Assembly: GCF_003004785.1 (NCBI RefSeq)
Contig: NZ_PVZS01000008.1
Coordinates: forward strand, 1-64,000
Length of the DNA stretch: 64,000 nt
Direction of reading: 5' to 3'
Origin: Alsobacter soli
GTDB taxonomy: Bacteria; Pseudomonadota; Alphaproteobacteria; Rhizobiales; Beijerinckiaceae
Both the position numbers and the translations under genes were made by a program. The notes under the pieces are model-generated. The model was given only the letters and a program-made list of their open reading frames with translations, was not told the origin of the DNA and ran no database searches. Position 1 is the stretch's first letter; each line of letters begins with the position of its first letter. Below are positions 1-64,000 of this stretch, piece by piece.

Positions 1-1771
1 CCGCGCCCCCCGGCGCCGCGGCGCGCAGCGCCTGCGTGTACGGGTGCGCCGGCCGCTCGAGCACGCGCGCCGCGTCCCCGCGCTCCACCACCGCGCCCGC
101 GTACATGACCGCGATCTCGTCCGCGAAGCGCGCCGCGAGCGCGAGGTCGTGCGTGACGATCATGATCGCCATCCCGCGCCGGCGCTGGATGTCGCGGAGG
201 AGGGCGAGGATCTGGCGCTGGATGGTGACGTCCAGCGCGCTGGTGGGCTCGTCCGCAAGCAGGAGTTGCGGGTTCTGCGCCAGCGCGATGGCGATCACGA
301 TTCGCTGCTTCATGCCGCCGGAGAACTGGTGCGGATACATGTCCAGGCGCCGCTCGGGATCGGCGATGCCGACGTCGGCCAGCAGATCCACGCAGCGGCT
401 GCGGACCGAGGCGGCGTCGAGGTCGGTCCCCACGCGGACGGCCTCGGCCAGCTGGGCGCCGACGGTCAGCACCGGGTTGAGGGCGCCGGCGGGGTCCTGG
501 AACACGACCCCGATCCTGCGCCGGCGCAGGTCCTGGAGCGCGGCGGGCGAGAGCCCAACCGCGGGTTCGCCGGCGACCGAGATGGTCCCGGCCGTGACCG
601 CCACCTGCTCGGGGTTGGCGAGGGTGGCGATGGCGCGGAGCAGCGTCGTCTTGCCCGACCCCGACTCGCCCACCACCGCCAGGGTGCGGCCGGGCTGGAT
701 GTCCAGGTCCACGCCGCGGACCACCTCCAGCGGCCCCGCGCCGGTGCGGAAGGCCAGATGCAGGCCGCGCACCGACACGGCCGCGGAAAGGTCGGCCTGC
801 TTGGGGTCCAGCCCGGCGCCCGCCTGGTCGCGGCCGCGCAGAAGGGCCAGCCAGGAGCGGCTTCGGGCGACACGCCGGCTGGCGGGGTCGTACACGCTGC
901 GCAGCGCGTCACCGAGCAGGTTGAAGGCCAGGGCCGACCCCGCGAGGAACAGGCCGGGGAACGTCGCCATGTAGGGATGGCTGCGGATATAGGAGCGGCT
1001 CTCGCCCAGCATGGTTCCCCATTCCGGGAAGGGCGGCTGCGTGCCGAGCCCCAGGAAGCCCAGTCCCGAGGCGGACAGGAGCGTGGAGGCGAAGAGCAGG
1101 GTGGAGAGCGTCAGCAACGTGCCGGAGATGTTGGGCAGCACGTGGCGCAGGATGATGCGCCCGGGCCTGGCGCCGAGCGCGGCCATGCCTTCCACATAGG
1201 GCTCGGCCAGGATGCTCAGCGTCACGGCGCGGGCCGTGCGGGCGAAGATCGGGACCGAGACCACGCCGACCGCGATGACGACGTTCTGGGTGTTGGCCCC
1301 CAGGATGGCCACGATGGCCAGCGCGAACACAATGTCCGGGAAGCTGAGCATCACGTCGACCGCGCGCATGACGAGCGTGTCCACCCAGCCGCGCCGCCAC
1401 GCGGCGAGGACTCCGAGCGGCACGCCGATCACGAAGGCGAAGGCGACCCCGCCAACCCCCACCCCAAGCGTGGCGCGGGCCCCGACCAGGATGCGGCTGA
1501 ACACGTCGCGGCCGAGCTGGTCCGTGCCGAACCAGTGGGCGGCCGATGGCGGCTTCAGGGTGAGCGCGAAGTTCTGCCGGAAGGGGTCCAGCGGCGCGAG
1601 CATGGGCCCGAAAACGGCGAGCAGGAGGTAGGCCGTCACCAGCGTCAGGCCGACCACGCCCTTGGGCTGCGACAGCAGCAGCCGCAATGTCGCCCAGCGC
1701 CGGCGCGGGGCCGGGCTTCCGGCGCGATCCGGAACCCCGGTCGCCCCGATGTTGTCCGCCGCGGCCGTCAT
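1..1771 (-). CDS. Peptide/nickel ABC importer, fused permease-ATPase (partial)
   Basis: One reading frame stays open from the ATG at 1771 to the left edge, giving about 590 residues without a stop. Residues 1-290 are a DppC-type permease: a hydrophobic N-terminus, the FGTDQLGRD signature, and an EAA-type loop. Residues from about 310 are an ABC ATPase with Walker A GESGSGKT (368-375), signature FSGGMKQR (483-490), Walker B LLLADEPTSALD (catalytic region near D507) and the switch IVTHD. DppC and DppD are normally separate proteins; I traced the junction codon by codon and found no stop or start break. The ATG overlaps the stop of the upstream permease gene (ATGA), so the two are translationally coupled. 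Substrate is unknown; the family imports di/oligopeptides, nickel or opines. The 3' end lies outside the window and could carry a second ATPase domain. Confidence 0.88.
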   Translation of the reverse strand, partial: MTAAADNIGATGVPDRAGSPAPRRRWATLRLLLSQPKGVVGLTLVTAYLLLAVFGPMLAPLDPFRQNFALTLKPPSAAHWFGTDQLGRDVFSRILVGARATLGVGVGGVAFAFVIGVPLGVLAAWRRGWVDTLVMRAVDVMLSFPDIVFALAIVAILGANTQNVVIAVGVVSVPIFARTARAVTLSILAEPYVEGMAALGARPGRIILRHVLPNISGTLLTLSTLLFASTLLSASGLGFLGLGTQPPFPEWGTMLGESRSYIRSHPYMATFPGLFLAGSALAFNLLGDALRSVYDPASRRVARSRSWLALLRGRDQAGAGLDPKQADLSAAVSVRGLHLAFRTGAGPLEVVRGVDLDIQPGRTLAVVGESGSGKTTLLRAIATLANPEQVAVTAGTISVAGEPAVGLSPAALQDLRRRRIGVVFQDPAGALNPVLTVGAQLAEAVRVGTDLDAASVRSRCVDLLADVGIADPERRLDMYPHQFSGGMKQRIVIAIALAQNPQLLLADEPTSALDVTIQRQILALLRDIQRRRGMAIMIVTHDLALAARFADEIAVMYAGAVVERGDAARVLERPAHPYTQALRAAAPGGA

Positions 1772-2694
1772 GCCGTCCTCCCGTGGTCGCGGGTGCGCGG
1801 GTCGAGCCACTGGGTGATGAGGTCGGTCGCGAGGTTGATGAGCACGAAGAAGATCGCGAACATCAGGATCGTGTACTGGACGACCGGGTAGTCGGCCCGG
1901 GTGACGGCGTCGACCAGGAGGCGCCCCACGCCGGGGATGCCGAACACCGTCTCGGTCACCACGGAGCCGCCGAGCATGCCGCCGAACTGGACGCCGGCGA
2001 CGCTCACCGCCGCGACCAGCGAGTTGCGCAGGGCGTGTCCGATGATGACGCGGGTTTCGCTGAGCCCCTTGGCCCGGGCCGTGTCTAGGTAATCCTTGCT
2101 CAACGCCTCCAGCAGGTTGGCCGTGATCAGCCGACTGAACATGGCCGTGGGCCGCGTGGCGACCACCAGGATCGGGAGCACGAAGTGCATCGGGGTCGCC
2201 GCTCCCGCGGCGGGAAGCCAGCCGAGATGGACGGCGAAGAGCCAGATGCACAGCAGGCCCAGCCAGTAGATCGGCATGGAGATCCCGGCCAGGGTGAGGA
2301 CGGTGATCGCCGCCTCCGCGAGGCCGCCCTGCCGCATGGCGCAGACCACGCCCGAGATCGTGCCCACGACGAGGCCGAGCGCGAGGCCGCCCACCGCCAC
2401 GACCAGCGTGTTGGGAAGCCGCTCGGCCAACTCCACCGCCACCGGCCGGTGGGTCCGGAAGGAGGTGGCGACGGACGGGTCCCACAGGCCCTTGATGAAC
2501 AGGCCATAGCGGGTCATCACGGGCTGGTTCAGGCCCAGGAACTCGCGGATGCTCGCGACTTCCTCATTGGTGGCTCCCGGCCCCGCCAGCATCTGGGCGG
2601 GGTCGCCGGGGATCATGTCCATGAAGAAGAAGACGAGCAGCGAGACGATGAACAGGGTCGGAATGGCCTGGGCCAGGCGTCGGGGGATAGACAT
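1768..2694 (-). CDS. DppB-type ABC transporter permease
   Basis: 308-residue inner-membrane permease of the binding-protein-dependent peptide/nickel family. The N-terminus has a transmembrane helix followed by the family motif IPGDPAQMLAGPGA (about 28-41), then the BPD_transp_1 domain from about residue 95 with five further helices and an EAA loop near residues 195-220 (LSETRVIIGHALRNSL). It pairs with the fused permease-ATPase downstream; stop and start overlap by 4 bases. It lies 23 bases downstream of the binding-protein gene, in the same operon. Length is normal for the family. Substrate cannot be read from the sequence. Confidence 0.92.
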   Translation of the reverse strand: MSIPRRLAQAIPTLFIVSLLVFFFMDMIPGDPAQMLAGPGATNEEVASIREFLGLNQPVMTRYGLFIKGLWDPSVATSFRTHRPVAVELAERLPNTLVVAVGGLALGLVVGTISGVVCAMRQGGLAEAAITVLTLAGISMPIYWLGLLCIWLFAVHLGWLPAAGAATPMHFVLPILVVATRPTAMFSRLITANLLEALSKDYLDTARAKGLSETRVIIGHALRNSLVAAVSVAGVQFGGMLGGSVVTETVFGIPGVGRLLVDAVTRADYPVVQYTILMFAIFFVLINLATDLITQWLDPRTRDHGRTA

Positions 2695-2717
2695 GGCCGG
2701 TCACCGGAGTTTGGGGG

Positions 2718-4244
2718 CTACTTCAGGGTGACCTTGTCGAACACCAGCGTCTCGTTGGGCTGGACTTCCAGGCCCTGAACCTTGTTGGCCACGCCGAGGG
2801 CCTGGGTCTGGTACCAGAGGAACACGAACGGGGCGTCGTCCCAGATGATCTTCTGGATCTCGCCGTAGATCTCCTTCTGCTTCGCCAGATCGGTCGTGCT
2901 CCGGCCCTCCGCCAGAAGTTCGTCCACCTTGGGATTGCTGTAGCCGGTGCGGTTGGCCCCGACGCCGGTCTTGAACAGGCGATAGAGCGTGTAGTCCATG
3001 CCGGCCGTGGCGCGACCGACCATGCCCATGTTGTCCGTGCGGGCTGCGGGATCGAGCCCGACCACCTTGCTCCACGTCCCGCGGTCCACGACGTTGGCGG
3101 TCGCCTTGACGCCGATCGCCTCGAACGAGCCGGCGAGCGCCTGGCAGACCTGGGCGTCCTTGATGTAGCGGCCCATGGGGCAGGTCATCGTGAGGGTGAG
3201 GGAGCCAGGCTTGTAGCCGGCCTCGGCCAGGAGTTTCTTGGCGCCCTCGGGGTCGAAGGGGATGGGCGCAAAGGTCCGGCGCAGTTCGTCCTGGGTGCCG
3301 GGGCCGACCATGCCAACGGAGGGTGTGCCGAGTCCGCCCAGGATGCCCTTGGTCATTCCCTCGCGATCCAGCGCCATGTTGAGCGCCTTGCGGACGCGCA
3401 CGTCCTGCAACGGGCCGCGCAGCACCAGTTCCATGTTGATCGAGAACATGCTGGGCGGGTTGATGACCTTGGCGTCCTTGAGCGCGTTGATGGCGTCCAT
3501 GGACTCGGGCGGGACGCGCTCGACGACGTCGGCCTCTCCGGTCTCCAGCAGCGCCATGCGGGCGCCGTCCTCCGGCACGACCGTGTACTCGATGGCCTTC
3601 AGGGTCGCGGGGAAATCGCCCGCGTAGTTCGGGTTGGGCACGAGGCGGAAGCTCTCGCCGCCGACGAATTTCTCGACCATGTACGGGCCGCTGCCGACCG
3701 GCTTGCGGCCGTATTCGGCGCCCATGGAGGCGACCGCCTTCACGTTGACGATGCTGGCGGCCGTGTTGGCGAGCAGCATGAGGACGTGGCCGTTGGGCTC
3801 GGACAGGTGGAACTCCACCGTGTCGTCGCCCACGGCCTTGGCCTGCCCGAGCGAGGCGTAGAGCCCGCGGTAGATGGAGCCGACCTTCTCGTCGAGCAGG
3901 CGGTTGAAGCTCGCGGCCACGGCGGCGGCGTCCAGCGGGTCGCCATTGCTGAACTTGCGGCCGGTCTTGATCTTTACGGTGAAGACCTTGCCGTCCGGCG
4001 ACCAGGCGTAATCGGTCGCGAGGTTCTTCTGGATGTTGTTCTTGGCGTCCAGGCGGAAGAGCCCGTCCATCACGGCGAGGTCGACTCCGTTGGCGACCGG
4101 GAGGTCGTTGAAAGCCGGATCGAAAGTCGCGGGATCGGCGCCGACGGCCACCCTCAGCACGCCCTTTGGCTCGGCCAGGGCGGTGGACGCCATCATCGCG
4201 GCGGCGATGACGGTGGCGCAACGAACAAGACGCAGCTTCTCCAT
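2718..4244 (-). CDS. Periplasmic peptide-binding protein (SBP_bac_5)
   Basis: 508-residue extracytoplasmic solute-binding protein, first gene of the ABC operon. Residues 1-24 are a Sec signal peptide (positive start, hydrophobic core, cleavage after ALA). The mature part carries the family-5 hallmarks: TFDPAF near 38-43, and the stretch around residues 80-105 where these proteins read W(S/T)PDGK.FTVKI.....FSNGDP. This family delivers peptides, nickel or opines to a DppBC-like permease. The nearest homologues should be dipeptide-binding proteins, but ligand assignment is inference. Regulation is probably by the divergent LysR gene starting at 4471; the 226-base gap between them must hold both promoters. 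Confidence 0.92.
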   Translation of the reverse strand: MEKLRLVRCATVIAAAMMASTALAEPKGVLRVAVGADPATFDPAFNDLPVANGVDLAVMDGLFRLDAKNNIQKNLATDYAWSPDGKVFTVKIKTGRKFSNGDPLDAAAVAASFNRLLDEKVGSIYRGLYASLGQAKAVGDDTVEFHLSEPNGHVLMLLANTAASIVNVKAVASMGAEYGRKPVGSGPYMVEKFVGGESFRLVPNPNYAGDFPATLKAIEYTVVPEDGARMALLETGEADVVERVPPESMDAINALKDAKVINPPSMFSINMELVLRGPLQDVRVRKALNMALDREGMTKGILGGLGTPSVGMVGPGTQDELRRTFAPIPFDPEGAKKLLAEAGYKPGSLTLTMTCPMGRYIKDAQVCQALAGSFEAIGVKATANVVDRGTWSKVVGLDPAARTDNMGMVGRATAGMDYTLYRLFKTGVGANRTGYSNPKVDELLAEGRSTTDLAKQKEIYGEIQKIIWDDAPFVFLWYQTQALGVANKVQGLEVQPNETLVFDKVTLK

Positions 4245-4436
4245 AGCCGTGGTTCCCCAATGCTAGTCGGTCGTTGATGTCCGCGGGGGATCAGCACTGC
4301 GCGAACCCCGGAACGGCTCCGGCGGCGCGGTTTCAGCCTGATGGGGCGCTGGCGCTCCGCTGATCGATCAGGGGCGGAGGACAGCGACTAAAGTAGGAGA
4401 TACGAAACCCGGCATTGCCTCAAATCACTAATCTTC

Positions 4437-4461
4437 CCATAGTCATCACCCGTGGTTATGG
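4437..4461. promoter_or_regulatory. Candidate LysR operator
   Basis: An interrupted dyad CCATAG-N13-TTATGG sits just upstream of the LysR-type gene (ATG at 4471) in the divergent region shared with the ABC operon. LysR regulators usually bind AT-rich dyads in such regions and often repress themselves. The match is visual only; the arms agree at five of six bases. Confidence 0.35.
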
Positions 4462-4470
4462 CGTTCGGGC

Positions 4471-5364
4471 ATGAACTACCGACAGGTGGAAATTTTCAAA
4501 GCCATCATGGACAGCGGCTCCATAACCGGCGCCGCTGACATTCTCCGGATCTCCCAGCCGGCCGTGACCAAAGCCCTCAGGCTCCTCGAACTCGACCTCG
4601 GGCTGCAGCTGTTCGTGCGCACGACGAAGGGCATCGCGGCGACCGACGAGGCCCGCGCCCTCTACGCCGAGGTCGAGCGCACCTATTTCGGCATGCAGAA
4701 CCTCAAGCGCTTCGCCGGCGGCCTGCGGGACAGCAAGCAGGGCAGGGTGGTGGTGACCGCGATCCCGACGCTGAGCGTCGACTGGCTGCCGACCATGGCG
4801 GCGCGCTTCGCCAAGGCGCACCCGGGCGTCACGCTGTCGCTTTACTCGGACAATTCGGCCGACGCCGTCCGCCTCGTGGGGTCCGGGGAGATCGACATCG
4901 GCATCGCCCAGATCCGCAGCGAGGAAACCAACCTGTCCCGCCGCAAGCTGTTCGACCTGGAAGGCCTGATCGCCCTGCCGGCCGGGCACCGTCTAGGGGA
5001 GAAGGACAGCATCACGGCGGACGATCTGGCGGGCGAGCCCATCATCGCTCTGGGTCCGGCGGACGAATTCCGTCGCAGGCTCGTGGCCGCCATGGAGGCG
5101 GCGGGCGCGCCGCTCCGGTCGGTGATCGACGTCAGCCTCGGACTGACCGTCTGCGCCATGGTGGAGAGAGGCCTCGGCGTGGGGGTGGTCGATTCCGAGA
5201 CGGCCCGGGTGAAGCGGACGGCCGACCTGGTGTTCCGGCCCTTCGAGCCGAAGATCCTCGTGCCGATCTACATGTTCCGGCAGCGCCAAAGGCAGGCCAG
5301 CAGCATCGCCGAAGCCTTCAGCGCCAGCCTGCAGCCTCCGCCCCCGTTCCGGATCGACGCGTGA
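4471..5364 (+). CDS. LysR-family transcriptional regulator
   Basis: 297 residues. Residues 1-60 form the winged helix-turn-helix of LysR proteins (MNYRQVEIFKAIMDSGSITG, then AAD.L..SQPAVTKAL..LE..LG..LF). The rest is a periplasmic-binding-fold effector domain; IDIGIAQ and similar strands are visible. It is divergent from the peptide ABC operon, so the operon is its likely target. Effector unknown. Similar regulators next to DppABC-like systems often respond to the imported compound or a catabolite; that is inference. Confidence 0.92.
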   Translation: MNYRQVEIFKAIMDSGSITGAADILRISQPAVTKALRLLELDLGLQLFVRTTKGIAATDEARALYAEVERTYFGMQNLKRFAGGLRDSKQGRVVVTAIPTLSVDWLPTMAARFAKAHPGVTLSLYSDNSADAVRLVGSGEIDIGIAQIRSEETNLSRRKLFDLEGLIALPAGHRLGEKDSITADDLAGEPIIALGPADEFRRRLVAAMEAAGAPLRSVIDVSLGLTVCAMVERGLGVGVVDSETARVKRTADLVFRPFEPKILVPIYMFRQRQRQASSIAEAFSASLQPPPPFRIDA

Positions 5365-5453
5365 ACGCAACTCGACCCTCCCGGTTCGCGTAAGCAAATC
5401 GCAACCGCTCGTAGCTAGGATCGGATTTCGTCCGCATCTTCACCTGGGATCCG

Positions 5454-6566
5454 ATGAACCTTTCCGCCTTCCTGCCGGCCTCCGGGCAAGACGCCCGCGA
5501 GAGCTCGCCGCCGCGTCCTGCCGCGGCGGGGGTGGGCGCGGGCAAGGTCGTGGTCAACACGCGGGCCGCGGTCTTCGAGACGGGCGGCCAGCAGCGCATG
5601 ACCCTGGAACTCATGCAGCGCCTGCCGCAGCTCGACCGGCTGTCGCCGGCGCGGCCGCTGCGGGGCGCCAAGGGCCACCTCTGGGAACAGGCCGTGCTGC
5701 CGTTCCGCGCCGGAGGGCGCCTGCTGTGGTCGCCGTCGGCGACCGGACCGGTGGCCTATGCGCGCCAGATCGTGACCCTGCACGACATCGCCTTCTTCGA
5801 CATCCCGGAGTTCTTCGCGCCCTCTTTCGTGCGCGCCTACCAGGCGCTGATCCCGCTGCTGCTGCGCCGCGCGACGCACGTGGTCACGGTTTCCGAGTTC
5901 TCCCGCGGCCGCATCATCGACCGCCTGGGCCTGCCCGAGGACAAGGTGAGCCTGATCTACAACGGCGTCTCGCCCCGTTTCGGGCCGCGGCCTCCGGCGG
6001 AGGTCGATGCCGTGCGCGCCCGCTTCGGGATCGCCGGGCGCTACCTCCTGATGCAGGCCACGTCGGACCCCCGCAAGAACCTGTCCCGGACTCTCGAGGC
6101 CTGGAGCGCGGTGGCGCAGCGGACGCCTGGCGACCTGGAGCTCGTCGTGTTCGGGCTCACCGGCCGCGCCCACGTGTTCGGCCGCCAGCAGGACCTCGCC
6201 GCCATGCCGCGCGTGCGTCACCTTGGCTTCGTGCCGGACGACGACATGGCCGCGCTGATGAGCGGGGCGGAGGCCTTCCTGTTTCCCTCGCTCTACGAGG
6301 GTTTCGGCCTGCCGATCATCGAGGCCATGCGCTGCGGCACGGCGGTCCTGACAAGCGAGGCCAGCTCCACTGGCGAGGTGGCCGGCGGCGCGGCGCTGCT
6401 GGTCGATCCCGCGTCGGCCGAATCCATCGGCCGCGGAATCGTCGCGCTCACCGAGGGGCAGGACCTTCGGGCCAGCCTCGTCGCCAGGGGCCACGAGCGA
6501 GCCGCCTGCTTCGACTGGGACGAAGCCGCGCGGGCCTATTCCAGGCTTTTCGACCGCTTCGCCTGA
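5454..6566 (+). CDS. GT4-family glycosyltransferase
   Basis: 370-residue GT-B glycosyltransferase of family 4 (GT1 superfamily). The C-terminal donor-binding half has the retaining-enzyme signature: SLYEGFGLPIIEAM (the E-x7-E pair, about residues 282-292) and VTVSEFSRGRII at the start of the second domain. It probably adds a hexose to a lipid-linked repeat unit at the inner membrane. It is the first gene of the polysaccharide locus and converges on the Wzy-like gene with only 21 bases between stops. Acceptor and sugar are unknown. ATG chosen at 5454; the ribosome site is weak. Confidence 0.88.
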   Translation: MNLSAFLPASGQDARESSPPRPAAAGVGAGKVVVNTRAAVFETGGQQRMTLELMQRLPQLDRLSPARPLRGAKGHLWEQAVLPFRAGGRLLWSPSATGPVAYARQIVTLHDIAFFDIPEFFAPSFVRAYQALIPLLLRRATHVVTVSEFSRGRIIDRLGLPEDKVSLIYNGVSPRFGPRPPAEVDAVRARFGIAGRYLLMQATSDPRKNLSRTLEAWSAVAQRTPGDLELVVFGLTGRAHVFGRQQDLAAMPRVRHLGFVPDDDMAALMSGAEAFLFPSLYEGFGLPIIEAMRCGTAVLTSEASSTGEVAGGAALLVDPASAESIGRGIVALTEGQDLRASLVARGHERAACFDWDEAARAYSRLFDRFA

Positions 6567-6587
6567 AATCGGCTCCGGCGGGCGCGA

Positions 6588-7865
6588 TCAAGCGCTGACG
6601 GCAGCCGGCGAGCGCGAGGCGGCCCGCTCCCGGCTCGCCACGATCGCGAGGCCCCACAGGATCCCCATCAGCATCCAGAAATGCCGCCAGTGGTCGGTGT
6701 CGATCTGGAAGCCCTGCAGGATCTGCGGGAACAGGCAGGACCAGACCGCGATGGCGTCGCTCTGGACCCGCGTCCGCTGGAACACCAGCCGCCAGCCGAT
6801 GGCGCAGGTGACCAGGATGATCGCCAGGTAGGAGATCCCGCCCAGCCAGCCGTAGGAGCTGAAGGCGAAGATGAAGACGTTGTGCGGGTTCTCGCCGAAG
6901 CGCTTGTCGAACTGCAGCGGGCCGAAGCCGTTCGGCAGGTCGAGCAGCATCGGGATCGAGCGCCGCTGGTTGCCGAAGCGGCCCGTCTCGCCTTGGTCGT
7001 AGCTCTGCAGGAGGACGCTGCGCTCCTCCACCATCTTGCCGATGGTCGGCACGGAGAGCGCCCCCAGGCCCGCGGCGACGACGCCGGCCAATCCGACCGC
7101 CGCCACGATGGCGATGCGCCGCCGCTGCGCCCAGCTCCGGGAGGTCAGCAGGTTCAGGCCCACCACCAGGATCAGGCTCAGCGCGTAGACGCCCCAGGCA
7201 CCGCGGGAGAAGGAGATCAGCACCGCGAAGCTCAGCAGCCCGAGCGTGAGCAGGCTCACCCAGAGGCGCCGGGCGCGCCCGCACACCACCGCGTGGAACA
7301 GGAAGGTGGCCGCAACCGTCAGGAACGGCCCGAACACGTTCGGATCCTTGAACGGCCCGGACGCGCGGCTCCCGCCGAACTGGGTGAACACCGCGGAGAG
7401 CCCGGCCACGTTGAAGTAGCCCAGGACGCCCGCGACCGCCGCGAGCACGGCCGCCACGATTTGCGCCCGCTGGATCACGCGCAGGCGCGCCTCCGTGTGG
7501 TCCAGCATCAGCATGACGAAGAACATCGTCACGAACAGCAGGTAGAACGAGATCGCCACGAAGGTGATCGCCTTCGGGTCGTGCGTGAACTCGACGAGCG
7601 AGATCGCGCCGCCCAGGTTGAAGGCGGTCATCAGGCCCAGATAGGGCAGGGATTCGCGCGGCAGCTTCAGCCCCGTCGCCAGGAAGGCGAGGGCGGCCAG
7701 CACGAAGACGATCTCGAAGGGCGACGGCTCGATGAAGACGATGCAGCCCGAGAACACGAGCAGCCAGAGGATGCCGTTCTGCAGCGCCCGGACGGGGATC
7801 CCCCGCGCGGTCTGCGGGCGGACCAGGTCCGACCCGCCGGCGGCGGTCGCGGCCCCCAGGCTCAA
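6588..7865 (-). CDS. O-antigen ligase/polymerase-like membrane protein
   Basis: About 425 residues with ten or more hydrophobic helices, of the Wzy/WaaL (Wzy_C) superfamily. The large periplasmic loop carries RFGENPHNVF, the PHN motif typical of the family, and SRGAWG lies in the preceding helix. It would polymerise lipid-linked repeat units or ligate a chain; HfsC of Caulobacter is the same kind of protein. The open frame extends much further upstream, but that part overlaps the sugar-transferase gene. I place the start at TTG 7865, which overlaps the preceding TGA (TTGA) and suggests translational coupling. There is no ATG near; a GTG further in would cut the first helix. Confidence 0.82.
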   Translation of the reverse strand: MSLGAATAAGGSDLVRPQTARGIPVRALQNGILWLLVFSGCIVFIEPSPFEIVFVLAALAFLATGLKLPRESLPYLGLMTAFNLGGAISLVEFTHDPKAITFVAISFYLLFVTMFFVMLMLDHTEARLRVIQRAQIVAAVLAAVAGVLGYFNVAGLSAVFTQFGGSRASGPFKDPNVFGPFLTVAATFLFHAVVCGRARRLWVSLLTLGLLSFAVLISFSRGAWGVYALSLILVVGLNLLTSRSWAQRRRIAIVAAVGLAGVVAAGLGALSVPTIGKMVEERSVLLQSYDQGETGRFGNQRRSIPMLLDLPNGFGPLQFDKRFGENPHNVFIFAFSSYGWLGGISYLAIILVTCAIGWRLVFQRTRVQSDAIAVWSCLFPQILQGFQIDTDHWRHFWMLMGILWGLAIVASRERAASRSPAAVSA

Positions 7866-9394
7866 TACGCGTTCTCCGTCTTGGCGAGCGCGAAGGGCGT
7901 CGCCAGCAGGATGTAGAGGTCGAAGAACACGGACCAGTTCTCGATGTAGTAGAGGTCGTGCTCGACGCGCTTCTGGATCTTCTCGAAGGTGTCGGTCTCG
8001 CCGCGCCAGCCCTTGATCTGGGCCCAGCCGGTGATGCCGGGCTTCACCCGGTGCCGGGCGAAGTAGCCGTCGATGATGGCGTCGTAGCGCTGGTTCTCGG
8101 CGCTGGCGTTCACCGCGTGGGGGCGGGGGCCGACCAGCGACAGGTCGCCCTTGAGCACCACGTTGATGAGCTGGGGCAGCTCGTCCAGCGAGGTCTTGCG
8201 GATGAAGCGGCCGACGCGGGTCACCCGCGGGTCGCCCTTTGTCACCAGCCTGGACGCGGTGGCGTCCGACTGCTCGACATACATCGAGCGGAACTTGAAG
8301 ACCTCGATCAGCTCGTTGTTGAACCCGTACCGGCGCTGGCGGAAGAACACCGGCCCCGGCGAATCGAGCTTCACCGCCAACGCGGTGAGCAGCATCACGG
8401 GCGCGAGCGCCAGGAGCAGCAGGCCACCGACGATCCGGTCGAACAGCCACTTGAACACCACGTCCCAGTCGGCGATGGGCCGGTCGGTGACGGCCAGCAC
8501 CGGGACGGAGCCGATATACGAGTACGAGCGCGGCCGCAGGCGCAGCTTGCTCTGATGGGCCGAGAGGCGGATGTCCACCGGCAGCACCCACAGCTTGCGC
8601 AGCATGCTCAGGATGCGGTCTTCCGCCGTGATCGGGAGGGTGAAGATGACGAGATCGAGCTTCGCGCGGCGCACGAAGTCGACGAGGTCGTCCGTGGAGC
8701 CGAGCTTGGGATAGCCGGCCACGCTCTCGGGCGAGCGCTGCTCGTCCCGGTCGTCGAACACGCCCAGCACGCGCACCTCGGAATCGGCCTGCGCGTCGAG
8801 GGTGCGCAGCAGGCTCTCGGCGGCGGGGCCGCCGCCCACGATGGCCGTGCGGCGGTCGAGCAACCCGTCGCGCAGCATGCGCTTGACGACCAGGCGCACG
8901 CCGAGCCGCGACAGCAGGAGCGCGAGGAGGCCGTAGAGATACCAGGCTCCGAACCAGAAGCGGGAGATCTGGTCCCCCAGCTTGAACGCGAAGGCGAGCG
9001 CCAGGCCCACGAGGCATACCCCGGACCAGGCCGCCAGCACGCTCATGACGCGCGAGACTGCGCCCCGCAGGCTGGCGAGGTCATAGGCGTGGAGGTATTG
9101 CAGGGCCACCACCAGGCCCAGGGCGGAGCCGATCACCAGGGCGGCGTAGGGCGCGTCCGGCGCCAGGCCCGTCCGCAGGTACGCGGAGCGGAGCAGCAGG
9201 CCGCCGCCCACGAGAAGGATGAACTCGGTCAGTCCCACCAGTCCGGACAGGATGGTGGCGGACATGGCGGACCGGCGGGGATGGGACGCGATCGACTCGG
9301 CGACCGCGCTCATGGGCCGGCGGGGGCCCGGTCGCGGCGCCGCGGCGAGCCCGGCGTCGTGCCGCAAGAGATCGTCGATCCCGAGTTTCGCCAT
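7862..9394 (-). CDS. Undecaprenyl-phosphate sugar phosphotransferase
   Basis: 510-residue initiating enzyme of polysaccharide synthesis (WcaJ/HfsE type), which moves a sugar-1-phosphate from a UDP-sugar to undecaprenyl phosphate. The N-terminal half has about four membrane helices and a Rossmann-like domain with VGGGPAAESLL (about 170-180). The C-terminal third is the bacterial sugar transferase domain: DSPGPVFFRQRRYGFN, FKFRSM, and KTSLDELPQLINVLKGD-like and LVGPRP motifs. Usual length for the long, multi-helix class. It is followed directly by the Wzy-like gene (overlapping) and preceded by a GT4 gene 78 bases away. Which sugar is used cannot be told. Confidence 0.92.
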   Translation of the reverse strand: MAKLGIDDLLRHDAGLAAAPRPGPRRPMSAVAESIASHPRRSAMSATILSGLVGLTEFILLVGGGLLLRSAYLRTGLAPDAPYAALVIGSALGLVVALQYLHAYDLASLRGAVSRVMSVLAAWSGVCLVGLALAFAFKLGDQISRFWFGAWYLYGLLALLLSRLGVRLVVKRMLRDGLLDRRTAIVGGGPAAESLLRTLDAQADSEVRVLGVFDDRDEQRSPESVAGYPKLGSTDDLVDFVRRAKLDLVIFTLPITAEDRILSMLRKLWVLPVDIRLSAHQSKLRLRPRSYSYIGSVPVLAVTDRPIADWDVVFKWLFDRIVGGLLLLALAPVMLLTALAVKLDSPGPVFFRQRRYGFNNELIEVFKFRSMYVEQSDATASRLVTKGDPRVTRVGRFIRKTSLDELPQLINVVLKGDLSLVGPRPHAVNASAENQRYDAIIDGYFARHRVKPGITGWAQIKGWRGETDTFEKIQKRVEHDLYYIENWSVFFDLYILLATPFALAKTENAY

Positions 9395-9472
9395 GTCCCT
9401 GCCAGGGCCGTCCGGCCCGCGCTCCTGCCCAAAATGCAGGCTGGACCATACGCAGGATCGCTGACGGAACCG

Positions 9473-10600
9473 TTAAACCCGGGCCAGCGCCTTGCGGTAC
9501 GCGGCCTCGACGCCCGTCGCCATGGCCTCGATGGAGAAAGACTGCTCCACATGCCGCGCCAGGGCGGCGGCTTCGGCCATCCGCTCGTCATCGGACTTGA
9601 GCAGCATGGCCTCGATGGCCGCGGCGAGCGCGCCGGGGTCGTCCGGCGCGATCAGGCGGTCGCGATGCGGCCCCAGGATCTCCGGAACGCCGCCGACCCG
9701 CGTCGCCACCAAGGGCCGGTGGGCGGCCGCAGCCTCGATGACCACATAGGGCAGGGACTCGGCGCGGGACGGAACGGCCATGAGGCGACCCAGCCGGAAG
9801 GCCTGCCGAGCCGGCATGGGCGGGCGGAAGGAGACGGCCCGCAATTCGAGCCGCTGGACCTGGGCCCGGTAGGAGGCCTCGTCCGGTCCGGCGCCGACGA
9901 GAAGGGCCGAGGGCTCCCAGGGCAGCCTCGCCCGCAGCAGGGAGAGCGCGTCGAGCAGGGTGTCCACGCCCTTGAGGCGCCTGAACTCTCCCAGGAAAAG
10001 CACGTCGGCCGCGTCCGGGTCCTCGCCGACGGGCTCGAATTCGAATTCGGCAAGGCCGTTGCGCACCACGGTCGCGGCGTGCGGAGCGTCGCCGAGCATG
10101 GCCTCGAAGCGCTCCGCGACGAACTCGCTTTCGAAGGTGAATACGGAGGTACGCTGGGCCAGGGCGCGTTCGATCAACGTGTAGGCCCTGCCGGCCAGGC
10201 TGTCGGGTCCATAATGCGCGCTGCCGCCGTGCGGCGTGTAGATGCGGCCGACGCGCCGCCATCCGGCCGGGGCGAGGCGGCCATAGAAGCCGCCCTTGGC
10301 GCCATGGCCGTGCACGATGTCCGGCCGGGCGCGGAGGACGATGCGGCCCACCCGGGCGAGGGCGACCGCGTCGCCTGGCCCCGGTTCTCGAGGCATCGCG
10401 ACGCGATGCAGTCCCAGGGCGAGCAGCGGCGAAAGCCGCCCGAGCGCCTCGTCCGCCCGGGGCGAGCCGCCGCTGTCGCAGATGATCCCCACGGCGTGCC
10501 CCGTCCGGGCCTGCGCCTCGGACAGGTCGAGCACATGCCGGAACAGCCCGCCCATCGGGGCGCGGAACACATGGACGATCCGGAGCGGAGCCTGGGCCAT
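9473..10600 (-). CDS. GT4-family glycosyltransferase
   Basis: About 375 residues, GT-B fold. The N-terminus IVHVFRAPMGGLFRHVLDLS is the usual acceptor-domain start with a glycine-rich loop; the C-terminal half has SRAESLPYVVIEAAAA, the E-x7-E-like donor site, and VGGVPEIL. It probably extends the lipid-linked oligosaccharide started by the adjacent phosphotransferase. ATG 10600 is preferred; a GTG at 10618 in the same frame would overlap the stop of the upstream export gene and give six more residues. Sugar specificity unknown. Confidence 0.87.
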   Translation of the reverse strand: MAQAPLRIVHVFRAPMGGLFRHVLDLSEAQARTGHAVGIICDSGGSPRADEALGRLSPLLALGLHRVAMPREPGPGDAVALARVGRIVLRARPDIVHGHGAKGGFYGRLAPAGWRRVGRIYTPHGGSAHYGPDSLAGRAYTLIERALAQRTSVFTFESEFVAERFEAMLGDAPHAATVVRNGLAEFEFEPVGEDPDAADVLFLGEFRRLKGVDTLLDALSLLRARLPWEPSALLVGAGPDEASYRAQVQRLELRAVSFRPPMPARQAFRLGRLMAVPSRAESLPYVVIEAAAAHRPLVATRVGGVPEILGPHRDRLIAPDDPGALAAAIEAMLLKSDDERMAEAAALARHVEQSFSIEAMATGVEAAYRKALARV

Positions 10601-10608
10601 CCGGGCGC

Positions 10609-11166
10609 TTAGAACCACCGCTCGCGCACCATGATGGTGTCGCCGGGGCGGACCGGGAATGTCACGGGCACCGTGCCGGTGACCAGCCGTCCGCCGATCT
10701 GGCGGGTGATGTCGGCCTGGGTGCGCAGGGCCCGGGGCGAGAACCCGCCGGCGATGGCCACTGCGGTTTGCACCGTCATGGCGTTCACGAAGGGGTACTG
10801 GCCGGCCGTGGTGACCTCGCCGAGGATGAAGAAGGGGCGGTACTGCTCGACTTCCACCGACACGCGGGGTTCCCGCAGGAAGCCGTTGCGAAGTTTCGCT
10901 TCGATGGCGCGTTCGAGCTGGGGGGTGGTGAGCCCGCCCGCCTGCACCGGCCCGATCAAGGGCAGCGAGACCCGTCCGGAGCCGTCCACGGCGTAGCTGT
11001 TGGACAGGTTGTCCTGGCCGAACACGATGATGCGCAGGCGATCGCCGCTCGCCAGGGTGTAGGGCGCGTCCAGACCCTCGGCGAAACCTGCCGGAGGCGC
11101 GGCCTGCGGGGCGCAGCCGGCGAGAGCGGCGGCTCCGAGAAGGACGAGGAACTGGCGACGCGACAT
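10609..11166 (-). CDS. Wza-like polysaccharide export lipoprotein
   Basis: 185 residues. The N-terminus has an arginine pair, a hydrophobic stretch and a lipobox LAGC, so it is probably an outer-membrane lipoprotein. Residues about 35-115 are the Poly_export domain (YTLASGDRLRIIVFGQDNLS), followed by one SLBB domain (FFILGEVTTAGQYPFV). Short export proteins of this type (HfsD, GumB) form the outer-membrane channel. It is divergent from the Wzz/GumC gene, its usual inner-membrane partner, across 152 bases, and is followed by the glycosyltransferase 8 bases downstream. Confidence 0.9.
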   Translation of the reverse strand: MSRRQFLVLLGAAALAGCAPQAAPPAGFAEGLDAPYTLASGDRLRIIVFGQDNLSNSYAVDGSGRVSLPLIGPVQAGGLTTPQLERAIEAKLRNGFLREPRVSVEVEQYRPFFILGEVTTAGQYPFVNAMTVQTAVAIAGGFSPRALRTQADITRQIGGRLVTGTVPVTFPVRPGDTIMVRERWF

Positions 11167-11318
11167 CGGGGACTCGCTGGGCAGGGCGGTCGACGGGCGA
11201 TGTTGTGCGTCCCTATGGTTAATAAAGCCTAAGGATTGGCGGTCGCGCGCTTAACCACATCGAAACTCAACGGTGACCATGATTTATCAATCGTTCAGTC
11301 GACGCGTGAGGTGGAGTG

Positions 11319-13547
11319 ATGGCGTACGCCGGGCCCGGACAAGCCGCAGGCGGCGACCTGGACGCCGGACAGATCTGGCGGGCGCTGAAGCGTCGCAGCG
11401 CCTGGATCGTCCTGCCGGTGATGATCGCCTGTGGCGGCTCCGCCTTTTTCGTCACCACGGCGACGCCGCGCTATACGGCCGACGCCCGGGTGCTTCTCCA
11501 GCCGGGCGACAACTACTACACGCGGCCGGGCTCCACCCCGGAGCGTGACTCCCAGATCCAGATCGACGAGCGCGAGGCCGCCAGCCAGGTGCTGGTGATC
11601 TCCTCGCGCGACCTCGCCAAGCGCGCCGTCGATCGCCTGGGTCTCCAGGGCAATCCCGAGTTCGACAGGAGCGCCTCGCTGTTCGGCGCGGCGACCAACC
11701 TTCTGGCTTCCCTGGGGCTGGTGCGCGCGAACGACTCCGAGCGGCTGATCGACCGCTTCGTGGAGCGCGTCACTGCTTTCCCGGTGGGCCAGTCTCGCGT
11801 GATCGCCATCGAATTCACGTCGCAAGATCCGGACCTTGCCGCCCGCGGCGCCAACACGGTCGCGGACATCTACTTGGAGATGCAGGAAGAGGCCAAGCAG
11901 CGCATCGCGCGCTCCGCGAGCAGCTGGCTCAACGGCGCCATCGAGCCCCTGCGCCAGAAGGTGGCCGACGCCGAGGCCAAGGTGGAGGCGTTCCGCGCCC
12001 AGGCCGGCATCATCATCGCCACCAACAACGCCACCCTCCAGCAGCAGCAGCTGGCCGAGCTGAGCACGCAGCTCAATCAGGTGCGGGCCGCCCAGGCTGA
12101 CGCCCAGGCCAAGGCCAAGCTCCTGCGCGAAGCGCTGGCCAGCGGGCGCACGCTCGATATCTCCGAGGTGGCCAACAACGAGCTCGTGCGCAAGCTCGTG
12201 GCGGATCGCACCACGGCCAAGGCGCAGCTCGCGCTCGAGTCGCGTTCGCTGCTGCCCGGACATCCGCGAATCAAGGAGCTGCAGGCGCAGCTCGCCGACA
12301 TCGACGCCCAGATCACGGCGGCCGCCAGCAAGGCGGTGCGCACGCTGGAGAACGACGCCCGCATCGCAGCCGGGCGGGTCGACGCGCTGGCCGCCGCCCT
12401 GGAGGCGACCAAGCAGCAGAGCATCGCCGCCGGCGAGAAGGAAGTGGAGCTGCGGGCCCTGGAGCGCGAGGCCAAGTCCCAGCGCGAGCAGCTCGAGGCC
12501 ATGATGACCCGCTACCGCGAGGCCAGCGCGCGGGAGTCGAAGGAGGCGACCCCGCCGGACGCGCGCATCGTGCAGCGCGCCGATCCGCCGGTCTTCCCGT
12601 CCTTCCCCAAGAAGCTGCCCACCATCATCATCGCCACGCTGGCGACCTTCCTGGTCACCACGGTGGGCGTGGTGACGGCCGAGTTGCTGTCCGGGCGCGC
12701 CTTCACGGCCCCGGCCGCGCCTGCTCCCGCAGCCGAGCCGCTTGGCCGCGCCGTGGCCCGCGCCGACGAGGACCTGGGCTGGCAGCCGAAGCCACGCCGG
12801 AACCGGGAAGCCAAGTGGGAGCCGGATCCGGAGCCCGTCCCCCCCTCGGCTGCCCCTGTCGAGTCGGCCTTCGCCCGGGCTGTGGCGGCCGCCGAAGCCG
12901 CAGACCGCGACGACCTGGTTGCGCCGAAGGCGGCGCTGGCCGGAGAGGCCTCGGCCTCTGCGGTCGCCTGCCAGCAGGTGCAGGTCAGCGACCTGGCCCG
13001 CGAGGTCGAACTTGCGGCCCACGCGGCCTCGCCGTTCCGGTGCGTCTTCGTCCCAACGGCGGGCGCCTCGGCGCGCGACGCCGCGCTGACCGTCGGACGC
13101 AGCCTCTCGCGCACGCGGCGCGTTGTCCTGGTGGACGGCGACGCCACGTCCCAGGCGCGGGCCGGCGCAGGTTTCGCCGAGCTGGTCGCCGGGCAGGCGT
13201 CCTTCGTCCAGGTGATCCACCGTGACCCCGCGTCCCGGCTCCACCTGGTTTCCGCCGGCGCCTTGGACGCTTCAGCGCTTGTGGATCAGGCGCAGGGCCT
13301 GGAGCTGGCGCTGGGGGCCCTGGGACAGACCTATGACGGCGTTCTGGTCGCCGGGCCCTATCCCCGTGACGGCGCCCCCAGTCGCGATGCGCTCGAGGCG
13401 ATGCTGGGCAACGCCGAACTGGCCGTGATCGTCGCCGGGCCGGGTGGCGCGCCGGCCGAAGTCGACGAACTCGCTCGCCAGTTCAGCCATTCCGGCCTGC
13501 GGACCGCCTGGCTTTCCTGGTGGCAGGAGAAGGGCGTGGCGGCCTGA
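11319..13547 (+). CDS. Wzz/GumC polysaccharide co-polymerase, degenerate kinase domain
   Basis: 742 residues. Wzz domain at the N-terminus with a first membrane helix (about 28-48), long coiled-coil stretch (about 180-400, rich in A, E, Q, K), then PPVFPSFPKKLPT and a second helix near 430-455. This sets chain length and links polymerase to the export channel. From about 570 there is a BY-kinase-like domain, but where Walker A (GxxGxGK[ST]) should be it reads VPTAGASARDAALT, with no lysine; the Walker A' strand VVLVDGDAT is kept. No tyrosine cluster follows. It is therefore probably a non-catalytic kinase relic. ATG 11319 follows GAGGTGGA; a GTG lies one codon earlier. Confidence 0.88.
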   Translation: MAYAGPGQAAGGDLDAGQIWRALKRRSAWIVLPVMIACGGSAFFVTTATPRYTADARVLLQPGDNYYTRPGSTPERDSQIQIDEREAASQVLVISSRDLAKRAVDRLGLQGNPEFDRSASLFGAATNLLASLGLVRANDSERLIDRFVERVTAFPVGQSRVIAIEFTSQDPDLAARGANTVADIYLEMQEEAKQRIARSASSWLNGAIEPLRQKVADAEAKVEAFRAQAGIIIATNNATLQQQQLAELSTQLNQVRAAQADAQAKAKLLREALASGRTLDISEVANNELVRKLVADRTTAKAQLALESRSLLPGHPRIKELQAQLADIDAQITAAASKAVRTLENDARIAAGRVDALAAALEATKQQSIAAGEKEVELRALEREAKSQREQLEAMMTRYREASARESKEATPPDARIVQRADPPVFPSFPKKLPTIIIATLATFLVTTVGVVTAELLSGRAFTAPAAPAPAAEPLGRAVARADEDLGWQPKPRRNREAKWEPDPEPVPPSAAPVESAFARAVAAAEAADRDDLVAPKAALAGEASASAVACQQVQVSDLAREVELAAHAASPFRCVFVPTAGASARDAALTVGRSLSRTRRVVLVDGDATSQARAGAGFAELVAGQASFVQVIHRDPASRLHLVSAGALDASALVDQAQGLELALGALGQTYDGVLVAGPYPRDGAPSRDALEAMLGNAELAVIVAGPGGAPAEVDELARQFSHSGLRTAWLSWWQEKGVAA

Positions 13548-13571
13548 GGCCGCCCGCCGCCTTCATGGCGG

Positions 13572-14777
13572 TCAGAAGCTGCTCACGAGCCGGAACGCTC
13601 TCCGCACGGTGCGCAGGACGCGGTCGTCGCGCTTCACCAGCTGCTTCACGCGCCCGGCGCCGCGCAGCGCGAAGGCGACCGCGTGCCCGAGCGGGGTGAC
13701 CGGCGTGATCACGTCCACCCGCCGCTCCTGCTCCGGGCATACGTGCCGCTTGTAGCCCTCGTCCCCCATGCCGAGGTCGAATTCCGCCAGACCGCGGCTC
13801 AGGGCCGCCTGCGCCAGCTCCATCGTCAGCAACTCGCCGGGGCTCGATCGCATCAGGGCCGGGTCGGGCTCGAACGAGATGAAGGTTCCGCTGAGCCGGC
13901 GCCCGTCGCTGCAGCCGCCGAAAGTGGCCGCGATCCGGTCCCCGCAGCGAAGAGCGTAGAGCTCCAGGGCCGGGCGGCCCTGCCCGAGGCCCGACAGGGC
14001 GGCACGCCGGAGGAAATCCTGGGTCGCCGGGCACGCGAACGGGTTGCCCATGCCCCGCTCGGCGAAGCGGGCGGCGCGCTGGCGGAAAAAGGCCTCGAGG
14101 ATCTCTTTCGCCTCAGCCGCGGTTTGCGCCCTGTGCAGCGCGGTGGGGCCGATCTCCTGGAGCCAGCGCTTCTTTTTCGCCAGCTTCTTGCGACTGTCCT
14201 TGCCGAGAAGGCGTCGCGCGAGCGCGTCCGGGCTTTCTCCGGCCTGGAGCGTCAGCGCGAAGGCTTGCTCCGCCTCACGGGCCCCGCCCAGGCAGGCGAG
14301 CGGATTGGCGAAACCTGCCCAGGCGACGGGCTGGGACCGCAGGTCGAAAGCGTCGACGCCAGGCAGGCTCTCTCCCATCGCGAACAGGAGGGCTGCGGCC
14401 CGTGTCGAGTCGAGGCGCGGGGCGAAGTCGGCCGCGTACACGCCCATGTTGGCGTTGCAGTGCTTCCCACCAGCGAAACGCGCCACCCTGGCGGGGCCGC
14501 TCGAATCGATCACCAGCGGAAACAGGGCTGCCGGACTGTCGCCAGGTCCATGAATCGTGACGATGGCCGGCTGCAGTCGACGCGCCTGGCCCACGGTCTC
14601 GTACCAGGCCGCGAGCCAGTCGTAACGCTGGTACGGGGTGCAAAGGCCTGTGGCCTCGAGCGCGCGCCACTCCGCCTCCGCGCGTCGCGGAAGGCTGTGG
14701 ACCGCGATGCGGGTCCAGTCTGGGGACATGGCCAGGGCGGCGGACATGAGGCTCCTGCGTCGGCTGCTGGCGGACAT
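13572..14777 (-). CDS. CelD/BioF2-type GNAT acyltransferase
   Basis: 401 residues of the GNAT-like family often called cellulose-biosynthesis CelD (Acetyltransf_6). Visible marks are the early PYQRYDWLAAWYETVG, the central FFRQRAARF region, and the late GLAEFDLGMGDEGYKR, which is the family's CoA-domain end. In Caulobacter a protein of this family (HfsK) modifies the holdfast polysaccharide; rhizobial relatives act on exopolysaccharide. Substrate here is inference from location. It converges with the co-polymerase gene (24 bases between) and is divergent from the deacetylase across a region holding a CtrA box. Start could be the ATG at 14777 or an internal one at codon 11. Confidence 0.85.
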   Translation of the reverse strand: MSASSRRRSLMSAALAMSPDWTRIAVHSLPRRAEAEWRALEATGLCTPYQRYDWLAAWYETVGQARRLQPAIVTIHGPGDSPAALFPLVIDSSGPARVARFAGGKHCNANMGVYAADFAPRLDSTRAAALLFAMGESLPGVDAFDLRSQPVAWAGFANPLACLGGAREAEQAFALTLQAGESPDALARRLLGKDSRKKLAKKKRWLQEIGPTALHRAQTAAEAKEILEAFFRQRAARFAERGMGNPFACPATQDFLRRAALSGLGQGRPALELYALRCGDRIAATFGGCSDGRRLSGTFISFEPDPALMRSSPGELLTMELAQAALSRGLAEFDLGMGDEGYKRHVCPEQERRVDVITPVTPLGHAVAFALRGAGRVKQLVKRDDRVLRTVRRAFRLVSSF

Positions 14778-14811
14778 TCGCCGCAGCCATGCGGGATGGT
14801 CAACGAAAGCT

Positions 14812-14827
14812 TTAAGCCAAGCTTAAC
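14812..14827 (+). promoter_or_regulatory. CtrA box TTAA-N7-TTAAC
   Basis: TTAAGCCAAGCTTAAC matches the full CtrA consensus exactly. It lies 35 bases upstream of the acyltransferase start (14777, minus) and 64 bases upstream of the deacetylase start (14891, plus). CtrA is the alphaproteobacterial cell-cycle regulator. A perfect match is rare in DNA this GC-rich. Confidence 0.6.
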
Positions 14828-14890
14828 GCGGGACCGGTAAAGATTTTGACCAGCAGCGAACGCTAAGTCGCTCGTAACCGGATAATCTAC

Positions 14891-15943
14891 TTGGGGTTGA
14901 AGCATCAGGTTTTCGCTCACGCGCTCACGGTGCTGGGGCGATTGGGCGTCGCGCGGCGGACAGGACCCCGCCTGCGCGGTCTGGGCGCCATCCTCATGCT
15001 TCACCATGTCCGCCCCTGGATGGAGCGGGCCTACGCGCCCAACCGGCTCCTGGAGGTGACGCCCGCATTCCTGGACCAGGCGCTGGCGCACGCCGCCGAA
15101 CTCGGATTCCGCTTCGTCACGCTGGACGAGGCGGTCGACCGGGTCGAGCGGGGCGGGGAGGGCGCGCCGGTGCTGGCGATCACCTTCGACGACGGCTATC
15201 GGGACAACTTGGAGTATGCGCTGCCGGTGCTGCGCCGCCACGGCGCACCCGCGACGGTGTTCGTCACGCCGGGATTCGCCGAGCGGCAGGTCGGCCTGTG
15301 GTGGTGCGACCTGGAGGGCGCGATCGGCCGGGCCGACCGCGTGCGGCTGTCGATCGGTGAAGAGCGCTTCGATCTGCCGGCAGGCGCAGCGGTTGAGAAG
15401 AGCGCCGCATTCGAAACCCTGTACTGGCGTCTGCGGGGGCTTCCCGAAGGGGAGATGCTCGCCGTCATCGGCCGGCTCGCGGCCGAGCAGGGGATCGACA
15501 GCCTGGCCACGACCGAACGGCTGTGCCTGGACTGGGACGGCCTGCGCCGCCTGGCCGCCGATCCGCTAATCGCGGTGGGCGCGCACACGATGACGCATCC
15601 GATGCTCGCCAAGCACGACGCCGCGGTCGCGCGAGCCGAGATCGCAGAGTCCAGGGCCGCCATCGAGCGCGAGCTCGGCCAGGCTGTGCGGCATCTGGCC
15701 TACCCGGTGGGGGATCCGACCTCGGCAGGGCCGCGCGAATTCGCCATGGCCCGCGAGCTTGGCTTCCGCAGCGCGGTGACGACCCGTCCGGGCATGCTCT
15801 TTCCGGAGCATGCCGGCGCCCTGACGGCGCTGCCGCGCCTGTCCGTGAACGGCCTGTTCCAGAACGTCGGGCAGTTCGAGGCCCTGCTGAGCGGCGTCCC
15901 CTTCTGGCTCTGGAATCGCGGCCGACGCCTCAACGTGGCCTGA
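14891..15943 (+). CDS. Polysaccharide deacetylase (NodB fold, CE4)
   Basis: About 350 residues. CE4 motif 1 is AITFDDGY with the catalytic and metal aspartates at about 100-101; motif 2 is GAHTMTHPML with the two metal-binding histidines. It would remove N-acetyl groups from amino sugars in the polymer, as HfsH does in holdfast. No clear signal peptide, although the N-terminus is mildly hydrophobic; relatives without a signal act in the cytoplasm on lipid-linked precursors. The start is unclear: TTG at 14891 or TTG at 14897; there is no early ATG in frame. It ends the polysaccharide locus. Confidence 0.87.
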   Translation: MGLKHQVFAHALTVLGRLGVARRTGPRLRGLGAILMLHHVRPWMERAYAPNRLLEVTPAFLDQALAHAAELGFRFVTLDEAVDRVERGGEGAPVLAITFDDGYRDNLEYALPVLRRHGAPATVFVTPGFAERQVGLWWCDLEGAIGRADRVRLSIGEERFDLPAGAAVEKSAAFETLYWRLRGLPEGEMLAVIGRLAAEQGIDSLATTERLCLDWDGLRRLAADPLIAVGAHTMTHPMLAKHDAAVARAEIAESRAAIERELGQAVRHLAYPVGDPTSAGPREFAMARELGFRSAVTTRPGMLFPEHAGALTALPRLSVNGLFQNVGQFEALLSGVPFWLWNRGRRLNVA

Positions 15944-15964
15944 CGTCGGCGCCTGGGGGCGGCT

Positions 15965-16180
15965 TCACACGTCCTCGGGATCGGGGCGCTCCATCCACTT
16001 GATCAGCGGCATCAGCGGCAGCACCCAGGCAAGGCCGCCGACCACGTAGAACAGCGCCTGGGCGAGCTTGCCGGCGTCCCGGATCGTGCCCTGGGCCAGC
16101 GCCATGACGGCGAGGGCGTAGACGATGACGAAGACGATCATCGCCACCGCGCCGATGAACTTGCGCTGACGTCGCCGCAT
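15965..16180 (-). CDS. DUF2842 small membrane protein
   Basis: 71 residues starting MRRRQRKFIG at the ATG at 16180, with two membrane helices (about 8-30 and 40-58) and an acidic end (PDPEDV). It matches the DUF2842 family, short proteins found almost only in alphaproteobacteria and of unknown function. The open frame extends upstream to 16330, but that part overlaps the likely leader of ctaA and looks non-coding. It is divergent from ctaA, with about 150 bases between starts. Confidence 0.75.
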   Translation of the reverse strand: MRRRQRKFIGAVAMIVFVIVYALAVMALAQGTIRDAGKLAQALFYVVGGLAWVLPLMPLIKWMERPDPEDV

Positions 16181-16328
16181 GCGGGTCCTGTCCGGTTGGT
16201 CGCCCTGCGGCGACGGCGGCCATTGTGGCCTGGAGCGGCGCGGACTATGTGTCGGCCCCATCGAGCGATCAAGTCCGCCGGCCCGGCGTTTTTCGCCGCG
16301 GCCAAGGCCGCCCCTCTGGGATGGGACC

Positions 16329-17411
16329 ATGACCTATTCGGCAGTCGACCAGGATTTCGAGGCCGCGCGCGCCGCCGCGCCCGCCGCCCGGAACGTGCGC
16401 GCGATGCGGGCCGTCAGGATCTGGCTGTTCACCGTGGCGGCGCTGGTCTTCGCCATGGTCGTGGTCGGCGGCGCGACTCGCCTGACGGGCTCGGGCCTGT
16501 CCATCACCGAGTGGAAGCCCGTCACCGGCGCCCTCCCGCCCCTGACCGAGCAGGCCTGGAACGTCGAGTTCGACAAGTACAAGCAGATCCCCCAGTACGA
16601 GCTCGTCAACAAAGGCATGACGCTCGGCGAGTTCAAGGAGATCTACTGGTGGGAGTGGTCCCACCGGCAGCTGGGCCGCTCCATCGGCCTCGTGTTCGGC
16701 CTGGGCTTCGTCGCCTTCCTCCTTTCCGGAGCCCTGCGCGGGCGCCTCGCCCTGACCGTTGCGGGGCTCGGCGTCCTCGGCGGCCTCCAGGGCGCCATCG
16801 GCTGGATCATGGTGGCGTCGGGGCTGAAGCCCGGCATGACGGCGGTGGCCCCCGTCAAGCTGATGCTGCATCTCACGACCGCCAGCCTCATCTTCGCCGG
16901 CCTCGTGGCCGTCGCCTCCGGCCTCGGGCGCCGCGAGCGCGAGGCCACCACGCCCGGCGTGCGCCGCTTCGCGAGCGCCATGCTGGCGCTGGTCCTCGTC
17001 CAGATCGCGCTGGGCGGCCTCGTCGCCGGCGCCAAGGCGGGCCTGACCTTCAACACCTGGCCGCTCATGGACGGCCACTTCGTCCCGCCGCTCTCGGCGC
17101 TCTTCCTGCAGGCGCCGTGGTTCGAGAACCTCGTCGACAACCCCATGACGGTGCAGTTCAACCACCGCGTGGTCGCCTACGCGGTCGTGGCGCTCGCGCT
17201 CGCACAGGCGTGGGCCGCGCGGCGGAGCCAGCCGGGCTCCCCCGTGTGCCGGCGCGCCAGCGCCATCGCCGGCCTCGGGCTGGCGCAGGCCGGGCTGGGC
17301 GTCCTGACGCTGCTGGAGATGGTGCCCCTGCCGCTGGGCCTCGCCCACCAGGCCTTCGCCATGCTGGTGCTCGGCATGTCGGCGGTGCACTGGCGCCTGA
17401 CGCGCGCCTGA
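16329..17411 (+). CDS. ctaA: Heme A synthase (COX15/CtaA)
   Basis: 360-residue integral membrane enzyme that oxidises heme O to heme A for cytochrome aa3 oxidase. After a short cytoplasmic start come eight hydrophobic helices. Family marks seen: GGATRLTGSGLSITEWKPVTG (cut here to its first 21 would exceed the limit; core is TRLTGSGLS, about 53-61), YWWEWSHRQLGR (heme-ligand histidine), VQFNHRVVAY and LAHQAFAM (further heme-ligand histidines). Start set at ATG 16329, giving MTYSAVDQDF; an upstream ATG in frame at 16179 would add an unlikely arginine/proline-rich tail. Length fits the alphaproteobacterial (type 2) enzyme. Confidence 0.93.
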   Translation: MTYSAVDQDFEAARAAAPAARNVRAMRAVRIWLFTVAALVFAMVVVGGATRLTGSGLSITEWKPVTGALPPLTEQAWNVEFDKYKQIPQYELVNKGMTLGEFKEIYWWEWSHRQLGRSIGLVFGLGFVAFLLSGALRGRLALTVAGLGVLGGLQGAIGWIMVASGLKPGMTAVAPVKLMLHLTTASLIFAGLVAVASGLGRREREATTPGVRRFASAMLALVLVQIALGGLVAGAKAGLTFNTWPLMDGHFVPPLSALFLQAPWFENLVDNPMTVQFNHRVVAYAVVALALAQAWAARRSQPGSPVCRRASAIAGLGLAQAGLGVLTLLEMVPLPLGLAHQAFAMLVLGMSAVHWRLTRA

Positions 17412-17416
17412 TCGGC

Positions 17417-17851
17417 TCAGCGATACACCAGCACCGGGATCTTGGAGTGCGTGAGCACCTTGGTGGTCACGCTGCCGAGCACGACGGCCGCGATCCCGGA
17501 GCGCCCGTGCGACGCCATGGCGATGAGGTCGCAGCCATGCTGCCGGGCCGCGTCGATGATCGCCTTGTAGGGATCGTCGTCCTGGATGTGCGTGGCCTCC
17601 ACCGCGACGCCGAACGGCTGGAGCGCGCCCAGCGCCTCCTCCAGGATGCGGCTCGCGCGGCCATAGAGCTCCTGGCTCTGTTCCGCCATGGCGGTGGCCG
17701 CGAAGGGCTCGACGGACAGCGCGGCCACCCGCGGCGTGACGGTCAGGACCGTGACGCCGGCGCCGAGCTGCCTGGCCAGGGTCCCGGCCTGCTCCAGGGC
17801 GCGCGCCGACAGCTCCGAGCCGTCGATCGGGACGAGGATTTTCTTGTACAT
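17417..17851 (-). CDS. Universal stress protein UspA family
   Basis: 144 residues, one Usp domain. Opening KKILVPIDGSE and closing ASHGRSGIAAVVLGS, the glycine-rich nucleotide-binding loop of the ATP-binding class, are both present. Cytoplasmic; such proteins are induced under starvation or stress, with no defined reaction. It converges on ctaA with only a few bases between stops, and stands alone upstream. Confidence 0.9.
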   Translation of the reverse strand: MYKKILVPIDGSELSARALEQAGTLARQLGAGVTVLTVTPRVAALSVEPFAATAMAEQSQELYGRASRILEEALGALQPFGVAVEATHIQDDDPYKAIIDAARQHGCDLIAMASHGRSGIAAVVLGSVTTKVLTHSKIPVLVYR

Positions 17852-17957
17852 GGGTCGATCCTGACGTGAAAACGCGCCCGGGAAGCCCGAGCGCGTCCTG
17901 TCTGGTCGATCTCGAAATCGGCCGCCATGACCCGGATCAAGGCGGCCGAGCTTGCGC

Positions 17958-19244
17958 TCAGCTCGCGGCGAGCGCCTCGTCCAGGTCGGCGATGATGTCC
18001 TCGACGTCCTCCAGGCCGATCGAGAGGCGCACGACTTCCGGACCCGCGCCCGCCTGGGTCTGCTGCTCCGCCGTGAGCTGGCGGTGCGTGGTGGAGGCCG
18101 GGTGGATCACCAGCGAGCGCGTGTCGCCGATATTGGCCAGGTGCGAGAACATCTTGAGGTTCGACACGAGCGCCACGCCGGCGTCATAGCCGCCCTTGAG
18201 GCCGAAGGTGAACACCGCGCCGGCTCCCTTGGGCGAGTAGCGCTTGGCGAGCCCGTTGTACTTGTCGCCCTCCAGGCCCGGATAGCTGACCCACGCCACC
18301 TTGGGATGCCGCTGCAGGTGCTGCGCCACCTTGAGCGCGTTGTCGCAGTGGCGCTGCATGCGCAGCGGCAGGGTCTCGATGCCGGTCAGGATCATGAAGG
18401 CGTTGAACGGCGACAGGGCCGGGCCCAGGTCGCGCAGGCCGAGCACGCGGCAGGCGATGGCGAAGCCGAAATTGCCGAAGGTCTCGCCCAGCACCATGCC
18501 GTTGTATTCGGGGCGCGGCTTCGACAGCATCGGGTAGCGGCCCGACTTGATCCAGTCGAACCTGCCGCCGTCCACGATCACGCCCGCGACCGAATTGCCG
18601 TGGCCGCCCAGGAACTTGGTCGCCGAGTGCACCACGATGTCGGCGCCGTGCTCGAAGGGCCGGATCAGGTAGGGGGTGGCCATGGTGTTGTCGACGATCA
18701 GCGGCACGCCCGCCCTGTGGGCGATGTCCGCGATGGCCTGGATGTCGACGATCACGCCGCCCGGGTTGGCGATGGACTCGATGAAGATCGCCTTGGTCTT
18801 CTCGGAGACGGCCGCCTCGAAGGTGGAGAGGTCATCCGGGTCGGCCCACTTCACCCGCCAGTCGAAGTTCTTGTACGAGTGATTGAACTGGTTGATCGAG
18901 CCGCCATAGAGCTTCTTGGAGGCGATGAACTCGTCTCCCGGCTGCAGCAGGGTGTGCATCACCAGGAACTCGGCCGCGTGGCCGGAGGCGACGCCCAGAG
19001 CCGCCGTGCCGCCCTCGAGCGCAGCGACGCGCTCCTCAAGCACCGCGCAGGTCGGGTTGCCAAGGCGCGAGTAGATGTTGCCGAAGGCCTGCAGGCCGAA
19101 CAGCGAGGCCGCGTGGTCGACGTCGTCGAACACGAAGGACGTCGTCTGGTAGATCGGCGTCGCGCGCGCGCCAGTCGCCGGATCCGGGGCGGCGCCGGCA
19201 TGAATCGCGAGAGTGCTGAAGCCGGGTGCTTTCGGCTCGGTCAT
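17958..19244 (-). CDS. metY: O-acetylhomoserine sulfhydrylase (MetY)
   Basis: 428-residue PLP enzyme of the Cys/Met metabolism family, making homocysteine (or methionine) from O-acetyl-L-homoserine and sulfide. Seen: [16 protein letters not shown] at the start, YSRLGNPT, and [12 protein letters not shown] with the Schiff-base lysine near 208. ATG 19244 is preferred over a longer frame to 19358, because the extra codons cover the promoter. A good promoter precedes it (19312-19340). I looked for a SAM-II or SAM/SAH riboswitch in the leader and saw none. Confidence 0.92.
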
Positions 19245-19311
19245 GGCTGTGTCCTCGCTGTCGCGCGCGGGTCGAGCGCCCGCGTCATTCTTGGGAGAAA
19301 AAGTGGCGTTC

Positions 19312-19340
19312 GTTTTAAAGAACGCGATTTCGGGCGTCAA
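19312..19340 (-). promoter_or_regulatory. Promoter of metY
   Basis: On the minus strand TTGACG (19340-19335), 17 bases, then TAAAAC (19317-19312), about 68 bases upstream of the metY ATG. This fits the vegetative sigma factor with five of six bases in the -35 and four of six in the -10. Confidence 0.55.
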
Positions 19341-19360
19341 CGCCGGCGGCCTCCCCAACC

Positions 19361-19382
19361 GTCATCGCGAGGAGCGCAGCTA
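19361..19382. repeat. Half copy of inverted-repeat family A
   Basis: GTCATCGCGAGGAGCGCAGC matches one arm of the family A element seen complete at 38381-38469 and elsewhere. The second arm is missing, so this is a degraded copy between metY and the CoA-binding gene. Confidence 0.55.
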
Positions 19383-19395
19383 CGAACGAAACCCG

Positions 19396-19947
19396 CTAGC
19401 GCCGTGTGCCGAACGGATTCACGCCCGGCGGCCCGAGGGTGCGCTTCTGGAAGCCCTTCGCCGCCATGGTGGCGCGCTTGGACGAGATGATGCGGGAGTT
19501 GATGCCCTGCCAGCCGATCTCGCCGGACAGGCGGCCGTACTCGATCTTGGGGCAGCGGTTCATGATCACGGTGACGCCCTTGGCCTCGGCCCGGGCGGCG
19601 GCCTCGTCGTTGCGCACCGAAAGCTGCATCCAGATCACCTTGGGCAGCGGGTCCAGCGCCAGCGCCTCGTCCGTGATCGGCCCTGCGGCTTCCGAGTTGC
19701 GGAAGATCTCGACCATGTCGATCGGGAAGGGGATGTCCTTCAGGCTGCCGTAGACCGTCTGGCCCAACTGCTGCTGGCCCGCGAGTCCCGGGTTCACCGG
19801 GACGACCGTGTAGCCGCGCTCCAGCAGGTACTTGGTCACGATCCAGCTCGGCCGCGCCGAGTTGGCCGAATAGCCCACCAGCGCGATGGTCTTCACGTTG
19901 TGCAGGATGCCGCGGATGAGGTCGTCGGGGTAGGCGTCGTGGGTCAT
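19396..19947 (-). CDS. CoA-binding protein, YccU family
   Basis: 183 residues with one CoA_binding (Rossmann) domain: ALVGYSANSARPSW (about 22-35), VVPVNPG, and CPKIEY near the conserved cysteine. It resembles the CoA-binding half of succinyl-CoA synthetase alpha but without a catalytic partner; the role of this family is not established. ATG 19947 gives the normal family length; the open frame continues to 20157 but runs into repeat sequence. No operon partner. Confidence 0.85.
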   Translation of the reverse strand: MTHDAYPDDLIRGILHNVKTIALVGYSANSARPSWIVTKYLLERGYTVVPVNPGLAGQQQLGQTVYGSLKDIPFPIDMVEIFRNSEAAGPITDEALALDPLPKVIWMQLSVRNDEAAARAEAKGVTVIMNRCPKIEYGRLSGEIGWQGINSRIISSKRATMAAKGFQKRTLGPPGVNPFGTRR

Positions 19948-20068
19948 GCGGCTGTGGTACACCAAGCCGCGCCTGCGCGCCATGGCGGGCCCAGTCGCCG
20001 GGATGCGAATGCGGCTCTTCGAAACCTTGCGCGCCAGAACCAGTGATGCGCGTGCAATTTCGCTCCTG

Positions 20069-20151
20069 CGTCCTTGCGAGGAGCACAGCGACGAAGCAAT
20101 CCACACGCCGGGGCAAGGCTCTGGATCTCGTTCCTTCGCTCGCTTTGGCGG
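20069..20151. repeat. Inverted-repeat family A, diverged copy
   Basis: Left arm TCCTTGCGAGGAGCACAGCG followed by ACGAAGCAATCCA, right arm a damaged CTGGAT..TTCCTTCGCTCGC. First of three elements packed into the 440-base gene-free stretch 19948-20388. Confidence 0.65.
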
Positions 20152-20160
20152 AAACACACA

Positions 20161-20237
20161 CCGTCATGGCCGGGCTCGTCCCGGCCATCCACGAATCCCA
20201 GCCGCGTGGATCCCCGGGACGAGCCCGGGGATGACGG
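20161..20237. repeat. Inverted-repeat family B element
   Basis: Begins CCGTCATGGCCGGGCTCGTC and ends GACGAGCCCGGGGATGACGG. The arms pair almost completely and include CCATCCACG/CGTGGAT toward the centre, giving a long RNA hairpin. A second copy with the same design is at 35297-35375. Confidence 0.8.
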
Positions 20238-20247
20238 AGTTGGGTTC

Positions 20248-20366
20248 CGTCATGGCGTGTTGAGCAATCCAGTGTGGCTGGGGTTGATCGCTGGGGCGCA
20301 ATGACGACGAGCGCAAGCCCGCGGCCCCTGGATTGCTTCGTCGCTGCGCTCCTCGCAAGGACGATG
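20248..20366. repeat. Inverted-repeat family A element
   Basis: Left arm degraded (GTCATGGCGTGTTGAGCAAT), right arm intact: CTGGATTGCTTCGTCGCTGC then GCTCCTCGCAAGGACG. Lies just downstream of the GH5-like gene. Confidence 0.65.
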
Positions 20367-20388
20367 AGGGACGGGGTCCAGCCCTTTC

Positions 20389-21843
20389 TCAGCGGGCAGG
20401 GCGCAGGGCGACCATGAGGTCCGTCGTGAAGCCCGGGACCGTGAACCGGCACACCCTGTCCCGGCTCTCCGCCACGAAGCGCGCTCGCCCGCCGCCCGCG
20501 GCCGTATCCCAGAGCGTGACCTCTCGCGCGCCGTCCGCCAGGCCGGGGACGGAAACCGCCACGTCCAGGGGCGCGGCGTTTGCGTCCACCATCCCGTCCG
20601 GCGTCACCGCATCGCCGCGCAGGAGATAGAGCAGCGCCTGGCGCTCGTCGCCGCACGCCATGGCGTGGACCTCGCCGGCGGCCTGCACGCCCACGTCCAG
20701 GCTCTCCCGCCGGAAGCTCAGCCAGTCGACCTCCGGCAGGAACGCCGCCAGCTTCGCCTGCTCGCGCCGCATGCCGGGCGTCAGGCGGTGCGGCCTCCGG
20801 TTGGGCCAGCGCATGCCGCCGCCGGCGCCGCCGGCCGCCAGGTGCGCCCACTGAATGTGCCGGAAATATTCGTCGTCGAAGGCTTCGGGCAGGGTGATCT
20901 TCTTGTCCTTGAAGGTGTGGATCGGCCCATGCTCGCTGTCGCAATAGGGGCGCCCGTCCGTGATCTCGGCGAGATGGGCCCGCACGTGCCGGGCCATGTC
21001 CAGCGCCGGGGCGATCGTGTCCCGCGGGTCGTCGATGGTGCCCATCTGGTAGACATGCACGGTCGCGAAATCGAGGTCCGGGTGGCGGAAGATCGGCTCC
21101 GTCAGCGGCATGTGGGCCCGCCATTCCAGCTCGGGCCCGAAGATGGAGACCGTCTGCGGGTGCGAACGGCCGTAGAGGCTGAGCTCGAGCCGGCGCACAT
21201 GCCCCGACAGGTCGGCGATGAACTCCGGGAAGCATTCGGCCGTCTCGCCCGCCTGGGCCGGGTGGATCTCGTTCCACAGGTCCCAGGCGAACAGGGTCCC
21301 GGAGCCGCCCCAGCGCCGCACGGCGAATTCGAGCCGCGCCTTGATGGCGTTGCGGGTCTCCCGGCAAAGCAGGATCTCCGACGGGTGAGCGAGGGGGCCG
21401 CCGTTCGCCCGGTTGTAGGGGTGGTGGCGCCAGTGCAGCCACGTCCAGAACGTGTCGAAGGGCGTCAGCAGCAGCCTCAGCCCATGCTTCTGGCAAAGCG
21501 CGAACAGGTCGTCCCACAGCTGGACCATGGCGCGAGGGAAGCGCCCGGCGGGCCGCTCGAAGTAGCGGTGCCGAACCTGGGCGTATTCCAGCATGAGCCG
21601 CAGCGTGGTGACGCCGTTGGCCGCGAGGTCGGCCAGGTAGGCGTCGGCTGAGGCGAGGTCCCGCCGGCGGAAAAGCCCGGACAACTCGCGCCAGGAGATG
21701 GCCTCGTTGGCCCCGATGGGGTGCCAGGCCTCGCCATCCTCCGTCTGGAAATAGGGCGCGCCATGGGCTGCCTGAATCCAGGGAAGACCCTGGCGGACGG
21801 GGGCGGCGAGGGGCGATTGAAGGGCGAAGTCGTCCTTGAACAT
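20389..21843 (-). CDS. GH5-like glycoside hydrolase
   Basis: 484 residues with a TIM-barrel cellulase/mannanase-like fold. Candidate acid/base glutamate in FAWDLWNEIHP (about 205-215), candidate nucleophile in CDSEHGPIHT (about 310-319), matching the WNE and E-G arrangement of clan GH-A enzymes. A C-terminal beta-rich tail of about 100 residues follows. No signal peptide is visible, so it would act in the cytoplasm, which is unusual for a polymer-degrading GH5. Substrate unknown. Standing alone between repeats and an enoyl-CoA hydratase gene; no operon evidence. Confidence 0.7.
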   Translation of the reverse strand: MFKDDFALQSPLAAPVRQGLPWIQAAHGAPYFQTEDGEAWHPIGANEAISWRELSGLFRRRDLASADAYLADLAANGVTTLRLMLEYAQVRHRYFERPAGRFPRAMVQLWDDLFALCQKHGLRLLLTPFDTFWTWLHWRHHPYNRANGGPLAHPSEILLCRETRNAIKARLEFAVRRWGGSGTLFAWDLWNEIHPAQAGETAECFPEFIADLSGHVRRLELSLYGRSHPQTVSIFGPELEWRAHMPLTEPIFRHPDLDFATVHVYQMGTIDDPRDTIAPALDMARHVRAHLAEITDGRPYCDSEHGPIHTFKDKKITLPEAFDDEYFRHIQWAHLAAGGAGGGMRWPNRRPHRLTPGMRREQAKLAAFLPEVDWLSFRRESLDVGVQAAGEVHAMACGDERQALLYLLRGDAVTPDGMVDANAAPLDVAVSVPGLADGAREVTLWDTAAGGGRARFVAESRDRVCRFTVPGFTTDLMVALRPAR

Positions 21844-21925
21844 GCGCGGGCGAATATCTCAGCCGGGGCCCAGGGCGCCCCATCGCCCAACGCGCAAAGT
21901 CCCGGAGCGATCCAGAGTACCTGCC

Positions 21926-22747
21926 TCACTCCCAGCGCGGCTGGCGCTTTTCCAGAAAGGCTCCGATTCCTTCCTCGGCGTCGCGGGCCAGCATGTTCTC
22001 GGTCATGACGCGGGACGCGTGCGCGTAGGCGTCGGTCAGCCCCATCTCGAGCTGCTCGTAGAAGGCGCGCTTCCCGATGGCGAGCACGGGCGCGGCCTTG
22101 GAGGCGATGGTGGCCGCGAAGCGCTTCGCGCCGTCGAGGGCGTGGCCAGCCGGCACGACCCGGTTCACGAGGCCCATACGGAGCGCGTCGGCGGCCGGGA
22201 TCGTCTCGCCGGTGAGCAACATCTCCATGGCGTGCTTGCGCGCCAAGTTGCGCGACAGCGCCACCATCGGGGTGGAGCAGAACAGGCCGATATGGACTCC
22301 CGGCGTGCAGAAACGCGCCTCCTCGCCTGCGACCGCGAGGTCGCAGGAGGCCACCAGCTGGCACCCCGCCGCGGTCGCCAGGCTTTCCACCGCCGCGATG
22401 ACGGGCTGGGGCAGCCGCACGATCTGCTGCATCATGGCCGAGCAGCGGCCGAGCAGGTCCTCGAAATAGGCCCGCCCGCGGTCGGGGTCGGACCGGCGCG
22501 CCGTGATCTCCTTGAGGTCGTGGCCGGACGAGAAGCACGGCCCCGGCGCCCCGGTGACGATCACCGCCTTGACGGTCCGGTCGTCGGCGATGGCGTCGAG
22601 CTCGCGCGCGAGCGCGTCGATCAGCGCCTCCGACAGCGCGTTGCGCGCCTGCGGCCGGTTGAGGGTGAGGGTGGCGACCCCGCCCGCGTCGGAGCGCAGC
22701 AGGACCGCGCCCTCGGGCGCGCGCTGCGCGGTTTGGCTCACCTGCAT
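21926..22747 (-). CDS. Enoyl-CoA hydratase/isomerase family protein
   Basis: 273 residues of the crotonase family. Seen: TLNRPQARNALSEALIDAL at the start, the oxyanion-hole segment SSGHDLKEI, and AAGCQLVASCDLAVAGEEA, the helix that carries the first catalytic position. The residue after the LFCSTPMVALSR stretch differs from the textbook second glutamate, so hydratase activity is not certain; it may be another crotonase activity. ATG 22747 follows GGAG at a good distance. Divergent from a thioesterase gene, which suggests a shared role in acyl-CoA metabolism. Confidence 0.85.
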   Translation of the reverse strand: MQVSQTAQRAPEGAVLLRSDAGGVATLTLNRPQARNALSEALIDALARELDAIADDRTVKAVIVTGAPGPCFSSGHDLKEITARRSDPDRGRAYFEDLLGRCSAMMQQIVRLPQPVIAAVESLATAAGCQLVASCDLAVAGEEARFCTPGVHIGLFCSTPMVALSRNLARKHAMEMLLTGETIPAADALRMGLVNRVVPAGHALDGAKRFAATIASKAAPVLAIGKRAFYEQLEMGLTDAYAHASRVMTENMLARDAEEGIGAFLEKRQPRWE

Positions 22748-22833
22748 CTGGTCGTCTCCACCCGTTGCGCGCCGTGCGCGTCGTTTCATAAGAAGAATAG
22801 GACGAAGCGGCCGGCCGAGGAACGCCGGCGAGC

Positions 22834-23289
22834 ATGGGGCTGGGACGCATGCCGAGTGGGGACAAGCGCGCCGCAATGACGGTGGCGGAGCTGGACGACT
22901 TCCTGGAGCGCGAGTTCCCGCAGATGTACGTCCATGGCCGCATCTGGCACGTGCTGGAGCTGCCGCCGCATGGCGCGAAGCTGCGGATGGACTACCACCC
23001 CAGCCAGTTGCGCCCGGGCGGCACCATCTCGGGCCCGTCCATGATGGCGCTGGCGGACTTCGCCCTTTACGCGGCCGTGCTGGGCGCCATCGGCCCGGTC
23101 GGGCTCGCCGTCACCACGAATCTCTCCATCAACTTCCTGCGCAAGCCGGAGCCCCGCGCGCTCCTGGCCGATTGCCGCCTGCTGAAGCTCGGCAAGCGAC
23201 TCGCCGTGGGAGAGGTCTGCATTTCATCCGAGGGCTCGGACGAGCCTGTCGCGCACGTGACCGGGACCTACTCGATCCCGCCGCGCTGA
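22834..23289 (+). CDS. PaaI-type hotdog thioesterase
   Basis: Up to 151 residues with a single hotdog domain: LRPGGTISGPSMMALADFAL is the central helix and its approach, and AVTTNLSINFLRKP is the following strand. Such proteins hydrolyse acyl- or aryl-CoA. Start could be ATG 22834, 22849 or 22876; none has a strong ribosome site, and the shortest still covers the domain. Divergent from the enoyl-CoA hydratase gene. Confidence 0.8.
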   Translation: MGLGRMPSGDKRAAMTVAELDDFLEREFPQMYVHGRIWHVLELPPHGAKLRMDYHPSQLRPGGTISGPSMMALADFALYAAVLGAIGPVGLAVTTNLSINFLRKPEPRALLADCRLLKLGKRLAVGEVCISSEGSDEPVAHVTGTYSIPPR

Positions 23290-23371
23290 AAGGCGTGGGG
23301 TAAAATAATACCGCGACAGCTAACCAGCTGAATTTTCGATGGTTTCGCGCGAAAGCTGCGCAAAGCATGCG

Positions 23372-23400
23372 TTGACGAACCCCGGCGCCTCGCGTATACG
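23372..23400 (+). promoter_or_regulatory. Promoter of rplM-rpsI
   Basis: TTGACG at 23372-23377, 17-base spacer, TATACG at 23395-23400, about 90 bases upstream of the rplM ATG. Close to the vegetative consensus, as expected for a ribosomal protein operon. Confidence 0.7.
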
Positions 23401-23490
23401 CACCGTCATCGCACGGGCGGCCCTGGTCGCCCGCGTTTTCATTCCTGCGCCAGCGCGTCGCGTCGGCGCTCCACGATCGGAACGTCTCTC

Positions 23491-23955
23491 ATGAAGACCT
23501 ATTCGGCCAAGCCCGCCGAGGTCGAGAAGAAGTGGGTGCTGATCGACGCGAAGGGTCTCGTGGTGGGCCGTCTCGCGTCTCTCGTGGCCATGCGGCTGCG
23601 TGGCAAGCACAAGGCGAGCTACACGCCCCACGTCGACTGCGGCGACAACATCATCGTCATCAACGCCGACAAGGTGGTCCTGACCGGCCGCAAGCGCGAC
23701 CAGAAGGTCTATTACCACCACACCGGCTACCCGGGCGGCATCAAGGAGCGGACTGCGAAGTTCATCCTGGAAGGCCGTTTCCCCGAGCGCATCGTCGAGA
23801 AGGCCGTGGAGCGCATGCTTCCCCGTGGCCCGCTCGGCCGCAAGCAGCTCGGCAACCTGCGCGTCTACAAGGGCGCTGAGCATCCCCATGTCGCCCAGGA
23901 GCCCGTGACGCTCGACGTCGCCGCCCTGAACCGCAAGAATGCGAGGAACGCCTGA
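23491..23955 (+). CDS. rplM: 50S ribosomal protein L13
   Basis: 154 residues, full length. The core is typical of L13: [36 protein letters not shown], and [10 protein letters not shown]. It binds 23S rRNA early in assembly of the large subunit. Followed 2 bases later by rpsI, the universal pairing; a good promoter lies upstream. Confidence 0.97.
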
Positions 23956-23957
23956 TC

Positions 23958-24437
23958 ATGGCCGAGACCCTCCAGTCCCTGCAGGACCTCAAGGGCGCGG
24001 TCGAGACCGCTTCCCCCGAGTCTCCCAAGCACGTCCAGAAGCTCGACGCCCAGGGCCGCGCCTACGCGACCGGCAAGCGCAAGGACGCCGTCGCCCGCGT
24101 GTGGATCAAGCCGGGCGCCGGCAAGGTCACCGTGAACGGTCGTGACATCGGCGTGTACTTCGCCCGTCCGGTGCTGCGCATGATCCTGCAGCAGCCGCTG
24201 CTCGTCGCCAACCGCGTCGACCAGTACGACATCATGGTGTCCGTCAGCGGCGGCGGCCTCTCCGGCCAGGCCGGCGCGGTGCGCCATGGCCTGTCGAAGG
24301 CCCTGACCTACTACGAGCCCGAGCTGCGCGGGATTCTCAAGAAGGTCGGCTTCCTGACCCGCGACCCCCGCGTGGTCGAGCGCAAGAAGTACGGCCGCAA
24401 GAAGGCTCGCCGGAGCTTCCAGTTCTCGAAGCGCTGA
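23958..24437 (+). CDS. rpsI: 30S ribosomal protein S9
   Basis: 159 residues. The conserved body begins at about residue 35 with [19 protein letters not shown], and the C-terminus ends in [12 protein letters not shown], the tail that reaches the P-site tRNA. The N-terminal extension of about 30 residues is usual in alphaproteobacteria. Co-transcribed with rplM; a strong terminator follows at 24481. Confidence 0.97.
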
Positions 24438-24480
24438 TCGGCGCTTGCACCAAAGTGTTCGCGTTTCGCGCGAACGGAGA

Positions 24481-24504
24481 GGGCGGCTTCGGCCGCCCTT
24501 TTTT
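24481..24504 (+). terminator. Rho-independent terminator of rplM-rpsI
   Basis: GGGCGGC, loop TTCG, GCCGCCC, then six T. Perfect 7-pair GC stem with a stable tetraloop, 44 bases after the rpsI stop. Confidence 0.9.
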
Positions 24505-24589
24505 GTGCTCGGGCTCCCGGAAGCTCCTGCGTGGCCCGTGGCGCCGGCGGGCCGAGACGATCTATGATCCCGCGGGAGGATCGTCCAGC

Positions 24590-25123
24590 ATGCAACGCCC
24601 CTACGCCACGCTCGCCGGCTACAACGCCTGGGCCAACCGCCGGCTCTATGACGCCGTCGCCAGGCTGCCGGATGCAGACTACCGCGCCGACCGGGGCGCG
24701 TTCTTCAAGTCGCTGCACGGCACGCTGAATCACCTGCTGGTCGCGGACCGCATCTGGATGCGGCGTTTCACCGGCGAAGGCGAAAGCTACAAGCAGCTGA
24801 ACCTGATCCTGTTCGACAGCCTCGCCGACCTGCGGGCGGCGCGAGAGGCCGAGGACGCGCGAATCCTGCGCTACGCGCAAGGCCTCACCGACGAGGCGCT
24901 GTCAGGCGCGATCCGCTATTCCCGGGTCAGCAGCCCGGAGGTGTTCGAGCAGCCGCTGGCGCCCGCGCTGGACCACTTCTTCAACCACCAGGCCCACCAC
25001 CGCGGCCAGGCCCACGCCATCCTGACAGGGCTCGGCGCGGAGGCGCCTGAACTCGACCTGCTCTTCTACCACCGCGAGAGCGGCGAGGGCGCGGCGCGGA
25101 AGGTGGAGGACGCGACCTCCTGA
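24590..25123 (+). CDS. DinB-family metalloprotein
   Basis: 177 residues of the DinB/YfiT four-helix family. The three metal-site histidines are visible: one in LNHLLVADRIW (about residue 48) and two in FFNHQAHHRGQAH (about 130-140). Members include thiol-dependent transferases and many of unknown role. ATG 24590 has GGGAGGA in front and gives the usual length; the frame is open upstream through the rpsI terminator, which cannot be coding. Stands alone. Confidence 0.87.
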   Translation: MQRPYATLAGYNAWANRRLYDAVARLPDADYRADRGAFFKSLHGTLNHLLVADRIWMRRFTGEGESYKQLNLILFDSLADLRAAREAEDARILRYAQGLTDEALSGAIRYSRVSSPEVFEQPLAPALDHFFNHQAHHRGQAHAILTGLGAEAPELDLLFYHRESGEGAARKVEDATS

Positions 25124-25275
25124 ACCAGGTCAGGCCAATCGGCGGCCGTGACCAGGATGGCGCGGGCAGGGCGCTCGCGCGCGTACAGGGCGGCGCTCGC
25201 CACCAGCGCCATCCCGACGACGAGGGCGGCGACCACAAAGGCCATCACAACGGCGGACCACTGCTTGTGCTGCAT
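25066..25275 (-). CDS. Hypothetical small membrane protein
   Basis: 69 residues with one strong membrane helix (about 8-30), then ALYARERPARAILVTAADWP. I do not recognise it. Its end overlaps the last 58 bases of the DinB gene on the other strand. No clear ribosome site. It is kept because the hydrophobic start is followed by a non-repetitive tail, but it could be spurious. Confidence 0.4.
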   Translation of the reverse strand: MQHKQWSAVVMAFVVAALVVGMALVASAALYARERPARAILVTAADWPDLVQEVASSTFRAAPSPLSRW

Positions 25276-25383
25276 GCTGCAACCCGAATCAGCTCACGAT
25301 TCCAGTGAGTTGACGTCATGGACGCGCGCGATCGGGGCAGGATCGTGGCGGAGCGTGGGCTGAATTGCGCAAGGACGGGCCGA

Positions 25384-26034
25384 TCAGCCCAGAAACGGGC
25401 TGATCAGGGCCGGTTGGGGGCGGGCACCCTCGAGATGGACGCGGTTTCCCACCCGTTTGGCGTGTCCGGCGGCCACCAGCGCCAACCCGAGCGGGTAGAG
25501 CCGGTGCTCCACCCCCAGCACCCGCGCCCCGAGCGAATCCGGCGTGTCGTCGTCCAGCACCGGCACGGCGCCCTGGGCGATGATCGGGCCGGCGTCGAGC
25601 TCTGGCACGACGTAGTGCACCGTGCAGCCATGCAGCCGCACGCCCTCCTGCAGGGCGCGCTCGTGGGTGTGCAGCCCCCGGAAAGACGGCAGCAGGGAGG
25701 GGTGGATGTTGATCAGCCGGTCTTCCCAGCGGGCGATGAACCCGGGCGTGAGGATTCGCATGAAGCCGGCGAGGCAGACGAGCTCGATGCCGCGCGCCTC
25801 CAGTTCGGCCTGCATGGCGTCCTCGAAGGCTTCGCGGCCGGGATGCGCCTTGTGGTCCACCACGCAGGTCGGGATGCCCGCCGCGGCCGCTCGGTCGAGC
25901 GCCCCGGCGCCCGGGCGATTGGACAGAACCAGCGCAATTTCAGCCGGATAGGACGGGTCCTTCGCAGCCTCGATGAGGGCCACCATGTTGGAGCCGCGCC
26001 CGGACACGAGCACGGCGGTGCGCCGGCGGCTCAC
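25384..26034 (-). CDS. purN: Phosphoribosylglycinamide formyltransferase
   Basis: 216-residue 10-formyl-THF-dependent GAR transformylase, third step of purine synthesis. The marks are [10 protein letters not shown] at the start, [25 protein letters not shown] with the catalytic asparagine and histidine, and [13 protein letters not shown] with the catalytic aspartate. GTG 26034 overlaps the purM stop (GTGA), so the two are coupled. The last codons sit in a 9-pair palindrome (25382-25405) that could form a hairpin near the stop, but no T-run follows. Confidence 0.95.
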
Positions 26035-27116
26035 GGGGCTTCGATCTCGAGGTCGAGCTTGCCCTTGTACACCACGGCCGCGCCGTCCTTGCGCGGAGCG
26101 AGCTTGCCGAGCTGCACGGGCTTCTCGCCTACGGCCCGGAAGGCGGCGAGCGCGGGCTCGAGCTGGTCCGGCGCCACGACCACCACCATGCCGATCCCGC
26201 AGTTGAAGGTGCGCAGCATCTCGGACGGGCTCACGTCGCCGACGGCGGCGAGCCACTTGAACACCGGCAGCACCGGAATGGCGTCCATGTCGACCACGGC
26301 GGACAGGGTGTCGGGCAGCACGCGCGGGATGTTGTCCGTGAAGCCGCCTCCCGTGATGTGGGCCAGCGCCTTCACGCCCGAGGTGGCCTGCAGCACGGCC
26401 AGCACCGGCTTCACGTAGAGCCGGGTCGGCTCCAGCAGGGCCACGCCGATCGGGCACTCGGGCTCGAACGGGGCGGGGGCCTCCCAAGGCAGGCCGCTGA
26501 GGTCCACGATGCGGCGCACCAGTGAGAAGCCGTTGGAGTGCAGGCCGGAGGAGCGCAGGCCGAGCAGGATGTCGCCCTCGGCGATGTCGCCGCGCGGCAG
26601 CAGCGCGCCGCGCTCCGCCGCGCCCACCGCGAAGCCGGCGAGGTCGTAGTCGTTCTCGTTGTAGAGGCCCGGCATCTCGGCCGTCTCGCCGCCGATCAGC
26701 GCGCAACCAGCCTCCATGCAGGCCCGGGCGACTCCGGCGATCACCTCTGCGCCCACATGCGGCGCGAGCTTGCCGGTGGCGAAATAGTCCAGGAAGAACA
26801 GCGGCTCGGCGCCCTGGACGATGAGGTCGTTGACGCTCATCGCCACGAGGTCCACGCCGATCGTGTCGTGCTTGTTGGTCTCTATCGCGATCTTGACCTT
26901 CGTGCCGACGCCGTCGTTGGCCGCGACCAGCACGGGATCCTTGAACCCGGCCGCCTTGAGGTCGAACAGGCCGCCGAAGCCGCCGATCACCGCGTCCGCG
27001 CCGGGCCGGGCCGTGGCGCGCACCAGCGGCTTGATCGCCTCCACCATCGCGTTGCCGGCGTCCACGTCGACGCCCGCCTGCGCGTAGGTGAGGCCCTTCT
27101 TCTCGTTGGTCGGCAT
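26031..27116 (-). CDS. purM: Phosphoribosylformylglycinamidine cyclo-ligase
   Basis: 361 residues, AIR synthetase, which closes the imidazole ring in purine synthesis using ATP. Seen: [14 protein letters not shown] at the start, [25 protein letters not shown], and [16 protein letters not shown]. Full length. ATG 27116 chosen; 17 further upstream codons in frame have no support. Coupled to purN, a common alphaproteobacterial pair. Confidence 0.96.
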
Positions 27117-27342
27117 GTCAGGTCCTCTGTCTGGCGCGGGGTTACCGCGCTGCGCTGCGGGATGCAAGCGGCGCGGGTTTGGCGTAGGCTAAGGCGCATC
27201 GGCGCCGCACGGCGCTGGACGAGAAGGGGCGGGCTCGCATGGCGGTTGTACCTCGAGCGGAACAGGCGGGCGCAGCGTCGCCGCCTTCCGCTGTCGAGCC
27301 GGCCAGGCTCGCCGCCCTGGCACCGCCCCGTGAGAGCGACCT

Positions 27343-27885
27343 TTGAACTACCTTCCCAACCTTCCGAACCTGATCACCATCGGACGGTTCCTGCTCGTGC
27401 CCTTCGTGGTGGCGATGATCGGACAATCGAGCTGGGGCCTGGCCTTCGCAGGCTTCGTGATCGCCGGCGTGTCGGACGGACTCGACGGCTGGATCGCGCG
27501 GCGTTTCGACATGCGCTCCGAACTCGGCGCCTACATGGACCCGCTCGCCGACAAGGCGCTGCTCATCTGCATCTACGTGTCGCTGGCGGTCGTCGGGCAA
27601 TTGCCGGCCTGGCTCGCCATCGTGGTCGTGTCGCGCGACGTGATGATCATGGGCGCGGTGGTGCTTTCCTGGCTGCTCAGCAAGCCGATCGCCATCAACC
27701 CGTCCTACATCTCGAAGGCGAACACGCTTGCGCAGATCGCCTTCGCGGCGCTCATCCTGTGGTCCCTCACCTACGGGGTGGACGACTCCCTCTGGCTGCG
27801 CGCGGGCATGCTCTTGGTGGCCAGCTTGACGATCATCTCGGCCGGCGCCTATCTCGCGAGATGGCTGAAACACATGGCGTCGTGA
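27343..27885 (+). CDS. pgsA: CDP-alcohol phosphatidyltransferase
   Basis: 180-residue membrane enzyme of phospholipid synthesis. The full family signature is present at about 45-72: D-x2-D-G-x2-A-R (DGLDGWIAR), then G-x3-D-x3-D (GAYMDPLAD). Four or five hydrophobic helices. Most likely phosphatidylglycerophosphate synthase, but cardiolipin-type enzymes share this size and motif, so the symbol is tentative. Start is TTG 27343 (no ATG in range). The end overlaps the AI-2E exporter gene, so the two are co-translated. Confidence 0.82.
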   Translation: MNYLPNLPNLITIGRFLLVPFVVAMIGQSSWGLAFAGFVIAGVSDGLDGWIARRFDMRSELGAYMDPLADKALLICIYVSLAVVGQLPAWLAIVVVSRDVMIMGAVVLSWLLSKPIAINPSYISKANTLAQIAFAALILWSLTYGVDDSLWLRAGMLLVASLTIISAGAYLARWLKHMAS

Positions 27886-29036
27886 CCGAGATCCAGGTGC
27901 GCCGGGAGCCCGTCGTCCCCGAGGCGGCCTATGACCAGCCGCTCCCCTGGCAGAAGCCGCTCGTGTTCTGGCTGGGCGCGCTGGCGCTGTTCGGCCTCGG
28001 GCTCTACGTGTTCAGCGGCATCCTGCTGCCCTTCGTGGCCGGGCTGGCGCTCGCCTATTTCCTCGACCCCGTGGCCGACCGCCTGGAGAGGATCGGATTC
28101 AGCCGGCTCTGGGCGACCGTCGTCATCCTGGGCGTCTTCATTCTGGTCTTCGTGCTGGCGCTGCTGCTCCTGGCCCCGCTGCTGGCGAGCAGCCTGGCCG
28201 ACTTCGCCGCCAAGGTGCCGGGCTACGCCCAGCGCCTGCAGCAGCTCCTGGTCGAGCGCGGGACGCCGTACCTCCAGCGGCTGGGGCCCAACTTCCAGCC
28301 GCCCGATCTCCAGGGCTCACTCGGCGACTTCATCGGGAAGGGGGTCGCATGGCTGGGTGACGTGCTGCGGTCGCTCTGGAGCGGCAGCCAGACGCTGATC
28401 GGCATCGTCTCCCTGGTTGTGGTGACCCCGGTGGTCGCCTTCTATCTCCTGGTCGACTGGGACCGCATGATCGCCCAGGTCGACACCTGGACCCCGCCAC
28501 GCTACCGCCCGACGGTTCGCGAGCTCGCCCGCGACATCAACGAGGCGATCGGCGGCTTCATCCGCGGCCAGTCGCTGGTCTGCCTGCTGCTGGGGGCCTG
28601 GTACGCCATTGGCCTGCTGCTGTGCGGCCTGAACTTCGGCTTCCTGATCGGCATGCTGGCCGGGCTGATCTCGTTCATCCCCTATGTGGGCTCGCTCACC
28701 GGCCTCGTGCTGGCGACCTCCGTCGCCATCGTCCAGTTCTGGCCGGATTGGGTGATGGTGGGGGCCGTGCTGGCCGTGTTCTTCTCGGGCCAGTTCCTGG
28801 AAGGGAACATCCTGTCGCCCAAGCTCGTCGGCGAGGCCATCGGCCTTCATCCAGTCTGGCTCATGTTCGCCCTGTTCGCCTTCGGCGCGCTGTTCGGATT
28901 TGTCGGACTTCTCCTCGCTGTCCCCATGGCGGCCACGGTCGGGGTGCTGGCCCGCTTCGCCTTGAAGCGCTATCTGGCGAGCCCGATCTACACCGGGCGG
29001 CCCCACGCGCCGCCGCTGTTGCCCCCGGACGCCTGA
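27861..29036 (+). CDS. AI-2E family transporter (PerM-like)
   Basis: 391 residues with about eight membrane helices and the family's central soluble region (about 95-160). Late motifs FIPYVGSLTGL and VGEAIGLHPVWLMFALFAFG are typical. Members export autoinducer-2, or in other cases sodium/protons or unknown cargo; no substrate can be assigned. Start is ATG 27861, overlapping pgsA by 25 bases, or GTG 27882, which overlaps the pgsA stop as GTGA; both are plausible. Followed 3 bases later by hdaA. Confidence 0.87.
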   Translation: MAETHGVVTEIQVRREPVVPEAAYDQPLPWQKPLVFWLGALALFGLGLYVFSGILLPFVAGLALAYFLDPVADRLERIGFSRLWATVVILGVFILVFVLALLLLAPLLASSLADFAAKVPGYAQRLQQLLVERGTPYLQRLGPNFQPPDLQGSLGDFIGKGVAWLGDVLRSLWSGSQTLIGIVSLVVVTPVVAFYLLVDWDRMIAQVDTWTPPRYRPTVRELARDINEAIGGFIRGQSLVCLLLGAWYAIGLLLCGLNFGFLIGMLAGLISFIPYVGSLTGLVLATSVAIVQFWPDWVMVGAVLAVFFSGQFLEGNILSPKLVGEAIGLHPVWLMFALFAFGALFGFVGLLLAVPMAATVGVLARFALKRYLASPIYTGRPHAPPLLPPDA

Positions 29037-29039
29037 CCC

Positions 29040-29729
29040 GTGCCCGACAAGCCCAAGCAACTCGCCCTCGACCTGCCGGTCGAGGCGCGCCAGGACGCCG
29101 AGGATTTCCTCGTCAGCGCCTCCAACGAGGCCGCCTTCGACACCCTCGAACGCTGGCCGGAATGGCCCGATCCCGTCCTGCTGCTGATCGGCCCGCCAGG
29201 GTCCGGCAAGTCGCATCTCGCGGCCATCTGGGCCTCGCGCAGCCACGCCTGGACCGTCCCGCGCGCGCGCCTGCGGCTCGCGGACGTGCCGCACCTCGCC
29301 TCGGCGGGCGCGCTGGTGATCGAGGATTGCGACCAGGCCACGGGCCACGAGGAGGCGCTGTTCCACCTGCTCAACATGGCCCGGGAGCGACGCTGCTTCC
29401 TGCTGCTCACGGCCCGGACGCCGCCGGGCGACTGGGGCCTGCGCACGGCGGACATCGTCTCGCGCCTGAGGCTCGCGCCGGCGGTCGAGATTGGCGAACC
29501 CGACGACGCCCTGGTGCGCGCCGTGCTGGTGAAAATGTTCATCGAGCGGCAGATCGTGGTCGACACGGCGGTGATCGAGTTCATCGCCATGCGCATCGAG
29601 CGCTCCATCGCGGCCGCCCAGGCCGTGGTCGAGGCGCTCGACCGCGAGGGCCTCGCCCGCGGCCGGCGCATCACGCGCCCGCTCGCCGCCGAGATTTTGC
29701 GCGGGCTGGAGGAGCGATCCGGCTCCTGA
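29040..29729 (+). CDS. hdaA: DnaA regulatory inactivator HdaA
   Basis: 229 residues, AAA+ domain related to DnaA but without its DNA-binding domain. N-terminal QLALDLP is a clamp-binding motif (Q-x-x-L-x-L/F) that docks on the replication sliding clamp. Walker A is GPPGSGKS (about 51-58); the Walker B region is ALVIEDCD. With the clamp it stimulates ATP hydrolysis by DnaA and so prevents over-initiation. GTG start. Last gene of the run that starts at pgsA, and conserved in position before ppk in alphaproteobacteria. Confidence 0.92.
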   Translation: MPDKPKQLALDLPVEARQDAEDFLVSASNEAAFDTLERWPEWPDPVLLLIGPPGSGKSHLAAIWASRSHAWTVPRARLRLADVPHLASAGALVIEDCDQATGHEEALFHLLNMARERRCFLLLTARTPPGDWGLRTADIVSRLRLAPAVEIGEPDDALVRAVLVKMFIERQIVVDTAVIEFIAMRIERSIAAAQAVVEALDREGLARGRRITRPLAAEILRGLEERSGS

Positions 29730-29814
29730 ACGACCTGGGTCAAGGTTGCCTGTCGTCGAATTGTCGTAGAGCCTTGGGACAAGCAGCACGGATCGCGAAC
29801 AGGGGAGACGGCGC

Positions 29815-32121
29815 GTGGACCTGAAGGACGAACAAACCATCGCTCGCGCCAAGGCGCCGGCGGAGGCCAAGCCGTCCGAAGTGAAGGTGCGTCCGCCGGC
29901 CAAACCCAAGGCCGCGCCGAAGGCGGCCAAAGCTCCTCCCGAGCCCATCGACCCGCAGGCGCTCATGGTCTCGCCGGAGCGCTTCATCAACCGTGAGCTC
30001 TCCTGGCTGCACTTCAATCGGCGCGTGCTGGAGGAGGCCTCCAACACCAATCACCCGCTGCTGGAGCAACTGCGGTTCCTGTCGATCTCGGCCAACAACC
30101 TGGACGAGTTCTTCATGGTCCGCGTCGCCGGCCTGCGTGGGCAGCTCAAGTCCGGGATCGTGCAGCTCTCGCAGGACGGCCTGACCCCGGCGGAGCAGCT
30201 GGCCCGCATCGGCGAGGCCGTGACGGCGCTGGCCAGCGACCAGCAGCGCCGCTGGCGCGAGCTGCGGGACGCGCTGTTCGACGTCGGCATCGTCCTCGTG
30301 GACGGGCCGGAGGTCACCCGCAACGAGCGCGCCTGGCTGGAGGACTTCTTCCTCCATCACGTCTTCCCCGTGCTGACGCCGCTCGCGGTCGATCCCGCGC
30401 ATCCGTTCCCGTTCATCCCGAACCTGGGCTTCTCGCTGGCGCTGGAGCTGTTCCGCACCACCGACGGGCGTCTTCTGAACGCGCTTATCCGCGTGCCGAA
30501 CAAGGTGGACCGCTTCATCCGCCTGCCGGACCTCGCCGAGACCGGGGCGGTGCGCTTCATCGCCCTGGAGCAGGCGATCTCCCTGTTCATCGGCCGGCTC
30601 TTCCCCGGCTACACGGTGCGGGGCCTCGGCGGTTTCCGCGTCATCCGCGACAGCGACATCGAGGTGGAGGAGGAGGCCGAGGACCTCGTCCGGGTGTTCG
30701 AGACGGCGCTGAAGCAGCGCCGGCGCGGGTCCGTGATCCGCCTGGAGGTCGAGGCCTCCATGCCGGAGAACCTCCGCCACTTCGTGGCCGAGGAGTTCGG
30801 GGTCCAGAGCGAGGAGCTGTTCCTCACCGAGGGCATGCTGGCGCTCAACGACCTTTCGCAGCTGGTGGCGCTCGACCGCCCGGACCTGAAGTTCACGCCC
30901 TACAACCCGCGCTTCCCCGAGCGCATCCGCGACCATGGCGGCGACTGCTACGCCGCCATCCGCCAGAAGGACCTCATCGTCCACCATCCCTACGAGTCCT
31001 TCGACGTGGTGGTGCAGTTCCTTGCCCAGGCGGCGCGCGACCCGAACGTGGTCGCCATCAAGCAGACGCTCTACCGCACCTCCTCGGACAGCCCCATCAT
31101 CAAGGCCCTGGCCGAGGCCGCGGAAGCCGGCAAGAGCGTGACTGCGCTCGTCGAGCTGAAGGCCCGCTTCGACGAAGAGGCCAACATCCGCTGGGCCCGC
31201 GACCTGGAGCGCGCCGGCGTGCAGGTGGTGTTCGGCTTCATCGAGCTGAAGACCCACGCCAAGCTCAGCATGGTGGTGCGCCGCGAGGCGGGGCAGCTGG
31301 TGACCTACTGCCACGTCGGCACGGGCAACTACCACCCGATCACGGCGCGCGTGTACACCGACCTCAGCTTCTTCACCGCCGACCCGGTGATCGCCCGCGA
31401 CGTGGCGCGCATCTTCAACTTCATCACCGGCTACGCCGAGCCTGCGGAGCTCGAGCGCATGGCGGTGTCGCCGCTGACCCTGAAAAAGAAGCTTCTCGCC
31501 CACATTGAGGACGAGATCGCGCATGCGAGGGCAGGGCGCCCGGCCGCGATCTGGGGAAAGTGCAACGCCCTCGTGGACGCCCAGATCATCGACGCGCTCT
31601 ACGAGGCCAGCCAGGCCGGCGTGCAGGTGGACCTCATCGTGCGCGGCATCTGCTGCCTGCGCCCGGGGGTGCCGGGGCTCTCCGAGAACATCCGGGTGAA
31701 GTCCATCGTCGGGCGGTTCCTGGAGCACTCGCGTATCTACGCCTTCGGCGGCGGCCATGGCTTGCCGCACCCCAAGGCGCACCTGTACATCTCCTCCGCC
31801 GACCTGATGCAGCGCAACCTCGACCGGCGGGTCGAGGCCATGTGTCCCATCCTCAACCCGACCGTGCATCAGCAGGTGCTCGACCAGATCATGCTCGCCA
31901 ACTTCCTCGACAACGAGCAGAGCTGGGCCGTCCTGCCGGACGGCTCGAGCCGGCGCATCCACCCGGCGGACGGGGAGACCCCGTTCAACGCCCACCGCTA
32001 CTTCATGACGAACCCCAGCCTGTCAGGCCGCGGGAAGTCCCTGAAGAGCTCCAGCCCCAAGAGCCTGGCGGCGCAGCGCATGCGCCTCGAATCCGTGCTC
32101 GCCAGCGCCTCAGACGTTTGA
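29815..32121 (+). CDS. ppk: Polyphosphate kinase 1
   Basis: 768 residues, PPK1. After a lysine/proline/alanine-rich extension of about 45 residues come the N domain ([20 protein letters not shown]), the head domain and the two catalytic C domains. The histidine that becomes phosphorylated is in [15 protein letters not shown] (about 483); a second active-site segment is [14 protein letters not shown]. It builds polyphosphate reversibly from ATP. GTG 29815 has AGGGGAG at good distance. Followed 16 bases later by ppx; the two enzymes make and degrade the same polymer. Confidence 0.95.
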
Positions 32122-32137
32122 TTTCAAAGGTTTCCAG

Positions 32138-33646
32138 ATGCCGGAAAACGCGCAAGGGCGCCTGAAGGTCGGCGCGCCCGTCGCCATCATCGACATCGGC
32201 TCCAACTCGGTGCGCCTCGTCGCCTACGAGGGGCAGACGCGCTCGCCCACGCCCATCTTCAACGAGAAGGTGCTCTGCGGCCTCGGCCGCAACGTCCTGA
32301 CCACGGGCAAGCTCGCCCAGGACGCCATGGACAAGGCGCTCGCGGCGCTCGCCCGCTTCCGCGTGCTGTGCGACACCATGCGGATTTCCGAAGTGCGGGT
32401 GCTCGCCACCGCGGCGGCCCGCGACGCCGGCAACGGGGCCGAGTTCCTGGCCCGCTGCGAGCAGGTCACCGGCCAGCCGGTGGAGCTGATCTCGGGCAAG
32501 CGCGAGGCGAAGCTCTCCGCCATGGGAGTCGTCTCCGGGATCTGGAAGCCGGACGGCGTGGTCGGCGACCTCGGCGGCGGCTCGCTGGAGCTCATCGAGG
32601 TCAAGGGCCACAAGCTCGGCTCCGGGGTCACGCTTCCGCTCGGCGGCCTCGCCCTGCAGGACCGCTCGGGCGGCAGCATCAAGAAGGCGCTCAAGCTGGT
32701 GCGCGACGCCTTCGAGGGGCTGCCGCAGATCGAGGCCTGCAAGGGTCGGGCCTTCTATGCCGTCGGCGGCACCTGGCGCGCGCTCGCCCGCCTCCACATG
32801 AGCCAGCGGGGCTATCCGCTGCACGTCATGCACAACTACGTCATCCCCGCCCGGGACGCCGTGGACTTCGCCCGGCTGGTCGAGCGGGTGGACGCCGACA
32901 TGCTGGATTCGATCGAGTCGGTTTCCGCAGCACGCCGGCCCCTGCTGGCCTATGGCGCGCTGGTGCTGGAGCAGATCATCCGCCTGGCCAAGCCCAGCGA
33001 GGTCGTGATCAGCGCCATGGGCGTGCGCGAGGGACTGCTGTTCGAGCAGCTCGACGACGAATCCAAGGCGCAGGACCCGCTGCTGGCGATGGCCCGAGAG
33101 CTCAATGTCCTGCGCTCGCGCTCGCCGCAGCACGGCGAGGAGCTTTGCGCCTGGACCGACCGCTTCTTGGCCTCCACCAGCCTGGACGAGACGGCGGAGG
33201 ACAAGCGTCTCCGGCACGCCGCCTGCCTCCTGGCGGATATCGGCTGGCGCGCCCATCCGGACTACCGGGGCGAGCAGTCCTTCAACATCATCGCCCATGC
33301 CGGCTTCGCGGGCGTCGACCACCCCGGCCGCGCCTATCTCGCCCTGGCGGTGGCCTACCGCCACATGGGGCTTTCGGACGAAAAGGTCAGTCCGCGCCTG
33401 CGCGAACTGGCCACCGCCCGCATGCTCGACCGCGCCCGCATCCTGGGCGCCGCCATGCGCGTGGCCTACATCATCTCGGCCGCCATGCCGGGCGTCCTGC
33501 CCCGCACGCCGCTCCACTGCGCCCATGGGCTGCTGGAGTTGAACCTGCCGGAAGAGTTTGCGGCGCTCGCCAGCGACCGACTGTTCAACCGGCTCAAGTC
33601 GCTCGCCCGCATCATCGGCCGCACCCCGCATATCCAGGTGGGGTAA
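32138..33646 (+). CDS. ppx: Exopolyphosphatase (Ppx/GppA family)
   Basis: 502 residues. The ASKHA fold is evident from VAIIDIGSNSVRLVAYEG at the start (phosphate loop) and GVVGDLGGGSLELIEVKG (second loop, about 138-152). The C-terminal 200 residues form a helical HD-like domain. It removes terminal phosphates from polyphosphate, and in some species also converts pppGpp to ppGpp. Directly downstream of ppk and in the same transcription direction. Confidence 0.94.
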   Translation: MPENAQGRLKVGAPVAIIDIGSNSVRLVAYEGQTRSPTPIFNEKVLCGLGRNVLTTGKLAQDAMDKALAALARFRVLCDTMRISEVRVLATAAARDAGNGAEFLARCEQVTGQPVELISGKREAKLSAMGVVSGIWKPDGVVGDLGGGSLELIEVKGHKLGSGVTLPLGGLALQDRSGGSIKKALKLVRDAFEGLPQIEACKGRAFYAVGGTWRALARLHMSQRGYPLHVMHNYVIPARDAVDFARLVERVDADMLDSIESVSAARRPLLAYGALVLEQIIRLAKPSEVVISAMGVREGLLFEQLDDESKAQDPLLAMARELNVLRSRSPQHGEELCAWTDRFLASTSLDETAEDKRLRHAACLLADIGWRAHPDYRGEQSFNIIAHAGFAGVDHPGRAYLALAVAYRHMGLSDEKVSPRLRELATARMLDRARILGAAMRVAYIISAAMPGVLPRTPLHCAHGLLELNLPEEFAALASDRLFNRLKSLARIIGRTPHIQVG

Positions 33647-33655
33647 GGCGCTGCT

Positions 33656-33961
33656 TCAGAGCCACGCTCGCCTGGGCACGAGCCGCAGGGGCGCCAGCGG
33701 CAGGCAGATCCGCTCAGGCTCGAAAGAGCCCTTGGAGTCCTCCCTTGCGGGCGCCGACAACGCGACGAGGTCGATCTGCGTATCCTGAAAGCAATGGCCG
33801 CACATGAATACTCGGTTTTGGGCGATCCATGCGCCCTTGCGCACGCACGCCGCGCCGCAGTGGCCGCAGGCGAGCCTGAAGGTCGTGGTGCGTTCCTGAT
33901 TGATCAAGCCGACGAAGCGCGCCTCGCGCGAGCGCGTAAATTCGCTGCCAACAACACTCAT
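33656..33961 (-). CDS. Hypothetical zinc-ribbon-like protein
   Basis: 101 residues, not recognised as a named family. Two CxxC pairs, ACGHCGAAC and MCGHCFQD (about 32-58), are spaced as in a zinc ribbon or rubredoxin-like knuckle. The rest is uncharacterised. It is convergent with ppx (9 bases between) and upstream of rnd on the same strand. The start at 33961 has no strong ribosome site. Confidence 0.5.
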   Translation of the reverse strand: MSVVGSEFTRSREARFVGLINQERTTTFRLACGHCGAACVRKGAWIAQNRVFMCGHCFQDTQIDLVALSAPAREDSKGSFEPERICLPLAPLRLVPRRAWL

Positions 33962-34067
33962 GTTTCATCGATCCCGCGCTACTGGGACAGAATTGCGCGT
34001 CACGGTGAATGATTGATAAATGCCGTATGAAAATTGATGAATTACGGCGCGGCGTTGAAAGGGGCGC

Positions 34068-35213
34068 CTAGCGAGGCACGCCCACGACCTTGCCGTCGTT
34101 CATCGCCAGCGCAAGCCGCCCGTGCTTGAGCGCCAGCGCGCGATCCCCGAACAGCTCGCGCCGCCAGCCGTTCAGCGCCGGCACCTTGGCCTCGTCGTCC
34201 GCGGCGATCGCCTCCAGGTCGTCCACCGTGGCGACGATCTTGGCGGCCACGCCCTCCTGCTCGCAGGTCATCTTGAGGAGCACCTTAAGGAGTTCCACCG
34301 TCGCCTGGTTGAAGTTGCGGCGATGGCCGCGCTCCAGCGGCGGCAGGGTCTTGGGGTCCCGGTCGAGCCCGCGCTGCACGGCGGCCACGATGTCCTGGCC
34401 GGAACGCGAGCGCTCGAACCCCGACGGGATGGAGCGCAGGTGGCCCAGCGCCTCCGTCGAGCGGGGCGCGGAGGTCACCACGTCCATCACGGCGTCATCC
34501 TTGAGGATGCGGCTGCGCGGCACGTCGCGGCTCTGGGCCTCCCGTTCCCGCCAGGCGGCGAGCTCGATGAGCACCGCCAACTCCTTCGCCTTGCGGACGC
34601 GCCCGCGCAGGCGCTGCCAGGCGTCCTCCGGATGGGCCTGGTAGGTGGACGGAGACGTCAGGATCTCCATCTCGTTCTCGAGCCAATGGGTCCTGCCCGA
34701 CTCCTCGAGCTTCTTCACGAGCTCCAGGTAGACCTGCCGCAGGTGCGTGACGTCCGAGCGGGCGTAGACCAGCTGCGCCTCCGAGAGGGGCCGCTTCGAC
34801 CAGTCCGTGAACCGTGACGACTTGTCGATCCGCGCCTTGGCGAGGTCATGCGCCAGCTGCTCATAGCTCACGCTGTCGCCATAGCCGCACACCATGGCGG
34901 CCACCTGGGTGTCGAACAGGGGCGTTGGGATGCACTGGTCCATGTTCCAGAGGATCTCGAGATCCTGCCGGCCGGAGTGGACCACCTTCACGACAGCCTT
35001 GTTCCGCATCAGCTCCAGGAAGGGGCTGAGATCCAGCTCCGGCGCGAGCGGGTCCACGAGCACCACGTCCTCCTCGCTCGCCAGCTGGATCAGGCATAGC
35101 TTGGGGTAGTAGGTGGTCTCTCGCATGAACTCCGTGTCGAAGGTGACGAACGGGTGCTTGGCGAGGCGGGAGCAGGCAGCTTCGAGAGCGGCGGTCGTCG
35201 TGATCAAAGGCAT
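34068..35213 (-). CDS. rnd: Ribonuclease D
   Basis: 381 residues. DEDD exonuclease domain first: [11 protein letters not shown] holds the first two acidic residues, [10 protein letters not shown] the third, and [13 protein letters not shown] the fourth with its tyrosine. Then one HRDC domain (about 210-290). It trims 3' ends of tRNA and other stable RNA. ATG 35213 matches the family start; the frame continues upstream into an inverted repeat, which is not coding. Conserved next to aspS in this group. Confidence 0.94.
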
Positions 35214-35296
35214 GGTGCGCCTGATATCGCACGAAGGCCGGAAAGGCCAGTGCAGGACTGGGGATTGGCGCGCTTGCTCCCGCTCGGAAGCCTGGG

Positions 35297-35375
35297 CCGT
35301 CATGGCCTGGCTTGTCCCGGCGATCCACGCTGGCGGCCGACGCGTGGATGGCCGGGACAAGCCCGGGGATGACGG
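35297..35375. repeat. Inverted-repeat family B element
   Basis: Begins CCGTCATGGCCTGGCTTGTC and ends GACAAGCCCGGGGATGACGG, near-complete inverted arms. Lies between the divergent genes rnd and aspS. Confidence 0.8.
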
Positions 35376-35504
35376 CGGAGAGCGACCCTCCGCTCGCCTT
35401 GACAAAGCGGGGAGCCTATGGGTTTTTCCGCCGCACGTTTCCGGGCCTTGGGCCCGTCTTCAAAACCAAGGCGCAGGCTTCGCCGCGCGGATCAGGACGA
35501 CCCC

Positions 35505-37277
35505 ATGCACCGCTATCGCACCCACACCTGCGGCGCGCTCCGGGAGAGCGACGTCGGCCAGGAGGTCCGCCTCTCCGGATGGTGCCATCGCATCCGCGAC
35601 CATGGCGGCCTGCTCTTCATCGACCTGCGCGACCACTACGGCATGACCCAGTGCGTGGTGGATCCCGATTCCCCGGCCTTCAAGGACGCCGAGCGCCTGC
35701 GCGCCGAGTGGGTGGTGCGCATCGACGGCAAGTGCCGCAAGCGCCCGGCCGGCACGGAGAATCTCGACCTGCCCACGGGCGCCGTCGAGGTGTTCGTCAC
35801 GGAGATCGAGGTTCTCGGCGCGGCCGCCGAGCTGCCGTTGCAGGTCTTCGGCGACCAGCCCTACCCGGAAGAGACGCGGCTGCGCTACCGCTTCCTCGAC
35901 CTGCGCCGTCAGAGCCTGCACGACAACATCATGAAGCGTATCGCGGTGATCGATTCGCTGCGCCGGCGCATGAAGGGCCAGGGCTTCAACGAGTTCCAGA
36001 CGCCGATCCTGACGGCCTCCTCGCCGGAAGGCGCGCGCGACTTCCTGGTGCCCTCGCGCCTGCATCCCGGCAAGTTCTACGCCCTGCCGCAGGCCCCGCA
36101 GCAGTACAAGCAGCTGATCATGATGGCGGGCTTCGACCGCTACTTCCAGATCGCGCCCTGCTTCCGCGACGAGGACCCACGCGCCGACCGCCTGCCCGGC
36201 GAGTTCTACCAGCTCGACCTGGAGATGAGCTTCGTCACCCAGGAGGACGTCTTCGCCGCCATGGAGCCGGTGATCGGCGGCGTGTTCGAGGAGTTCGGCG
36301 ACGGCAAGCCCGTGACCCCGAGCCCCTGGCCGCGCATCCCCTACGCCGAGGCCATGCGCAAGTACGGCTCCGACAAGCCGGACCTGCGCAACCCGCTGGT
36401 GATGCAGGACGTGTCCGAGCACTTCCGCGGCTCGAACTTCAAGGTCTTCGCGCGCATGCTCGAGGATCCCAAGAACCAGGTGTGGGCCATCCCCGCGCCG
36501 GGCGGCGGCAGCCGCGCCTTCTGCGACCGCATGAACTCGTGGGCGCAGGGTGAGGGCCAGCCCGGCCTGGGCTACGTGATGTGGCGCGAGGGCGCGGGCG
36601 CGGGCCCGATCGCCAACAACATCGGTCCTGAGCGCACGGCCGCCATCGGCCAGCAGCTCGGCCTGAAGGACGGCGACGCCGCCTTCTTCGTGGCGGGGGA
36701 CCCCGACAAGTTCGTGAAGTTCGCCGGCTCGGCCCGCAACAAGGTCGGTTTTGACCTCAACCTCGTGGACGAGAACCGCTACGAGCTGGCCTGGGTCGTC
36801 GACTTCCCCATGTTCGAGTGGAACGAGGACGACAAGAAGGTCGACTTCTCGCACAACCCCTTCTCGATGCCGCAGGGCGGCCTGGAGGCTCTCCAGACGC
36901 AGGACCCGCTCACCATCAAGGCGTTCCAGTACGACATCGCCTGCAACGGCTACGAGATCGCCTCCGGCGGCATCCGCAACCACCGCCCCGAGGCGATGGT
37001 GAAGGCCTTCGAAATCGCCGGCTACGGCGAGGAAACGGTCGTCGAGCGCTTCGGCGCCATGTACCGCGCGTTCCAGTACGGCGCGCCGCCCCACGGCGGC
37101 ATGGCGGCCGGCGTGGACCGCATCATCATGCTGCTGGTCGGCGCCCAGAACCTGCGCGAGGTGGCGCTGTTCCCCATGAACCAGCAGGCTCTCGACCTGC
37201 TCATGGGGGCCCCCAGCGAGGCCACGCCCAAGCAGCTGCGCGAACTGCACATTCGCCTGAACGTGCAGGAGAAGTGA
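35505..37277 (+). CDS. aspS: Aspartyl-tRNA synthetase
   Basis: 590-residue class II synthetase. N-terminal OB-fold ([20 protein letters not shown]), class motif 1 around residues 140-160, motif 2 [10 protein letters not shown], a bacterial insertion domain (about 290-420), and motif 3 [14 protein letters not shown]. Alphaproteobacterial enzymes are often non-discriminating and also charge tRNA-Asn; I cannot settle that here. ATG 35505 matches the family start; 29 upstream codons in frame are unsupported. Confidence 0.96.
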
Positions 37278-37314
37278 GGCTGGCCCCACCCTCAGGCATC
37301 CTGCCCCAATCTCT

Positions 37315-37427
37315 CCGTCATCCCCGGCCGGAGCCGCGGAGCGGCGGAGGGGAGGGGGATGCAGGGGCGCTGGCGCGCCTTGCCCCTGGATCCCTCTCCC
37401 GGCGCTCCGCGCCGCCGGGGATGACGG
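37315..37427. repeat. Inverted repeat, CCGTCATCCCCGGC arms
   Basis: Left arm CCGTCATCCCCGGCCGGAGC, right arm CGCCGCCGGGGATGACGG with a paired GCGGAGCG/CGCTCCGC middle. It shares the CCGTCAT...ATGACGG ends with family B but the interior differs, so it is a third or subfamily element. It lies between aspS and the GT2 gene. Confidence 0.7.
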
Positions 37428-37464
37428 CTGAGAGGCGGCGCCGCGTCGCCCGGGATCTCGGCCC

Positions 37465-38361
37465 ATGTGGGGGAGGGCGCCCGTGAGCCCGCAGTCCTCC
37501 GACGTCACCGCCGTCGTCGTCACCTACGACAGCGCCCACGTGCTGCCGTCCTGCCTCGCCGCGCTGAAGCGGGAGGGCGTGGGCGTGCTGGTGGTCGATA
37601 ACGCCAGCACGGACGGCACGCTGGAGCTCGCCGAGCGCTCTGGGGCGCGCGTGATCCGCAATGCGCGCAACGAGGGCTTTGGCCGCGCCATGAACATCGG
37701 CGTGCGCGCCGCCGGCACGCCCTTCTGCCTGCTCACCAACCCGGACCTCGTCTACGACGAAGGGGCGGTCGCCGCGCTGCTGGCCGCTGCCGACCGCTGG
37801 CCGGATGCGGGCCTCCTGGCGCCGCGCATCATCGAGCCGGACGGCCGCTTCTTTTATCAGGCGACCTCGCTGCTCGCGCCCTATCTCCAGAACACCGGCG
37901 GCAAGCTGGCGCTCCCGGAGGGCGATTGCTGCGCGCCCTTCCTGTCCGGCGCCTCCCTGCTGGTCCGCACCGAGCTCTTTCTCCAGCTCGGGGGCTTCGA
38001 CGAGGCCATCTTCCTCTTCTACGAAGACGATGACCTCTGCCGCCGCATGGCGGACGCCGGCCTCGCCTTGGTGCACGTGCACGATGCGCTCGCCCGCCAC
38101 GCCCGCGGCGCGTCCACCGCCCGGAAGCGCGGTCGCGTTTTCAAGGCCCGCTGGCACATGGCCTGGTCGCGCGCCTATGTGAGCCGCAAATACGGGCTTC
38201 GGGACCCCGCCCGCGGCACGCTCGCCGTGAACCTGCCCAAGACGTTGCTGGGCGCCCTTGTGCTGCGCCGGTCCCTCGTGGAGCGTTACGGCGGTTCCGC
38301 CGCCGGCGCGCTCGCCTGGATGCGCGGCGAAACGGCGCTGAAACGGGAGGGGCTGGAGTGA
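37465..38361 (+). CDS. GT2-family glycosyltransferase
   Basis: 298 residues, GT-A fold. Seen: TAVVVTYDSAHVLPSCL at the start, VVDNASTDGT, LLTNPDLVYD (the DxD-like nucleotide-sugar site, about 92-100), and EAIFLFYEDDDLCRRM, typical of rhamnosyltransferase-like members. It probably adds a sugar to a surface glycan. Start ATG 37465, or GTG 37483. Next gene on the same strand is an acetyltransferase, and both may serve surface polysaccharide; the two are separated by a repeat, so an operon is uncertain. Confidence 0.85.
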   Translation: MWGRAPVSPQSSDVTAVVVTYDSAHVLPSCLAALKREGVGVLVVDNASTDGTLELAERSGARVIRNARNEGFGRAMNIGVRAAGTPFCLLTNPDLVYDEGAVAALLAAADRWPDAGLLAPRIIEPDGRFFYQATSLLAPYLQNTGGKLALPEGDCCAPFLSGASLLVRTELFLQLGGFDEAIFLFYEDDDLCRRMADAGLALVHVHDALARHARGASTARKRGRVFKARWHMAWSRAYVSRKYGLRDPARGTLAVNLPKTLLGALVLRRSLVERYGGSAAGALAWMRGETALKREGLE

Positions 38362-38380
38362 GGGGTCGGTATCCAAGTTG

Positions 38381-38469
38381 TCGTCGTTGCGAGGAGCGCA
38401 GCGACGAAGCAATCCAGGATTTTGGGCATCCGGTCCCCCTGGATTGCTTCGCTTCGCTCGCAATGACGG
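38381..38469. repeat. Inverted-repeat family A element
   Basis: Left arm GTTGCGAGGAGCGCAGCGAC plus GAAGCAATCCAGG, right arm CCTGGATTGCTTCGCTTCGC plus TCGCAATGACGG. Complete copy between the GT2 and acetyltransferase genes. Confidence 0.85.
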
Positions 38470-38482
38470 CTGAGCGATCCAC

Positions 38483-39106
38483 ATGCGCAAGCTGATCGCC
38501 CGCTGGTCCAACCCGCATAACCTCACGCGCGTCCACCTGCAGGCGCAGGCCGCCAAGCGCGGGTGGGAGATCGCCGACTACAGCTACGGACGCATCCGCG
38601 TCCGCGACTGGGGCGACGGCGCGCGCCTCAAGATCGGGCCGTTCTGCTCCTTCGCCGACAGCATCCAGGTCTTCCTCGGCGGCAACCACCGCACGGACTG
38701 GGTCACGACCTATCCCTTTTCCGGCATGCGCAGCCTGTTTCCCGAGGCTCCCGCCGACGCGCCCTACCATGGCAGCCGGGGCGACGTGGTCATCGGCGCG
38801 GATGTCTGGATCGGCTCGGGCGCGACCATCATGTCCGGCGTCACGATCGGCCCCGGCGCCATCGTGGCGGCCCGCGCGGTGGTGGCGAAGGACGTGCCGC
38901 CCTACGCCATCGTGGGCGGCAACCCCGCCAAGCTGATCCGCATGCGCTTCGACGAGGCGACCGTGGCGGAATTGATGCGCACGCGCTGGTGGGAACTCGA
39001 CCGCCAGTCCATCGCCAAGCTCATCCCCGCCTTGCAGAGTTCAGATGTGGCAAAATTGATCGCGGCGTGCGATGCGCTGCGGGCAGGACGCTCCGCGGAA
39101 AGCTGA
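38483..39106 (+). CDS. CatB-like O-acetyltransferase (left-handed beta-helix)
   Basis: 207 residues of the Vat/CatB xenobiotic-type hexapeptide acyltransferases. The hexapeptide rows read [35 protein letters not shown], with the C-terminal [12 protein letters not shown] that closes the family. [10 protein letters not shown] holds the likely catalytic histidine (about 72). The position next to a glycosyltransferase suggests a sugar acceptor, not an antibiotic; that is inference. Confidence 0.87.
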
Positions 39107-39234
39107 ATCGCGCCCGCGGAACAAGTGTTGGAACTTCATGGCGCCGTGACCGCCTCGCGCAGGCGCGCTACGGTCGGCGCAATGAGGGCTCGCTCCCGCG
39201 CAGCCGGGAGTCGCAAGAGGGGAAGAGGGCGACA

Positions 39235-41544
39235 ATGGCCTCGAACATGTCGAACATGTCGGACGATCTGCGCTCGGGCGCGCTCGTCTATCACCGGCAG
39301 CCCAAGCCCGGGAAGCTGGAGATCCAGGCCACCAAGCCGCTCGGCAACCAGCGCGACCTGGCGCTGGCCTATTCGCCCGGCGTCGCCGCCCCCTGCGAGG
39401 CCATCGCCGCCGATCCCTCCCAGGCCGCCGAGCTGACCGCCCGTCAGAATCTCGTGGCCGTGGTTTCCAATGGCACCGCGGTCCTCGGCCTGGGCGACAT
39501 CGGCGCGCTGGCGTCGAAGCCGGTGATGGAGGGCAAGGCCGTCCTCTTCAAGAAGTTCGCCGGCATCGACGTGTTCGACATCGAGGTGGGCGAGAAGGAG
39601 GTCTCCCGGCTCGTCGACGTCGTGGCGGCGCTGGAGCCGACCTTCGGCGGCATCAACCTCGAGGACATCAAGGCGCCCGAGTGCTTCGAAGTCGAGGCGC
39701 AGCTGCGCGAGCGCATGTCGATCCCGGTCTTTCACGACGACCAGCACGGCACGGCGATCATCGTCGCCGCAGCCGTGGTGAACGCGCTGGAGATCGCCGG
39801 CAAGACGCTCCCGCAGGTGAAGATCGTCACCTCCGGCGCCGGCGCCGCCGCGCTCGCCTGCCTCAACCTGCTCGTTTCCATGGGCGCCAAGCGGGAGAAC
39901 ATCTTCGTCACGGACATCGAGGGCGTCGTCTACGAGGGCCGCACCTCCCTGATGGACCGCTGGAAGTCTGTCTTCGCCCAGAAGACCGACGCCCGGAAGC
40001 TGGCCGAGGTGATCCCCGGCGCGGACGTGTTCCTGGGCCTCTCGGCCGGCGGCGTGCTGAAGGCCGACATGGTGGCCAAGATGGCCGCCAACCCGCTCAT
40101 CCTGGCGCTGGCCAACCCGAACCCCGAGATCATGCCGGACGAGGCGAAGGCCGTGCGGCCGGACGCCATGATCTGCACGGGCCGCTCGGACTACCCGAAC
40201 CAGGTCAACAACGTCCTCTGCTTTCCCTACATTTTCCGCGGCGCGCTCGACGTGGGCGCGACCACCATCAACGAGGCCATGAAGCAGGCGGCGGTCGAGG
40301 CCATCGCAAAGCTTGCCCGGGAGGCGCCCTCGGACGTGGTGGCCCGCGCCTATGGGGGCGAGGTCACCACCTTCGGCGCCGAGTCGCTGATTCCGAGCCC
40401 GTTCGATCCGCGCCTGATCCTGCGCATCGCTCCCGCCGTGGCCCGCGCCGCCATGGAGTCGGGCGTGGCCACGCGCCCGATCGAGGACTTCCGGGGCTAC
40501 GAGGATCGCCTGTCGCGATTCGTGTTCCGCTCCGGCTTCGTGATGAAGCCGATCTTCACGGCCGCCAAGGAGGCGCCGAAGCGCGTCATCTACGCGGACG
40601 GCGAGGACGAGCGCGTGCTGCGGGCCGCCCAGGTGGCGATCGAGGAGGGCATCGCGACGCCGATCCTGGTCGGACGCCCCGCGGTGATCGAGACGCGCTG
40701 CAAGCGCTACGGCCTGTCCATCCGCCCGGGCACGGACATCCAGGTGGTCAATCCCGAGGACGATCCGCGCTATCGCGACTACGTCGCCACGCTATGCGAG
40801 GTGGCCGGCCGGCGCGGCATCACGCCCGATGCGGCCCGGACCCTGGTGCGGACCTCGACCACGGTGATCGCCAGCGTGGCCGTGATCCGCGGCGACGCCG
40901 ACGCCATGATCTGCGGCCTGGAGGGGCGCTTCCAGTCCAAGCTGCGCCTCATCCGCGACATCATCGGGGTCGATCCGGCGGTCAAGGGCCTCGCGGCCAT
41001 GACGCTGATGATCACCTCCAAGGGCCACTACTTCCTGACCGACACCCATGTGCGTCCGGACCCGACGGCCGAGGAGATCGCCGAAACGGCGGTGCTCTGC
41101 GCCCAGCACGTGACGCGCTTCGGCATCACACCGAAGATCGCGCTCGTCTGCCACGCCGACTTCGGCGAGGCGGATACGCCCTCCGCCCGCAAGATGCGCC
41201 AGGCGCTGGACCTCATCCAGCAGCGCGCGCCGGAGCTTGAGGTGGATGGCGAGATGCAGGGCGACACCGCGCTTTCCCAGATGGTGCGCGAGCGCAAGCT
41301 GCCCCAGTCCCGGCTGAAGGGCGAGGCCAACATCCTGGTGTTCCCCAACCTGGACGCGGCCAATGCCGCCTACCAGTTCACGAAGATCCTGGCCGACGCG
41401 CTGCCCGTGGGGCCGATCATGATCGGCCCGGCCCGCCCCGCCCACATCCTCACGTCCTCCGTGACGGCCCGCGGCGTGGTCAACATGACAGCTTTGGCCG
41501 TGGTAGAGGCCCAGGCGCAGGCTGAGGCGGCCGCGGCAGGGTAG
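39235..41544 (+). CDS. maeB: NADP-dependent malic enzyme (MaeB type)
   Basis: 769 residues, two domains. Residues 1-430 are malic enzyme: [31 protein letters not shown] (catalytic aspartates), and the NADP Rossmann loop [15 protein letters not shown]. Residues about 440-769 resemble phosphotransacetylase, a fused regulatory domain that in related enzymes binds acetyl-CoA. It converts malate to pyruvate, CO2 and NADPH. ATG 39235 is the family start. No operon partner. The C-terminal domain is not known to be catalytic in this class. Confidence 0.94.
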
Positions 41545-41586
41545 GAGACTCGCCGCTAGATACCCGCGAGAGCCGCGATTTTCTCC

Positions 41587-41694
41587 CGTCCTTGCGAGGA
41601 GCGCAGCGACGAAGCAACCCAGGACCGCCGGGCGCAAACTCATGTCGTCGGCGCCCGGCCCCCCTGGATTGCTTCGCTTCGCTCGCAATGACGG
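41587..41694. repeat. Inverted-repeat family A element
   Basis: Left arm CGTCCTTGCGAGGAGCGCAG plus CGACGAAGCAA, right arm CCTGGATTGCTTCGCTTCGC plus TCGCAATGACGG. It sits between maeB and mntH, upstream of the Mur-like site. Confidence 0.85.
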
Positions 41695-41725
41695 ACCTGC
41701 CGGCAGAAACTTCGCGCTCCTGCAC

Positions 41726-41742
41726 TTGCCAATCATTCGCAA
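41726..41742. promoter_or_regulatory. Candidate Mur (manganese) operator
   Basis: TTGCCAATCATTCGCAA is a 17-base palindrome, imperfect only at the fifth base of each arm, centred about 59 bases upstream of the mntH ATG. Alphaproteobacterial Mur/Fur operators at manganese transporter genes are TGCAA-type palindromes of this size. Assignment rests on position and form only. Confidence 0.5.
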
Positions 41743-41792
41743 CTGACCCAGATTGATCGTGCGGCCTTCTCCGGCCGCGCGGAGACGGTCGC

Positions 41793-43142
41793 ATGGATCA
41801 GCGGGTCGCGGAGCTGCAACCGCTGGAAGGGGAGTGGCGGCGCGCCCGAGGGGACGCGTCGCTCGCGGACGTGCACGGCACGGTGGCCGTGCGCCGCGCG
41901 GGGCCTGCGTGGCGGCGCCTGCTCGCCTTCCTGGGCCCGGGTTACCTCGTCGCCGTCGGCTACATGGACCCGGGCAACTGGGCGACGTCGCTGGCGGGCG
42001 GGTCCAAATTCGGCTACGCGCTGCTGTTCGTCGCGCTGCTGTCCAACATCATGGCCATCGTGCTGCAGGCCCTCGCGGCCCGGCTCGCCATCGGCTCGGG
42101 CCGTGATCTCGCCCAAGCCTGTCGCGACGCCTATCCGGGGCCGGTGGCCTGGGCGCTCTGGCTCCTGGCCGAGCTCGCCATCGTGGCGACCGACCTCGCC
42201 GAGGTCATCGGCACGGCGATCGGCCTCAACCTGCTCTTCGGCATTCCCCTCGAGCTCGGAGTGCTGCTGACGTCGCTCGACGTCTTCCTGGTGCTCTACC
42301 TGCAGCGGCTCGGATTCCGCTACGTGGAGGCGTTCATCATCGCCGTGCTCGGCGTGATCGCCTCCTGCTTCGCCGTCCAGATCGCGATGGCGAGCCCGGA
42401 CTGGGGCGCCGTCATTCGCGGCTTCGCGCCCACCACCGACCTCGTCTCAAACCCCGACATGCTCTACCTGGCGCTGGGCATCATCGGGGCCACGGTCATG
42501 CCCCATAACCTCTACCTGCACTCGGGAATCGTGCAGACGCGCGATTATGGCCGCAGCCTGCCGGAGCGGCGCGAGGCGCTCCGGTTCGCCACGATCGATT
42601 CGACGCTGGCGCTGATGTTCGCCCTGACCATCAACGCGTCCATCCTGATATTGGCAGGCGCCGCGTTCCACGGGGCGGGACGGCACGAGGTGGTGGAGCT
42701 CGGGGACGCGCACACCCTGCTGCATCCGCTGCTGGGCAGCGCCCTTGCGCCCACCCTTTTCGCTATCGCGCTGATCGGCTGCGGCCTGAACTCGACGGTG
42801 ACGGCCACCATGGCCGGCCAGATCGTGATGGAGGGCTTCCTCTCCATCCGCCTCGCGCCTTGGCTCCGCCGGCTGGTCACCCGCCTGATCGCAATCGTGC
42901 CCGCGGCGGTGGTGACCATCTGGTACGGGGAGAGCGGGACGAGCAAGCTGCTCATCCTGTCCCAGGTGGCGCTGAGCCTGCAGCTGCCGTTCGCGGTGGT
43001 CCCGCTGGTGATCTTCACGGCCTCCCGCCGGAAGCTCGGCGCCCTCGTGGCCCCCCGCTGGCTCACCGCGACAGCCGCCGCCATCGCGGCCGTGCTCGTG
43101 GCGCTGAACGTGAAGATGATCGCGGACTACGTGGTCGGGTAG
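41793..43142 (+). CDS. mntH: Nramp-family divalent metal transporter
   Basis: 449 residues, about 11 membrane helices. Metal-site motifs: [11 protein letters not shown] in helix 1 (aspartate and asparagine ligands) and [19 protein letters not shown] in helix 6 (methionine ligand) are intact. Proton-driven Mn2+ uptake is the usual role. It is monocistronic between two repeat elements, with a possible Mur operator upstream. Confidence 0.92.
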
Positions 43143-43151
43143 CGCTCCCCG

Positions 43152-43241
43152 CCGTCATCGCGAGCGCATCGAAGCAAAGCAATCCAGGCGGCGGGAGCCC
43201 GCTTCTGGATCGCTTCGTCGCTGCGCTCCTCGCAAGGACGG
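43152..43241. repeat. Inverted-repeat family A element
   Basis: Left arm CCGTCATCGCGAGCGCATCG plus AAGCAATCCAGG, right arm CTGGATCGCTTCGTCGCTGC plus GCTCCTCGCAAGGACGG. Between mntH and a convergent small gene; may act as terminator hairpin for both. Confidence 0.8.
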
Positions 43242-43275
43242 TTGCTGCAAGCCGGGTGCGACTGCGCAGGCCCGC

Positions 43276-43629
43276 TTACATGGGCCGCTTCAGCTTGCAG
43301 GCGTCGAGGTTGCGGAAGCCCTTTTCGCGGCTCGAGTCGTCGAAGTAGCTCTTCTCACGGAAGAAATCGAACTCGGCCTTGGTCATCTGGTCGATGGTCT
43401 TGGTCGCGTAGCAGCTGCAGGGCGAGTGCACCGCCTCGCGCGTCGTGCCCTGCAGGCGCGACTGGCTGATGAGGCAGCCGTCGAACACCCACAACTTCGC
43501 CTCGTAGCGGGTCATGTTCCGCGTCTTGGGATCAGGCTGCGGCTCGCCGAAGTTGGACGAAGACGCGCCCGCGAAGGCGGCGCTGGAACAGGCGAGCGAC
43601 AGGGCGGCGGCGAGAACGGCGAGGCGCAT
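43276..43629 (-). CDS. Secreted cysteine-containing hypothetical protein
   Basis: 117 residues. Residues 1-20 are a Sec signal peptide (MRLAVLAAALSLACSSAAFA, cut after AFA). The mature protein has four cysteines including SPCSCYATKT, which suggests disulphides or a metal site. I do not recognise a family. Downstream of and on the same strand as the molybdopterin oxidoreductase gene, 57 bases apart, so co-transcription is possible. Confidence 0.6.
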   Translation of the reverse strand: MRLAVLAAALSLACSSAAFAGASSSNFGEPQPDPKTRNMTRYEAKLWVFDGCLISQSRLQGTTREAVHSPCSCYATKTIDQMTKAEFDFFREKSYFDDSSREKGFRNLDACKLKRPM

Positions 43630-43686
43630 GCGGAGAATCCCCTAGGGCAGGTTTATACCTCACCCTTCGCAGGTGCGAGCCCGCCG

Positions 43687-45786
43687 TCAAGCCTTCAACA
43701 CGCGCACGTGATTGTCGTGGAACGCGGCTCCGCCGAAAGGAGCAGGCGCATCCGCCCCAGTCAGGTGGTTGATGCCCTTGCCGTCCGGGTAGGCCGAATC
43801 CGGGAAGATCGATTCGGCGATCAGCACCCCGCGGCGCACGCCGTCGAAATGCCGGGCCGCGATTAGCACCGAGCCGCGCTCGTTCTCGAGCCGCACCTGC
43901 TCGCCATCTGCGATGCTGAGCGCCGCGGCGTCGTCGGGGTGGATCATCACCGTCGGCCGGGGCTCGTTGGCCCGCGAGGTGGGGGTCTCGTTGAAGCTCG
44001 TGTTCAGGAAGTTGCGCGCCGGGCTGGTCGCGAGCCGGAAGGGGTAGAGCGGCGTCGCGTCCTCGATCACTGCCCAATGATCGGGCAGCTTCGGCATGGT
44101 GTCCATCGGCCCCATCGGGCCGTCATTGGCGAAGGGCACGTTGGGCCAGTCGGGCTTGAAGCGGAACTTCCGGTCCGGCCAGGCGAAGCCGTTGAGGTAG
44201 TGGGACTGCTCGAATGAGGGCTGGGCATCGATCCACTTGCCCGCCTCGAGCTCGGCCAGCGTCCCCCAGCCGGAGTTCTGGAGGGTCCAGTCGATGATGT
44301 CGCGCGGAGTCATGTCGAAACCGCGGTGCTTGGCTCCGACCCGGGCGGCGATGCCGCTGATCACCTCGTGGTTGGAGCGGCATTCGCCGGGCGGGTCGAC
44401 CAGCTTCGGCCCGAGCATGATGTATTGGTGCCCGCCGCCCTGGTAGAGGTCATCGTGCTCGGTAAACATGGTCGACGGCAGCACGATGTCGGCGTGCCTG
44501 GCCGTCTCCGTCATCACCTGCTCGTGCACGCAGACGAACAGGTCCTCGCGGGCGAAGCCCTTCTTCACCAGCCCCTGCTCGGGCGCCACGGCGGCCGGGT
44601 TGGTGCTCTGCACCAGCAGCGCCTTCACGGGCGGGCCGCCGCGCAGCGCGACCGGATCGCCCGTCAGAACGCGGCCGATCTGCGACTGGTCGAGCCTGCG
44701 GACCTTGGGGTCCTGGGCGTCCAGGCCCTCGATCAGCGCCTTGCGCCAGTGGTAGATCGCGCCGTTGTTGTGGAAGGCGCCGCCGCCCTCGTATTTCCAC
44801 GCGCCGGTCACGGCCGCGATGCAGGACGCCGCGTGCATGTTCACCGCGCCGTTGCGCTGGCGCGAGAAGCCGTAGCCCAGGCGGAAATAGGTCCGCGGCG
44901 TGCGCCCCACCAGATGGGCGAACTGCTCGATCTCGTCGACGGAAAGCCCGGTGATCGCGGAGGCCCAGTGCGGCGTGCGGCCCGCCAGGTGATCGCGCAG
45001 CTCCTCCGGCGCGTCGGTGAATTCGCGGAGGTAGTCCCAGTCCGCCATCCCATCCCGGAAGAGCACGTGCATCACCGCACAGGCCAGCGCGCCGTCCGTG
45101 CCCGGCTTGAGGCAGAGGCCGAGGTCGGCCTGTTTCATGGTGGCGTTGCGGTAGACGTCGATCACCACGATCTTCGCCCCGCGCTCCTTTCGGGCGCGGA
45201 TGGCGTGGGTCATCACGTTCACCTGCGTGGCGACGGCGTTGGTGCCCCAGATCACGACGCAGTCGGCGAGCCCCATCTCGCGCGGGTCCGGGCCTGCGAG
45301 CTTGCCGGTTCCGGCGATGTAACCCGGCCAGGCCAGATTGACGCAGATCGTCGAGTAGAAGCCCGAATAGCGCTTCACGTTGGTGAGCCGCTTGATGCCG
45401 TCGCGCATCACGAGGCCCATGGTGCCGGCGTAGTGGTAGGGCCAGACTGACTCCGGGCCGAACTCCCGTTCCGCCTTGAGGAAGTTTTGCGCCACGATGT
45501 CCAGGGCGTCGTCCCAGGAAATCCGCTCGAACTGCCCGGAGCCCTTGGGTCCGACCCGCCGCAGCGGATGGGTCAGCCGGTCCGGATGATGCGCCCGCTC
45601 GGCGTAGCGCGCCACCTTGGCGCAGACCACGCCCGCCGTGTAGCGCTGCTCGGCCGAGCCATAGACGCGCCCGATACGGGAGCCGTCGATGACCTCCACT
45701 TCCAGCGCGCAGGCGGAGGGGCAGTCATGGGGACAAACGGAATTCTTGCGGACGATGGAGGCTGGTGCGTTCATGTCGGGGGCCAT
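43687..45786 (-). CDS. Molybdopterin oxidoreductase family protein
   Basis: 699 residues of the DMSO reductase superfamily. The N-terminal [4Fe-4S] motif is CPHDCPSAC with a further cysteine in GVVCAKVARYAE. The catalytic body carries the bis-MGD segments, for example VVIWGTNAVATQVN and VLPSTMFTEHDD, and the C-terminal beta-barrel molydopterin-binding domain begins near 575. No Tat signal, so it is cytoplasmic. The substrate is not known; the group includes biotin sulfoxide reductase-like and uncharacterised enzymes. Start ATG 45786 or ATG 45774. Confidence 0.87.
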   Translation of the reverse strand: MAPDMNAPASIVRKNSVCPHDCPSACALEVEVIDGSRIGRVYGSAEQRYTAGVVCAKVARYAERAHHPDRLTHPLRRVGPKGSGQFERISWDDALDIVAQNFLKAEREFGPESVWPYHYAGTMGLVMRDGIKRLTNVKRYSGFYSTICVNLAWPGYIAGTGKLAGPDPREMGLADCVVIWGTNAVATQVNVMTHAIRARKERGAKIVVIDVYRNATMKQADLGLCLKPGTDGALACAVMHVLFRDGMADWDYLREFTDAPEELRDHLAGRTPHWASAITGLSVDEIEQFAHLVGRTPRTYFRLGYGFSRQRNGAVNMHAASCIAAVTGAWKYEGGGAFHNNGAIYHWRKALIEGLDAQDPKVRRLDQSQIGRVLTGDPVALRGGPPVKALLVQSTNPAAVAPEQGLVKKGFAREDLFVCVHEQVMTETARHADIVLPSTMFTEHDDLYQGGGHQYIMLGPKLVDPPGECRSNHEVISGIAARVGAKHRGFDMTPRDIIDWTLQNSGWGTLAELEAGKWIDAQPSFEQSHYLNGFAWPDRKFRFKPDWPNVPFANDGPMGPMDTMPKLPDHWAVIEDATPLYPFRLATSPARNFLNTSFNETPTSRANEPRPTVMIHPDDAAALSIADGEQVRLENERGSVLIAARHFDGVRRGVLIAESIFPDSAYPDGKGINHLTGADAPAPFGGAAFHDNHVRVLKA

Positions 45787-45806
45787 TCAAGCGACCCCGC
45801 AAGACA

Positions 45807-46202
45807 TCACGCGGCCCGGCGAATGTCCATCAGCATCCGCCACGCCTCCTGGCGGCACAGGTCCCGCAGGCTCTGCCGGGACTCGTCCCCCGCATCGGCC
45901 CCGAAGGCCTCGTCCAGCCGCCCTTCGGTCGCGGCCATCACCTGTTCGAGCACAACCATGCTGGGCTGGTTCGTCCAGGCGGCGGCCTGCGCCCATTCTC
46001 GAACCTGGGCCAGGATGGGAGATACCTCGCCGCCATGAGCCGGCGCGCGGCGGCGCGCGGCGGGCATAGCCGCCGCCATCGCATCGGCCGGGGCGTGGTC
46101 CTGCCCATCGCTCCGCAATGGGAGCCGCACGAACAAGCGGCGAAGCAGGCTCTCGATCTCTGGTCGAATAAGCACAGCGTGGGCCTTGGTGAAAAGGTCC
46201 AC
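45807..46202 (-). CDS. Hypothetical protein
   Basis: 131 residues, unrecognised. The C-terminal half is helical and acidic (VVLEQVMAATEGRLDEAFG) and looks like a real protein; the first 50 residues are arginine/alanine-rich and less convincing, so translation may begin at an internal ATG. Upstream of the molybdoenzyme gene on the same strand with 20 bases between, which suggests a shared transcript. Confidence 0.4.
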   Translation of the reverse strand: MDLFTKAHAVLIRPEIESLLRRLFVRLPLRSDGQDHAPADAMAAAMPAARRRAPAHGGEVSPILAQVREWAQAAAWTNQPSMVVLEQVMAATEGRLDEAFGADAGDESRQSLRDLCRQEAWRMLMDIRRAA

Positions 46203-46263
46203 GCCATTCGGCGAAGCGCCGTTGATTCGTTCAACGAACCCTCAGTTGCGCCGCGGCTGCGGT

Positions 46264-46686
46264 TCAGCCGACGATTTCATTGCCCGAAAAGAACTGCGCG
46301 ATCTCGACCGCGGCCGTCTCGGCGGCGTCCGAGCCGTGCACCGAGTTCTCGCCCACCGACTTGGCGAACTGCTTGCGGATTGTGCCCTCGGCGGCGTTGG
46401 CCGGGTTGGTGGCGCCCATGACCTCACGGTACTTGGCGATGGCGTTCTCGCCCTCGAGCACCTGCACGACCACTGGGGCGGAGATCATGAAGTCGACCAG
46501 CTCGCCGAAGAAGGGACGCTCCTTGTGGACCGCGTAGAAGGTCTCGGCCTGCTGGCGGGTCATGCGGATGCGCTTCTGCGCCACGATGCGCAGGCCGGCG
46601 GCCTCGATCACGGCGTTGACCGCGCCGGTCAGGTTGCGCTCGGTGGCGTCGGGCTTGATGATCGAGAAGGTGCGCTCGAGGGCCAT
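46264..46686 (-). CDS. ndk: Nucleoside diphosphate kinase
   Basis: 140 residues, normal length. Start [19 protein letters not shown], and the active-site histidine in [12 protein letters not shown] (about 117). It equalises nucleoside triphosphate pools by phosphate transfer through that histidine. ATG 46686 is the family start; the open frame continues upstream without support. Confidence 0.96.
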
Positions 46687-46797
46687 GGGTCTCTCCGATT
46701 GGCGATGGGCCGCCTGCTTCCGGGCGGCGGAATGGCGTGCGGTGGCGGGCTTATAGCCGCGGCTCCCGCGACCCACAAGGCGGGGGAGGGCGCCCTG

Positions 46798-48258
46798 TCA
46801 GGTCACCTCGATCCAGGTCGAGAGGCCCGTGTCCAGCCGCTCCAGGACCGTGGAGCCCAGCAGCCACCGGCCCTTGTTGTCGGCCACGAAGGCGATGCGG
46901 GACGTTTGGCCCTCCGGCACGATCACGGTGTCGAGCCAATACGGCTCCCAGCCGTCATCGAGCGGGTGCAGCAGCCGGAAGCTGTGCCCATGGAGGTGCA
47001 TCACCTGCGGGAAGCTTGTCCGGTTGGCGAGCGCCAGCACCACGGTGGAGCCGCGCTTGACAGATACGAGCGGCTTGGATGCGACTTTCTCGGCCGAGGT
47101 CGCCCCGCTGACGCCGTTGATGGTCCAGATCCGGGCCGGGTCGCCCGTGTAGGACGGCTTGCCGTCCGGCCCGAGCTTGGCGCCGCCCTCGATCGCGACG
47201 TCCGCGCGTTGCGCCTTCTGAAGCGGGATGGCGGGCGGCAGCCGGCCGTTCTCGCCGAGCGGCGCCAGCGGCGGCAGGGCCGGGCGTCGCCGCGACATGG
47301 GCTCGCCCTCGACCTTGACCTCCACAAGCGGCAGGCCCGAGCCGAGCATGGCGGTGACGGCCCCGCCCGAGCCCGCCTCGCCGGCCTCGAAGATCACGTC
47401 GTAGCGCGTGCCCGGGGCGAAGGGCAGGGTCGAGCGCAGCGGCTCGAAGGTGTCGGTGGGTTGACCGTCGATGGCCGACACATAGGCCTTCAGCCCGTCG
47501 AAGCGGATGCGCATCAGCCGCGCGTTGCACAGGTTGGCGAGCCGGATCCGCACCCGGGCGCCGGGCGGGACGGTGAGCTTCTGAGGAGCCCGCAGGCCGT
47601 TGACGGTGAGCACGTTGCCCAGCCGCCCGAAGCCGGAACGCTCCTCCACGCTCGTGAAGGAGTCCAGCTGATGCTCGTCGGTCAGGCGCCAGTCGTCGAC
47701 GGCGCACACGCGATCGATGTCGACGGGCTGCGCCCCGGATGCGTCTTCCACCACCACCACGCCCGCGAGCCCGCGCTCGGTCTGCTCGGCGGTCAGCCCC
47801 GGCGTCAGCGGGCGGTAGATGAAGGTGCCGGCGTCCGGCGGCGTGAAGGTGATCTCCGCGCTCGCGCCAGGCGCCACGGCCTCCTGGGTCAGTCCGGCCA
47901 CCCCGTCCATGTCGTTGGCGATCCGCATGCCGTGCCAGTGCACGGAAAGCGGCTGGGTGGCGCTGTTCACAAGCTTGGCCCGGAACGGCTCGTCCTTGCG
48001 GATGCGCAGCTCTGGCCCTGGGGTGCGGCCGCCGAAGCCCCAGATGTCCGTGGGCGCGCCGGGCTCAAGCTCGGCCACGGCCGGCTTGGCCTCGAGCAGG
48101 GCCGTGGGCAGGCCGTCCGCCTTGGTCGCGGCGCCCGCGGCCGGCGCGGCGGCCTGGGCCAGGAGGCGTGTCGAGGAGGCAGGCAGCACGAGCGCCGCCC
48201 CGGCGGCCTGCAGCAGGCCGCGGCGCGAAACGTGCAGCGAAGGAGGCGCTCCAATCAT
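46798..48258 (-). CDS. Multicopper-oxidase fold protein, copper ligands lost
   Basis: 486 residues with a Tat signal (SRRGLLQAAGAALVLP, about 11-26) and three cupredoxin domains. Of the four copper motifs, SVHWHG (105-110) and HLHGHSF (421-427) are kept. The second, normally W-x-H-x-H, reads TFIYRPLTPG (145-154), and the last, normally HCH-x3-H-x4-M, reads LLGSTVLERLDTGL (466-479). Type 1 copper and most of the trinuclear site therefore lack ligands, as in SufI/FtsP of E. coli. It is unlikely to be an oxidase; a periplasmic structural or division-linked role is possible. ATG 48258; the longer open frame covers the tRNA-Leu gene. Confidence 0.85.
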   Translation of the reverse strand: MIGAPPSLHVSRRGLLQAAGAALVLPASSTRLLAQAAAPAAGAATKADGLPTALLEAKPAVAELEPGAPTDIWGFGGRTPGPELRIRKDEPFRAKLVNSATQPLSVHWHGMRIANDMDGVAGLTQEAVAPGASAEITFTPPDAGTFIYRPLTPGLTAEQTERGLAGVVVVEDASGAQPVDIDRVCAVDDWRLTDEHQLDSFTSVEERSGFGRLGNVLTVNGLRAPQKLTVPPGARVRIRLANLCNARLMRIRFDGLKAYVSAIDGQPTDTFEPLRSTLPFAPGTRYDVIFEAGEAGSGGAVTAMLGSGLPLVEVKVEGEPMSRRRPALPPLAPLGENGRLPPAIPLQKAQRADVAIEGGAKLGPDGKPSYTGDPARIWTINGVSGATSAEKVASKPLVSVKRGSTVVLALANRTSFPQVMHLHGHSFRLLHPLDDGWEPYWLDTVIVPEGQTSRIAFVADNKGRWLLGSTVLERLDTGLSTWIEVT

Positions 48259-48470
48259 GAGCGAATACGGATCCCAGCCGAGGCGAAGCGCCCCAGCGCT
48301 CTTGTGCCATGCGTCGCGGCGAAGCGCGAGTGACCGTTTTGCGAAGGCTCGCTGGCGCACGGCGCCTTGCGGAGGATACGCCATCTTTTCGCTGGCGTCC
48401 GGGCGTTTGCATGGTATAGAGCCGCACCCGTCGGGGCATCTGCTCCGCGGTGGGGCGCGGTCGCCCTCAT

Positions 48471-48555
48471 GCGGGCGTGGCGGAACTGGTAGACGCGCTG
48501 GATTTAGGTTCCAGTGACGCAAGTCGTGTGGGTTCAAGTCCCTCCGCCCGCACCA
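48471..48555 (+). tRNA. tRNA-Leu (UAG)
   Basis: 85 bases with encoded CCA. Acceptor GCGGGCG pairs with CGCCCGC; anticodon stem CTGGA/TCCAG with loop TTTAGGT gives anticodon TAG; long variable arm as expected for leucine; GGTTCAAGTCC is the T arm. A weak promoter (-10 TATAGA at 48415-48420) lies upstream. Precedes tig. Confidence 0.95.
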
Positions 48556-48663
48556 GGTCGCCGCCAAACGCGCTTCGCAGCGCGGCTTGAGGAGGCGCCG
48601 TGGGCTCCGGCCCATGCTCCCGCGTACCCTTGCTCCAATTCACGCTCGAAGGCACGTCACGCT

Positions 48664-50127
48664 ATGCAGGTCACGGAAACACTCTCGGAGGGGTTGAAGC
48701 GCGAGTTCACCGTCGTTCTCCCGGCGAAGGATCTCGAGGAGCGCCTCACCAACGAGCTCGTCGGTCTCAAGGACAAGGTGCGCATCAACGGCTTCCGCCC
48801 CGGCAAGGTGCCGGTCGGCCACCTGCGCCGCGTCTACGGCCGCTCGGTGATGGCCGACGTGCTGCAGAACTTGGTCAACGAGACCAACCGCAAGATCGTC
48901 GAGGACCAGGGCCTGAAGCTCGCCCTCGAGCCGCAGATCGTCTTCCCCGAGAGCAAGGAAGAGGTCGAGGCGGCCATGGAGGCCAAGGGCGACCTGTCCT
49001 ACAAGGTCTCGCTCGAGGTGCTGCCCAAGTTCGAGATCCAGGACTTCGCCGGCCTGTCTGTCACCCGCGAGACCTACGAGGTCCCGGAGAGCGAGCTGCA
49101 GGAGGCGCTTGAGCGCCTGGCCCAGCAGAATCGCCAGTTCTCTTCGAAGGAGGAGGGCGCCAAGGCCGAGAAGGGCGACCGCGTGATCGTCGACTTCGTC
49201 GGCTCCATCGACGGCACGCCGTTCGAGGGCGGCGCCGGCACGGACGTCCCGGTCGACATCGGCTCCAACGGCTTCATCCCCGGATTCGAGGAGCAGCTGA
49301 TCGGCGCCGCCAAGGGCCAGGAGCTGACGATCACCGCCACGTTCCCGGCCGAGTACGGCGCGGCCCACCTCGCCGGCAAGGAGGCGCAGTTCGCCACCAC
49401 GGTGAAGGACGTGCAGGCGCCCCAGGCTGTCGAGATCAACGACGAGTTCGCCAAGCAGTTCGGCATGGAGAACCTCGACGCGCTCAAGACCGCGCTGACC
49501 GAGGCCATTTCCCGCGACTACACGGCCGTGTCCCGCCGCAAGCTGAAGCGCCAGCTGCTGGACGCGCTGGACGCCCAGTACGCGTTCGACCTGCCGCCGA
49601 GCCTGATGTCCCAGGAGTTCGACAATATCTGGCGCCAGGTCCAGGCCGACATGCAGCAGTCGGGCAAGACCTTCGCGGACGAGGACACCACGGAGGAGGA
49701 GGCTCGCGCCGAGTACGAGAAGATCGCGGCCCGCCGCGTCCGCCTCGGCCTCGTGCTCGCCGAGATCGGCGAGAAGGCGCAGGTGCAGGTGTCCGACGAG
49801 GAGGTCTCGCAGGCTCTCGTCGAGCGCGCCCGCCAGTTCCCCGGCCAGGAGCGCATGGTGTGGGACTTCTATCGGAAGAACCCGCAGGCGCTCGCCGAGA
49901 TCCGCGCCCCGATCTTCGAGGAGAAGGTCGTCGACCACATCCTGGGCTCCGCCAACGTGACCGAGAAGAAGGTCTCGAAGGAAGAGCTGATGGCTGAGGA
50001 CGAGGACGAGAAGCCGGCCGCTGCGGCGTCCGCGGAGGACAAGCCCAAGAAGGCCCGCGCCTCCAAGAAGAAGGCCGAGGCCGCCGAGCCGGCCTCCGAC
50101 ACGCCCCAGACCAACGCGTCGGAGTGA
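48664..50127 (+). CDS. tig: Trigger factor
   Basis: 487 residues. Ribosome-binding domain first with NGFRPGKVP (about 41-49, a close form of the G-F-R-x-G-x-x-P signature), then the FKBP-type PPIase domain (about 160-245), then the helical chaperone domain. The last 50 residues are lysine/alanine/glutamate-rich. Ribosome-bound chaperone for nascent chains. ATG 48664 matches the family start. First of the conserved tig-clpP-clpX-lon block. Confidence 0.96.
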
Positions 50128-50141
50128 GGGTCCTCGACCCA

Positions 50142-50227
50142 CCGTCATTGCGAGCGCAGCGAAGCAATCCAGTCTGGCCCCAGGTCGCCCCTGGATTGCT
50201 TCGTCGCTTCGCTCCTCGCAAGGACGG
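50142..50227. repeat. Inverted-repeat family A element
   Basis: Left arm CCGTCATTGCGAGCGCAGCG plus AAGCAATCCAG, right arm CTGGATTGCTTCGTCGCTTC plus GCTCCTCGCAAGGACGG. It begins 14 bases after the tig stop. Confidence 0.85.
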
Positions 50228-50239
50228 CTACTGAAACGA

Positions 50240-50265
50240 CAGGCGGCCACACGGCCGCCTGTTTT
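50240..50265 (+). terminator. Rho-independent terminator of tig
   Basis: CAGGCGGCC, loop ACAC, GGCCGCCTG, then TTTT. Nine-pair stem downstream of the repeat; separates tig from clpP. Confidence 0.85.
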
Positions 50266-50393
50266 GCTGGTGAGGCTTCGTTCACTCCGTCCGCCGGCGC
50301 CCCTTTGCGCAGGCGGTTCGGGTCACTATGTTGGGATGCGTCGCCGGGTCCCCGGCGCGCCTTCCTTTACCCCTTTCCTTGAAGAGCACGGCC

Positions 50394-51023
50394 ATGCGCG
50401 ATCCGATCGAAGTCTACAACAACATGCTCGTGCCCATGGTCGTGGAGCAGTCCAACCGCGGCGAGCGCGCGTTCGACATCTATTCCCGCCTGCTGCGCGA
50501 GCGCGTGATCTTCCTGACCGGGCCGGTCGAGGACAACATGGCCTCCCTGGTGGTAGCCCAGCTGCTGTTCCTTGAATCCGAGAACCCGAAGAAGGAGATC
50601 TCGATCTACATCAACTCGCCCGGGGGCATCGTCACCTCGGGCCTGGCCATCTACGACACGATGCAGTTCATCCGCCCCGCGGTGTCGACGCTCTGCATTG
50701 GCCAGGCGGCCTCCATGGGCTCGCTCCTGCTGGCGGCCGGTGAGAAGGACATGCGCTTCGCGCTGCCGAACGCCCGCATCATGGTTCACCAGCCGTCCGG
50801 CGGCTACCAGGGCCAGGTGACGGACATCCTCATCCACGCCCGCGAGGTCGAGGGCCTGAAGCGCCGTCTCAACGAGATCTACGAGAAGCACACCGGCAAG
50901 GACTATAAGGCGATCGAGGAGGCCCTCGAGCGCGACAACTTCATGACCGCGGAGGGCGCAAAGGCCTTTGGCATCGTCGACCAGGTCATGGAGAAGCGGC
51001 CGGTGGACACCACGGCGGCCTGA
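50394..51023 (+). CDS. clpP: ATP-dependent Clp protease proteolytic subunit
   Basis: 209 residues. Catalytic serine in [10 protein letters not shown] (about 106), histidine in [11 protein letters not shown] (about 131), and aspartate near 180. It forms the 14-subunit barrel that works with ClpX or ClpA. ATG 50394 follows GAAGAGCACGGCC and matches the family start. Upstream of clpX, with a long gap of 417 bases. Confidence 0.96.
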
Positions 51024-51440
51024 GGCCCTTCAGGCGCGCCTGTTCTGTGCCGGAATGAGGCGGGCCGGGCGCCCGCCGAGAACCGCCGTGCAAGGACATA
51101 ACAGTCACATGCGCGACACAAGGGCGCGATTTCGCCTTTCGGGCGCATTGCGCGCTTGGCGCGCGCCCTCAAACTAACCGATGGAACAGACGGGCTTTTA
51201 CGCTGGTTTGTGTCCTGTGGTCGGCGTCCCGCATCCGGGATGCACGCTATTGATCCCCGGCGGGCGCCATGTTTGCATCGGCAGGCATGGTCCCGAATCC
51301 GACATGGTTCGGCGCCAGACGGGGATATGTCCCTGGGGTCACGGGGTGGCGGAACTACCGTTTCTTCACCTTGCGCCCCATAACCTGATCGAACGAGCCG
51401 CGCGGCTGCCGTCCGGCTCTCGATCGAGTGGAGGTTCGCC
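51024..51440. other. clpP-clpX intergenic stretch, no gene seen
   Basis: 417 bases with several short open frames but no convincing start, ribosome site or domain. It must contain the clpX leader. I compared it with the heat-shock consensus and saw no good match; the closest was CTTGGC-N17-CCGATG at 51155-51183, which I do not count. Confidence 0.5.
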
Positions 51441-52709
51441 ATGAGCAAAGTCGGCAGCGGTGATTCCAAGAGCACGCTGTACTGCTCGTTCTGCGGCAAG
51501 AGCCAGCACGAGGTCCGCAAACTCATCGCGGGTCCGACGGTGTTCATCTGCGACGAGTGCGTCGAGTTGTGCATGGACATCATCCGCGAGGAGAACAAGT
51601 CCTCGCTGGTGAAGTCCCGCGACGGGGTTCCGACCCCGAAGGAGATCCGCAAGGTTCTGGACGATTACGTCATCGGCCAGGATCACGCCAAGAAGGTGCT
51701 CTCCGTCGCCGTGCACAACCACTACAAGCGGTTGAACCACGCCACGAAGCACAATGACGTCGAGCTGGCCAAGTCCAACATCCTGCTCGTGGGCCCCACC
51801 GGCTCCGGCAAGACGCTGCTGGCCCAGACGCTGGCCCGCATCCTGGACGTGCCGTTCACGATGGCCGACGCCACGACCCTGACCGAAGCCGGTTACGTGG
51901 GCGAGGACGTCGAGAACATCATCCTCAAGCTGCTCCAGGCGTCCGACTACAACGTCGAGCGCGCCCAGCGCGGCATCGTTTATATCGACGAGATCGACAA
52001 GATCTCCCGCAAGTCGGACAACCCGTCCATCACGCGCGACGTGTCGGGCGAGGGCGTGCAGCAGGCCCTGCTGAAGATCATGGAAGGCACCGTCGCCTCC
52101 GTGCCTCCGCAGGGCGGCCGCAAGCATCCGCAGCAGGAGTTCCTGCAGGTCGACACCACGAACATCCTGTTCATCTGCGGCGGCGCCTTCGCCGGCCTCG
52201 AGCGGATCATCTCCGCCCGCGGCAAGGGCACGTCGATCGGTTTCGGCGCCAAGGTCGAGGCCCCGGACGACCGCCGCACCGGCGCGATCTTCCGCGAGGT
52301 CGAGCCTGAGGACCTGCTGAAGTTCGGCCTCATCCCCGAGTTCGTCGGCCGCCTGCCGGTGATCGCGACGCTCGAGGACCTCGACGAGCCCGCGCTGAAG
52401 AAGATCCTCACCGAGCCGAAGAACGCGCTTGTGAAGCAGTACGCCCGCCTCTTCGAGATGGAGGACGTGGAGCTCACCTTCGCGGACGAGGCGGTGTCGC
52501 TGATCGCCAAGAAGGCGATCGAGCGCAAGACGGGCGCCCGCGGCCTGCGCTCCATCATGGAGGGCATCCTGCTCGAGACGATGTACGACCTGCCCAGCCT
52601 CGAGGGCTGCGAACAGGTGGTGATCGGCCCCGAGGTCATCGAAGGCAAGGCTCGTCCGCTCTATATCTACTCGGACAAGGCCAACGAGCAGGCCGCCTCC
52701 AGCGCCTGA
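51441..52709 (+). CDS. clpX: ATP-dependent Clp protease ATPase subunit ClpX
   Basis: 422 residues. N-terminal zinc-binding domain [13 protein letters not shown]...ICDECVELC (four cysteines, about 14-42), then AAA+ with Walker A GPTGSGKT (about 116-123), Walker B VYIDEIDK, and pore loop near GYVGED. It unfolds substrates for ClpP. In alphaproteobacteria ClpXP degrades cell-cycle regulators such as CtrA, so it is of interest given the CtrA box at 14812. RBS GGAGG upstream. Confidence 0.97.
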
Positions 52710-52758
52710 CGCCCAACCAGTCCTGGCGCTCCCCGCGGGCGCCAGGGCTCCCTTCCGG

Positions 52759-52787
52759 CTTGAAGATGGGCCGTTGCACAACCATCT
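52759..52787 (+). promoter_or_regulatory. Candidate heat-shock (RpoH) promoter of lon
   Basis: CTTGAA at 52759-52764, exactly 17 bases, then CCATCT at 52782-52787. The rhizobial RpoH pattern is CTTGAA-N17-CCANAT, so only one -10 base differs. It lies about 180 bases upstream of the lon ATG. Confidence 0.5.
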
Positions 52788-52967
52788 GATGGCTAACGAC
52801 AACAGCCGGTTCGCTCATGCCAAACAGGCCGTTTCCCGAGTGGGAAGCGGTTCTGGAGGAGCCGGGTGCGCCAGCGGCGATCGCAATCCCTCGCGCCGTC
52901 GCTTTCTCGTTCGCCGGGCTGCCCGTCGGGAGCCCTCGCGAGCGCACCAGAAAGGATGACCCCTTCT

Positions 52968-55394
<2,427 letters not shown>

Positions 55395-55430
55395 GTCACG
55401 ACCTTTTCCGCTGCAGGAACTGACATTTGA

Positions 55431-55463
55431 GGGCTCGCGAGCTTGCTCGCGGGCCCTTCTCTT
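55431..55463 (+). terminator. Terminator-like hairpin after lon
   Basis: GGGCTCGCGAGC, loop TTGC, TCGCGGGCCC, then TTCTCTT. The stem is nearly perfect; the T-run is interrupted. Located 37 bases after the lon stop. Confidence 0.7.
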
Positions 55464-55583
55464 ATAGAAAACCTAGAGAATCCCTCAGATTTTCGGCGAA
55501 CGGCGCTTGCGCCGGGGCGCCCGACCTGAAAAAACCCATCGGCGTCGTTCGAATCGACGCGAGAGATTTCAGAGGAGAAACCG

Positions 55584-55859
55584 ATGAACAAGGGCGATCT
55601 CGTCGCCGCCGTCGCGGAGCAGGCGGACCTCAACAAGAACCAGGCCGCTGCGGCTGTCGACGCTGTTCTCGATGCGATCACGAACACGCTGAAGAGCGGG
55701 ACGGAAGTTCGCCTCGTCGGCTTCGGCACCTTCCTCGTCACCGACCGTCCCGCCGGCGAGGCGCGCAACCCGCGCACGGGCGAGACCATCAAGACCAAGG
55801 CCTCCAAGGCTCCGAAGTTCAAGGCCGGCGCCGGCCTCAAGGCCGCCCTCAACGGCTGA
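55584..55859 (+). CDS. hup: DNA-binding protein HU
   Basis: 91 residues, a standard HU. Seen: MNKGDLVAAVAEQADLNKNQ at the start, GFGTFLVTDRPAGEARNP (the DNA-intercalating arm region with its RNP), and a lysine-rich end. Nucleoid architecture and DNA bending. RBS GAGGAG 7 bases upstream. Next after lon as in many alphaproteobacteria and other proteobacteria. Confidence 0.96.
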   Translation: MNKGDLVAAVAEQADLNKNQAAAAVDAVLDAITNTLKSGTEVRLVGFGTFLVTDRPAGEARNPRTGETIKTKASKAPKFKAGAGLKAALNG

Positions 55860-55892
55860 GGCGCGACGCGGCGCACGCGCGCCGCGCGTTCA

Positions 55893-55916
55893 GGGCCGGC
55901 CCTCTGCGGCCGGCCC
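55893..55916 (+). terminator. Hairpin after hup
   Basis: GGGCCGGC, loop CCTCTGCG, GCCGGCCC: perfect 8-pair stem 34 bases after the hup stop, but followed by GTTCCGTCTC, not a T-run. Could be a weak or Rho-assisted terminator. Confidence 0.4.
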
Positions 55917-56011
55917 GTTCCGTCTCGGCCGGCGCTTGCGCCCGCCGGGCGGGGTTGTCATAAGGGGCCGCCCACGCGGCGGCGCCTCCGGCGCGCCTGC
56001 GGCCGGTTCGG

Positions 56012-56087
56012 GGGCGGTTAGCTCAGTTGGTAGAGCGCCTCGTTTACACCGAGGATGTCGGGGGTTCGAGTCCCTCACCGCCCACCA
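56012..56087 (+). tRNA. tRNA-Val (UAC)
   Basis: 76 bases with encoded CCA. Acceptor GGGCGGT/ACCGCCC, D arm GCTCAGTTGGTAGAGC, anticodon stem CCTCG/CGAGG with loop TTTACAC (anticodon TAC), T arm GGGGGTTCGAGTCCCTC. All pairs fit. Confidence 0.96.
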
Positions 56088-56226
56088 TCGCCCGTCGTGA
56101 TCAGCGCCTCCGCCAAGGCCGCGCCAAGCTGCGCGGCGGCCCTGGCGCATGCGCGCCATGGGCCCGGTTGAGCCAGAGCATGGCGCTTTCCTCGCGCACC
56201 CTCCATGCTGGCCCTCGGGAGGCCGC

Positions 56227-58134
56227 ATGCAGTCCGTCCACGTCACCCGCGCCCTGTTCGCCGTCGCCGTGCTCGGCTTGGCCACAGGGTTGGTCCTGAC
56301 CCTGGTCGGGCGTCCGGAGCAGGCGAGCCTCGCCTGGGCGGCGGGAGCCGCAGTGGTGCTGGCGGGCCTCGTCGTCTCCATCGTGGTCAGCCTCTGGCGC
56401 GGCGAGTTCGGCCTCGACATCGTGGCGGCCCTGTCCATGACGGGGGCGCTCGTCCTTGGCGAGACGCTCGCCGCCGCCGTGGTGGCCCTGATGTACGCCG
56501 GCGGGTCCATGCTCGAGGCCTTCGCCGAGCGGCGGGCGGGGCGCGATATGACGGCGCTGCTCGCCCGTGCGCCCCGAAGCGCCTGGCGCCTTCGCGGCGG
56601 AAAGCTGGAGGAGGTTCCCCTTGGGTCGGTCGAGGCCGGCGACAGGCTGCTGGTGCGGCCTGGCGACGTCACGCCGGCCGACGGCGTCGTCGCCGATGGC
56701 GAGGCTCTCCTGGACCAATCCGCCATGACGGGCGAATCCCTGCCGGTCCGGGCGCCGACCGGCGCCGAGTTCGTCAGCGGCTGCGCCAACGCCGGAGGCG
56801 CCTTCGAGATGGTGGCGAGCCGCAGGCCCTCCGAGAGCGCCTATGCGGGCATCGTGCGCATGGTGTCGGCCGCCCAGCAGTCCCGGGCGCCCATGGCTCG
56901 CCTCGCCGACCGCTACGCCATGGCGTTCCTGGGGCTCACCGTGGCCCTGGCCGGGGGAACCTGGCTCGTCACCCATGACCCGGTCCGGATGCTGGCCGTG
57001 CTCGTCGTGGCGACGCCGTGCCCGCTGATCCTGGCGGTTCCTGTCGCCATCGTAGCCGGGATGTCCCGATGCGCCCGGGCCGGCGTGCTCATCAAGAACG
57101 CTGGCGTGCTCGAGCGCCTTTCCCGCGTCACGGCGCTGCTGTTCGACAAGACTGGCACGCTCACTGTCGGGACGCCCATGGTGGTGGGGATCGACGCCCA
57201 CGAGGATTTCACGCCGGACGAGATCCTCGCGGCCGCTGGCGCGCTCTCTCAGGGCTCGTCGCACGTGGTGTCCGCCGCCATCGCCGAGCATGCGCGCCGG
57301 CAGGGGCGCGCGCTGGCGCCGCCGCGGGCGGTATCGGAAGCGCACGGCGCGGGTCTGACCGGCGAGGTGCAGGGGCGGCGCGTGGCCGTCGGCGCCTATG
57401 ACCATGTGGCCGCCCATGCGGCCGATCGGTCCTGGGCCGAGTCGCGGCGCGCCCGGGGCGGCGAGCGCGGCATGACGGCCTATGTGGGAATCGGCGGCCG
57501 CGTAGCCGGGGCGATCACCCTGGCGGACGTGGTCCGCCCGGAGGCGGCGAGGGCGCTGGCGCGGCTGCGCCGAAGCGGCGTTTCCCGCATCGTGCTGGTC
57601 ACGGGCGACGCGCCCGCCGTGGCGAACGCCGCGGTCAAAGGCTTGCCCGTGGACCTGGTCATCGCCGGCGCGAGTCCGGCCGAGAAGGTGGACACGGTGC
57701 GCCGCGAGCATGGGCGCGGGACGACCGTCATGGTGGGCGACGGCGTCAACGACGCGCCGGCCCTCGCTGCGGCGGACGTGGGCGTCGCCATGGGAGCCCG
57801 CGGCGCGGCAGCCGCCTCGGAGGCGGCGGATGCGGTCATCCTGGTCGATGACCTCGACAGGCTGCCCTCGGCGATTCTCATCGCCCGCCATTCCCGTCGA
57901 ATCGCGCTGCAGAGCGTCTGGGCCGGCATGGGGCTCTCCCTGGCCGGCATGGTGGCCGCCAGTCTGGGCTACCTGAGTCCCCTTGAAGGGGCGCTCCTGC
58001 AGGAGGGCATCGACGTCGCGGTTATCGTTAACGCGCTCCGCGCCTTGCGGATTCAAGCGGAATCCAGGCCTGAGCCGCAGAGTGGCCGGACGGAGGAGGC
58101 CGCCGCTCCCCAGCCCGCGGCTCCCGGCGCGTGA
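56227..58134 (+). CDS. P1B-type heavy-metal ATPase, TPC class
   Basis: 635 residues. No N-terminal metal-binding domain; two helices then the usual P1B core. TGES at 168-171, phosphorylation motif DKTGT at 307-311, GDGVND near 530. The membrane metal motif is TPCPLILAVP (263-272), not CPC or SPC, and the conserved SEHP of P1B ATPases reads SSHVV (344-348). TPC(x)6P defines the little-known P1B-5 class, whose members often carry a C-terminal hemerythrin domain; this protein has none, only an alanine/proline-rich tail. Metal and direction of transport unknown. ATG 56227 has GGGAGG in front. Confidence 0.88.
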   Translation: MQSVHVTRALFAVAVLGLATGLVLTLVGRPEQASLAWAAGAAVVLAGLVVSIVVSLWRGEFGLDIVAALSMTGALVLGETLAAAVVALMYAGGSMLEAFAERRAGRDMTALLARAPRSAWRLRGGKLEEVPLGSVEAGDRLLVRPGDVTPADGVVADGEALLDQSAMTGESLPVRAPTGAEFVSGCANAGGAFEMVASRRPSESAYAGIVRMVSAAQQSRAPMARLADRYAMAFLGLTVALAGGTWLVTHDPVRMLAVLVVATPCPLILAVPVAIVAGMSRCARAGVLIKNAGVLERLSRVTALLFDKTGTLTVGTPMVVGIDAHEDFTPDEILAAAGALSQGSSHVVSAAIAEHARRQGRALAPPRAVSEAHGAGLTGEVQGRRVAVGAYDHVAAHAADRSWAESRRARGGERGMTAYVGIGGRVAGAITLADVVRPEAARALARLRRSGVSRIVLVTGDAPAVANAAVKGLPVDLVIAGASPAEKVDTVRREHGRGTTVMVGDGVNDAPALAAADVGVAMGARGAAAASEAADAVILVDDLDRLPSAILIARHSRRIALQSVWAGMGLSLAGMVAASLGYLSPLEGALLQEGIDVAVIVNALRALRIQAESRPEPQSGRTEEAAAPQPAAPGA

Positions 58135-58151
58135 AATTTGCGCCGAGGCTG

Positions 58152-58180
58152 TTGACAGGGGAGGGGGGCTCCCGTAGATC
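58152..58180 (+). promoter_or_regulatory. Promoter of tRNA-Asp
   Basis: TTGACA (perfect -35) at 58152-58157, 17-base spacer, TAGATC at 58175-58180, 40 bases upstream of the tRNA. Confidence 0.65.
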
Positions 58181-58219
58181 AGCGCCACCGCAGCGGACTG
58201 CTTCGACGGTTCGCCTCGC

Positions 58220-58296
<77 letters not shown>

Positions 58297-58496
58297 CTTT
58301 CCCTCTCAAGATCACATACATGGCCTCAGCTCGGGGATCCCCATCGAGGGAGGCTGGAGGACAGGTTCCGATTCCTGATCGGTTTCGGTTCTCGTCGTTT
58401 CGCCGTGTCTCCCGCCGGCCGAGTTGCGGCCTGCGAACCGCGCGCCGGGCGAAGCGTCCGGCGCGCGACAGCCTTCCCGAATGTGCTTTCCGCCAC

Positions 58497-58622
58497 ATCG
58501 TGGACATGCTGCGCGCCGGCGAAGTCTCGCTGGGCATCGCCATGAACAACCAACCGCACCACGACATTCACGTCGAAACCATCGGGCATGCCGATCTGGT
58601 GTGCCTCATGCCCGCATTATGA
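58497..58622 (+). pseudogene. LysR effector-domain remnant
   Basis: About 41 codons read IVDMLRAGEVSLGIAMNNQP, then HHDIHVETIGHADLVCLMPAL, and stop. This is the pattern of the central LysR effector domain (V..G..D.GIA ... L....LV.V.P). No start, DNA-binding domain or C-terminus is present, so it is a fragment of a lost regulator, 200 bases downstream of tRNA-Asp. The stretch 58297-58496 before it holds nothing I recognise. Confidence 0.55.
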
Positions 58623-58744
58623 GCTGGGCTGGGCGTGTCGCCCCATAGGCCGCGCTTATGGGGCGCCTCGATTCCCAACTTTGACGCGATCAGGTGGGAG
58701 CGGCAGCTTGCCAGCTCGGAATTCCGCGCGGCCTGGAGAAGGCG

Positions 58745-58867
58745 ATGAACGTGATCGTGCTCGGCGGCGGCTTCATGGGGACGGCCGCCACGTTCTTTCT
58801 CGCCCGCCGAGGTGTGCGCGTGCCTTCGGGCGATCCTCAGCTGAGCGCGTGGCTCGCCAATCCGTAG
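58745..58867 (+). pseudogene. FAD/NAD oxidoreductase N-terminal remnant
   Basis: 40 codons from an ATG: MNVIVLGGGFMGTAATFFLA and RRGVRV form a dinucleotide-binding beta-alpha-beta unit (G-x-G-x-x-G) as in D-amino-acid dehydrogenases, then the frame drifts and stops. Homology ends at about 58828, after which the sequence overlaps the end of the convergent GNAT gene. A truncated relic of a DadA/SoxB-like gene. Confidence 0.6.
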
Positions 58868-59739
58868 ACCCGTGGGGTTCCCCCCGCGTCAGGCGTCCGG
58901 AGCCACGGCCCGGGACCGAGCGACATGGTCGTGACCGTGTCGAAGACCGGCAGGCCCGACCGGACGAGCAGCTCTGCGAAGGGACCTGTTTCGTTGCGGG
59001 TGTCCAGGCGAACGAAGGAGCCGGCGTGCTCGGCGATCAGGGGGCTTGCGAGCGCGGCGGCGTCCTCGTCGTTGCGCGCGACGAGCGGCCCGATCACGTG
59101 CCCCCGGCCGAACGGCCGGCACAGGGCGTAGCCGACCACGTCCCCGCCGCGCTCGAGCACGAGCCCCGTCGATTGAGGCAGGAGCAGCTCGAGCAAGCGA
59201 AGCCTGTCGGCCCCGAAGGCCTCCCGGTCCAGCGCGAGCACCGCCGCCGCGTCGCCGGCCCTGACCCGACGAAGGGCCCCAGGCGCCTCGACGCGCGGCG
59301 GCGCGAGGGCCTCGCCCTGGCACTGGAAGACGGTGGCCTCCACCTTGAAGCCCATGGATCTGTAGAGCGGCATGGCCGGGCGCGTGGCGTTGAGGCCCAG
59401 CCGGCGCGGCCTCGTGCGGGCGATGACGTGCTCCATCAGCCAGCGTCCGGCGCCATGGGTCTGGAGCCTGGGCGACGTGATCAGCATGCCCATGGTGGCG
59501 AAGTCGTCCCCATGGTCGAACCACATGGCGGTGGCGAAGACGCGTCCAATCTCGTCGCATGCGGCGACGCCCTGTCCGAAGCCGCGCAGCATCTCCCAAT
59601 CCGCCCCGCGGTGGGGCCAGCGGACCGCCATCGAGAGCGCATGCAACTGCTCCAGTTCGACATCGCGGATGTCCGCGATCCGCATGCGGTAGGATTCGAT
59701 CGTCAGCTCGTCCGTCGCACCCGTCACCAGCGTGCCCAC
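58837..59739 (-). CDS. GNAT acetyltransferase, tandem domain
   Basis: 300 residues. First GNAT half about 19-140 (QLHALSMAVRWPHRGADWEM, with the CoA loop LQTHGAGRWLMEHVIA), second half about 150-290 less conserved. This two-domain architecture is common and mostly uncharacterised. The gene at the right edge (63886) begins with the same segment (ALALSRQAGWPHR), so they are relatives. Start at 59739 or ATG 59685. It is intact but sits among gene remnants. Confidence 0.8.
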   Translation of the reverse strand: MGTLVTGATDELTIESYRMRIADIRDVELEQLHALSMAVRWPHRGADWEMLRGFGQGVAACDEIGRVFATAMWFDHGDDFATMGMLITSPRLQTHGAGRWLMEHVIARTRPRRLGLNATRPAMPLYRSMGFKVEATVFQCQGEALAPPRVEAPGALRRVRAGDAAAVLALDREAFGADRLRLLELLLPQSTGLVLERGGDVVGYALCRPFGRGHVIGPLVARNDEDAAALASPLIAEHAGSFVRLDTRNETGPFAELLVRSGLPVFDTVTTMSLGPGPWLRTPDAGGTPRVYGLASHALS

Positions 59740-59982
59740 CCTGCCTCAGCGCCCCTCCGTCTTGTATCCCAAGCAGCGCCGCATCATGCGCTGCGGATCG
59801 CCGATTAGTCGGCACATTCCGTCGATTTAGGTGTCCTGGGCGCTCCGGAGGACGCGGACTCCGCCGCTCGGCCGCATTTCGGCGCGATCTGCCGCGGGGC
59901 GGCTTCGGTTCGACGCAAAATGCCGCATAGGGCCGGCGATGCTTGGGTCAACCGCTATGGCCGGTCCAGCGACCACATCCCG

Positions 59983-60111
59983 CCGACCGGATCTAAAGCC
60001 GCGCGGGCGCTTATGGCGGCCATCGAGCGCACGACCGCGTCGGGCGTCGGCGCCGTCCCGGGCAAGGACCGCACCGAGGCGATCACAGCCGCCCTGCTGG
60101 CGGCGCTCTGA
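59983..60111 (+). pseudogene. C-terminal remnant of an isopropylmalate/tartrate dehydrogenase
   Basis: The last 43 codons of an open frame read KAARALMAAIERTTASGVGA, PGKDRTEAITAALLAAL, stop. This resembles the C-terminal end of the isocitrate/isopropylmalate dehydrogenase family (AIE..T.AG....P G.D.TEAI..AVLAAL), especially tartrate dehydrogenase-like members. Nothing of the catalytic core is present upstream; 59740-59982 shows no recognisable gene. Ends 16 bases before the gabD start, so it was once its upstream neighbour. Confidence 0.5.
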
Positions 60112-60127
60112 ACGAAGGAGATCCGAC

Positions 60128-61578
60128 ATGCTGAGCCACACGGGGCTGCTGCGGCAGAAATGCCTGATCGCCGGCGCCTGGCGCGACGCGGGCAGCGGCG
60201 CGACCATCGACGTCACCGATCCCGCCACCCGCGAGGTGATCGGGACCGTCCCGGACGCCGACGGCCAGGACACGCGCGACGCGATCGAGGCCGCGGCGGA
60301 GGCCTTCGGTCCCTGGCGGGCCAAGACCCAGGGGAGCGCGCGGCGCTGCTGGAGCGCTGGCACGCGCTGATGCTCGAGAACCTCCAGGCGCTCGCGCTCA
60401 TCCTCACCACCGAACAGGGCAAGCCCCTGGCGGAGGCGCAGGGCGAGATCCGCTATGGCGCGTCCTTCGTGAAGTGGTTCGCCGAGGAGGCGCGCCGCAT
60501 CGGCGGGACCACGATTCCGTCCCCGACGCTCGACCGGCGCATCCTGGTGCTGAAGGAGCCGGTCGGCGTCTGCGGGATCGTGACGCCCTGGAACTTCCCG
60601 AACGCCATGATCACCCGCAAGGTCGCCCCTGCGCTCGCAGCCGGCTGCACCGTGGTGATCAAGCCCTCCGACCTCACGCCCTTCTCGGCCCTGGCGCTCG
60701 GGGCCCTGGCCGAGCGGGCCGGCATCCCGGCCGGGGTGATCAACATCGTGACGGGCATGCCCGCCGCGATCGGCGCGGAGCTCACCGGCAACCCGACCGT
60801 CCGGAAGATCTCGTTCACCGGTTCGACCCGCGTCGGCGCGCTGCTCATGCGGCAGGCCGCGGACAGCATCAAGCGGCTGAGCCTCGAACTCGGCGGCAAT
60901 GCGCCGTTCATCGTGTTCGAAGATGCGGACCTCGACCGGGCGGTGGAGGGCGTGATCGCCTCCAAGTTCCGCAACGGCGGCCAGACCTGCGTGTGCGCCA
61001 ACCGCATCCTCGTGCAGTCCGGCGTCTATGACGCCTTTGCGGAACGGCTTTCGGCCCGGGTGTCCGCCATGAAGGTCGGACACGGCACGGAGGCGGGGGT
61101 CGACATCGGACCGATGATCAATGCGGCCGCGCTGGAGAAGATCGAGCGGCACGTGACGGATGCCCTGGCCAAGGGCGCGCGGGCCCTGTCCTCCCGGGCG
61201 CCTGCGCCCAGGGGCGGCTTCTACACGACCCCGGTCGTGCTGGGCGGCGCCAACACGGACATGCTGCTGGCCGGCGAGGAGACTTTCGGCCCGGTGGCTC
61301 CGCTCTTCCGGTTCGACACGGAGGCCGAGGCGCTCGCCATCGCCAACGGCACGCCGTACGGGCTCGCAGCGTATTTCTACACGGAGAGCCTGAAGCGGGC
61401 TTGGCGCGTGGGCGAAGCGCTCGAGTTCGGCATGGTGGGCCTCAACACTGGCGCCATCTCAACCGAAGTGGCGCCCTTCGGCGGCGTGAAGCAGTCCGGC
61501 CTCGGCCGCGAAGGCGCCCAGGTCGGCATTGAGGAATATCTCGAGATCAAGAGCTTCCACATCGGCGGCCTGGACTGA
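60128..61578 (+). pseudogene. gabD: Succinate-semialdehyde dehydrogenase, single-base frameshift
   Basis: RBS AAGGAGA then ATG 60128 (MLSHTGLLRQKCLIAGAWRD). The frame reads normally to KTQG at 60334, then stops after about 15 wrong codons. From the same point the +1 frame continues ERAALLERWHALMLEN through to the end. CAGGGGAG would need one more G (60331-60334 run) to restore it, giving 483 residues, the exact family length. Catalytic parts are intact: LELGGNAP (glutamate), NGGQTCVCANRI (cysteine), TPWNFPNAMI. It converts succinate semialdehyde to succinate with NAD(P). Either a recent true frameshift or a sequencing error in the G run. Confidence 0.85.
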
Positions 61579-61580
61579 AC

Positions 61581-61611
61581 GAAAAAGGGCGGCCCTCGGG
61601 CCGCCCTTTTT
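61581..61611. terminator. Bidirectional terminator, gabD and FAD oxidase
   Basis: GAAAAA, then GGGCGGCC, loop CTCG, GGCCGCCC, then TTTTT. Both strands have a T-run after the stem, so it can end transcription of both convergent genes. Confidence 0.9.
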
Positions 61612-61628
61612 GTTGAACCCAGGCGCGC

Positions 61629-62909
61629 TTACTGGAAGCGGTCGAGGATCTTGTAGTAGAGCCCGACCAGCGGCAGGAACCAGGGCTGGCCCAGGTGGCC
61701 TGGCACGGCCGGCCAGCTCAGGCCCTTCACCGGGTTCCGGTCGTCCTTGCCCAGGATGGCGTCCGCCACCATCGAGCCCATGTAGCTCGACATCTGCGCC
61801 CCGTGGCCCGAATAGCCCATCGCGTACCAGAGCCCGTCCTCGTTGCGGCCGGCCCGCGGGTAGCGGTCCTTGGTCATGTCGACGAGGCCGCCCCAGCAAT
61901 AGTCAATGTCCACGTGGGCGAGCTGCGGGAAGAGGTTGGCCAGGCTCGCCTGCAGGATGGCGCCGCTCTTCGCGTCCGACTGCTGGTTCGACACGGCCGA
62001 GAAGCGGGCCCGTCCGCCAAAGATCAGCCGTCGGTCGGGAGAGAGCCGGAAATAGTTGCCGATGTTCATCGAGGTCACGCAGGTGCGCTCGCGCGGCATC
62101 ACGCCCGCGATCTCGGCGTCCGTCAGCGGTCGCGTCGCCACGATGAAGCTCCCGACGGGCACGATGCGGCGCCGGAACCAGCCGAAGGCGCCGGTGGTGT
62201 AGGCGCCTGTCGCCACGAGGACCTCGCCGGCGCGGATCGACCCACGCGGCGTCTCGAGCACGCGCTTGCCGCCGTCGCGGCGCAACGACGTCACGGGCGC
62301 GTTCTCGAACACCGTGGCTCCGCGACGCGCGGCAGCCTCCGCGAGCCCGGCCGCGTAGCGGCCCATGTGCATCACGGCGCTCTTCTTGAACAGCATGGCC
62401 CCATGAAAGGCGTCGGAGCGCACCTCGCTCGCCACGTCCGCGCGCGTGAGCAGCGCCGTGTCGGGATCCACCTCGCGGTGGACGGCTTCGAAATTGCGGG
62501 CGATCGCCTCCATGTGGGCCGGCTTGGAGGCGAGCTTGAGCTTACCCACGCGCTTGAAATCGCAGGCGATGTTCTCCTCGGCCACGGTCCTCTCGATGAA
62601 GTCGACCGAGGCGTCGAAGGCGCGGTAGAGGGCGGCGGCGCGCTCGGGCCCGAGATGCGCCTTGGCGGCCGGGTAGGAGTGGGCGAGGCCGTTGTTGAGA
62701 TGGCCGCCGTTGCGCCCCGAGGCGCCGGACCCGACGATCCCGGCCTCCAGCAGGGCCACCTTCGCGCCCGCCATTGTCAGCGTGCGCGCGGCGGAGAGCC
62801 CGGTGAAGCCGCCGCCCACCACGGCGACGTCGTAGGTTCCCTCGGCGGGGCCTGCGGCGCCGCCAGTGAAGGCCGGCGCCGTGTCGTGCCAGTAGGACGC
62901 GAAGCGCAT
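61629..62909 (-). CDS. FAD-dependent oxidase, PuuB-like
   Basis: 426 residues of the DAO family. FAD-binding GGGFTGLSAARTL (about 32-44), then GSGASGRNGGHL (about 60-71), typical of gamma-glutamylputrescine oxidase and its relatives, and the C-terminal YPRAG/GLWYAMGYSGHGAQ segment that closes over the flavin. It oxidises an amine or amino acid to the aldehyde plus hydrogen peroxide. Downstream of a HAD hydrolase, 10 bases apart. Substrate uncertain; putrescine derivative is inferred from family and from the adjacent gabD. Confidence 0.85.
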   Translation of the reverse strand: MRFASYWHDTAPAFTGGAAGPAEGTYDVAVVGGGFTGLSAARTLTMAGAKVALLEAGIVGSGASGRNGGHLNNGLAHSYPAAKAHLGPERAAALYRAFDASVDFIERTVAEENIACDFKRVGKLKLASKPAHMEAIARNFEAVHREVDPDTALLTRADVASEVRSDAFHGAMLFKKSAVMHMGRYAAGLAEAAARRGATVFENAPVTSLRRDGGKRVLETPRGSIRAGEVLVATGAYTTGAFGWFRRRIVPVGSFIVATRPLTDAEIAGVMPRERTCVTSMNIGNYFRLSPDRRLIFGGRARFSAVSNQQSDAKSGAILQASLANLFPQLAHVDIDYCWGGLVDMTKDRYPRAGRNEDGLWYAMGYSGHGAQMSSYMGSMVADAILGKDDRNPVKGLSWPAVPGHLGQPWFLPLVGLYYKILDRFQ

Positions 62910-62919
62910 CGTCAGGTCC

Positions 62920-63588
62920 TCACAAGCCCAGGAGGGCGGGCAGGCCGGAGATGTCCGTGATCTCCACGTCGTTGTAGTAGGGGTTCGCCGGCTCGTGCCC
63001 GCGGTTGACCCAGACCTTCTGCCTGATGCCGAGGTCGTAGGCCGACATCAGGTCGTAGCGGAACGAGGACGAGCAGTGCATCACGTCCTCCGGATTGCAG
63101 CCAAGCATGTCGAACATGTACTCGAAGGCCTGGAAGCGCGGCTTGTAGGCGTTGGCCTGCTGGGCCGTGAACACCTTGTGGAACGGCGCGCCGAGCTTCT
63201 CGACATTGTGCATGATCTGGTCGTCCGAGGCGTTCGACAGGATCACCAGCGGGATCTCCTTGGCCACCTTGGCGAGGCCCGCCGGAACATCGGGGTGGGG
63301 GCCCCAGCTCGGCACGCGCTCGTAGATGGCGCGGGCGTTCTCGGGCCGGAAGGCGACGCCGCTCTTGCGGCAGGTGCGCTCCACCGCGTTGTGCACCACC
63401 TCGGCGTAGGGCTTCCACGCGCCCAGGATCTCATCCAGCCGGTAGGCGGCGAAATGCTTGATGAACCGCAACATGCGCGGCTCGTCCAGCTGGGCGCCGT
63501 AGATGTCGCGCGCCGCCTCGGCCATTTGGAAGTTGGTCAGCGTGCCGTAGCAGTCGAACGTGATGTACTTGGGGCGGAAGCTGGTCAT
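62920..63588 (-). CDS. HAD-superfamily hydrolase, type II haloacid dehalogenase-like
   Basis: 222 residues. Motif I YITFDCYGTLTN (nucleophile D12), motif II LSNASDDQ (about 117-124), motif III lysine in NAYKPRFQAFEY, motif IV near CSSSFRYDLMSAYDLG. The type II (L-2-haloacid dehalogenase-like) arrangement is clear, but the nucleophile is followed by CYGT with N in place of the usual second acidic residue. Such genes are common next to amine oxidases; true substrate unknown. Upstream gene of the pair with the oxidase; RBS not strong. Confidence 0.83.
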   Translation of the reverse strand: MTSFRPKYITFDCYGTLTNFQMAEAARDIYGAQLDEPRMLRFIKHFAAYRLDEILGAWKPYAEVVHNAVERTCRKSGVAFRPENARAIYERVPSWGPHPDVPAGLAKVAKEIPLVILSNASDDQIMHNVEKLGAPFHKVFTAQQANAYKPRFQAFEYMFDMLGCNPEDVMHCSSSFRYDLMSAYDLGIRQKVWVNRGHEPANPYYNDVEITDISGLPALLGL

Positions 63589-63885
63589 GGCGGGCGTCCT
63601 TAAATGAGTCCGACGGGATCACCCGAAGGATAGGCGCCGCCGGGCAGAGGCTTCGCCGGAAAAGCTTCGCGGCCGAAGCAGATCCTGCCGTATCGCGAAA
63701 GCGCCGCGGCAGAGAGTTGCGCCGCCCAGCCCGGCTTTCACGGCCATCCGGGACCTCACGGGCGGAGGTGCGCCACGGCGTCGGCATAAGATGCGGCGCC
63801 GGCCGCGCGGAAAGATGGAAGCTGCCGTCGCCGGGTCGCAATGGAGCGCAACCGCCTCGCGGCCTGGCGCTACCGTTTCCGCACG

Positions 63886-64000
63886 ATGACGAACCGGACC
63901 GCGACATCCACCCAGTCGGCCGCGCCCATCGGCGCGCTGACGCCCGGCCATCTCGACGAGGCTCTCGCCCTGTCGCGCCAGGCAGGCTGGCCCCACAGGC
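63886..64000 (+). CDS. GNAT-like acetyltransferase, N-terminus (partial)
   Basis: Runs off the right edge after 38 codons: MTNRTATSTQSAAPIGALTP, then GHLDEALALSRQAGWPHR. The last part matches the start of the tandem GNAT protein at 58837-59739 (LHALSMAVRWPHR). Start could also be ATG 63841 in the same frame. The gene-poor 297 bases before it (63589-63885) hold nothing else I recognise. Confidence 0.6.
   Translation, partial: MTNRTATSTQSAAPIGALTPGHLDEALALSRQAGWPHR

Follow-up and report, generated by a model that had tools for sequence, protein, structure and literature searches.

In Hyphomonas neptunium, 211 of 222 CtrA sites are intergenic (PMC7200025), and in Rhodobacter sphaeroides a single CtrA site activates the divergent fliF2p-fliL2p promoters (PMC6180460). 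For Agrobacterium tumefaciens, CtrA sites are also predicted at dgcB and in front of genes for succinoglycan (PMC7003649). In Caulobacter, HfsH and HfsK affect the cohesion and adhesiveness of the holdfast. Expression of hfsK is late predivisional, the level of HfsK protein hardly changes through the cell cycle, and CtrA is named once in the main text of the paper, as a fractionation control (PMC5362036). The words holdfast and hfs are in turn absent from the main text of two papers that describe CtrA sites (PMC4287350; PMC7200025). A literature search, covering mostly papers outside subscription, found no prior report of the site described below, and a search on UPP together with deacetylase returned nothing that seemed relevant by title.

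A CtrA site at an acyltransferase/deacetylase promoter is predicted in Alsobacter soli, whose genome comprises 5,189,410 bases in 96 contigs. The window, meaning the whole stretch of 64,000 nucleotides that was analysed, carries a polysaccharide cluster in which an acyltransferase gene and a deacetylase gene diverge from a shared intergenic interval. The features referred to below are the following.

6588 to 7861 (5' limit approximate), minus strand: Wzy_C / O-antigen-ligase-like membrane protein, by profile match
7862 to 9394, minus strand: undecaprenyl-phosphate sugar transferase that passes the cut-off of WcaJ and falls below that of HfsE
9473 to 10618, minus strand: family 4 glycosyltransferase, by profile match
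10609 to 11166, minus strand: Poly_export/SLBB export protein, by profile match
11316 to 13547, plus strand: chain-length/export protein with a Wzz domain, belonging to this cluster, by profile match
13572 to 14747, minus strand: acyltransferase, Acetyltransf_6 (PF13480, E 2.6e-28), HfsK-like by family and context only
14796 to 14827, no strand: island of identity with Alsobacter metallidurans (30 of 32 bases, ungapped comparison), holding the CtrA box and a stretch to its left
14799 to 14814, plus strand: window copy of an order-wide element, gCAAcgAA.g.TcAA (GTCAACGAAAGCTTTA), matrix rank 1, with a three-base overlap with the CtrA box
14812 to 14827, plus strand: perfect CtrA box TTAAGCCAAGCTTAAC, by pattern match, at the same place in A. 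metallidurans
14838 to 14844, plus strand: -10-like TAAAGAT, beginning 26 nt beyond the box's first base; A. metallidurans has TAACGAT equally far from its own box
14891 to 15943, plus strand: polysaccharide deacetylase, Polysacc_deac_1 (PF01522, E 7.1e-22), HfsH-like by family and context only

Read on the plus strand, the box agrees with TTAA-N7-TTAAC in each of the nine fixed positions, and its inner bases extend it to a 6-3-6 palindrome, TTAAGC-CAA-GCTTAA. It lies about 64 bp from each of the two start codons, the acyltransferase ATG at 14747 (set by comparison with A. metallidurans) and the deacetylase TTG at 14891 (set by comparison with orthologues). The first-pass annotation had described just such a box between two divergent polysaccharide-modifying genes and had held a match of this kind to be very rare in 64 kb. 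The setting is borne out by the profile matches, PF13480 on the minus strand and PF01522 on the plus strand, and the rarity by a single match to TTAA-N7-TTAAC in the window and by its occurrence in none of 100 dinucleotide-preserving shuffles. The divergent interval is AT-rich, with a GC content of 0.53 vs about 0.70 for the genome, and the shuffle p for this interval on its own is 0.0023. The related interval 11167-11318, said in the same annotation to hold only half-sites, indeed contains an isolated TTAA at 11219 and an isolated TTAAC at 11251, and no full TTAA-N7-TTAAC box.

The CtrA gene of A. soli lies at G000:C1:122564-123244, where G000 is the genome of the window. Its product is 82% identical to Caulobacter CtrA and scores 423.4 bits against the NCBIfam CtrA equivalog NF045991, above the cut-off of 350. 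The genome-wide scan for TTAA-N7-TTAAC that the first-pass annotation had proposed gave 19 strand matches vs one for the reversed pattern; these represent 15 distinct places, because near-palindromic sites are counted twice. Reversed patterns and altered spacing served as controls, and at spacing N8 the genome has no match (four for the reversed N8 pattern). Summed over four members of the genus, there are 75 strand matches at N7 (reversed 11) and three at N8 (reversed 19), and the contrast between N7 and its reversed pattern is clear within the genus. Among 59 genomes, N7 exceeds N8 in 57 (1308 vs 346). It outnumbers the reversed pattern in just 43 (1308 vs 1057), mostly because some relatives are rich in reversed matches. 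The broader pattern TYAA-N7-TYAAC has 39 strand matches in the A. soli genome, four of them TCAA-N7-TCAAC, vs nine for its reverse.

The genes beside the other A. soli boxes are as expected of a CtrA regulon. Cell-cycle and flagellar genes among them are minC, ftsK, a DUF1465 gene, flgI with fliX, and a flagellar rod gene with fliL; DUF1465 is the RcdA family. Further boxes adjoin rpoD and the genes for a GGDEF-EAL protein, an outer-membrane beta-barrel protein, a DUF900 hydrolase, a DUF2865 protein and PAPS reductase, and one lies at a kinase-pyrophosphorylase gene divergent from that for uroporphyrinogen decarboxylase. At loci L005 and L009 the box stands directly before ORFs of 369 and 152 aa without a Pfam match, which may be CtrA targets so far uncharacterised. 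For the box at L009, the boxes of A. metallidurans include no counterpart. Five of the 15 boxes (L002, L004, L011, L017 and L019) are directly preceded by TAnGG, giving TTAA-N7-TTAACCnTA on the other strand, and the box at 14812-14827 is without this extension.

The polysaccharide cluster appears holdfast-like in layout only. Its Acetyltransf_6 acyltransferase and polysaccharide deacetylase adjoin export and Wzy genes, a match at the level of families. The sugar transferase at 7862-9394 passes the broader WcaJ model and scores 338.8 bits against the HfsE equivalog NF050817, below the cut-off of 750, and it is for this reason that the resemblance is confined to layout. A second deacetylase in the same genome, at G000:C7:95929-96969 (L085, 7876-8976), is 65% identical to that of the window and lies outside the cluster, where it diverges from an ORF of 359 aa. 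Its contig has a single perfect CtrA box, about 46 kb from that gene.

We read the box, with a probability of roughly three in four, as a working CtrA site in the shared promoter of the HfsK-like acyltransferase and the HfsH-like deacetylase, one that would time the modification of the polymer by the cell cycle. The assignment of 14812-14827 as a predicted CtrA site is well supported, because the genome encodes an orthologous CtrA, N7 spacing is enriched, the target genes fit and the box lies within the island shared with A. metallidurans. That polymer modification would follow the cell cycle is plausible. Binding, the direction of regulation, its timing and its effect on the polymer are all points that we infer from sequence. 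A dimer of phosphorylated CtrA would bind TTAA-N7-TTAAC. For the deacetylase gene, the box would lie in the -35 region before TAA[AC]GAT and would confer activation where CtrA is active, in cells of the predivisional and swarmer types. Towards the acyltransferase gene, that dimer might either activate a mirror-image promoter or repress it. Both modifications of the polymer made by the cluster, deacetylation and acylation, would in this way be timed with the division cycle, alongside flagella, minC and ftsK.

On the deacetylase side, the -10-like motif would set the transcription start close to 14851, with the box spanning about -39 to -24. The recurrence of TAA[AC]GAT at a fixed distance in two species would put the box at the -35 position typical of activation. 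An activating full site is found at -39 in the P2 promoter of Caulobacter ctrA (PMC4287350). On the acyltransferase side, inspection by eye found no convincing -10. A sigma-70 reading of this side, with TTGACC on the minus strand, was set aside, its -10 partner being unconvincing by eye.

CtrA might instead bind the box and repress one or both genes, which would then be off in swarmer-type cells and on once CtrA has been cleared. Repression has precedents: a CtrA half-site overlapping the -10 region represses some promoters (PMC4287350; PMC6180460), and the dgcB promoter of Agrobacterium is derepressed when TTAA is changed to AATT (PMC7003649), so repression by CtrA is conceivable here too, the more so where no clear -10 is seen, on the acyltransferase side. 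The deacetylase side points the other way, since in both species the TAA[AC]GAT motif stands 26 nt after the start of the box, which would be the -35 geometry of activation, and we consider repression unlikely.

The reading of the box as a CtrA site draws further on its conservation. The nearest named relative found was A. metallidurans (Hyphomicrobiales; G002), whose acyltransferase is 63% identical, and nearer records may have been left out. It carries a perfect box in the same place as 14812-14827. For twelve of the 15 A. soli boxes, this one included, the aligned locus of A. metallidurans carries a perfect box too, a count that compares only A. metallidurans loci with a perfect box, base-exact position having been inspected for 14812-14827 alone. 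The remaining three are unmatched by any of the A. metallidurans boxes. In contrast to the 30 identical bases of 32 in the island at 14796-14827, the flanks agree at 15 of 48 bases on the left and 18 of 63 on the right (ungapped). Conservation thus goes beyond the CtrA box and continues to its left. The second half-site, TTAAC, which lies beyond the order-wide element, is kept in A. metallidurans as well. One-mismatch boxes occur in the other two members of the genus, in G003 (TTCAACGGGTCTTAAC, shuffle p 0.0010) and in G001 (TTCAACGGGGTTTAAC, shuffle p 0.0023).

Thirty genomes provided an interval between a divergent acyltransferase/deacetylase pair, one region per genome after duplicate loci had been removed by hand, each of 127-425 bases including some N-terminal coding sequence; at least one more genome, G038, also has the pair and stands outside this set. 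The first-pass annotation had named absence of the box from the orthologous region of close relatives as refuting. Within the genus the box recurs, perfectly in A. metallidurans and with one mismatch in G001 and G003, but a perfect TTAA-N7-TTAAC is absent from all 26 more distant genomes in which this gene pair could be examined. Perfect boxes are thereby confined to two of the 30 intervals, those of the window's genome and of A. metallidurans, while G022, outside the genus, has a one-mismatch box. Allowing at most one mismatch, the CtrA box is found in five of the 30 intervals vs 0.34 expected from shuffles. The region upstream of the DUF1465 gene served as a yardstick (30 loci from 54 genomes with a match, one of them with only 80 bases upstream). 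There, a perfect box is present at nine of 30 loci (seven of 26 outside the genus) vs 0.04 expected, and a box with at most one mismatch at 22 of 30 vs 1.02 expected. Set against nine perfect boxes in 30 at this yardstick, two in 30 mark the perfect box of the acyltransferase/deacetylase promoter as a genus-level feature.

The less ordinary feature of this promoter is that its predicted CtrA box overlaps an operator-like element found across the order. An unsupervised motif search in the 30 divergent regions returned a CAA...TCAA repeat with a log-likelihood of 154.3 at width 24, and the same search in 12 Markov-shuffled sets reached at most 98.7; the null runs used 20 starts and 40 rounds and the real data 40 and 60, which gives the real data a slight advantage. 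A width-16 matrix, gCAAcgAA.g.TcAA, trained on 26 genomes with the genus excluded, puts 14799-14814 at the top of the 127,970 window positions scored over the two strands, with a lead of 3.5 bits, and 14811-14826 in fourth place, though the AT-rich interval favours this motif to some degree. The element is also present in intervals L025, L026, L030, L033, L034, L036, L040, L043, L044, L046 and L060. About 10 bp beyond it, inspection by eye shows a third unit, an inverted TTG(C/G)C, in several genera. At G002:C1:1546430-1546467, A. metallidurans has head-to-tail TCAACGG repeats with an 11-base step, which may be coding sequence or an operator array.

Spacing was compared in 28 genomes, the two with perfect boxes being set aside. 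The summed mismatch to TTAA-N7-TTAAC is 68 vs 94.8 +- 3.5 in shuffles, and for the TTAA spacings N5, N6, N8 and N9 it is 80, 77, 83 and 87 vs null means of 93.2-94.2. None of the five spacings exceeds the lowest of 60 shuffles, which shows the Markov shuffle null to be too lenient; N7 deviates most. For TCAA-N7-TCAAC the summed mismatch is 56 vs 76.1 +- 3.5, and the same repeat gives 73 vs 75.8 at N6 and 70 vs 76.5 at N8, the latter just under all 60 shuffles. TCAA-N7-TCAAC also exceeds its reversed pattern in 55 of the 59 genomes (908 vs 298), a count to which codon bias possibly contributes.

A search for the element in seven genomes, five of which were picked for a promoter resembling it, yielded 25 matches vs 12 for the reversed pattern. 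Four of the 25 are the acyltransferase/deacetylase promoter itself, eight lie inside ORFs according to rough gene finding, and the others occur in varied settings. No regulon for gCAAcgAA.g.TcAA was recognisable in these seven genomes, and for that reason no regulator is named. Rhodobacter CenR binds TGA-N8-TGA, an 11-bp direct repeat (PMC9275681). Both ChvI and CenR were considered as the element's regulator and neither was adopted, the CenR site being alike in form only. Also not retained was a CtrA matrix derived from DUF1465 upstream regions, which was not clean: width 16 led to GTTAACCTTAA and width 18 to another conserved stretch. When the 26 regions were scored with the DUF1465 matrix, five reached p < 0.05 (Fisher p 8.9e-5), vs two when read backwards (Fisher p 0.24). 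Conversely, the element's matrix, applied to 25 DUF1465 regions, gave a Fisher p of 0.00026. The two matrices thus do not separate cleanly, and since the DUF1465-derived matrix is not a clean CtrA matrix, this cross-scoring counts as weak evidence.

Because the identity island extends left over the order-wide element, part of its conservation may belong to another factor. The conserved site might even be mainly that of another regulator, for example an OmpR-family protein such as CenR, recognising CAA/TCAA repeats spaced by 11 bp across the order, and the Alsobacter repeats would then have drifted to a TTAA look-alike of a CtrA site. The strength of the CAA...TCAA repeat over shuffled sets, the first and fourth ranks that a genus-free matrix gives to 14799-14814 and 14811-14826, and the low summed mismatch to TCAA-N7-TCAAC across 28 genomes would all fit, and the CenR site of Rhodobacter likewise repeats directly with an 11-bp step (PMC9275681). 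This account is harder to reconcile with a box that fits all nine CtrA positions, with a genome in which N7 prevails over N8 by 19 to 0 and boxes stand at classical CtrA targets, and with the retention of the TTAAC half outside the element. The search in seven genomes, with four of its 25 matches at the promoter itself, also provided the element with no regulon, and the shuffles ignore local AT-rich patches, so that all spacings look somewhat enriched. We regard this alternative as quite improbable. A functionless chance match in an AT-rich stretch, for which the GC content of the interval and the three A. soli boxes without an A. metallidurans counterpart might be cited, is highly improbable given the shuffle p of 0.0023 for this interval alone and the 30 of 32 bases kept between nearly randomised flanks.

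On the best reading, the box is probably a true CtrA site at the level of the genus, set alongside an older operator. More tentatively, it is possible, on balance doubtful, that CtrA captured an ancient order-wide operator in the Alsobacter lineage, in which case the overlapping factors would compete and polymer modification would have been rewired from another signal, such as envelope state, to the cell cycle. If this capture took place, the four members of the genus, two with perfect and two with one-mismatch boxes, would represent its stages and would make regulon capture directly testable. A direct CtrA site acting on both genes would tie the chemistry of a polymer, beyond its synthesis, to the division cycle in Hyphomicrobiales, and the overlapping order-wide element would offer a concrete promoter for studying how CtrA gains targets.

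The full sites of Caulobacter crescentus (PMC4287350) and Hyphomonas neptunium (PMC7200025), TTAA-N7-TTAA, have the same consensus and spacing as the box of the window. Activating sites in Caulobacter lie at a -35-like position, as is predicted for this box, and the CtrA-motif passage of the same paper names rcdA, ftsK and flagellar genes, as are found beside the boxes of A. soli (PMC4287350). The target pair itself, a polysaccharide acyltransferase and a deacetylase, is unlike the Caulobacter and Hyphomonas targets described in these sources (PMC4287350; PMC7200025). The fliF2p-fliL2p promoters of Rhodobacter likewise have one CtrA box between divergent genes, but those genes are flagellar, and the Alsobacter pair has a plausible -10 in one direction only (PMC6180460). 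In Agrobacterium tumefaciens, a member of the same order, CtrA boxes are predicted upstream of adhesion-related and polysaccharide genes, although the target genes are others (PMC7003649).

The 11-bp repeat of the order-wide element resembles OmpR-family operators such as that of CenR in form. TGA-N8-TGA can be seen by eye on the minus strand in some other genera (for example L040 and L044), whereas the comparable repeat of the window has a 12-bp step. A functional parallel is the Caulobacter holdfast, where a GNAT-type acyltransferase, HfsK, and a deacetylase, HfsH, serve one exported polymer, a likeness that the window shares by family only (PMC5362036). Unlike HfsK and HfsH of Caulobacter, the acyltransferase and deacetylase of Alsobacter are divergent neighbours beside export genes (PMC5362036).
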